Origin: a virus
Strand: one strand, 5' to 3'
Virus record (IMG/VR): IMGVR_UViG_3300034062_005472
Coordinates: 1 to 29,006 of that record
Length of the DNA stretch: 29,006 nucleotides
The notes below the pieces were generated by a model. The model was not told the DNA's origin, did no database searches, and was given only the letters and a program-made list of their open reading frames with translations. This document shows, in pieces, positions 1 to 29,006 of this stretch. A program made the translations under genes and the position numbers. Position 1 is the stretch's first letter. Each line of letters begins with the position of its first letter.

Positions 1-265
1 TTGTATCTACATTACCATTATCTAATAGTTTAATCTTCTTTTTGTATTTCTTTATTCTAATTGTAGCAATACCAAAAGGTAATCGATAAATGAAGTTTTC
101 ATTTCTCATTTTATCCATTATCTTCTTATGGTATTCTTTTATAATTTTATTACAAACAGGACGTTCGTATTTATTCTTAGTGGTTTTATTTTTCATATAG
201 TATTTATAAAAATCACTTATAGAATAATCTACTTGTATTTTGTTCTTTGCTCTGTTAGTTTTCAT
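1..265 (-). CDS. Conserved crAss-like phage protein, partial (3' end outside window)
   Basis: An open frame starts with ATG at 263-265 and runs leftward off the window with no stop, giving at least 88 residues that begin MKTNRAKNKIQVDYSISDFY. It is rich in Lys and Tyr, with a basic run near the visible end (IRIKKYKKKIK). Its start overlaps the end of the upstream ring-type gene by 11 bp, so it belongs to the same leftward operon. From memory, a short protein of this type (ISD-x-YK-Y near the N-terminus, later a G-x-IRIKK-type motif) is conserved in crAss-like phages close to ring and tail genes. No function is known to me. The frame is clear; the family link is recall only. Confidence 0.75.
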   Translation of the reverse strand, partial: MKTNRAKNKIQVDYSISDFYKYYMKNKTTKNKYERPVCNKIIKEYHKKIMDKMRNENFIYRLPFGIATIRIKKYKKKIKLLDNGNVDT

Positions 266-947
266 CGGTTACTTGACTTTTTGCGTCATTACCTAAATCT
301 TTTGGTACTTGCATTTGTACTTTTAGATAACGTTCTATTAATATTTCTTTGATACTCTTTTCCATCCATGAAGCAATTGGATATGCACTATCATTTGTGT
401 AACAAGGATTTTCATCACAATCTTTAAATTTAGATGCTTGTACAGGATCTTCAAATACTCCACGAATATTAATATATTTTATCATTGGTAATTCTTCAAG
501 ATTTGATTTTAAATAAATACGATTATTCATATAGTAAGCATATATGACATTCTTGTTGAATTTACCGTTTCCTGAGAATATAGCACGTTCATAAGATACA
601 AAGTTATACTGTTTAGAACCTTTATCAATAGGACCAACACGAGTAATTAATACTTTATCGTATAATTCAACTGGCGTTGGTATTGTTTCTTTAGTTCTTA
701 AAACTTTGCATTCGCTTGAAAAATCACAACATTCAGCAGAATCAGCTAATTCCATTTCAACACATCCAAGATCTTGTACAATGCTTGGATTTAAGTTTAA
801 ATGTTTATTTGCATCTCTTCTAACTAATGCGTTGCGTTCTACGTTTATATCGTAGGTTACTTGTTCAATGCGTAAATCCTCATCGTCTGATAAATGAGGC
901 TTAACAGACGAGAGGATTGAATACGCTATTTGGTTTAAAGTTGCCAT
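255..947 (-). CDS. crAss-like virion ring/neck-type protein
   Basis: This 230-residue protein begins MATLNQIAYSILSSVKPHLS. The opening helix, the following D-E-D-L-x-I-E-Q segment, and the R-x-ALVRRDANK and QDLGCVEMELAD segments match a protein I recall as conserved in crAss-like phages, where it forms a ring of the neck/tail or is annotated as a tail-tubular-like protein. A CC...C cluster lies near residue 93. The C-terminal part contains an INIRGVFEDP motif that I also associate with this family. It sits 4 bp downstream of a small gene and overlaps the next gene by 11 bp. I am confident it is a virion protein of the connector or tail region; the exact ring position is not assignable from sequence alone. 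Confidence 0.7.
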   Translation of the reverse strand: MATLNQIAYSILSSVKPHLSDDEDLRIEQVTYDINVERNALVRRDANKHLNLNPSIVQDLGCVEMELADSAECCDFSSECKVLRTKETIPTPVELYDKVLITRVGPIDKGSKQYNFVSYERAIFSGNGKFNKNVIYAYYMNNRIYLKSNLEELPMIKYINIRGVFEDPVQASKFKDCDENPCYTNDSAYPIASWMEKSIKEILIERYLKVQMQVPKDLGNDAKSQVTDEN

Positions 948-951
948 TTAA

Positions 952-1134
952 TTATTTAACACTTTTTAATTCTTTGGTATCTTCTTTTGCTTCTTGAAGA
1001 TGGATTTGTTTTTCGTTCTCTTTAATAATATTTGTCAATTCATGTATTAGTGGATTTGCATATTTGAATGGTATTTCACTAATAATGTTTAACAAAGCTT
1101 GTAGCTTTTCTGGGGAAATCTTAACTTCTTTCAT
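952..1134 (-). CDS. Small charged helical protein, unknown function
   Basis: I place the start at the ATG at 1132-1134, giving 60 residues starting MKEVKISPEKLQALLNIISE. A longer frame reaching 1182 would overlap the 47-residue gene upstream by 62 nt, whereas this start overlaps it by 14 nt, in line with neighbouring junctions. The protein is predicted helical, with a Lys/Glu-rich C-terminus (KEDTKELKSVK). It ends 4 bp before the ring-type gene, so it is translated from the same message. No family is recognised. A small accessory or assembly role is only a guess from position. Confidence 0.6.
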   Translation of the reverse strand: MKEVKISPEKLQALLNIISEIPFKYANPLIHELTNIIKENEKQIHLQEAKEDTKELKSVK

Positions 1135-1264
1135 TGTTTTTGCTGTTTCTTTTGGTTTCTTTTGTTTTGAATAACTTCTCAATTTGTTTCTTCATTGAAC
1201 CAAGTTCATGTTCTAATATTTGTATTCTTGAGTTCAATTCACTAAGTTCATCTTCTAATTGCAT
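1121..1264 (-). CDS. 47-residue coiled-coil protein
   Basis: The frame starts at ATG 1262-1264 and stops at TAA 1121-1123. It begins MQLEDELSELNSRIQILEHE and carries a heptad-like L/I pattern over about 35 residues, so a short coiled coil is likely. The phosphoesterase stop codon is separated from this ATG by one base (TAATATG), which strongly suggests translational coupling. The C-terminal 14 nt overlap the next gene. I infer a real gene from this spacing, the coiled-coil pattern and the absence of another use for the 80-bp gap. Function unknown. Confidence 0.6.
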   Translation of the reverse strand: MQLEDELSELNSRIQILEHELGSMKKQIEKLFKTKETKRNSKNNERS

Positions 1265-1265
1265 A

Positions 1266-2363
1266 TTATAGATTATGTTGTAAAAATCCTTCTAAGCCAG
1301 TTTCTTTATTCCATATATAAGCTTGTGCACATCTGTAAGCTTCGTAACCCATTTGTTTATGCCAATCATCAGTAGTGCATATAGAAGGTAAAAATCTAAC
1401 TTTAATACCTCTATACTCGTTTACCATTTCTTTATGTAAATGTCCACAATGTGCTTCTCTATGTTTAGTTTCAGCAAACATTATTGGTTGTTCTGTTGCC
1501 ATAATCAATGGAAGATCAGTAGCTTTTTCTTTATCACCATGAGTGTACATTAACATGCAATTTCCATATTTATGATATTTTCTTGGTTCTGTTGCATTGT
1601 TAACATCTACATACTCATCAGATGAGAAATAAGCTGATATTACTTCACCAGCATAGAACATACGTTCCCAATCGTGATTACCTTGTACAACTATAACTTT
1701 AACTGGAGCTATTGATTTTAGCATGCAAATCGCCTTAATTAAAGCATTACAGTAAATACTAAAGGATTCATACCATTTAATTGAATCTGTTTGTGGAGTA
1801 CCACTTGTTGTTGTGCTTCTCATACCTTCAGAATTCATTCCATCGTTTCCAATAGGTAGTATAAAATAATCAATATTAGATTTATTATACTTTGCTAAAA
1901 GACTTGAAATTGAATTAAAGAAGTTATTTTGAAGGTCATTAACATCCCCTTTACCAAAGTGTAAGTCAGGAAGGCTAATTTCAAATGCTACTTTACCTTC
2001 TTTATTAGATGGCTTGTACTTAGGTACTTTTAAATCTTCTAAATCAGTGATGATGTTTTTTCTAAATTCTTCTAAATAATTAACAATAATTTCATCATCT
2101 TTCTTTTTAGCCCAAGATTCAAGCCATTCACCACTTGCAGATTGCCATTTAGATTTTAATACAAAGTTGTCAGGAATTACTTCATTTGATTCTTTAATGT
2201 TTGATTCTTTTCTTACTTGTTTTAAAGCTGTTTCGCATTCTTCTAAAGTTACATCGTAATGTCTTCTTGTTAAGATATCATGAAGACGACCTCGACCTTC
2301 TTTAATGTATCCAGGTTTGTCTTCTAAAAAACGAACAATAGCATTAATGTTTTTTTGGCTCAT
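1266..2363 (-). CDS. Calcineurin-like metallophosphoesterase with N-terminal helical domain
   Basis: The 365-residue protein starts at ATG 2361-2363 (MSQKNINAIVRF). A longer frame exists only through a TTG codon lying inside the promoter, so I reject it. The N-terminal 55 residues look like a small winged-helix or helical domain. The rest carries the full metallophosphoesterase motif series: DLH at about 133-135, GND at about 172-174, GNHD at about 228-231, THG near 275 and GHLH at about 307-310. These residues bind two metal ions in the family and hydrolyse phosphoesters, sometimes nucleic acids or nucleotides. The gene has its own promoter just upstream and leads a short operon with the coiled-coil, small helical and ring-type genes. 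The substrate cannot be read from the sequence. Confidence 0.88.
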   Translation of the reverse strand: MSQKNINAIVRFLEDKPGYIKEGRGRLHDILTRRHYDVTLEECETALKQVRKESNIKESNEVIPDNFVLKSKWQSASGEWLESWAKKKDDEIIVNYLEEFRKNIITDLEDLKVPKYKPSNKEGKVAFEISLPDLHFGKGDVNDLQNNFFNSISSLLAKYNKSNIDYFILPIGNDGMNSEGMRSTTTSGTPQTDSIKWYESFSIYCNALIKAICMLKSIAPVKVIVVQGNHDWERMFYAGEVISAYFSSDEYVDVNNATEPRKYHKYGNCMLMYTHGDKEKATDLPLIMATEQPIMFAETKHREAHCGHLHKEMVNEYRGIKVRFLPSICTTDDWHKQMGYEAYRCAQAYIWNKETGLEGFLQHNL

Positions 2364-2385
2364 GTTTTTTTGTTTAAATTCAGTA

Positions 2386-2417
2386 CAAAGATACGACAAA
2401 TATTTGAGATATGCAAA
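2386..2417 (-). promoter_or_regulatory. Bacteroidota-type promoter for the phosphoesterase operon
   Basis: On the minus strand, TTTG (complement of 2414-2417) is followed after exactly 20 bp by TATCTTTG (complement of 2386-2393). This is a full match to the Bacteroidota consensus TTTG-N19/21-TAnnTTTG. The -33 box lies directly beyond the stop codon of the spanin-like gene, and the start codon of the phosphoesterase is 22 bp downstream of the -7 box. The spacer CATATCTCAAATATTTGTCG partly resembles that of the promoters near 26.8 kb. Confidence 0.8.
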
Positions 2418-2418
2418 T

Positions 2419-2880
2419 TTATTTTACACTATTTAAATAATAACCTCCTGCAAACCCGATACATATGAATAAAGGAATACCTTTATTTCTCCAATTTTTC
2501 TTTCTTTGTAGTTCTTTTTCATAACGAACAGCGAGTTCAGTATAGTTATCCGTAAGATTGTTAATCTTATGATCTGCTGTTTGAACAGTATTGTTCAATT
2601 TAGCAACTTCTTTTTCAGATAGTTCTAATGCTTTTTGCAATCCGATGTTTTTTTGAGATTCGGCAAACCATTGATCTAAGAAAAAATTAGCATCGTTTTT
2701 ATACAATTCTTTCCAAATCATCTTTTCTATTAAAAGCTGTTCCTCAGGTTCTGTAAAAGCTGCGTAATTAACGCCTGATAGTTGAATCCTTAGTGGCGAA
2801 TTCTTTTGACCAAAACTCGTCGCGCTTAGTATTAGACCACTTATTAACAGAATTAATTTTATTTTTATATCCTTTAACAT
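2419..2880 (-). CDS. Exported coiled-coil protein with C-terminal membrane segment; spanin-like
   Basis: The 153-residue protein has an N-terminal signal sequence (about residues 6-24, ending SATSFGQ), a central helical/coiled-coil region (about 70-125) and a hydrophobic C-terminal segment (about 134-150). There is no lipobox cysteine, so it is not a classical lipoprotein o-spanin. Its first 113 bp overlap the end of the upstream inner-membrane protein in another frame, an arrangement typical of phage spanin pairs. It lies just after the amidase block. I infer a role in the last step of lysis (disrupting or bridging the outer membrane), with moderate doubt because of the missing lipidation site and the extra C-terminal anchor. 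Confidence 0.65.
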   Translation of the reverse strand: MLKDIKIKLILLISGLILSATSFGQKNSPLRIQLSGVNYAAFTEPEEQLLIEKMIWKELYKNDANFFLDQWFAESQKNIGLQKALELSEKEVAKLNNTVQTADHKINNLTDNYTELAVRYEKELQRKKNWRNKGIPLFICIGFAGGYYLNSVK

Positions 2881-3151
2881 CTTTTTGGTATTTGCTTATA
2901 TCTTTTAATTGTTGTTTAGTAATACTATCATTAACTAATTTTATAGAATCAATCTTATATTGTATTACTGCGTTCTCAGAGATTAAAACAGCTAAAGAAT
3001 CATTCCAATCTTTTCTACTGTTTTCTATTTGATCTACAAGTTTCTTTATCTTTTTAGACTTGTAATTATCACTTATAGTGGGTATAACGAATATTGATAA
3101 AACAATACCCGCTATACCACCAATAAGTATATTCTTAACGTCTTTAGTCAT
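2768..3151 (-). CDS. Inner-membrane coiled-coil protein; i-spanin-like
   Basis: I place the start at ATG 3149-3151 (MTKDVKNILIGGIAG), 127 residues. A start 21 bp further upstream would overlap the previous gene and add a non-conserved-looking tail. One transmembrane helix at about residues 8-26 is followed by a long charged helical region, giving the N-in/C-out layout of i-spanins. The final 113 bp are shared with the next gene in a different frame. Position after the endolysin supports a lysis role. Alternatively it could be an Rz-like protein of unrelated origin; such proteins share topology rather than sequence. Confidence 0.68.
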   Translation of the reverse strand: MTKDVKNILIGGIAGIVLSIFVIPTISDNYKSKKIKKLVDQIENSRKDWNDSLAVLISENAVIQYKIDSIKLVNDSITKQQLKDISKYQKDVKGYKNKINSVNKWSNTKRDEFWSKEFATKDSTIRR

Positions 3152-3153
3152 AA

Positions 3154-3804
3154 TTACGCAAGTAAAGACCATTTCAAAGTTACAGTACCATTAGCTTTTA
3201 AATCATCTTCACCAGATGCAGCCCAACCGTCAGCTACGTTTAAATACACTGTATGTGCATCAGCAGTAGCAATTGATTTAACAGTTGTGATTAAAGCAAC
3301 AGTAGCAGTACCACTACAATCAGCAGCTGTTTGACCAGTGATGATATTTTCAAATGCAGCTGTACCACCAAGAACTGCAACAGCTCCTGTAGCAACAGTT
3401 GTACCAACACCAAGATCTGGGGTGTCAGCAGTTACATTACCATCGTCTTCGGTTAAAGCTACTGACATATAAGCAGAGCTAATTACGATTGGTCCAGCAG
3501 GTAAAGTATAAATTAGTTTACCAAGACCTAAGTTTGCACCACCAGGAATGTCTGCAAAGGTAACATCTGCTAAACTTAATATAGTTGTAAAGTCTTTACC
3601 ATCACCATAAGTTGTAGCTGTAACATTAGTACCAGCAGTACCAACAGCTACTTTAACAGATTCAACTGTCAAGTTTTGGTCTGAAGTTTCAAGTTCATTG
3701 ATAACATCAACAAGTTCGTTGAATTTATCAGCATATACAGGAGATTTTAATGCGCCTCTGCTTGGTTTATCTCTCCTGTTAATTTTTTTAGCCGTATTTG
3801 CCAT
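3154..3804 (-). CDS. Virion-associated beta-rich protein (fibre or head-fibre type)
   Basis: This 216-residue protein starts MANTAKKINRRDKPSRGALK. A basic N-terminus is followed by a short helical segment (SPVYADKFNELVDVINELE) and then a long Thr/Ala/Val/Gly-rich beta domain ending in a W-containing strand. This composition matches the C-terminal domains of the fibre genes at 6668-8242 and 8487-9476. I infer a helical attachment stem with a beta-sandwich head. It lies oddly between the amidase (12 bp upstream) and the spanin-like pair. It could equally be a secreted or decoration protein; no enzymatic motif is visible. Confidence 0.6.
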   Translation of the reverse strand: MANTAKKINRRDKPSRGALKSPVYADKFNELVDVINELETSDQNLTVESVKVAVGTAGTNVTATTYGDGKDFTTILSLADVTFADIPGGANLGLGKLIYTLPAGPIVISSAYMSVALTEDDGNVTADTPDLGVGTTVATGAVAVLGGTAAFENIITGQTAADCSGTATVALITTVKSIATADAHTVYLNVADGWAASGEDDLKANGTVTLKWSLLA

Positions 3805-3815
3805 TGTTTTAGAAT

Positions 3816-4283
3816 TTAAGTGTTATAAAAATTTATTTCTTTAAGCCATTCTTTTACATCAAAAGAAGGGCATAGTTTAACCCATTCGTTAGAAGTTATT
3901 TTACCATCTTTATTTTTATCAGGTGATAAATCTCTATGTCCAACAATAGGTATATTTCCAAGCATTGCTTCGTTTGTTAATTCTTTTAACAACTTTATCA
4001 TTGCTTCTTTTTGTTCATCTGTTCTGTCATCACCTTTTAATCCACCTATATATGATATGTGAACTGAATCGTGATTATATCCTTTTACACCATTTGTTGT
4101 TTTTGACAAATTCTGTAAAAGGTGTCGTTCTCCATTGACACCAATAATGTAACTATATCCTGGATTAGACCATCCAAGTACATTTCGCCAGTAGTTCTTA
4201 ATTTGTTCTACCGTCGCTGTTTGCGAAGTTCCAGTACAATGAATTACGATTCTATTAATTGTTCTCCCGAAGTTTTTAGGCAT
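3816..4283 (-). CDS. N-acetylmuramoyl-L-alanine amidase endolysin (Amidase_2 / T7 lysozyme-like)
   Basis: The 155-residue protein has the zinc-ligand pattern of the Amidase_2 family: H15 in RIVIHCTG, H116 in VGHRDLSPD and C138 in WVKLCPSFD. This enzyme cleaves the amide bond between N-acetylmuramic acid and L-alanine in peptidoglycan. Between the second His and the Cys lies DKNKDGKITSNE (122-133), which fits the 12-residue EF-hand loop D-x-N-x-D-G-x-I-x-x-x-E. Similar insertions occur, to my recollection, in other Bacteroidota amidases. No signal peptide is seen, so export depends on a holin. The start overlaps the GIY-YIG gene by 8 bp. Confidence 0.93.
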   Translation of the reverse strand: MPKNFGRTINRIVIHCTGTSQTATVEQIKNYWRNVLGWSNPGYSYIIGVNGERHLLQNLSKTTNGVKGYNHDSVHISYIGGLKGDDRTDEQKEAMIKLLKELTNEAMLGNIPIVGHRDLSPDKNKDGKITSNEWVKLCPSFDVKEWLKEINFYNT

Positions 4284-4872
4284 ATTTAAAAGTTGTTTTA
4301 TTAATTCTTTTACCAGACAAGTATCTTTGAAGAGTTGAATTATTAATGTTAAATATATTACAAGCTTCTGTTATAGAATCATATAATTTTCCAGTTGATG
4401 TATCTATAACTTTACGTTTAATTTTTTCAACACCTTTTAATGCTCCCCACTTAGGAACAGTAATTTTCTTATTTTTATTTGTATTACTAATCTTTAATTT
4501 TGTTTCATCGCTTACAATATGATTTAATTTTGATTGAGATATTTTTGACTTCCAATCATCAGTAAAGTTTGGTATATACCCATCTACACCTTCACCTCCA
4601 TTTGTAAAATTACAAAGTATTCCTGTTTTATCATCAATTCTACCAAAATAATTAATCCAAAAAATTTCATGCTTTACTGCTTCTTCTTTAGTTAAGTTTT
4701 CAGAAACAACATCAACATCAAAACCATACTTTTTTACAATAATTTTCCACAAACGAGATCTATTATTTTTGTCATATGGTCTTTTAGGTGTACCTATACC
4801 AACATAAAATATATGACCGTTAGTCTTTTTTCTATGAAAATATACAACTTTATTATTTAAATCTTTTTTCAT
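4276..4872 (-). CDS. GIY-YIG homing endonuclease
   Basis: The 198-residue protein has an N-terminal GIY-YIG nuclease module: VVYFH in the first half-motif, HIFYVGIG in the second, an Arg-rich segment after it, the helical EAVKHEIFWINYFG containing the catalytic-type Glu, and an FTNGGEG segment. The C-terminal 45 residues (from VIDTSTGKLYDS) resemble a NUMOD1/IENR1-type DNA-binding repeat with a helix-turn-helix (NSTLQRYLSGK). It sits between the holin-like gene and the amidase, sharing ATGA with the first and overlapping the second by 8 bp. Free-standing enzymes of this kind cut alleles lacking them and spread by repair. It has no visible role in lysis. Confidence 0.88.
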   Translation of the reverse strand: MKKDLNNKVVYFHRKKTNGHIFYVGIGTPKRPYDKNNRSRLWKIIVKKYGFDVDVVSENLTKEEAVKHEIFWINYFGRIDDKTGILCNFTNGGEGVDGYIPNFTDDWKSKISQSKLNHIVSDETKLKISNTNKNKKITVPKWGALKGVEKIKRKVIDTSTGKLYDSITEACNIFNINNSTLQRYLSGKRINKTTFKYA

Positions 4873-5225
4873 AAGTTCATTTTTTCAGGATCACTTTCAT
4901 CTTCGTTATTTGTAACTTTATATGTATGCTCTACATGTTCATTTATTGTAGTTGTCTTATTTGATTTACCATCCAAATAAGCATTTACTCCCATGTAAAG
5001 ACCCCATAGTATAATTAAAGTTTCAGCCCAATCTTGTAGTACTTTAAAAGCATCATCAAATGATAGTTTAAAATCTCCTAAAAATATTAATAAAGCATAT
5101 CCTATTGTAATTAATAATGTACCACTCCATGTAATAAAGTATTTTCTACTATCTTGAATTCTTAGTAATTCACGGTCAGTACCTGCTACAATACGATCTA
5201 TAATATTTTTGAAGAATTGCCACAT
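4869..5225 (-). CDS. Holin-like protein with two membrane segments
   Basis: The 118-residue protein has two hydrophobic segments, at about residues 28-49 (TWSGTLLITIGYALLIFLGD) and 68-85, joined by a short acidic loop, and a charged C-terminal tail. Size, topology and position upstream of the amidase fit a class II-type holin, which would permeabilise the inner membrane to release the endolysin. It is joined to the upstream gene by TAATG and to the downstream GIY-YIG gene by ATGA. No specific holin family is recognised, so the call rests on topology and context. Confidence 0.65.
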   Translation of the reverse strand: MWQFFKNIIDRIVAGTDRELLRIQDSRKYFITWSGTLLITIGYALLIFLGDFKLSFDDAFKVLQDWAETLIILWGLYMGVNAYLDGKSNKTTTINEHVEHTYKVTNNEDESDPEKMNL

Positions 5226-5515
5226 TATTTATGAGTTTTAAAGTTATCTATCAAGTGATCCATTTGAGTTTCTATACGAACTAATTTTTCAATTACAAGT
5301 GTATTTAACGCTCTTTGTTCTTTCATTTCTACTTCTATAAGTTTTATTTTCTCGTCCATTTCTTTAAATTTTAAATCACTCTTGACTGTTAAGTTGTTCA
5401 AGTCATTTACGTTTTTAAAATAAATGGCAATCAGTCCGCCGCAAAAACCAACGATTTGTAATATTAGTTTCCAGTCAACAGATACAATTTGTAATAATGT
5501 TTCATTATTATACAT
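5225..5515 (-). CDS. Single-pass membrane coiled-coil protein, possibly a holin-associated protein
   Basis: The 96-residue protein has one membrane segment at about residues 17-33 (LILQIVGFCGGLIAIYF) and a charged coiled-coil region at about 45-92 (KFKEMDEKIKLIEVEMKEQ and onward). This layout resembles XhlA-type haemolysin/holin accessory proteins, although in those the coiled coil usually precedes the membrane segment. It is coupled to the next gene by TAATG. I infer a lysis-related membrane role, with the alternative of an unrelated envelope protein. Confidence 0.5.
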   Translation of the reverse strand: MYNNETLLQIVSVDWKLILQIVGFCGGLIAIYFKNVNDLNNLTVKSDLKFKEMDEKIKLIEVEMKEQRALNTLVIEKLVRIETQMDHLIDNFKTHK

Positions 5516-5529
5516 ACGTTTATATAGTT

Positions 5530-5814
5530 TTATTCTTCAGGAGGGGTTGTATAACCCTCTAAAGACAAGTTATTAATTTCTTTTATTTGACAATTTTCCA
5601 TCCCGTTTAAAATAATGCTATCTACAAAGATATTAATTTCTTCAGAAATTACAGCATCTTTAACACTACTAATGTCAAACCAATAAACATTATTATCGCT
5701 ATATTTACTTCTAACTTTACATATAGTTAAATGTGGCTCTAAATTTAATATTTGATTTAATTCTAATATTAAATTATTAAGTAATTCTTCATTATGTGAT
5801 TCAATAATTTTCAT
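5530..5814 (-). CDS. Small protein of unknown function
   Basis: This 94-residue protein begins MKIIESHNEELLNNLILELN and has a mixed helix/strand pattern with an acidic end (YTTPPEE). There is no signal peptide or membrane segment. Its ATG overlaps the stop of the LamG-like receptor-binding gene (TAATG), so it is probably translated with it. A chaperone or assembly partner of the fibre module would fit the position, but nothing in the sequence shows this. Confidence 0.6.
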   Translation of the reverse strand: MKIIESHNEELLNNLILELNQILNLEPHLTICKVRSKYSDNNVYWFDISSVKDAVISEEINIFVDSIILNGMENCQIKEINNLSLEGYTTPPEE

Positions 5815-6668
5815 TAAAATAAATTATAAACACTATCTTGATTGTTTCTAATTGTATCTATACTACCTGACGCTTGAGTTGAATCAAACCAAATAAATTC
5901 AACAAACCATCCGTTAAATGGATTTGAACCTCCAGTAGCAGAACCTCCCATTAAAAATACTTGTTCATTATTAGTAGCAGCTGTAGCAGCTGTACCAGTA
6001 TATGTTCCATTATCTATGTTATAACCTAAGTTAGTACCATTCCAATAGTCTACACAATGTTCATTTGTAGCTGAAGATCCTATAGTATTACTAACTTGAA
6101 TGTTATTCCAATAAGTTCTTTTCTGAGTACTATATCTATTAGATCTTGCATGTGTTGTTACTGGTGATCCTGGAGCAGCTAATACAGCCCACATAGAGGA
6201 GAACACGGTTCCTACTGGATGATAACATGAATAAATGGTTGCTTGGTTATTACAGAAATCATCTGTGGTAGCATCATGATATAAAGTATCATTTGATCCA
6301 TCAAACTTAATTGCTGCAGATACTATACTAAAAGGCTGTGCTGTATATCTAAATTCAGGTTGTTCTATTAAAGTAGCATTTGATATATGATAATCATTTC
6401 CAGATTGATCATACCAAGTATCTACATAAGCAACTGATACTCCAGCAGCATCTCTCCAAGAAGTAATTGCTGTAAAATCTACAAAACTACCATGAGATGC
6501 TGTAAAGTCTTGAGTAGCGTTATCTGAACTTCTTCTAAGTTTGATTATGTTACCGCTATAAGTTGATGATATTTTTCTTAATGAAAATGCCAATAAAGGC
6601 GTATCAGCTGAATACGTAACAATATCAAACGGTCCTCCGCCAAATCTATATGAATTAATAAAACTCAT
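5814..6668 (-). CDS. Receptor-binding/tail protein with concanavalin-like (arabinofuranosidase B-like) domain
   Basis: The 284-residue protein shows, after about 25 residues, the pattern LAFSLRKISSTYSG followed by IKLRRSSDNATQDF and, later, YVDTWYDQSGNDYHISNAT. This resembles the N-terminal part of alpha-L-arabinofuranosidase B catalytic-type (concanavalin/LamG-like) domains, which recur in phage tail proteins. The end (NGWFVEFIWFDST) also fits a LamG-like fold. I infer carbohydrate binding at the host surface; hydrolysis is unproven. It lies in a run of genes joined by TAATG at both ends, all apparently fibre components. Confidence 0.72.
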   Translation of the reverse strand: MSFINSYRFGGGPFDIVTYSADTPLLAFSLRKISSTYSGNIIKLRRSSDNATQDFTASHGSFVDFTAITSWRDAAGVSVAYVDTWYDQSGNDYHISNATLIEQPEFRYTAQPFSIVSAAIKFDGSNDTLYHDATTDDFCNNQATIYSCYHPVGTVFSSMWAVLAAPGSPVTTHARSNRYSTQKRTYWNNIQVSNTIGSSATNEHCVDYWNGTNLGYNIDNGTYTGTAATAATNNEQVFLMGGSATGGSNPFNGWFVEFIWFDSTQASGSIDTIRNNQDSVYNLF

Positions 6669-8242
6669 TATGGTACTCTATTTCCAATTAAATAAACTTT
6701 AAGACCAGCTCCAGCAACTGATGAACCTACAGTATCAATATCAATAGTTATTTCAGAATCATCTGATAAAGCTGTATCTGATATTACAGCTGGTGTAGCT
6801 GCAGTTGTTGAAGTTTTTTCACTTATATCAATAGTTAATTTAGTACTTAGAATTGAAACACCTCCTTCGTTTATATCCACAGTTAACACAGCTCCTGTTG
6901 GTGCAGTTGTTACACAGGCTTTAACAGAACGTAAACTAAATTTATACGGCATTCTAAATGTTACTTTAGCGGTACCAGTAGTTAATGCTGTTGTTTCATC
7001 AGAACATGCAATAATAATTGCTTCTTCAGGATATGCAAAACTTAATCCTCCAGTACCATTAGTTGAAATTAATTGACCAGAAACTCCATCTGCATTAGGT
7101 AATTTAAACGATACAGAAGCTGATAATGCTGTTGAAGCACTTAAACCAATATAACTTGTACCATTAGTTGAAGCTTCATAAAAACGAAGTTCTGAAACAG
7201 TTGAAGATGTTGCACCATTAACACGAATACCTTGTGAAGCAGTCATATTAATACGTCCAGTATTCATAACTTGCAGAATTGATGAATCTGTACTATCATC
7301 TGCTGTCATATAAACACCTGTTTTGTTAACAATCAATTCACCATAATCTGGAACTGACGTTAAATATATATGGACTTCACCATCAGCACCAGTGAAGTGA
7401 AAATCAAAGTTATCTAATTGATGTGTTCTATTTGCTCCTAACGTTAAATTAGATGTGAACAAATTAGTTACTGTTGGAGTTCCCCAAGATAATACACCAG
7501 AGCCATTTGTTGATAATATTTGTCCTGAAGTACCATCAGCTGCTGGAAATGCATATGGTGTAAATTCTACAGTACCAGTAGCATTTTGAGCTTGTAATAA
7601 AGAATATTGAACTATAGAGTTTGTTGCTCCATCTGGAGTTGTTAAAACTAAAGAACCACCAGCACCAGTAGTTAAAGATATACTTGTTCCAGAGATGACT
7701 GTGCTTGCAGCACCATTTAATTGTAGAGTACCGGCTGCTGTTAAAGAAGCATTAGCTGTTGAACTCAGTGTTAAAGCACCAGCGTTACTAACACTAAATG
7801 ATGTTGGTGTTACAACTGCAAATGCAGAAAAACTTGTCCAAAATATAGCATTGCCGCCACCACTGACAGTTCTTAATGCATCATCGATAGTACCATTTTG
7901 AGTATAAATATTAGGAACACTTGCTGACACTAAAGCTGCGGAAACAGTATTACCTGTTACAGTAAAGTTAACACCAGTACCATCTTGAAAAGTTATAGTT
8001 TCTCCGTTGTTAATAACTGAGGTAGTTGTACCATCTGTTATGCTGAAGTTTGTAGAAGTTGATGGAAATGTTATATTGTCTTCAATCCAATCTAAAAGAT
8101 CTTGAAAATTAATCTTTCTTGGTAATGAATCAATACCTCCTTTATGTCTTTTCCTGTTTGGACTTTTAGGAAAGAACATCATTTCAGATGTAGCATCTAT
8201 ATACGGATAGTGTTCTATCGCTGGAAAATATGTATTATTCAT
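6668..8242 (-). CDS. Tail/head fibre protein with repeated beta segments
   Basis: The 524-residue protein is rich in Thr, Ser, Gly and Ala. Its N-terminal 70 residues (FPKSPNRKRHKGGIDSLPRK, then a short helix) look like an attachment region. Two copies of a repeat, GTSGQILSTNGSGVLSWGTP and GVSGQLISTNGTGGLSFAYP, lie at about 237 and 390; such repeats are common in phage fibre shafts. The last ~115 residues form a separate beta domain with MPYKFSLRSVKACVTTAPTG and VDINEGGVSILSTKLTID, which I recall as a recurring phage distal-domain type. TAATG junctions on both sides link it to the neighbouring fibre genes. Confidence 0.78.
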   Translation of the reverse strand: MNNTYFPAIEHYPYIDATSEMMFFPKSPNRKRHKGGIDSLPRKINFQDLLDWIEDNITFPSTSTNFSITDGTTTSVINNGETITFQDGTGVNFTVTGNTVSAALVSASVPNIYTQNGTIDDALRTVSGGGNAIFWTSFSAFAVVTPTSFSVSNAGALTLSSTANASLTAAGTLQLNGAASTVISGTSISLTTGAGGSLVLTTPDGATNSIVQYSLLQAQNATGTVEFTPYAFPAADGTSGQILSTNGSGVLSWGTPTVTNLFTSNLTLGANRTHQLDNFDFHFTGADGEVHIYLTSVPDYGELIVNKTGVYMTADDSTDSSILQVMNTGRINMTASQGIRVNGATSSTVSELRFYEASTNGTSYIGLSASTALSASVSFKLPNADGVSGQLISTNGTGGLSFAYPEEAIIIACSDETTALTTGTAKVTFRMPYKFSLRSVKACVTTAPTGAVLTVDINEGGVSILSTKLTIDISEKTSTTAATPAVISDTALSDDSEITIDIDTVGSSVAGAGLKVYLIGNRVP

Positions 8243-8487
8243 TACTTAACTAATTGTTTTACTGTTACAATCATTTTACAAATATCTGCTTCTTCTAAAC
8301 AACTACATCCATTATAATAAAGTTCTATTTCTTCTAAATACCAAGATGCAATCATTAGTTTTTTTTCATCTTCTTTACATGCAGTAGCTCCATAAATATA
8401 TTTTTTACGAAGCTTTGCACCAAATTTCGCATAATAATAACTTAGATAAGCTATCCAATTTTTTAAATTATTTTGAGAAATTGCCAT
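8242..8487 (-). CDS. Small Cys-containing protein in fibre block
   Basis: The 81-residue protein is mostly helical, with a Tyr-rich segment (WIAYLSYYYAKFG) and a cysteine cluster near the C-terminus (CSCLEEADIC) plus one more Cys at about residue 37. It lies between two fibre genes, joined to each by TAATG. The Cys spacing could bind a metal or form disulphides on a released virion. I recall short proteins like this between tail genes of other Bacteroidota phages, but no function is known to me. Confidence 0.6.
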   Translation of the reverse strand: MAISQNNLKNWIAYLSYYYAKFGAKLRKKYIYGATACKEDEKKLMIASWYLEEIELYYNGCSCLEEADICKMIVTVKQLVK

Positions 8488-9476
8488 TAATCTCTTGTAT
8501 ATGCTATTGTTAATAATGCTTTACCACCAGCAGTAGCTTTTGATGTAGTAAATTTAACTTGATCACCATCTGTAAATGAACCACCGTTTGTAATTGTTAC
8601 ACTGTCAAGTGTATTTAAAGCAGAAGATGCAGCTAGTGTTAAAGTTGCAGGAGTTGTTGAACCAGAATTTACATATATATCTATATCAGCATCATCAGTA
8701 CCGGCAATTGCTTTTGTAACAACAGAAGATACTGATGTTATAACACCATCAAATGTTGGAAAAAATGAGTATTCACATTGTTCACCAGATTCAAATGATA
8801 CAGGAATAACTAATATTTCCTTCTTTATATTTGCTTCAAGTTTACCTAAAGTAACAGCACCGTCGTTTATCTTTGCTGTAGTTACTGCATTATTAGCTAT
8901 TGTTGCAGCACCATTGGCAGCTAATGTTAAATCACCAGAAACAGCTACTGAATTTAAATCAGTACCATCACCAACTAAAATTCTACCAGATGTTTTTGCA
9001 TCAAGTAATGTTGGAGCATCTGATGTTCCACCTTTGATAATTGAACCTCTTGTTATGTTAGCTAATTTATCTAATGTAACAGCATCGTTTTGTATTTTTG
9101 CAGTTGTTACTGCATCTGTTTCAATAAAAGAAGCTGTAACAAACGGTATTGTTTCAAAATCTGGAAGTATTGTTACTATCCACGATGTACCATTATAATA
9201 AGCTGTTATTTCACAGTTAATGTTTTCAAGATCTTCTGGCATAGTAGCACCAAAGATTGTTACTGTATTACCATCAAAATTCAAATTAGCTTCATATCTA
9301 AGTTTGATGACTGTTGCGTAAGATGGAGTTTTACTTCCTTCAATTGTATAATTTGATGTTAATGTTACAGCACCTGATGTATATACTCTATAAGTATCTA
9401 CAAAGCTATCAATATCAATTGTAACTGTTCCACCACCAGATGTGAGTTGTATTGCTTCGACTAATTGACTTTTCAT
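8487..9476 (-). CDS. Fibre protein with duplicated trimeric-type repeats and beta head domain
   Basis: The 329-residue protein has an N-terminal beta domain (about 1-115). A shaft follows with two related segments, AVTTAKIQNDAVTLDKLANI and AVTTAKINDGAVTLGKLEANI, separated by GRILVGDGTDLNSVAVSGDL. These repeats are typical of trimeric phage fibre shafts. A C-terminal beta-sandwich from about residue 225 (PVSFESGEQCEYSFFPTFDG) resembles in layout the end of the 524-residue fibre protein. TAATG joins it to the 81-residue gene. I infer a structural fibre with a receptor-facing C-terminus. Confidence 0.75.
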   Translation of the reverse strand: MKSQLVEAIQLTSGGGTVTIDIDSFVDTYRVYTSGAVTLTSNYTIEGSKTPSYATVIKLRYEANLNFDGNTVTIFGATMPEDLENINCEITAYYNGTSWIVTILPDFETIPFVTASFIETDAVTTAKIQNDAVTLDKLANITRGSIIKGGTSDAPTLLDAKTSGRILVGDGTDLNSVAVSGDLTLAANGAATIANNAVTTAKINDGAVTLGKLEANIKKEILVIPVSFESGEQCEYSFFPTFDGVITSVSSVVTKAIAGTDDADIDIYVNSGSTTPATLTLAASSALNTLDSVTITNGGSFTDGDQVKFTTSKATAGGKALLTIAYTRD

Positions 9477-9480
9477 TTGA

Positions 9481-10134
9481 TTAATTGATTAAGATTACTT
9501 CTGCTATTGATTCGTACATATCTAAGTTTGCAGTTGTTGATGTTGGTACTGAGAATACAACATTTAAATCATTTGATAAAAGAGTAGATACAGTTACGAA
9601 CTTTTCTTCAATAAATGTTCCAACAACCATTGTGTTAAATATAACTTCTAATTTACAAACACAAAATACTAAAGTTGCACTTTTACGAACAATATCGATA
9701 GTATATCTGATTTTTTCAATTCCAGATGGAATTTGAAAAGTAGCTACTGTAGAACTATTCAATTTAAATCTAAAATCAATAACATCAGAACTTCCAGATG
9801 GTTTAGCAAAACCACGAACTTTAATTGTATCTCCTTCGTTTAAAATAGTTCCAGAAGGTATTACAGTTGTATATATATCTCCAGGAGTTGAAGCTGCTAA
9901 TATAGTTGTAAAATAAGTACTGTTACCAATGAATGCTTCTTCAACGTAAGCTAATGAAGGTATTACTCCAGCATTAACAGTTGTTGCATCACTTAAAGTA
10001 AGTACCAATTCGTTACTTCCATTAATTGTTGCAGAACTAACAGATGCTCCAGCAGTTCCATCAGAGCCGTCATTACCATAAGGTAATGTTACTTCAGCAT
10101 CACATAAACATGGATTTTGACAAGATGTACACAT
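9481..10134 (-). CDS. Cys-rich-start tail/fibre protein
   Basis: The 217-residue protein opens with MCTSCQNPCLCDAEVTLPYG, which contains four cysteines in eleven residues. A short collagen-like stretch (GNDGSDGTAG) follows, and then VSSATINGSNELVLTLSDAT, a repeat type common in phage fibres. The remaining ~150 residues form a beta-rich domain ending in SIAEVILIN. The N-terminal Cys cluster may bind metal or staple the protein to a neighbour. It is 4 bp upstream of the 329-residue fibre gene and 16 bp downstream of another Cys-rich gene. Confidence 0.66.
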   Translation of the reverse strand: MCTSCQNPCLCDAEVTLPYGNDGSDGTAGASVSSATINGSNELVLTLSDATTVNAGVIPSLAYVEEAFIGNSTYFTTILAASTPGDIYTTVIPSGTILNEGDTIKVRGFAKPSGSSDVIDFRFKLNSSTVATFQIPSGIEKIRYTIDIVRKSATLVFCVCKLEVIFNTMVVGTFIEEKFVTVSTLLSNDLNVVFSVPTSTTANLDMYESIAEVILIN

Positions 10135-10150
10135 ATTTATTTTTTAATTT

Positions 10151-10717
10151 TTAATGACAACCACATTCATTGTAGTCGCAATAGTTTTGTAATAATGTTA
10201 TATATTGTGAAGCAGTTTCTTCTTCACCAGTTCTTGCAGCTCTACGTAAAACTTGTTCCCAAGCTTTGACTTTGTTAACTGTATCGAAAAGATTATCGTT
10301 ATTTGGATCATTTCTTAGTCTATTGACTAATTTTGAAATGCAACATTTTATATTTGGATAAAAAATCTTAACTACACAAACTGTATATATTTCATCAGCA
10401 TCTACAGTCAATGTATATAATACTTTATATCTACCATCTTTAATGGTGATATCTGTTGATGTCAAAGCATCAAACTCGAATGTTCCAGCAACTGGATCTG
10501 CTATTTGAGCTAATACGTCAATAACAGTTTCTTCATCATCTGGATCTGTAATCGTTAAAGTTGCTGCTGTTAATTCAGAAGCATTTAAAGTTGCTGCATT
10601 TTCCCAACCTGTTGTATTATCACCAGCGTCATAAACGTCAGTAATATCTGATACAACTAATTGATATTCATCATCAACTGATTCTAAACAAACTGATATT
10701 AAAGGTATAAAAGCCAT
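10151..10717 (-). CDS. Tail-associated protein with beta domain and Cys-rich helical C-terminus
   Basis: The 188-residue protein has a beta-sandwich-like N-terminal ~110 residues (acidic, with VSDITDVYDAGDN and TDPDDEETVIDV). A helical region begins at KCCISKLVNRLRND, and the protein ends CDYNECGCH. The C-terminal Cys/His cluster could bind zinc. Position between the abundant 415-residue protein (upstream, beyond a terminator) and the fibre genes suggests a baseplate or adaptor role. I recall proteins with a Cys-rich helical end in this place in Bacteroidota phages, but cannot name a family. Confidence 0.62.
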   Translation of the reverse strand: MAFIPLISVCLESVDDEYQLVVSDITDVYDAGDNTTGWENAATLNASELTAATLTITDPDDEETVIDVLAQIADPVAGTFEFDALTSTDITIKDGRYKVLYTLTVDADEIYTVCVVKIFYPNIKCCISKLVNRLRNDPNNDNLFDTVNKVKAWEQVLRRAARTGEEETASQYITLLQNYCDYNECGCH

Positions 10718-10748
10718 GTTGTTGATTTTAAAAAATAAAAGAAAATAT

Positions 10749-10776
10749 AAATTGGGGGAACTTAATCCCCCAATTT
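10749..10776 (-). terminator. Rho-independent terminator after the 415-residue structural gene
   Basis: A perfect 10-bp stem (AAATTGGGGG with CCCCCAATTT) encloses an 8-nt loop, 8 bp beyond the stop codon. It is followed on the minus strand by a T-rich tract (ATATTTTCTTTTATTTTTT). It probably limits read-through so that capsid and tail genes are made in greater amounts than the fibre genes downstream. I see no consensus promoter between it and the next gene. Confidence 0.85.
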
Positions 10777-10783
10777 AAATAAT

Positions 10784-12031
10784 TTAAGCTATCCAGGTAT
10801 AAGTAACACCTGTAATAGTGTTGATTATATCTTGAATATTAGCAGCAGCAGTTCCAGTTTCAGACCAGCTACCACCTGCAGAACCATCACCTAAGAAAAT
10901 TCGAGCCATTTTCTTTGACACAGGATTTGTACCAATTGTCATTTGGTGAGTATCTTCCCAGTGAATAGTAACACAACCATAGTAAGTTGCACCAGTCAAA
11001 TCTGTATCTACTGTACGAGTGTACAAGTGATCTCTACGGTAAATATTACCAGCAGTACCTTCGTAGAACAATTCTTCTTTAGCAACTTGTTTATAGTTAC
11101 CATGACCTTCTTCGGCAGCAGTTGTTGCTGTGAAAGTAGTTGTACCAAAACCATCAAGATTTGTAGTAAAACGAACTTTATAAGGTTTGTCTGGACTGTT
11201 AACCAACCATTCACGCTCAATACCAGTGAGTTTAATACCAGAAGCTGTAGTTGCAACAGAAGCTGCAGTATAAGAAACAACAGCAACGTTAGTAGCAGTT
11301 GCACCTTGATATGGCATATGAACTCGATAAGTATCTGAATTTATAATTTCTATAATTTCATATGCTGCTCCACTGATTACAAGAACTTCACCTACAGCGG
11401 CAGTTGCGCCACCCCAAGTTGTAGAATATTCTGAAATAACAGCCGAACCATTAACTACGTTAACAGTATCTGAATCTCCTGTTGCGTGAGTTCCTTCAGT
11501 TGCAGAAGCAACATCAAGTACACACTCTGCTTTAACGTCTTTTTCGTAAGCTTTTCTACGATTAGCATTAAAGTTTTCAGCTACATTTTTAGCAACTTCC
11601 CACTGAGTGGCAGTAGCATCTGAAATGTAAGAACCATAATACATTGGTTTTTTAGCGTTACCCAAACGATCAATTTCTTCCAAGTACAAACGAAGGAAGT
11701 AAAGATTGTTATTAATTACTTCAATAGAACCAGTAGTTCCATTAAACCCTACATGAGAAACTTGTTCTACTGGGCTAACGTGCTCTTTAAAAGAGATTGA
11801 GGTAATATTTTGAGGATCAATTAAATCGCTAATACGAGGAGTTTTTGTATTATCTCTTCCTTGTACAATACGGAATTTTTGATTAAGTGCATCATTAGAT
11901 GTGGTAATAACTGTACCATATTGATCTACAAGTGCTACTTCTCCAGTTAATATATCTTCAGACGATGTGGCTGAAGTATAAGCTAAGTTATCGCCTACGG
12001 CAAAATAACGAACATTTTTTACTGAATACAT
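10784..12031 (-). CDS. Abundant structural protein (tail or capsid-associated), beta-rich
   Basis: The 415-residue protein starts MYSVKNVRYFAVGDNLAYTS. An N-terminal domain (about 1-165) ends in a helical segment (WEVAKNVAENFNANRRKAYE). A Thr/Val/Gly-rich beta insertion at about 170-260 has an Ig-like look. The C-terminal domain ends with DIINTITGVTYTWIA. Codons are relatively GC-richer than in neighbouring hypothetical genes, and a strong terminator follows, both common for abundant virion proteins. It lies after the capsid and neck genes. Candidates are a tail tube-type or head-decoration protein; I cannot separate these. Confidence 0.6.
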   Translation of the reverse strand: MYSVKNVRYFAVGDNLAYTSATSSEDILTGEVALVDQYGTVITTSNDALNQKFRIVQGRDNTKTPRISDLIDPQNITSISFKEHVSPVEQVSHVGFNGTTGSIEVINNNLYFLRLYLEEIDRLGNAKKPMYYGSYISDATATQWEVAKNVAENFNANRRKAYEKDVKAECVLDVASATEGTHATGDSDTVNVVNGSAVISEYSTTWGGATAAVGEVLVISGAAYEIIEIINSDTYRVHMPYQGATATNVAVVSYTAASVATTASGIKLTGIEREWLVNSPDKPYKVRFTTNLDGFGTTTFTATTAAEEGHGNYKQVAKEELFYEGTAGNIYRRDHLYTRTVDTDLTGATYYGCVTIHWEDTHQMTIGTNPVSKKMARIFLGDGSAGGSWSETGTAAANIQDIINTITGVTYTWIA

Positions 12032-12065
12032 TGTTTTTTGTTTTAAAATTAAACATATTTGTTAA

Positions 12066-12803
12066 TTACTCGTTAGTTAAGTTTTGTTGTTTGTTACTTT
12101 GCCAACGAGGTTCTTGTGAAGTTTCAAGTGCTATTTCAACAGCTAAATTCACAATCTCCCTGTGAAACATAGGGTGTAAAACACAATTCACATTATTATT
12201 TGGATTCGTTTCATCTACAATAATATCAGATAATCTTTTAATATATCTTACATGATATTCTGTAATTGTATAAGTTCCATCTGTAATTAGTTCATGACGT
12301 TCAAGACCTTCGCCTTCATTTGCGTTTACGTCACGATTGACATCTAAACGCCATACTAATTTGTCACTTGGTTTTTTAAAAGGGTTGTCAATTTCAATTT
12401 CATATTCATCATGTGTAACAGGTATTACTTTTTTTCTTGAATTACAAGTATCATTTGTAATAACCCACTCTGTAGTTGATAACCAAAAATCTTCAGGTAA
12501 ATTATAAAATACTGAATTTGGACTAATCTTACCTTCTTGGTTTGTTGATATTGTTGTTTTTAAAACACCAGCCTGATCTGTTGATAAACTCAATAAACCA
12601 GATAATTCTTTTCTTCTCTTTTCAGTTTCTTCAAATCCTTCTTTATATTTATTCCCGCGCGGATGAATGTGAGTTTTAACAATACGTTCCTGAGCTTCTG
12701 AAAGAAAATAACTTATTTCATCATCTTCATAACCAGGAGCAGCTAAGTTACTTATTTTATCGTAGAGTTTTAAAAACTCACTTTTCATCTGCGTTGAGGT
12801 CAT
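12066..12803 (-). CDS. crAss-like neck/ring or stabilisation-type virion protein
   Basis: The 245-residue protein starts MTSTQMKSEFLKLYDKISNL and continues with AAPGYEDDEISYFLSEAQER, GNKYKEGFEETEKRRKELSG, PEDFWLSTTEWV, VTHDEYEIEIDNPFKKP and YHVRYIKRLSDIIVD. I recall this motif order as a conserved crAss-like structural protein located a few genes after the major capsid protein. Such proteins help form the connector/neck. No enzymatic motif is visible. It starts 6 bp after the preceding gene. Confidence 0.7.
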   Translation of the reverse strand: MTSTQMKSEFLKLYDKISNLAAPGYEDDEISYFLSEAQERIVKTHIHPRGNKYKEGFEETEKRRKELSGLLSLSTDQAGVLKTTISTNQEGKISPNSVFYNLPEDFWLSTTEWVITNDTCNSRKKVIPVTHDEYEIEIDNPFKKPSDKLVWRLDVNRDVNANEGEGLERHELITDGTYTITEYHVRYIKRLSDIIVDETNPNNNVNCVLHPMFHREIVNLAVEIALETSQEPRWQSNKQQNLTNE

Positions 12804-12809
12804 TCTTTA

Positions 12810-13691
12810 TTACTTTTTAGTATCTTCAATTTGTTTTTTAATCTTGAAATACTTTTCTTGATTTTTACCATTAGGATCAAGTATTTCTACAAGTTCATCA
12901 AGTGTATAGTTATCATCTGGTTCACCAACGAAGGCGTATTTATTTTTACCAATTTTAACGATAACTCCAGCATCATTAGCATCTTGAATAAATGATTTAA
13001 TTCCAAAAGTTGGATCTGAAACGATCTTAACAAACTCGTTTGGATTCTCATCTATAATCTTTTTAACTTCTGAGGTTAAAAACTCGATACTTGGGTTTGC
13101 AGGAATTTTCAAATTAGTTGAAAATTTAGCATTGTACATTTTCAATACGCCACCTAACTTACTTACAGAATTTTTGATTGAACCAAATTCAATCCATACA
13201 TTTTCCATAAATGCTGCTTCTTTAGCAGTCTTCTGTACTTGATGATCCATATCAACCATCATGAATTTATAAGTACCTTTTTTCATCCTATCTTCATAAG
13301 TTGGTGCTACCAACTCTTTATTTGCTAAAAGGATTTTATAAGTAATAAAATCATGCGGATCACTGAGATCTAAAATTTTTCCACTTTTATCTAATGTTAT
13401 GTGATATTTTTTCAAATACCCACCTTTCTTGTGAACAGATAAATCACCTTTTTGAAAAGATAAATCTGGATTTGTTTCAAGCCAATCTCTTTCTTCATTT
13501 GTAAAAGGATCAACTAATCTTTGAGTTTGTGCGTTATATGGCACAGCGATTCTCATTTTTGTTCCAGTAAACATGAATGCTCCATCATGATTTTCTGGTA
13601 AAAACCCACCTTTTCTGTGAATAGGAAGTACTTGTACTTTCTTATTCAAAAGTGGCATTCTACTTGTTGTTTGTGTTAACGTTTTTTCCAT
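12810..13691 (-). CDS. Capsid-adjacent virion protein, unknown fold
   Basis: The 293-residue protein is basic in its N-terminal third (LLNKKVQVLPIHRKGGFLPE). It contains VPYNAQTQRLVDPFTNEERD and ends in an acidic helical region (DDNYTLDELVEILDP). It follows the major capsid gene across a hairpin and precedes the neck-type gene by 6 bp. This position suggests a capsid-associated, decoration or head-completion protein. I recognise no domain with certainty. Confidence 0.55.
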   Translation of the reverse strand: MEKTLTQTTSRMPLLNKKVQVLPIHRKGGFLPENHDGAFMFTGTKMRIAVPYNAQTQRLVDPFTNEERDWLETNPDLSFQKGDLSVHKKGGYLKKYHITLDKSGKILDLSDPHDFITYKILLANKELVAPTYEDRMKKGTYKFMMVDMDHQVQKTAKEAAFMENVWIEFGSIKNSVSKLGGVLKMYNAKFSTNLKIPANPSIEFLTSEVKKIIDENPNEFVKIVSDPTFGIKSFIQDANDAGVIVKIGKNKYAFVGEPDDNYTLDELVEILDPNGKNQEKYFKIKKQIEDTKK

Positions 13692-13724
13692 TTTGCTTTT
13701 TGTTTTGTTCCACTTAATTCTTTA

Positions 13725-13758
13725 CCCCGTAGTTTGAATTTCTTCAGTGACTACGGGG
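13725..13758 (-). terminator. Hairpin after the major capsid gene, possible attenuator
   Basis: A perfect 9-bp stem (CCCCGTAGT with ACTACGGGG) encloses a 16-nt loop and starts 14 bp beyond the capsid stop codon. No U-run follows on the minus strand (TAAAGAATTAAG), so full termination is doubtful. A partial terminator or an mRNA-stabilising 3' structure for the capsid message is more likely. Confidence 0.6.
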
Positions 13759-13772
13759 ATCAGAATTTAATT

Positions 13773-15266
13773 TTAATATACTACACCAACCTCAGAAAGA
13801 ATTGATGGAATCATACCCAAAGTTCTTGTTGGGTCTGTAACCATTGCACCGAATGCACAAGCTCTGTGGATAGAATATCCATCAACAGAATGTGCCATGA
13901 TGCTATTGTAACTTTCTTTACCGAGTTTAAAAGGATGGCGAAGACCAGGGATATAACCCATAATGTTTTCTTGTCCTTTAACGTAGCATTTTTGAATATT
14001 AGCTTGTCCGTTTGAAGTACCAACGTCAAGAATATCATAACGTCTTGATTCAGCAAGTCCACCATCTGGATGGTAAACTTTATTACGAACAGTGTTATCG
14101 TTCATTGGTTCATGAGACAAAGTCATCTCAATACCGTTTGGACCCATATATTCAAGGAATTGACCTTTGAATTTCATTGAGTTGCCAGCACCAGCTACAA
14201 CGCGAGTGTTGTCAAACAATGGGGTATAAAGACTTGCATAATCTTCTAATGATTTAGAAAATTGATACATTCCCCACTCACCTGTTCTCCAGATGAATTT
14301 ACGATTGTCTTTGCTTAAACGATTAATAGATGTATCTAAGAGAATTTCAGTTGCCCACTCAATGTCGAATTCATTGTAATAAGCTACGTTTGAAGTTTCC
14401 ATTTGTTGACGGATACCAGCTCCCTGACGGATGTAATTTCCAGAAAGACCTTTCTGTGAATAAGTACCATCTTCTCTACGGTTAGATGTTGCAAACATCA
14501 ATGCCAAAGACTTAGACTCTTTAAATTGAGTTTCAAACTCCCAGTCTGCATATTGCATCCAAGTAGTTTTAGTCGATTTAACATTGTTTTCATCAACAAC
14601 AATCCATGAGAAAGCAACTGGTTTGTCAATCATGTTACCTGGACGAGTATCTTCCATACGAATGAATGTGAAGGTATTTCTCATCGCGAACGGAGAGGTA
14701 TAGTTCACAGTACCACCTTTAACAGACAAGGTAGTTTCAACAGGGTTCCATTCTTTAGAGAAGCGTTTGTTTTGAATCAACTCTTCATAAGGAATGAACA
14801 GGAAGGGGTCACCAGTGAACAAGTCACATTCGTAATGTACTTCATCGCCAACAAAAGTTGGACCACTCAATACACGAATTGGATAACGTTCGTTTTTCTC
14901 TCCAACAATCAAATCGGTTTCAGAAAACAAAGCTTCTGGGAAAACCAATGTAAATGTTGCTCCATTTTTACCAGCTTCAGAAGTTGCAGAAACGGCAGTA
15001 CCGTTAATTTCTGCTCTCTTTAGTGGTAGATTTCTACGACTTTGACCTTGTAGCATCCAGCGGAAATCTTCGTCTGAATTAAAGGTTTTTGTACCAAATT
15101 GACCGAGGAATGAATCTAAGTCCATACCGTAATTTGTTTGGTGAATTAAAGTAATCAAGTCAGATGCCATTTGAACGTCCAACTGATAAATACTCGCCAA
15201 ATGTGTTTCAGTAGTTAGACCAGACCAGTCTGTCGGTGCGTACTCTTGAAAAGGTGAAATAAGCAT
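13773..15266 (-). CDS. Major capsid protein (HK97-fold type, crAss-like)
   Basis: The 497-residue protein starts MLISPFQEYAPTDWSGLTTE. Its length, its position directly after a portal and a scaffold-like gene, and the stem-loop behind it fit a major capsid protein. Near the C-terminus, GPNGIEMTLSHEPMNDN, then NKVYHPDGG and RRYDILDVGTSNGQANIQK, match my recollection of crAss-like capsid proteins. These assemble into the icosahedral shell. No Shine-Dalgarno site is seen, only an A/T-rich leader. Base composition is less AT-rich than in neighbouring small genes, as expected for a highly expressed gene. Misassignment is unlikely. Confidence 0.85.
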   Translation of the reverse strand: MLISPFQEYAPTDWSGLTTETHLASIYQLDVQMASDLITLIHQTNYGMDLDSFLGQFGTKTFNSDEDFRWMLQGQSRRNLPLKRAEINGTAVSATSEAGKNGATFTLVFPEALFSETDLIVGEKNERYPIRVLSGPTFVGDEVHYECDLFTGDPFLFIPYEELIQNKRFSKEWNPVETTLSVKGGTVNYTSPFAMRNTFTFIRMEDTRPGNMIDKPVAFSWIVVDENNVKSTKTTWMQYADWEFETQFKESKSLALMFATSNRREDGTYSQKGLSGNYIRQGAGIRQQMETSNVAYYNEFDIEWATEILLDTSINRLSKDNRKFIWRTGEWGMYQFSKSLEDYASLYTPLFDNTRVVAGAGNSMKFKGQFLEYMGPNGIEMTLSHEPMNDNTVRNKVYHPDGGLAESRRYDILDVGTSNGQANIQKCYVKGQENIMGYIPGLRHPFKLGKESYNSIMAHSVDGYSIHRACAFGAMVTDPTRTLGMIPSILSEVGVVY

Positions 15267-15278
15267 TTTTTATAATTT

Positions 15279-16364
15279 TTAAGGTTTGTTAATGCCTTTT
15301 TGTTTCAACAAGGCATGTAATGAACTGACTAATCCCTCAGTCTGGGTTTTTTCTTCTTTGATTGAAAAAGGTTTTCCTGAATTAAAATTACCAGAAGATG
15401 ATAATTGTTTTTCAAAATCTTTAGCTGCTTTAGTAACTCCAACATTGATTAGCGCATCCCACTTACCGTCGAACACTCCAAGAGCATTCAAGTAGTGAAG
15501 TTTAATTTCAAAATCATATGGATTTTCTAATCTCTTTTTAGCTACTGCATTCAAAGGATTACCATATTCATCTTGAGCTACTGGAGTAGTTAATGATTGA
15601 TAAATTGAATTTTTAATATTTTCAGCTAAAGGTTTACCTGGAATAATTTCCTTAATTTCAAACACTTTATTTTTTAAATCTTCTAATTGCTTTTGAACAT
15701 TTTTTTGATGCTGTACTTTTTCTTGTTCAGCACGTTCAATAGCTAATTCTTTTTCTTTTTCGATGCGACCTTTCATTTTATCATAATAAGACAATGCTTT
15801 ATCAGATAATTTTTCAGTTTGTTCGTAATATTTAATTGCATCACTAATGTCTTCGTCTGATTCTCCAATTGATTTTAAATATTTTTCAATTATATTTCTC
15901 TGGATATTTTCATCAGATTCAACGTCTTTTTCTGAATATGAAAAATCTTTTTCGTTTTTTATAATAGTTTTTGCGTCATCAAGAGAAACTCCTCTTTCTA
16001 ACATTTCAATAAAATCTTGGACTTCTTTAGGTTTTGAATTTAAATGTTCTTTAACTTCATTTTGAATTCTTTTAGAGAAACTCTGTACAAGTCCGTCAAG
16101 GCTACCATCGTAACCTTCAATATCTTCAGATGAAAGTACTCCCTCTTCGACCAAAAGATTAGCAAAAGGAACATAGATGGAAGAATCCTTAGATTCATTA
16201 TCTATGATTGAATTAGGAGCACCTTCATCTATAATTTCTATAAGTTCAGGTGCATCAGGTGCATCAGCAACCTTATCAACAATCTCGATTGTCTCAGGTT
16301 GATCGCTTAGATTTATTTGTTGTGATAAAAAATCTAATCCGAATTTTTGTTTATTATCTTCCAT
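15279..16364 (-). CDS. Acidic coiled-coil protein, putative scaffold
   Basis: The 361-residue protein is acidic at the N-terminus (ELIEIIDEGAPNSIIDNESK) and has a long charged coiled-coil region at about 145-240 (YYDKMKGRIEKEKELAIERA and onward). It lies between portal and capsid genes and has its own promoter-like sequence. Scaffolding proteins commonly show this composition and place. They guide capsid assembly and are lost on maturation. No protease motif is apparent. Alternatives are an inner-capsid or cargo protein. Confidence 0.6.
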   Translation of the reverse strand: MEDNKQKFGLDFLSQQINLSDQPETIEIVDKVADAPDAPELIEIIDEGAPNSIIDNESKDSSIYVPFANLLVEEGVLSSEDIEGYDGSLDGLVQSFSKRIQNEVKEHLNSKPKEVQDFIEMLERGVSLDDAKTIIKNEKDFSYSEKDVESDENIQRNIIEKYLKSIGESDEDISDAIKYYEQTEKLSDKALSYYDKMKGRIEKEKELAIERAEQEKVQHQKNVQKQLEDLKNKVFEIKEIIPGKPLAENIKNSIYQSLTTPVAQDEYGNPLNAVAKKRLENPYDFEIKLHYLNALGVFDGKWDALINVGVTKAAKDFEKQLSSSGNFNSGKPFSIKEEKTQTEGLVSSLHALLKQKGINKP

Positions 16365-16371
16365 ATTGTTG

Positions 16372-16404
16372 CAAAATTAATCATTTTTATAAAATATATC
16401 CAAA
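16372..16404 (-). promoter_or_regulatory. Bacteroidota-type promoter ahead of scaffold-capsid genes
   Basis: On the minus strand, TTTG (complement of 16401-16404) is followed after 21 bp by TAATTTTG (complement of 16372-16379), a match to TTTG-N19/21-TAnnTTTG. It lies in the 83-bp gap after the portal gene, 7 bp ahead of the start codon at 16364. The start codon is therefore close to the expected transcription start, so the transcript may have almost no leader. Confidence 0.6.
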
Positions 16405-16447
16405 TATTATCTAATAAATGTTATTAGATTGTAGTGATTCTTATAGC

Positions 16448-18913
16448 TTATTTGGATGTTGGTTTTGGCTTGTTCCTTGCCGCAATTTTTTTAACTTCTA
16501 CTTCTTTATTTTTAATTTCTCTTTGTAAATCTAATTCTTTATTTTTAAGTTCCTTGTTATCCGATAATTCTTTTTCTTTAAGTTTTTTCTTATCTTCGAG
16601 TTCTTTAGTTTTTAGTTTAGTACTTTCTTCGAGTTCTTTAATAGCTAATTCGTAATCTTGACTTGAAGTATCTGTATCACTCTCCATTGTTTTTTGTAAC
16701 ATTAGAGTTTTACGATCTTCTTCTCCTTGAATTCTAATCTGCATAATCTTAGCAGCTTGTTCATCTTCTCTATTTTCAATCTGCATCTGCATTAATCTTT
16801 CTTGAGTTTCAGCTTGTACTTGTTGCATTTGCTGTTGATTTTCAAGTTCTTTCTGTTGCTGTTCTTGAAGCATTTGTTGTCTTCTTTCTTCAGCATTTTG
16901 AATATACTTAGATATCTCTGTCATGTTATTAGACTGATATATCTTAATTAAATCAGTAAATGTTAATTTATCATTCTGTAAACCAGCTTGAGCTAACTGC
17001 TTCAATGCTTGTTCAAATTCCATGTCTTTACTTGAATTATTTGCAAATAGATTATAATCAGAAGAATTTAAAATTTCTCCATTCATTTTAATCATTGATG
17101 TACTCATATCATCAAGAACATACTGAATTGTTTTATCAGTTTCAGTTCTATAACAAAATTTAGCAGTATCAAGTAAAGCACTTAGTACTCTAAGTTTAAC
17201 GCCTTCGTGAGTTGAAAACCAGGGTTCTGTAATATGTGCACTTTGAGTTACTGCACGTTCAACATTACCAACTAATTCTCGTGATTCAATTTGACCTTGA
17301 CGTTGTTCAGACACACCAGATATAATTCCTATTTGATGTTCTAAGTACCTTAACATCTCAAGATTAGACTGTATATAACTTGCAATACTCTGGTCTGATA
17401 ATATTTTACCACCTACAGTATTCATGCTACCAGCCATAGTACCTTGAGCAGCACCTTTTTTACCTTCATTAAAAGGATCAAGAAGCATATAACCCATTAC
17501 TTCTGCATAATAGAGGAAATCCTCTAAGGACATATTTTCTGGTATTGCTGCCTGGTTAATTTCCATAATTGGACCTTTATATTTAGCAAATGCAAGTTCA
17601 GTTCTGTACATAAATATATTATACAAATACTGATATGGTTTCATTTGATCATATAAAGATCTTGCTCGTGAAGCATTAATATTATATGCAGTTCCAATAT
17701 ATCCTGATCTACATTTAGATATATTGTTCATTGATCTGAACTGTACTTCTTTAGGTTGTATTTTTACATAAATATCTTCACCAATACGTGTACCTTCCCA
17801 ATATTCATTGACCCAAAGCCATTTAACAGTTTCACCAAATTGTTCATTTGGTTTATAATTTTCATCAACTAACTTTTCTTCAACTTCTCCAAATTCATTA
17901 AAATAAGAAAGTTTACCTATCTTCCTTCTTGATTTCCAAGTAACACGAACAACTCTAATATTACCAACCTCATCTCTAAAACCACCAAAAGGTGCAAGAC
18001 CAGCACCTTCAGTTTTAACATCGATAAATTCATTTGAAAAAATATCAGACCTCATCATAGGGAAACTATGATTGTAATTTATGTCATTCTTCTTAGAAGC
18101 TCCTGAACGTTTGTCATCTCCTTCTAAGTAATCTATATCAGCTGGTTTTAAAAAATCATAAAACTCATCAATAACTTCTCCTACAGGATAGAATCCATCC
18201 TCAATAATAATATCAGCTTCATCTAAATCAGCATTGTGTCCTGTACCATATGTAAACAAATTCAAAGGATTACATTTAACTACAATAGGTTCACCAGCAA
18301 CAATACCCACACGATATATTTCTTCAGCTACTATTAGAGCATCTTGAAAACCAGAATTAAATTTACGTTTTAAATCAAGCTTTTTATAAAAATAATTTAA
18401 AATATCAGTAGCCATTTTCTCTGACATTTCTTGTGAAGAATATTTATAATACTCTTGTATCTTGGCTAATTCTTCTTTTAGTTTTTCTTCAGGTAGATTT
18501 TCATCCTGAAGTGCTTGACCCATTACTTGTAAAACAGCATTCTTATATTCTTCTCTCTTTTTAGTAACTAAATTTGGATTAGTCGATCTAACTTTAAAAT
18601 CAAATCTACGTTTAGCTTCTTCTCCAACTAACAATTTAATCTTTGGATTTGCAAGTGGATAATTTTGCATTGTAGCTGGAAAAGAAGATAACTTCAATCC
18701 CAAAGGACTACAAACGCTTTCAACGTCTTTTATGTCAATAATATCATTAGCTAAATCATAATTTTTCTTCTTATTATAATAATCTTGTCTAATTCTATAG
18801 TCAGACCATAAAGCTAATTTTTCAGCTCCGTCTATACATTCCTTTCCCCACTTTTCAGATTTTGCTGAAGTAGATATTTTTTGTTTTGGAAATTCCGCCT
18901 CGTGTGTTAGCAT
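16448..18913 (-). CDS. Portal protein (crAss-like)
   Basis: The 821-residue protein carries N-terminal segments ALWSDYRIRQDYYNKKKNYD and NYPLANPKIKLLVGEEAKRR, which I recall from crAss-like portals. The long C-terminal region from about 660 is Gln/Glu/Lys-rich and coiled (for example MLQEQQQKELENQQQMQQ). The portal forms the dodecameric DNA entry ring at one capsid vertex. Its length suits crAss-like portals and is greater than that of most phages. The gene lies directly after TerL in the standard order, with a promoter-like site in the 70-bp gap. The very basic tail (KNKEVEVKKIAARNKPKPTS) may contact DNA. Confidence 0.85.
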   Translation of the reverse strand: MLTHEAEFPKQKISTSAKSEKWGKECIDGAEKLALWSDYRIRQDYYNKKKNYDLANDIIDIKDVESVCSPLGLKLSSFPATMQNYPLANPKIKLLVGEEAKRRFDFKVRSTNPNLVTKKREEYKNAVLQVMGQALQDENLPEEKLKEELAKIQEYYKYSSQEMSEKMATDILNYFYKKLDLKRKFNSGFQDALIVAEEIYRVGIVAGEPIVVKCNPLNLFTYGTGHNADLDEADIIIEDGFYPVGEVIDEFYDFLKPADIDYLEGDDKRSGASKKNDINYNHSFPMMRSDIFSNEFIDVKTEGAGLAPFGGFRDEVGNIRVVRVTWKSRRKIGKLSYFNEFGEVEEKLVDENYKPNEQFGETVKWLWVNEYWEGTRIGEDIYVKIQPKEVQFRSMNNISKCRSGYIGTAYNINASRARSLYDQMKPYQYLYNIFMYRTELAFAKYKGPIMEINQAAIPENMSLEDFLYYAEVMGYMLLDPFNEGKKGAAQGTMAGSMNTVGGKILSDQSIASYIQSNLEMLRYLEHQIGIISGVSEQRQGQIESRELVGNVERAVTQSAHITEPWFSTHEGVKLRVLSALLDTAKFCYRTETDKTIQYVLDDMSTSMIKMNGEILNSSDYNLFANNSSKDMEFEQALKQLAQAGLQNDKLTFTDLIKIYQSNNMTEISKYIQNAEERRQQMLQEQQQKELENQQQMQQVQAETQERLMQMQIENREDEQAAKIMQIRIQGEEDRKTLMLQKTMESDTDTSSQDYELAIKELEESTKLKTKELEDKKKLKEKELSDNKELKNKELDLQREIKNKEVEVKKIAARNKPKPTSK

Positions 18914-18936
18914 ACTGTATATTTATAAATAATTTG

Positions 18937-18966
18937 CAAATATAAACTAATTATAATTAAGTTCAA
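18937..18966 (-). promoter_or_regulatory. Probable promoter ahead of the portal gene
   Basis: On the minus strand, TTG (complement of 18964-18966) is followed after 19 bp by TATATTTG (complement of 18937-18944). The -7 box is a full match to TAnnTTTG. The -33 box has only TTG in place of TTTG, as in many flavobacterial promoters. It lies in the gap between terL and the portal gene, 24 bp ahead of the portal start. Confidence 0.6.
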
Positions 18967-18982
18967 GTAAAAAGCAATTTCA

Positions 18983-21130
18983 TTATCGCCTTTCTTTTAA
19001 TTTTGAAAAATGGTTATTCCACCTTTCAATATTATCTTCTACATTTTGTTCTATTTTAGCTTCAATTTTAAATTTATCTTGAGCTAATATCATTAGCATA
19101 CCAAGTGCAGAAACTCTATCGAAGTTACCATCAGGATTCCACCTAATCAATTCTTCAACAAGCATTGGTGATTTTATAGACTGTACATTTAAAATATTTT
19201 CATCAGTTAATGATTTACTTATTAACCATTCTTTAATTAAATCTCTACCCCACCTGTTAACAACTTCGGATGCAGGTGTACCATATCCTTTGTTTCCATA
19301 ACTACTTGTTTTAACCATGTCTTGATCCCTGAGAATCTTAGGTGTAGCTGCTAACAAATAAGTAGAATTCATATTAACAAAATGTTGATATAATCCTTTC
19401 TTAGCATTTTCATAGTTACAAGTAGCATTATAATAAATCAAAAGTCTCCTTAAATTCTCATAATACTCTTTTGCAGTTTTATGCCTTGCTGTATATTCAG
19501 CTACAATTCTACCAGTTAATCTATTCATAATAAAAGTAGACTGTAAAGAACCTTGTAAATCATCATCATCTACAGGGTCTGTTCCTGCAATGTATATACC
19601 AGAAGGTATATTATTAGATGAGTTTCTTATAGGATGTTCAAATATTTCAACACACCCTTGTAGAAACTCAGTAGCTTCAAATGGATACTCCCTAATCGGT
19701 TGGTCATTAGTATTCTTCCATGTAATATTTTTATCTTTATCAAAGACACAAAAACCAGTCCAAATACTATCTAAAATATCTTCCTTAGAATGCATCTGGT
19801 CTTTACGTATTTTCAAATCAGCCATCTGATCTTTGAAGAAGTTACCTTCAACAGTTAAGAAAATCTCAGAAGGAACTAATGGTCTGTTAATTACTCTATT
19901 AGCATACAGCGTTTTATCATCTTGAACCTCCTGTCTGTAATGTTCAAAAAACCTATAAGCTTTATCATAATTAGTAATCAAATTATCACCTTCCTTGAAC
20001 TGAGTTAAAGCCATTGTTGCAGGTACAAAATAACCAATAGGTCGTTTTCTTCCTTCCCAAATATCGTCAAAACCTAAACAATTGTATTTATGCGGATTGA
20101 AGAATATATCATAAGTATAAATAGATGCTGCGCCATTAACTAAACCACCAGTACCAAACATATGTATAACACCAAACTGTACAGCATCAGTAGATACAAC
20201 GTCTTTTAAAGCACCAAGAGTCTCTTTAATATTGTTCATAAAACCAACCTCTTCTAAATATACTTTAGAACAACGAGTACCTGCTGCAGCTAACGGATCA
20301 TCTTTAAACGTTCTGTGATGTATCATAGAACCAGAACTTTGAGATATTAAAGTTTTACCAGATGCAAAACTACCAGTTGTTACTGTACTAATTGGTGATG
20401 GATAAAATTCATCATTATATGTTATACTACCAGGAATATATTTAAATACCTGTTTTACCTTCCTTAAAAGATCTGAAGAATAAAACGAATCAATAGCACC
20501 AACTAATATTTCAGTCTTTAATGGTTCTCCTTTTTTCTTTTGTTCAATATAATAATCATAATCTGAACAACCATCAGTTAAGAATTCATGTACAATATCA
20601 CTTGCAGCAGTCCAGGATTTACCTGAGTCACGGGATTCTAAGTCAATGATATTTTTTTTATCATTATTATACAAAGGTTTACCTAAATTTTTACCATGAT
20701 TTTTTCTAAGATACTCTCTTGCTGGAACATAAATCCTTGTAGATATTTCTTCTTCAGTTATAAAACCAAGTTCTAAAGCCATGTCCTTTTCAGGTCCATA
20801 TCGTCTATCACAAGTATAAACTTCATCAAGTTCAAATCCAGAGAATCCAGCAGCTTCTTGTTTAACAAAAGCTTTATCCCATTCAAGATCTCTAAGATAA
20901 GGTCTTCCTACAACCTTTGATTTATTTCTCTTAGAGTCTGATATACTTATAAAACAAAAATTCACATAAAAATAAAGATTACCAGGCATCCATTTTCCAG
21001 ATACCCAGTAACCTTCCATCATTCGTCTTTTCTGTTCTCTCCACCAGTTCATCCTTTCATAATGTTGTGAAATAGGATTGAACGTTGGCAGTTCAGCAAT
21101 TATAAATTCCTTATTATTAATGTCTTGCAT
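18983..21130 (-). CDS. terL: Terminase large subunit
   Basis: I choose ATG 21128-21130 (MQDINNKEFIIAE), 715 residues. An in-frame ATG at 21157 would overlap the upstream gene by 41 nt, more than any other junction here except the spanin pair. The N-terminal ATPase shows a Walker A-like LESRDSGKSW (about 164-173) and a Walker B-like SKVYLEEVGF (about 288-297). A C-terminal RNase H-like nuclease begins at IAGTDPVDDDD (about 514-524), with its metal-binding Asp. The enzyme cuts concatemeric DNA and pumps it through the portal. Length and context suit crAss-like phages. Confidence 0.92.
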   Translation of the reverse strand: MQDINNKEFIIAELPTFNPISQHYERMNWWREQKRRMMEGYWVSGKWMPGNLYFYVNFCFISISDSKRNKSKVVGRPYLRDLEWDKAFVKQEAAGFSGFELDEVYTCDRRYGPEKDMALELGFITEEEISTRIYVPAREYLRKNHGKNLGKPLYNNDKKNIIDLESRDSGKSWTAASDIVHEFLTDGCSDYDYYIEQKKKGEPLKTEILVGAIDSFYSSDLLRKVKQVFKYIPGSITYNDEFYPSPISTVTTGSFASGKTLISQSSGSMIHHRTFKDDPLAAAGTRCSKVYLEEVGFMNNIKETLGALKDVVSTDAVQFGVIHMFGTGGLVNGAASIYTYDIFFNPHKYNCLGFDDIWEGRKRPIGYFVPATMALTQFKEGDNLITNYDKAYRFFEHYRQEVQDDKTLYANRVINRPLVPSEIFLTVEGNFFKDQMADLKIRKDQMHSKEDILDSIWTGFCVFDKDKNITWKNTNDQPIREYPFEATEFLQGCVEIFEHPIRNSSNNIPSGIYIAGTDPVDDDDLQGSLQSTFIMNRLTGRIVAEYTARHKTAKEYYENLRRLLIYYNATCNYENAKKGLYQHFVNMNSTYLLAATPKILRDQDMVKTSSYGNKGYGTPASEVVNRWGRDLIKEWLISKSLTDENILNVQSIKSPMLVEELIRWNPDGNFDRVSALGMLMILAQDKFKIEAKIEQNVEDNIERWNNHFSKLKERR

Positions 21131-21659
21131 AATATTCTCGTATAGTACTATCCTCATATATCAATTCAATCCAGAACGTATTTAATGTATCAGGAACTAA
21201 GCCTTCCTCATCAAATGTAGTTGGATGAACTAATGCAAAATCAGCACCTGGATATGAACTTGGATAACCATGTGAATTGTAAAAATCAATAACTACCTCA
21301 CATAAATCTCTATAAGGTGGTTCAAGTCCATAACCAGTCAGCAAAGTTGCTAAATCAGAAGCATCTGTAATTTGATTACCATTAAAATCATAAATAAGTG
21401 GTGATTGATTTCCATAATGAGTATTGAAATTCAACATAGTTGTTGCATTAGAAAAATACTCATCAGATACAATATTAACTGGTCCATCATAAACAGTTTT
21501 CCTGTACATCCTATAATTTAAATCTTCAGGTGCATGAACACATAACGAAGTACTCATCTGAACAGATCTATCTTCGATTTCTGTTTTTTCACAACTTACA
21601 AAAAATACAATTGCAATAATAGCTGCAACTGCATATAAATTATTACTTATATTTTTCAT
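21117..21659 (-). CDS. Predicted lipoprotein inside the packaging operon
   Basis: The 180-residue protein has a signal peptide (KN..., then AVAAIIAIVFFVSC) with a lipobox-type cysteine at residue 23, followed by EKTEIEDRS. An acidic stretch right after the Cys is reminiscent of the lipoprotein export signal of Flavobacteriia, so the protein may reach the cell surface. The rest is soluble-looking, with no membrane segment or known domain. It overlaps the chosen TerL start by 14 bp. It is odd among head genes. Superinfection exclusion by a surface lipoprotein is known in other phages and is a reasonable inference here, but not shown. Confidence 0.72.
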   Translation of the reverse strand: MKNISNNLYAVAAIIAIVFFVSCEKTEIEDRSVQMSTSLCVHAPEDLNYRMYRKTVYDGPVNIVSDEYFSNATTMLNFNTHYGNQSPLIYDFNGNQITDASDLATLLTGYGLEPPYRDLCEVVIDFYNSHGYPSSYPGADFALVHPTTFDEEGLVPDTLNTFWIELIYEDSTIREYYARH

Positions 21660-21671
21660 TGTTTTTATTTT

Positions 21672-22223
21672 TTATATTTCTCCAGCATCTGTTGCTGAAA
21701 GTATTTTAGTACCTTTTCCTCTTTTAATATCGCTTTCAGTATCAAATTCTTTTTTGATTTTCATATAATCTGTATAATAACCTGCTGTGTTTTTTAACAA
21801 AGTATCAAGTTCTTTTATGACAGAGATATCTTTTGTATCAAAAGCATCCTTATAATACAACTTCAATTCACGATCTCTTAAAGCCATGATCTCTTGCCAA
21901 ACAACTAATGATTTTTCAGCTTGTGTTAAAGTACAATCTTTAAAAAATTCAATTACTTCAGTATATTTATTCCAATCAAAATTAGGTTGCTTCAGAAAAT
22001 CTTTAGCAAGTAACGCTCTCTTTTCGTCTTCTTGAATATTTCTAAAATTGTTATCTTGTGAAGGATCAACAAGATAAGTAATAGCCCACATAACTCGTGA
22101 AGTTGCTTCCTTATCTCTTGTGTGATCATTAGTATATAATTCCTTAAATGCACCCAACATTTTTAACTGTGGGTGCATTTTCCAGAAATTCTGCGTACTA
22201 TCAAACGTTTTTATTATCGACAT
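21672..22223 (-). CDS. TerL-adjacent helical protein, possible small terminase
   Basis: The 183-residue protein starts MSIIKTFDSTQNFWKMHPQL and includes SRVMWAITYLVDPSQDNNFR and KRALLAKDFLKQPNFDWNKY. It is helical and charged, and it ends KGTKILSATDAGEI. I recall a family with this motif order near the terminase genes of Bacteroidota and other large phages. Position one gene before TerL fits a small terminase subunit, which recognises DNA for packaging, but no clear HTH is visible. An alternative is an unrelated packaging or regulatory factor. Confidence 0.6.
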   Translation of the reverse strand: MSIIKTFDSTQNFWKMHPQLKMLGAFKELYTNDHTRDKEATSRVMWAITYLVDPSQDNNFRNIQEDEKRALLAKDFLKQPNFDWNKYTEVIEFFKDCTLTQAEKSLVVWQEIMALRDRELKLYYKDAFDTKDISVIKELDTLLKNTAGYYTDYMKIKKEFDTESDIKRGKGTKILSATDAGEI

Positions 22224-22350
22224 CTGTTTTAGATTTTCTTTTAAATTTTTCTTTACTTAAATTATTAATACATTCATATTCAAGGTGTATATCTAATACA
22301 TCAAGTGGTACTGATTCACCACAACCTGGGCATATTACATCATGTGTCAT
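22201..22350 (-). CDS. 49-residue C2HC zinc-finger protein
   Basis: The frame runs from ATG 22348-22350 to TGA 22201-22203. MTHDVICPGCGESVPLDVLD is followed by IHLEYECINN, giving Cys7-x2-Cys10-x11-His22-x4-Cys27. This is close to the UBZ4/Rad18-type and related C2HC fingers. A basic tail follows (KEKFKRKSK). The ATG overlaps the GroEL stop (TAATG), so it is probably co-translated. Its end overlaps the next gene by 23 bp. DNA or protein binding is likely; a ubiquitin link should not be assumed in a phage. Confidence 0.68.
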   Translation of the reverse strand: MTHDVICPGCGESVPLDVLDIHLEYECINNLSKEKFKRKSKTDVDNKNV

Positions 22351-24008
22351 TATTCAAAAGTTTTACCAGCAACGTCCTTACCTCTCTGAATGTTTGCTAA
22401 ATCATTTTCATTAAGTTTGTTAAACACTATTGCTTCTGTTGTTAACATCAAACCTGCAATAGATACTGCATTTTCGATAGCTATACGTGTAACTTTAGCA
22501 GGGTCAACAATACCATATTTAATCATATCATCAACAACTTGTCTATTTCTAAAGTCATAACCTTTATTATTCTCAAAATCATAATCTACTAAACCTTCAA
22601 TAAAACTATAATCTACTCCACAGTTGTCAGCAATCTGTTTAAACGGTACTTTAATAGCTTCAAGTACAATGTTATAACCTTTCTCTTGGTGTGAGTTTTT
22701 AAACTCTGGTTTACTGTTTTCTAAAAACTTAGCAACTGCTAAATAAGAAAAACCACCACCAGGAACAACACCTTCTTCAAGAGCAGCACGTACAGCACAT
22801 ATAGCATCGTCGTACCTATCTTTCTTCTCCTTTACTTCAAGTTCAGTAAAACCTCCAACATTCAATGTAGCGACATTCTCCTTTAAAGTAGCGATACGTT
22901 TATCAAACTTAGCTTGAATCAATTTATGTTTGTCATTCAAATCTTTATGAGATTCAATCTCAGCAATTCGCTTATTAAGATCTTCCTCTGAAATAACTGG
23001 ATCAATAAACGTCGTATTACTTCTTGTAACAACAACCTGTCCACATGAACCTAAGAATAGTTTAGCTTTATCAGCAGCTCTATGAAAAGGATAACCATAA
23101 GCATCACCTACGATTGTAGTTTTAGTAATACATGCAATGTCCTCTAAAAGCTCTTTTCGTTGATTAGCAATACCAGGTGGGAATACTGCACATACCTTCA
23201 AATTATTCTCCTTATAATTAGCTATTAAAGCAGCTTTAGCATGACCAGTAATTTCATCAGCTATAATCAGTAAAGGTCTTTTTTGTTCAACAGCTACTTT
23301 AGCAAAAGGCATCAATGGTTCAAAATGCGTCAACTTCTCATTAGTAATAAACACCAAAGGATTAATTAAAATACTTTCTTGCTTTTCTAAATCAGTTGCA
23401 AAGATTTGATCAATATAACCACAGTCATATTTCATACCTTTGCTAAAATCATAACTTGTTACATTTTCATCATTATTCTTATTTACTTGAATAATACCAT
23501 TTTTACCAATTCTCTCAAATATATCAGCAACTCTTGAAGCTATTTCAACATCATTATTTGCTGATATCATAGCTACATGTTCCAGTTCTTGTCTTGTTGA
23601 AATACTCTCTGCTTTATTTTTTATCATTCTAACAACATCATACAGAGCAAGATTCATTCCAGTCTTTAATTCAATACTATTAGTATTAACTAACTGCTTT
23701 AAACCTTCATCAAAAATAGCCTGTGCTAATACTGTTGCAGTAGTAGTTCCATCACCAGCTTCATCAGCTGTCTTTTTAGCTATATCTTTCAACATAGAAC
23801 AAGCTATATTTTCTATACGATCTTCTAATGTAATCTCAGAAGCAACTGTTACACCATCCTTTGTAATGTGTGGCGTAATGAAGTTCTTATCAATAATTAC
23901 ATTTCTTCCTTGAGGACCAAGCGTTACCTTAACTGCATTAGCTAACGTATCAACGCCTGTCTTCAATTTAAGTCTTGCTTCACTTCCAAAAATAGTTCCT
24001 TTAATCAT
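22350..24008 (-). CDS. groEL: Phage-encoded GroEL-type chaperonin
   Basis: The 552-residue protein is full length for group I chaperonins. It has TLGPQGRNVIIDK (29-41), HITKDGVTVASE (47-58), DEAGDGTTTATVLAQ (82-96, with D86 matching E. coli D87) and DRYDDAICAVRAALEEG with D401 at the place of the catalytic Asp398. The ATP-binding and hydrolysis sites therefore look intact. Two departures stand out: the usually invariant APGFGDRRK of the apical domain reads FPPGIANQRKE (276-286), and the C-terminal GGM tail is absent, the protein ending RGKDVAGKTFE. It lies 7 bp after a GroES-like gene. It probably folds a phage protein, perhaps the capsid protein. Confidence 0.96.
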   Translation of the reverse strand: MIKGTIFGSEARLKLKTGVDTLANAVKVTLGPQGRNVIIDKNFITPHITKDGVTVASEITLEDRIENIACSMLKDIAKKTADEAGDGTTTATVLAQAIFDEGLKQLVNTNSIELKTGMNLALYDVVRMIKNKAESISTRQELEHVAMISANNDVEIASRVADIFERIGKNGIIQVNKNNDENVTSYDFSKGMKYDCGYIDQIFATDLEKQESILINPLVFITNEKLTHFEPLMPFAKVAVEQKRPLLIIADEITGHAKAALIANYKENNLKVCAVFPPGIANQRKELLEDIACITKTTIVGDAYGYPFHRAADKAKLFLGSCGQVVVTRSNTTFIDPVISEEDLNKRIAEIESHKDLNDKHKLIQAKFDKRIATLKENVATLNVGGFTELEVKEKKDRYDDAICAVRAALEEGVVPGGGFSYLAVAKFLENSKPEFKNSHQEKGYNIVLEAIKVPFKQIADNCGVDYSFIEGLVDYDFENNKGYDFRNRQVVDDMIKYGIVDPAKVTRIAIENAVSIAGLMLTTEAIVFNKLNENDLANIQRGKDVAGKTFE

Positions 24009-24015
24009 TTTGCTC

Positions 24016-24375
24016 TTAGTTTAAAATTAACATAACTGTTGGTTCACGTAGAAGAAGGACAGTGATCTCACCAATCGGTAAGGCTGTAAACTGTCCAGAC
24101 ATCATAGCCTGAGCATAAACTAAAACTTTATCTCCTTCCTTAATATTCTTACAGTTAGGACCAACCATCAAAACTTCAACACCATCTTTTGTAATATCAA
24201 AGTCCAATACCTTTTCTCCTTCAGATGATCCAATCAACTGAGGTGGTAGATCCTCTTCTTCACTTTTACTTTTAAAATAAATCATAAGTGAGTCGCCAGT
24301 CAAGGCTTTTACTTTCGAGGTAGCTATTTCTTTAGCTTCTTCAACCGAAAGCAAATTATTTATCTTCTTTTCCAT
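24016..24375 (-). CDS. groES: Phage GroES-like co-chaperonin
   Basis: I choose ATG 24373-24375 (MEKKINNLLSVEEAKE), 119 residues; a longer frame would need a TTG. After about 28 leading residues, the GroES-type order is visible: TGDSLMIYFKSKSEE (first strand), a loop with PPQLIGSSEG in the place of the mobile loop, VEVLMVGPNCKNIKEGDKVL (core strands, compare GEVLAVG...VKVGDIV) and ITVLLLREPTVMLIL at the end. It would cap the adjacent GroEL, as T4 gp31 caps the host chaperonin. The N-terminal extension is unusual. It overlaps the upstream gene by 20 bp. Confidence 0.85.
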   Translation of the reverse strand: MEKKINNLLSVEEAKEIATSKVKALTGDSLMIYFKSKSEEEDLPPQLIGSSEGEKVLDFDITKDGVEVLMVGPNCKNIKEGDKVLVYAQAMMSGQFTALPIGEITVLLLREPTVMLILN

Positions 24376-24721
24376 GTTCAATAATTGTTTTTATTTGTTC
24401 TACTATTTCCTTATGTTCTCCTGACATTTCTTTCTTTACAAAAGAAACACCTTTTGTTTTACCATTATAAATCGGTTCACCTTTAACCCCAGTAAGTATA
24501 GTTCCATCATTTGTCATCAAAGGTGTTAAAAAACAAGATATATGAAAGAACTTACCTTTCTTCATATGTTTTAAATACTGGTCCATCACTTTCATTCTAA
24601 TCTTGTAATCCTCTTTACTTTCATCCTCAAATCTTTGAGGTTTGTTACTTTTCCTAATACGATGAACTTTGTCACCATTAGGAATTTCTACAAATTCATC
24701 ATCCTTAAATACACTTTCCAT
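24356..24721 (-). CDS. Basic protein of unknown function upstream of groES
   Basis: The 121-residue protein starts MESVFKDDEFVEIPNGDKVH. It has alternating basic and acidic segments (RFEDESKEDYKIRMKVMDQY) and ends EQIKTIIEHGKEDK. There is no signal peptide or membrane segment. It overlaps groES by 20 bp and shares TAATG with the gene before it, so it is in the same operon. No family is recognised. Confidence 0.65.
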   Translation of the reverse strand: MESVFKDDEFVEIPNGDKVHRIRKSNKPQRFEDESKEDYKIRMKVMDQYLKHMKKGKFFHISCFLTPLMTNDGTILTGVKGEPIYNGKTKGVSFVKKEMSGEHKEIVEQIKTIIEHGKEDK

Positions 24722-25011
24722 TATGATAAAATTTCATTAATACGATCTTCAACCTTTTTACTATAAACTAAATCAGCTTCAAATCCACTCTTTAAACCAA
24801 TTGATATAATTTTCTTTTTAATCTTATCAGAAACAAATACAATCATCCAAGCAACATCAGTCTCATCAAATGTAATATCTACTTCCTCTCTAAGTTGTTC
24901 TTCTAATTCAGCAATTCTATCACCATAATTCCTCAAACCTAAATCTTTACATCTTTCAATTTCCTCAGTAACTTCTTCATCATCTTTAATCCTGTAAACT
25001 TTCGCTCTCAT
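24721..25011 (-). CDS. Small acidic protein of unknown function
   Basis: The 96-residue protein begins MRAKVYRIKDDEEVTEEIER and has a helical Glu-rich middle (GDRIAELEEQLREEVD). It ends with a more hydrophobic part (WMIVFVSDKIKKKIISIGLK). It overlaps the preceding gene by 26 bp and is linked to the next by TAATG. No domain is recognised; it may be a partner of one of the neighbouring small proteins. Confidence 0.62.
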   Translation of the reverse strand: MRAKVYRIKDDEEVTEEIERCKDLGLRNYGDRIAELEEQLREEVDITFDETDVAWMIVFVSDKIKKKIISIGLKSGFEADLVYSKKVEDRINEILS

Positions 25012-25267
25012 CTTTTTGTTTTTTTAATTGTTTGTAATAAATCATTTTTTCAATCTTAATCTTAGAACAATATATCTTACCAAAATTAGGTATCATAATG
25101 TTCTTAAAACTATCTGGATTATCTTTTTCACCAGATTCAATTACTTCCTTAATTTGCCTATAATACAAAGTTAACATCTCTTCAATATCTTTCTTTGGTA
25201 TATTATACCTAAGAGACATATCTTTAATTATAGCATTAGTTCTTAAAAAGCTAACACTAACTGTCAT
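24986..25267 (-). CDS. Small basic protein, possibly HU/IHF-like
   Basis: The 93-residue protein starts MTVSVSFLRTNAIIKDMSLR. Its middle (PKKDIEEMLTLYYRQIKEVI) and the segment SFKNIMIPNFGKIYCSKIKI fit the helix-helix then strand-G-strand order of HU/IHF proteins, in which the conserved I-P-x-F-G-x-F lies at the start of the DNA-binding arm. The long basic arm is short or missing. I recall crAss-like phages carrying IHF-like genes. Overlaps of 11 bp upstream and 26 bp downstream show it belongs to the operon. DNA binding is an inference. Confidence 0.55.
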   Translation of the reverse strand: MTVSVSFLRTNAIIKDMSLRYNIPKKDIEEMLTLYYRQIKEVIESGEKDNPDSFKNIMIPNFGKIYCSKIKIEKMIYYKQLKKQKDESESLQD

Positions 25268-25634
25268 GTTTGAAAAATTTTAATACCATTTCACTCTTAT
25301 CATCAAATAGAACATCATAAGCCTTATGTAAATTGTCATTAACAATAACACCTTTCTTCTTCAAATTACTAATTAAATTATTAAAGTTAGCTTCTGATAT
25401 ATTCATCTTCTCTCTTATTTCAACCTTCGTATCATAATCAAAAAGTATTCTCTTCCTTAACTCAGAATCAATATTAGAATACAGCTCATTATAATACATA
25501 ATGTAAGCTAATAATTCTTGTTCCCTTGTAGTCAATGGATTGAAAATATTCGTAATCTTCAAATACATCAAATACACATCTGTTTGACTTTGACCAATAG
25601 GAATATTTAACTTAATTTGTTTCATAACGTTCAT
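25257..25634 (-). CDS. Predicted winged helix-turn-helix protein
   Basis: The 125-residue protein has a short N-terminal strand region, a long helix (TTREQELLAYIMYYNELYSN), and a candidate HTH in TKVEIREKMNISEANFNNLI with a wing after it (KKKGVIVNDNLHKAYDVLF). This suggests a small DNA-binding regulator. It could act on the promoters of this window, but no direct evidence exists. An in-frame second ATG lies 9 bp downstream. It overlaps genes on both sides by 11-23 bp. Confidence 0.6.
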   Translation of the reverse strand: MNVMKQIKLNIPIGQSQTDVYLMYLKITNIFNPLTTREQELLAYIMYYNELYSNIDSELRKRILFDYDTKVEIREKMNISEANFNNLISNLKKKGVIVNDNLHKAYDVLFDDKSEMVLKFFKHDS

Positions 25635-25899
25635 TTATTTCTTTAGAACTAAAGCCCATCTTTTTTAACTCTTTAGTTCCTCTTGGTGTTAAAGCTAATA
25701 GTTTCCTATACCCTTTATGTAAACCAACTTCTTCCATTTCAGCAGCATCTTTAAACATACCTGTAACATAAATATGTTTAATATACCTACTTGTCTTCCA
25801 AACAACATATATCCTATAGTCTGGATTCAACTCTTGAGTCTTTTGTTTTTCTTCCATAATCAACTCAAGTTCCTTCAAATACTCATCTATCATATTCAT
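25612..25899 (-). CDS. Small protein with a strong Shine-Dalgarno site
   Basis: The 95-residue protein starts MNMIDEYLKELELIMEEKQK. It has a strand-rich middle (YRIYVVWKTSRYIKHIYVTG) and a helical end (RGTKELKKMGFSSKEINERY). It shares ATGA with the secreted-protein gene before it and overlaps the next by 23 bp. It is preceded by GGGAGGAG, unlike most genes here. No family is recognised. Confidence 0.62.
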   Translation of the reverse strand: MNMIDEYLKELELIMEEKQKTQELNPDYRIYVVWKTSRYIKHIYVTGMFKDAAEMEEVGLHKGYRKLLALTPRGTKELKKMGFSSKEINERYETN

Positions 25900-26513
25900 C
25901 GTATTCTCCTCCCTAATATGTCATAGTTTAACATTTTATTTTGTTTAAATAGTTTGTATTCCTCAACTGTCATACCTAACAAATTCTCACCACACAGTAT
26001 CAATTCAAAACAACCAGTAGACCAACCAAAACCATCTACCTCAAATATATACTGTCCTGCTGGTAAAACAACAGTAACATCCCATTCAGTAACTGATGGA
26101 TCAAAATTAATAATACTCGTCTCAACATCAGACATCCAATAACAATTAGTACCAAATATCATATCTTGACAACTTGTATAAATAAAGAACTGTATCCCCT
26201 CATTATATCCATTAGCAGTATAAATAGCCCCATCAAGATTGTAATCAGATTCTAAACTAACACAAAGAAACGTATCCTCTGTAAGATCAAAGCTATACCA
26301 CTGATTATAATTATGATATGAACATGTAAAGTTATTAGGTAATGTCTCATCTTGTATATCCTGTGTACAATCAAAGTTACATCCATTAACAACAACAGGT
26401 AACGTTAACTGCTCAGGTGTTTCACAATTGTCATTAAGACACTGTGCTAAAGGAGATGTTACAATAAAAAGTCCTATAAAGAAATTACTTATTTTACTTT
26501 TCGAGTTCAGCAT
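25896..26513 (-). CDS. Secreted Cys-rich protein with flavobacterial-type domain
   Basis: The 205-residue protein has a signal peptide (about 1-24, FFIGLFIVTSPLAQ) and ten cysteines in the mature part. The pattern NQWYSFDLTEDTFLCVSLES, then DGAIYTANGYNEG, CYWMSDVETSIINF and LPAGQYIFEVDGFG resembles, to my recollection, a domain common in secreted proteins of Flavobacteriia. The end NYDILGRRIR resembles the start of a type IX secretion C-terminal signal (Y-D-x-L-G-R), but it stops there. This suggests acquisition from a host. It is in the leftward operon 7 bp into the end of the leader gene. Function unknown; surface or extracellular action likely. Confidence 0.72.
   Translation of the reverse strand: MLNSKSKISNFFIGLFIVTSPLAQCLNDNCETPEQLTLPVVVNGCNFDCTQDIQDETLPNNFTCSYHNYNQWYSFDLTEDTFLCVSLESDYNLDGAIYTANGYNEGIQFFIYTSCQDMIFGTNCYWMSDVETSIINFDPSVTEWDVTVVLPAGQYIFEVDGFGWSTGCFELILCGENLLGMTVEEYKLFKQNKMLNYDILGRRIR
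25906..25913 (-). promoter_or_regulatory. Strong Shine-Dalgarno-type ribosome binding site
   Basis: GGGAGGAG lies 6 nt ahead of ATG 25897-25899. It extensively matches the anti-Shine-Dalgarno sequence, while capsid, portal, groES and amidase starts here show only A/T-rich leaders. It sits inside the end of the secreted-protein gene. Confidence 0.7.
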
Positions 26514-26740
26514 TTCTTTTTCTTCTTAGTTAACAAATTATGAAAAAACATAAACGGAGAAGGAAGAAACACATAACTTTGATTAATTGCTCTCTTCTCT
26601 GGTGTATTTATTTCAGCTAGTATTTCAGTAACTTCTTTACCAACTGTACCTTCAATAACAGAATATTCCTTAACTCCTTTTTCAGTTTGCACTGATTCCT
26701 TTGAACCAGTTTGATTTACAATAATTTTTCTATTTGCCAT
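26507..26740 (-). CDS. First gene of the leftward operon, unknown function
   Basis: I place the start at ATG 26738-26740 (MANRKIIVNQTGSKESVQTE), 77 residues. The longer frame would start at a TTG lying inside the promoter -33 box. A purine-rich AAGAAGG lies upstream. The protein has a basic start, an acidic middle and a basic tail with five lysines in a row before its last Cys (LLTKKKKKC). It overlaps the secreted-protein gene by 7 bp. As leader gene of a long morphogenesis transcript, a regulatory role is possible but unshown. Confidence 0.65.
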   Translation of the reverse strand: MANRKIIVNQTGSKESVQTEKGVKEYSVIEGTVGKEVTEILAEINTPEKRAINQSYVFLPSPFMFFHNLLTKKKKKC

Positions 26741-26766
26741 ATAACAACCTTCTTTATAATTTCTCA

Positions 26767-26798
26767 CAAAGATACATATAATTTTTGACATACACAAA
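26767..26798 (-). promoter_or_regulatory. Leftward promoter of the divergent pair
   Basis: On the minus strand, TTTG (complement of 26795-26798), a 20-bp spacer and TATCTTTG (complement of 26767-26774) form a full Bacteroidota consensus. The spacer includes TGTCAAAAATTATATG directly before the -7 box, shared in large part with the two rightward promoters. Transcription should begin at about 26760, giving a leader of about 20 nt before the start at 26740. It would drive the long leftward operon. Confidence 0.85.
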
Positions 26799-26852
26799 TT
26801 TTATTGAAAAAATAATCTAACAAAAATTATTAGAAAAAAAATTTAAAAAATA

Positions 26853-26884
26853 TTTGCATATGTCAAAAAGTTTTTGTATATTTG
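26853..26884 (+). promoter_or_regulatory. Rightward promoter 1 with dyad operator-like sequence
   Basis: TTTG (26853-26856), a 20-bp spacer and TATATTTG (26877-26884) match the Bacteroidota consensus. The spacer ends with CAAAAAGTTTTTG (26864-26876), a perfect dyad abutting the -7 box. Transcription should begin about 8-10 bp beyond the -7 box, leaving a leader of only about 10 nt before the GIY-YIG gene. It is the mirror of the leftward promoter, 54 bp away. Confidence 0.85.
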
Positions 26885-26902
26885 TAAAAAAAAAACGATT
26901 AT

Positions 26903-27619
26903 ATGATTGGTATATACACAATTACGAACAAACTAAATAATAAATGTTATTTAGGTAGTTCAACTAATATTCAAAGAAGGTGGCAACAACATCGTACTGA
27001 ATTAAAACATAATAAACACAATAATAAAAAGTTACAGAATGCTTATAATAAATACGGTAAGCATAATTTTATTTACAAAGTAATAGAAGAATGTTCTAAA
27101 GAAAACCTAATCCAAAGAGAACAATATTATCTTGATAATATTGATTCTAAAAATTTATATAATTTATTAAAAATAGCTGGAAAAGGTGGTTCTGAAATAC
27201 AACGTGTAGAAACTTTTGTTTTAGATTTACATGGTAATATTGTTTGGAAATTTGAGTCATCTTATGCTGCGATTAATCATTTACAAATAACAAGATTAGA
27301 TTATAGGAGATTAAATACTCCAAGTATATTTAGATTTAATAATCAAAGATACAGAATGGTAACTAGGTCATTTTATGAAAATAACTTTTTAATTATAAAA
27401 TCTTGGAAAAATTACACATCAAATTTTGAAATAAAAAAAACAAATATAAAATTATATGAAGTGTATAAACAAGGTGTTTTAAAATATACATTTAAAACAA
27501 GAAAAGAATGTGGCTTATTTTTAAAAGTCAGCGTAGAAAGAATAAGACAATTATTGAATTCTAATGGATATCATAAACGTACTGGTTATAAAATAGTTGA
27601 AAAAAACATTGTACAATAA
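26903..27619 (+). CDS. GIY-YIG homing endonuclease at the divergent promoter
   Basis: The 238-residue protein starts MIGIYTITNKLNNKCYLGSS, the canonical GIY...CYLG pair of the GIY-YIG fold, followed by NIQRRWQQHRTELKHN with the conserved Arg/His region and LIQREQYYLDNIDSKNLYN with the catalytic-type Glu. Two DNA-binding repeats of the NUMOD1/IENR1 kind follow: VLDLHGNIVWKFESSYAAI and VYKQGVLKYTFKTRKECGL, the latter with an HTH-like VERIRQLLN. It is the only gene between rightward promoters 1 and 2. It likely cleaves a site in related phages and copies itself there; possible targets are the flanking promoter DNA. Confidence 0.9.
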   Translation: MIGIYTITNKLNNKCYLGSSTNIQRRWQQHRTELKHNKHNNKKLQNAYNKYGKHNFIYKVIEECSKENLIQREQYYLDNIDSKNLYNLLKIAGKGGSEIQRVETFVLDLHGNIVWKFESSYAAINHLQITRLDYRRLNTPSIFRFNNQRYRMVTRSFYENNFLIIKSWKNYTSNFEIKKTNIKLYEVYKQGVLKYTFKTRKECGLFLKVSVERIRQLLNSNGYHKRTGYKIVEKNIVQ

Positions 27620-27637
27620 AAATAAAAATTTTTCAAG

Positions 27638-27673
27638 TTTGTATAAAAATGTCAAAAATTTTTTGTACCTTTG
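27638..27673 (+). promoter_or_regulatory. Rightward promoter 2
   Basis: TACCTTTG (27666-27673) is a full -7 box. TTTG at 27638-27641 is 24 bp upstream, longer than the usual 19-21, so the -33 assignment is less certain. The 16 nt before the -7 box, TGTCAAAAATTTTTTG (27650-27665), match those of rightward promoter 1 at the same offset and include the dyad CAAAAATTTTTTG. It would drive the gene at 27776 with an approximately 95-nt leader. Confidence 0.75.
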
Positions 27674-27677
27674 CGGT

Positions 27678-27702
27678 GTTGTAAAGCAAACAAAGCTACA
27701 AC
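27678..27702 (+). promoter_or_regulatory. 5'-end hairpin of the rightward transcript leader
   Basis: GTTGTA (27678-27683) pairs with TACAAC (27697-27702), with a further GC/GC pair inside. The hairpin would lie at the very 5' end of the transcript from promoter 2 (expected start near 27680), a place that often protects mRNA from decay. The rest of the leader to 27775 shows purine-rich patches (GGAAGGG, AAGGGAAA) but no other clear structure. Confidence 0.5.
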
Positions 27703-27775
27703 AAAGAAGTTGAAGCCACTAAATCACATAAGGAAGGGTGTATTATTAACAAGGGAAACCATTTAAACCAAAAAC

Positions 27776-28444
27776 ATGGCAAAGCTATTTATTTACGGAC
27801 TCGAATTTGATACTAAACTATTAGAGTCACAGGGTATAGAAGTACAACGAGTAATCGATGATTTATTTGATCTTGAAGATCTCTGTACTAAAGCATCAAG
27901 TAATTTACACAACAATTATAAGTTTAGCATCCCAATTACATTTACTGATTCTATTAACGGGTATTGTTACAATTTTGAAAATAATAAATACATAGATTAT
28001 ACTCTTACAACTAAATCACCATTTTCTATTGTTACAAGTACTAATAATGAAATTTTATTACTAGATACAAATTTAAGTATAGATAAACAAAATGATTTGA
28101 TAAAAACATTATTAGAAAAAAATAACATAGAATATAGACTATTAACAGGTAACCCAAAAGTTGGAGATGTTTTTGAAATTAATATTTCAAAACTAAGTGA
28201 AGTACAAACAAAACAATTAAAACGAATATTAAAAATTAAAATTATGGAAACAATTTACGGGGTTGAATACAACCCAAAACTATTAGCAAAGTATGACATT
28301 ACTCACGAAACAATGTTAAACGATCTTGAACCATACAAAGGTAAACTATTAGCTCTTGGTTCTAAAAACGAATCTGCTAAAATTACAACTGAAGGTGGAA
28401 CCTATGTAATTGAAAAAGGCGTTTTGATCTCTATTGAAAAGTAA
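27776..28444 (+). CDS. Unknown protein with internal duplication
   Basis: The 222-residue protein starts MAKLFIYGLEFDTKLLESQG. Residues 5-30 (FIYGLEFDTKLLESQGIEVQ and onward) and 159-184 (TIYGVEYNPKLLAKYDITHE and onward) align without gaps at 10 of 26 positions, so the protein contains a repeated module at each end. The middle carries an alpha/beta segment (NEILLLDTNLSIDKQNDLIK). There is no signal peptide or membrane segment. It has its own promoter and a terminator after it, and so may be a separate early transcript. Early anti-host or DNA-metabolism genes often lie in such places, but no function can be assigned. Confidence 0.75.
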   Translation: MAKLFIYGLEFDTKLLESQGIEVQRVIDDLFDLEDLCTKASSNLHNNYKFSIPITFTDSINGYCYNFENNKYIDYTLTTKSPFSIVTSTNNEILLLDTNLSIDKQNDLIKTLLEKNNIEYRLLTGNPKVGDVFEINISKLSEVQTKQLKRILKIKIMETIYGVEYNPKLLAKYDITHETMLNDLEPYKGKLLALGSKNESAKITTEGGTYVIEKGVLISIEK

Positions 28445-28451
28445 GTAACAT

Positions 28452-28493
28452 GTCAATCCCCCTTCTCATTTGAACAGGGCGCTTAGGATTGAC
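28452..28493 (+). ncRNA. Structured 3' element, possible small RNA or 3' UTR structure
   Basis: An 8-bp outer stem, GTCAATCC (28452-28459) with GGATTGAC (28486-28493), encloses an inner hairpin CCC-TTC (28460-28465 region) with GAA-CA-GGG (28472-28479), leaving GCTTA-type bases unpaired on one side. It starts 8 bp after the stop codon at 28444 and precedes a standard terminator. It may stabilise the message or be kept as a small RNA after processing. No known RNA family is recognised. Confidence 0.4.
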
Positions 28494-28502
28494 CTCTTAT
28501 TA

Positions 28503-28537
28503 AATAGCTCATATTAATTTATGGGCTATTTTTTTTA
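28503..28537 (+). terminator. Rho-independent terminator
   Basis: AATAGCTCAT (28503-28512) pairs with ATGGGCTATT (28521-28530), 10 bp with one G-T pair, an 8-nt loop, and a run of eight T directly after. It ends the transcript of the 222-residue gene. Further T-runs follow to about 28562. Confidence 0.85.
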
Positions 28538-28576
28538 AAATTTTTTTTTAAATTTTTTTTTTCATTTTAAAAATAT

Positions 28577-28609
28577 GAGGGGTTGATCCTCCCCAATTAA
28601 CATCCCCTC
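28577..28609 (+). promoter_or_regulatory. Leader segment with two competing helices
   Basis: GAGGGG (28577-28582) can pair fully with CCCCTC (28604-28609), or GGGG (28579-28582) with CCCC (28591-28594) around an 8-nt loop. These are mutually exclusive. It lies upstream of the GC-rich element and the gene at 28690. No consensus promoter is visible between the terminator and that gene, so whether it is transcribed is unclear. Confidence 0.35.
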
Positions 28610-28614
28610 CTTGA

Positions 28615-28663
28615 GTTTGCTGGCGCAATCGCCCGGTCGGTCGGTCGACGGCTGTCAGCAAAC
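28615..28663 (+). other. GC-rich three-way-junction-like element with GGTC repeats
   Basis: GTTTGCTG (28615-28622) and CAGCAAAC (28656-28663) form a perfect 8-bp stem. Inside, GCG-CAAT-CGC (28623-28632) makes a small hairpin, and GTCG-GTCGGT-CGAC (28636-28649), flanked by CC/GG, makes a second, giving a three-way junction. GGTC is repeated three times in tandem (28635-28646). The segment is far richer in G+C than the surrounding A/T-rich DNA. It could be a structured leader, a protein-binding site or part of a replication origin. No known RNA family is recognised. Confidence 0.5.
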
Positions 28664-28689
28664 ACTAAAAAACAAATAAATTCAATAAC

Positions 28690-29006
28690 ATGGAAAATGT
28701 ATTTTCTACTATGGCAGCGCTAAAAAACGCAGCACCTGAGGTACAAGTTGGTATAATTCAATCTAAAGTAGTTACGAAAGAAACTACATTGAAGATAGAG
28801 TCGTTCAGACTTGTCGAAAGAAAATCTGACAATCAACAATTTGCAATTGTACAGCTGTCAGGTAATCATACCTGTTTAGCCACTCCAGAAATGGAAAGCA
28901 AAGGTCAAGCCGTTACGGTAAAGCCAGGCGTTTATAAAGAGCGCCCAGTTAACGTAGTTGTGTCAGTTGAAAAATTAGCTGAAAAACCAGCTAAAGCGCC
29001 AAAAGT
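28690..29006 (+). CDS. Unknown protein, partial (runs off the window)
   Basis: An open frame starts at ATG 28690-28692 and continues to the window end, 105 complete codons. It starts MENVFSTMAALKNAAPEVQV. A strand-rich part follows (KETTLKIESFRLVERKSDNQ, then FAIVQLSGNHTCLATPEMES) and a Lys/Ala/Pro-rich part (EKLAEKPAKAPK) at the visible end. The beta-rich body with a low-complexity tail loosely recalls single-stranded-DNA-binding proteins, but I see no firm motif. It has an A-rich leader and no Shine-Dalgarno site. The structured element upstream probably belongs to its leader. Confidence 0.65.
   Translation, partial: MENVFSTMAALKNAAPEVQVGIIQSKVVTKETTLKIESFRLVERKSDNQQFAIVQLSGNHTCLATPEMESKGQAVTVKPGVYKERPVNVVVSVEKLAEKPAKAPK

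Follow-up and report, generated by a model that had tools for sequence, protein, structure and literature searches.

Gene content of the locus

The window, the whole 29,006-nucleotide stretch of viral DNA that we analyzed, carries the late genes of a crAss-like phage on its minus strand. This assignment is based on a Crass_capsid major capsid protein (E 5e-143) and on a crAss-type portal and terminase; by terminase, the closest phage record is Cellulophaga phage phi14:2 (36% identity), which is annotated as Crassvirales. The late order runs through terminase, portal, capsid, tail and fibre-type genes, and a 96-aa protein of helix and coil to a lysis block built from a holin candidate, an endonuclease-like gene, an amidase, a 216-aa gene, the overlapping genes A and B that are the subject of this work, and a phosphoesterase (Table 1). 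A preliminary description had placed the A/B pair after the amidase. The amidase is upstream as stated, but not directly, as the 216-aa gene stands between; judged from its composition, the product of this gene is perhaps a virion, fibre-like protein.

Table 1. Features of the lysis block, in window coordinates
Feature	Coordinates	Strand	Remarks
Metallophosphoesterase	1266..2363	-	downstream flank of the slot; anchor for locus comparison
Gene B, 153 aa	2419..2880	-	predicted signal peptide, beta-hairpin, long helix, basic stretch, Gly-rich hydrophobic segment
A/B overlap, 113 bp	2768..2880	-	codes the A C-terminus and, in frame +1, the B signal peptide with about 12 residues of mature B
Gene A, 127 aa, i-spanin-like	2768..3151	-	predicted N-terminal membrane helix and ~100 aa periplasmic coil
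216-aa gene separating amidase from A	3154..3804	-	no family match; product guessed
Endolysin, N-acetylmuramoyl-L-alanine amidase	3816..4283	-	Amidase_2, PHROG 822
Holin candidate, 118 aa	4869..5225	-	two hydrophobic helices by eye; relative in locus L064 39% identical
96-aa protein, N-terminal hydrophobic helix and coil	5225..5515	-	adjoins holin candidate; PHROG 739 'Rz-like spanin' weak, E 0.038

The holin candidate has no match to any holin family. We considered the adjoining 96-aa protein as a real i-spanin and dropped it; similar proteins of helix and coil lie near the holin in the related loci L064 and L168, and in L168 such a protein coexists with a single beta-type protein at the position held here by A and B. 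A gene at 4276-4872, GIY-YIG-like by eye (Pfam reports HTH_psq only), is inserted between the holin candidate and the amidase and overlaps the amidase start by 8 bp; a GIY-YIG endonuclease gene lies at 26903-27619. The window also encodes a GroEL-type chaperonin (22350-24008; Cpn60_TCP1, E 7e-59), likewise annotated in phi14:2 and phi38:1, and an exported 205-aa protein (25896-26513) without a match in Pfam or NCBIfam, whose C-terminal end, KMLNYDILGRRIR, is similar to the opening part of a type IX secretion sorting domain. Since the window covers only part of a genome expected at about 90-100 kb, another spanin could lie outside it; elsewhere in the 29 kb, no ORF combines a lipobox with a C-terminal helix. 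A 180-aa lipoprotein-like ORF (FVSC) just upstream of the terminase (21117-21659) ends without such a helix.

Gene A has the build of an i-spanin

An i-spanin consists of a single N-terminal TMD and a periplasmic coiled coil, and A has both, the coil being judged from sequence. Its one hydrophobic helix spans residues 8-24 and reaches a peak 17-mer Kyte-Doolittle value of 2.59. A longer A ORF, starting at 3172, is less likely because the stop of the upstream gene lies at 3154-3156. Near its C-terminal end, A carries an RDEFW motif, found as RDSFW, RDSLW or RDSMW in four relatives. In several members, this RD[ES]FW motif faces the cleavage region at the end of the B signal peptide, and one stretch of DNA within 2768-2880 may be under two constraints.

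No Pfam, PHROGs or NCBIfam model recognizes A or B of the window above its cut-off. A has no spanin-family match, its best PHROG match being a holin (E 0.047). Relatives of A weakly match the PHROG 'Rz-like spanin', with E 2.8e-4 as the best match of L163 A and E 1.9e-3 for L195 A, among others, although these matches may reflect just the build of helix and coil. The A protein of L182 matches a bacteriocin/immunity family (E 0.006). There is no Cys in A and a single one in B (Cys140, inside the C-terminal helix), leaving the pair without a periplasmic Cys, as holds entirely for ~4% of two-component spanins in the figures taken from a published survey (PMC6139136).

Gene B has a predicted signal peptide and ends in a hydrophobic segment

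The N-terminus of B is hydrophobic and ends in SATSFG/Q, without a Cys near the cleavage site, so that the signal peptide is most likely cut before Gln25. Ten of the 12 B proteins described below have G, S or C before the presumed cut and Q after it, a pattern typical of type I cleavage in Bacteroidota. Residues 44-152 are predicted to form a helix; towards its end come a run of basic residues, KELQRKKNWRNK, and then a hydrophobic segment rich in Gly, GIPLFICIGFAGGYYLN, with a three-residue tail. The preliminary description gave B a signal peptide, no lipidation Cys and a C-terminal membrane helix. The first two statements hold. For the third, the hydrophobic segment is real, but its peak of 1.28 is weak, the lowest among the 12 relatives, and a membrane helix is likely rather than certain.

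An AlphaFold2 model of B built from 9 sequences draws a signal helix (2-22), a hairpin (31-42) and one uninterrupted helix (44-152), at a mean pLDDT of 80.7 and a pTM of 0.37, to be read knowing that AlphaFold favours long helices. Fold searches returned no match with E <= 0.001 in BFVD or the PDB, and no family library names B. What profile and fold searches did return were matches to coils, such as spike S2 stalks at E about 0.1-0.9, which are not meaningful.

The overlap and its likelihood by chance

The overlap of 113 bp in different frames was described exactly, with B read in +1 relative to A. The entire signal peptide of B is coded within A. Of 1000 synonymous shuffles of the codons of window A, 187/1000 leave the +1 frame open across the length of the overlap, and 45/1000 do so with a signal-like helix as well. 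Across the 11 members put through the same test, the values include 4/1000 (L190), 20/1000 (L195), 304 (L240) and 354 (L065). Taken alone, the overlap in the window is only moderately beyond chance. We judge the pair to be real because it recurs in 12 divergent loci with B always in +1. Spanin gene pairs are embedded, overlapped or adjacent in the lysis cassette, and A and B are of the overlapped kind.

Recurrence of the pair in related phages

Relatives were gathered through the flanking genes, the capsid and B itself, and the slot, defined as the space between the endolysin and the phosphoesterase or g255, was then read. The pair is present in 12 distinct loci: the window, L003, L064, L065 (counted together with the nearly identical L066), L070, L163, L171, L190, L195, L238, L240 and L243. 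B is in +1 in 12/12, and the overlaps measure 95-152 bp. The closest relative found is L003, where A (126 aa) and B (162 aa) overlap by 128 bp directly after the amidase; its B is 26% identical to that of the window (E about 5e-9 to 3e-10), and its A matches at E 0.001. BLASTP values against L064 are 2e-15 for B and 5e-8 for A. Among the first nine loci, BLASTP links the window, L003, L064, L065, L190 and L195 by B or A, and L163 to L171; L070 has no BLASTP link to the other eight, and L163 B matches window B at only E 0.015. From these comparisons, the pairs could belong to a single family that has diverged strongly, or some of them could be convergent.

Eleven of the 12 loci have an endolysin-type gene a short way upstream of the pair. 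It is an amidase in the window, L003, L064, L065 and L190, a DUF5675 putative endolysin in L163, L171, L238 and L240, and a member of other endolysin families in L070 and L195; the calls for the window, L064, L163, L171, L070 and L195 are backed by family search or BLAST, and the remainder were made by eye. One gene separates endolysin and pair in the window, L065, L190 and L195, and A begins 4 bp inside the amidase end in L003 and L064. In L243, no endolysin was found in the upstream stretch read. The L243 pair (3748-4456) carries RDSMW and a possible AIAC lipobox, and lies on a 160-kb contig that exceeds the crAss-like genome size.

Searching viral contigs with window A or window B as single queries returned no relatives. 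Against phages, window B gave two chance-level coil matches only, and the B proteins of L163, L190 and L195 gave nothing useful, as did two B queries against genome contigs. A B profile run over 50 of the 56 records first listed (all except L021, L035, L039, L045, L051 and L055) returned four true matches (G001, G005, G009, G010) and one chance match in phi14:2.

What occupies the slot

Comparison with the lysis blocks of crAss-like phages, which the preliminary description had proposed as a check, places the pair in the 12 loci above and a unimolecular spanin (u-spanin) or a single protein in the slot of some other relatives. A script sorted 167 of 172 loci into 99 anchor clusters, the other 5 loci having no anchor. 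This classification is crude: it mislabeled the window, for its weak C-terminal helix, and L171, for a lax lipobox. Two of its pair labels were dropped, L191 on reading the sequence and L208 for multi-helix proteins. The pair accounts for 9/99 clusters after correction (nine labelled by the script, of which seven were kept, with the window and L171 added). U-spanins, with a lipobox and a C-terminal helix, occupy 10/99 (L162, L172, L181 and L186 among them), several of these labels depending on a lax lipobox pattern such as VFGC, FTSC or TTSC. In 10 further clusters, the script found a single protein whose N-terminus is a helix and whose other end is beta-rich; on reading, phi14:2 g076 and the slot proteins of L164, L166, L168, phi38:1 and P2559Y are of this build. 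With the L171 label corrected, no cluster holds both a pair and a u-spanin. The slot rule is not universal, as the script found none of these types in 61 of the 90 clusters with at least 2.5 kb upstream. Nine of those 61 were read: L153 holds a single beta-type protein, and the others resemble other phages with other lysis genes. The cultured Bacteroidota phages 11b and 6H carry a u-spanin right after the endolysin; out of eight phage records read in addition, FpV4 and FCL-2 have no spanin-like gene directly after it.

Two comparisons show how the occupants of the slot are exchanged. L163, with a pair, and L164, with a single protein, share a holin (78% identical), an endolysin (88%) and a downstream 100-aa gene (59%), and their slot proteins have no sequence match. 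A common endolysin family (28-33% identity) is followed by a u-spanin in L162, a single beta-type protein in L168 and a pair in L195. Because slot genes are exchanged and one of the options is a known spanin type, the occupants most likely do the same job, and the L163/L164 swap is good evidence that the pair does the job of a spanin. The view of A and B as a spanin-like pair, maybe a variant for Bacteroidota envelopes, is supported by the u-spanins of relatives and of 11b and 6H and by the L163/L164 replacement.

The single slot proteins are located at 7231-7809 in L001 (phi14:2 g076), 3892-4512 in L164, 2294-2818 in L166, 3279-3863 in L168, 44184-44783 in L246 and 22998-23621 in L247. By eye, they have about four amphipathic C-terminal strands, and some end in an aromatic residue. 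It is possible that they are spanins anchored in the outer membrane by a beta-type end; for L164, a model draws four C-terminal strands, but at a pLDDT of 38.9 it is too poor to use. The different build of phi14:2 g076 led us to drop it as a possible homologue of either A or B. Beside the lysis genes of crAss001 (gp27; L236, 25066-25695) and B124-14 (ORF016; L234, 6765-7370) lies a protein with an N-terminal helix, a coil and a beta-like domain.

Lipobox and charge pattern of B

Two-component spanins have a lipobox in the o-spanin and unimolecular spanins have one at the N-terminus; window B has neither, and the topology fits the standard form of neither kind, as first noted. Under a lax lipobox pattern, 9/12 B proteins, the window among them, have no accepted Cys. 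The three that do are L171 (TSNC), L240 (IGNC) and L243 (AIAC), which count against a strictly lipid-free B family. In L171 and L240, the Cys immediately precedes the conserved Gln, at the position of Gly or Ser in other B proteins.

A u-spanin has its C-terminal TMD in the inner membrane. B also has a hydrophobic C-terminal segment, but with a reversed charge pattern. The first nine B members have 4-8 basic residues within the 15 preceding the C-terminal helix and a tail of 0-6 residues after it. Lys plus Arg before minus after the helix amounts to +3 to +7 in B (n=12) versus -2 to +2 in u-spanins (n=12; ten from the slot, 11b and 6H), at a P of 3e-5 that is too small because the members are related. 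When all members were included, differences between B and u-spanins in glycine and hydrophobicity did not persist (P 0.05 and 0.20). The reversal relative to the u-spanins of the slot argues against a plain inner-membrane anchor and favours insertion of the B helix from the periplasm, with the outer membrane as its possible target.

A proposed mechanism and its alternatives

We propose that A and B are probably the spanin of this crAss-like phage, a two-component system that disrupts the outer membrane and in which another means of anchoring has taken the place of the lipid. A would reside in the inner membrane, its coil extending into the periplasm. B would be exported and cut before Gln25, leaving the hairpin and a single helix of some 109 residues that, at about 16 nm, would roughly match the periplasm in length, and the two proteins would associate through their coils. 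Once holin and amidase open the wall, the C-terminal helix of B, preceded by its basic cluster, would engage the opposite (outer) membrane, and the A/B complex would draw both membranes together. The destination of the helix is the least certain step, the outer membrane and the inner membrane each having somewhat less than an even chance. Lipid-free anchoring in the outer membrane is possible but doubtful. More tentatively still, the pair may define a class of spanin whose outer-membrane partner does without a lipid: its C-terminal hydrophobic helix, preceded by a basic collar, would enter the membrane from the periplasm, much as a tail anchor or fusion peptide does, and hold the protein there. 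If so, then together with the beta-ended slot proteins, Bacteroidota phages would have several unrelated lipid-free routes to the outer membrane.

The closest competitor, a plausible reading that we hold at well under an even chance, makes B a type I inner-membrane protein (N-out, C-in) beside a type II A, with the outer membrane contacted through the N-terminal hairpin of B or an unseen third protein. Textbook type I proteins do combine a cleaved signal peptide with a hydrophobic segment at the C-terminal end; however, the charge pattern of B and its tails reverse the positive-inside rule for a C-in anchor, and the outer membrane is left without a known anchor. B could also be, or recently have been, a lipoprotein, that is, a u-spanin whose lipobox is lost or hidden and to which A was added as a partner. 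B and u-spanins have in common the slot and the order of signal, coil and C-terminal helix, and three B proteins have a lax-lipobox Cys, but the other nine do not, and in L171 and L240 the Cys is placed as expected of a type I cut site, making this origin unlikely.

We consider it similarly improbable that the pair regulates lysis in the manner of an antiholin or excludes superinfecting phages instead of breaking the outer membrane. Antiholins and exclusion proteins also include small membrane-anchored periplasmic coils, and the holin match of window A and the bacteriocin/immunity match of L182 A point in this direction; against it, canonical u-spanins replace the pair in the slot, and the swap between L163 and L164 speaks for spanin function. 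That one or both are virion proteins is the least probable reading, and very unlikely. The pair is flanked on either side by structural-type genes, and the gene separating amidase from A may be one of them, but a signal peptide, coil and membrane helix would be unusual in a virion protein, and in phi14:2, annotated by virion mass spectrometry, the non-homologous slot gene g076 is without the MS/MS note that many of its neighbours have.

Comparison with known spanins

Kongari 2018 defines two-component spanins by a lipoprotein o-spanin and leaves topologies of other kinds, type I inner-membrane proteins and outer-membrane proteins for example, outside its criteria (PMC6139136). That study counts 91/677 phages without a spanin, including Bacteroides B124-14 and Croceibacter P2559S and P2559Y (PMC6139136). 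A 2025 survey removed any o-spanin that had no lipobox and reports that Bacteroidetes phages use unimolecular spanins and no other kind (PMC12596118), and a flavophage paper annotates unimolecular spanins (PMC8776804). Our searches of one open-access library brought up no title on a lipid-free spanin pair in Bacteroidota, crAss-like or Flavobacterium phages. There has been very little work on how Bacteroidota phages, those of the gut crAss-like group included, rupture the outer membrane; the presence of a lipid-free pair at the position of a spanin would explain why surveys miss such systems and gives concrete genes to work with.

The pair resembles the two-component Rz/Rz1 spanins of lambda in that a coiled-coil protein with an N-terminal helix is followed, beside the endolysin, by an exported partner overlapping in +1. 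Unlike Rz1, B is without a lipobox; it is also a larger protein (140-168 aa) that consists for the most part of a single helix and has a hydrophobic helix at its C-terminus. With unimolecular spanins of the T1 gp11 type, B has in common the slot, the signal sequence and the C-terminal hydrophobic helix, but it differs in having no lipidation Cys, basic residues before the helix and a very short tail, and in always occurring with A. The single slot proteins with an N-terminal helix and a beta-strand end occupy the same slot and are swapped with the pair between L163 and L164, whereas they are encoded by one gene, end in strands and not in a helix, and are unrelated in sequence. By the lipobox criterion, the pair stands outside the canonical two-component and unimolecular kinds, and yet it probably works like a spanin.

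The nearest parallel in a cultured phage is P2559S (NC_018276.1, L235; 27300-28065), in which gp29, a protein of helix and coil directly after the endolysin, overlaps a +1 ORF by 167 bp. This ORF (27508-28065), of which GenBank annotates the 3' part only (from 27826), encodes 185 aa with a signal peptide ending in LALS/Q, a coil and a beta-like end (...FYYGGRLSFAIW). The partner differs from B in ending in beta-strands by eye, and no homology is seen with A or B. The arrangement itself is alike, with an A-like protein and a +1 partner of signal peptide and coil without a lipobox, in a phage that stands on the published list of those without a spanin (PMC6139136).
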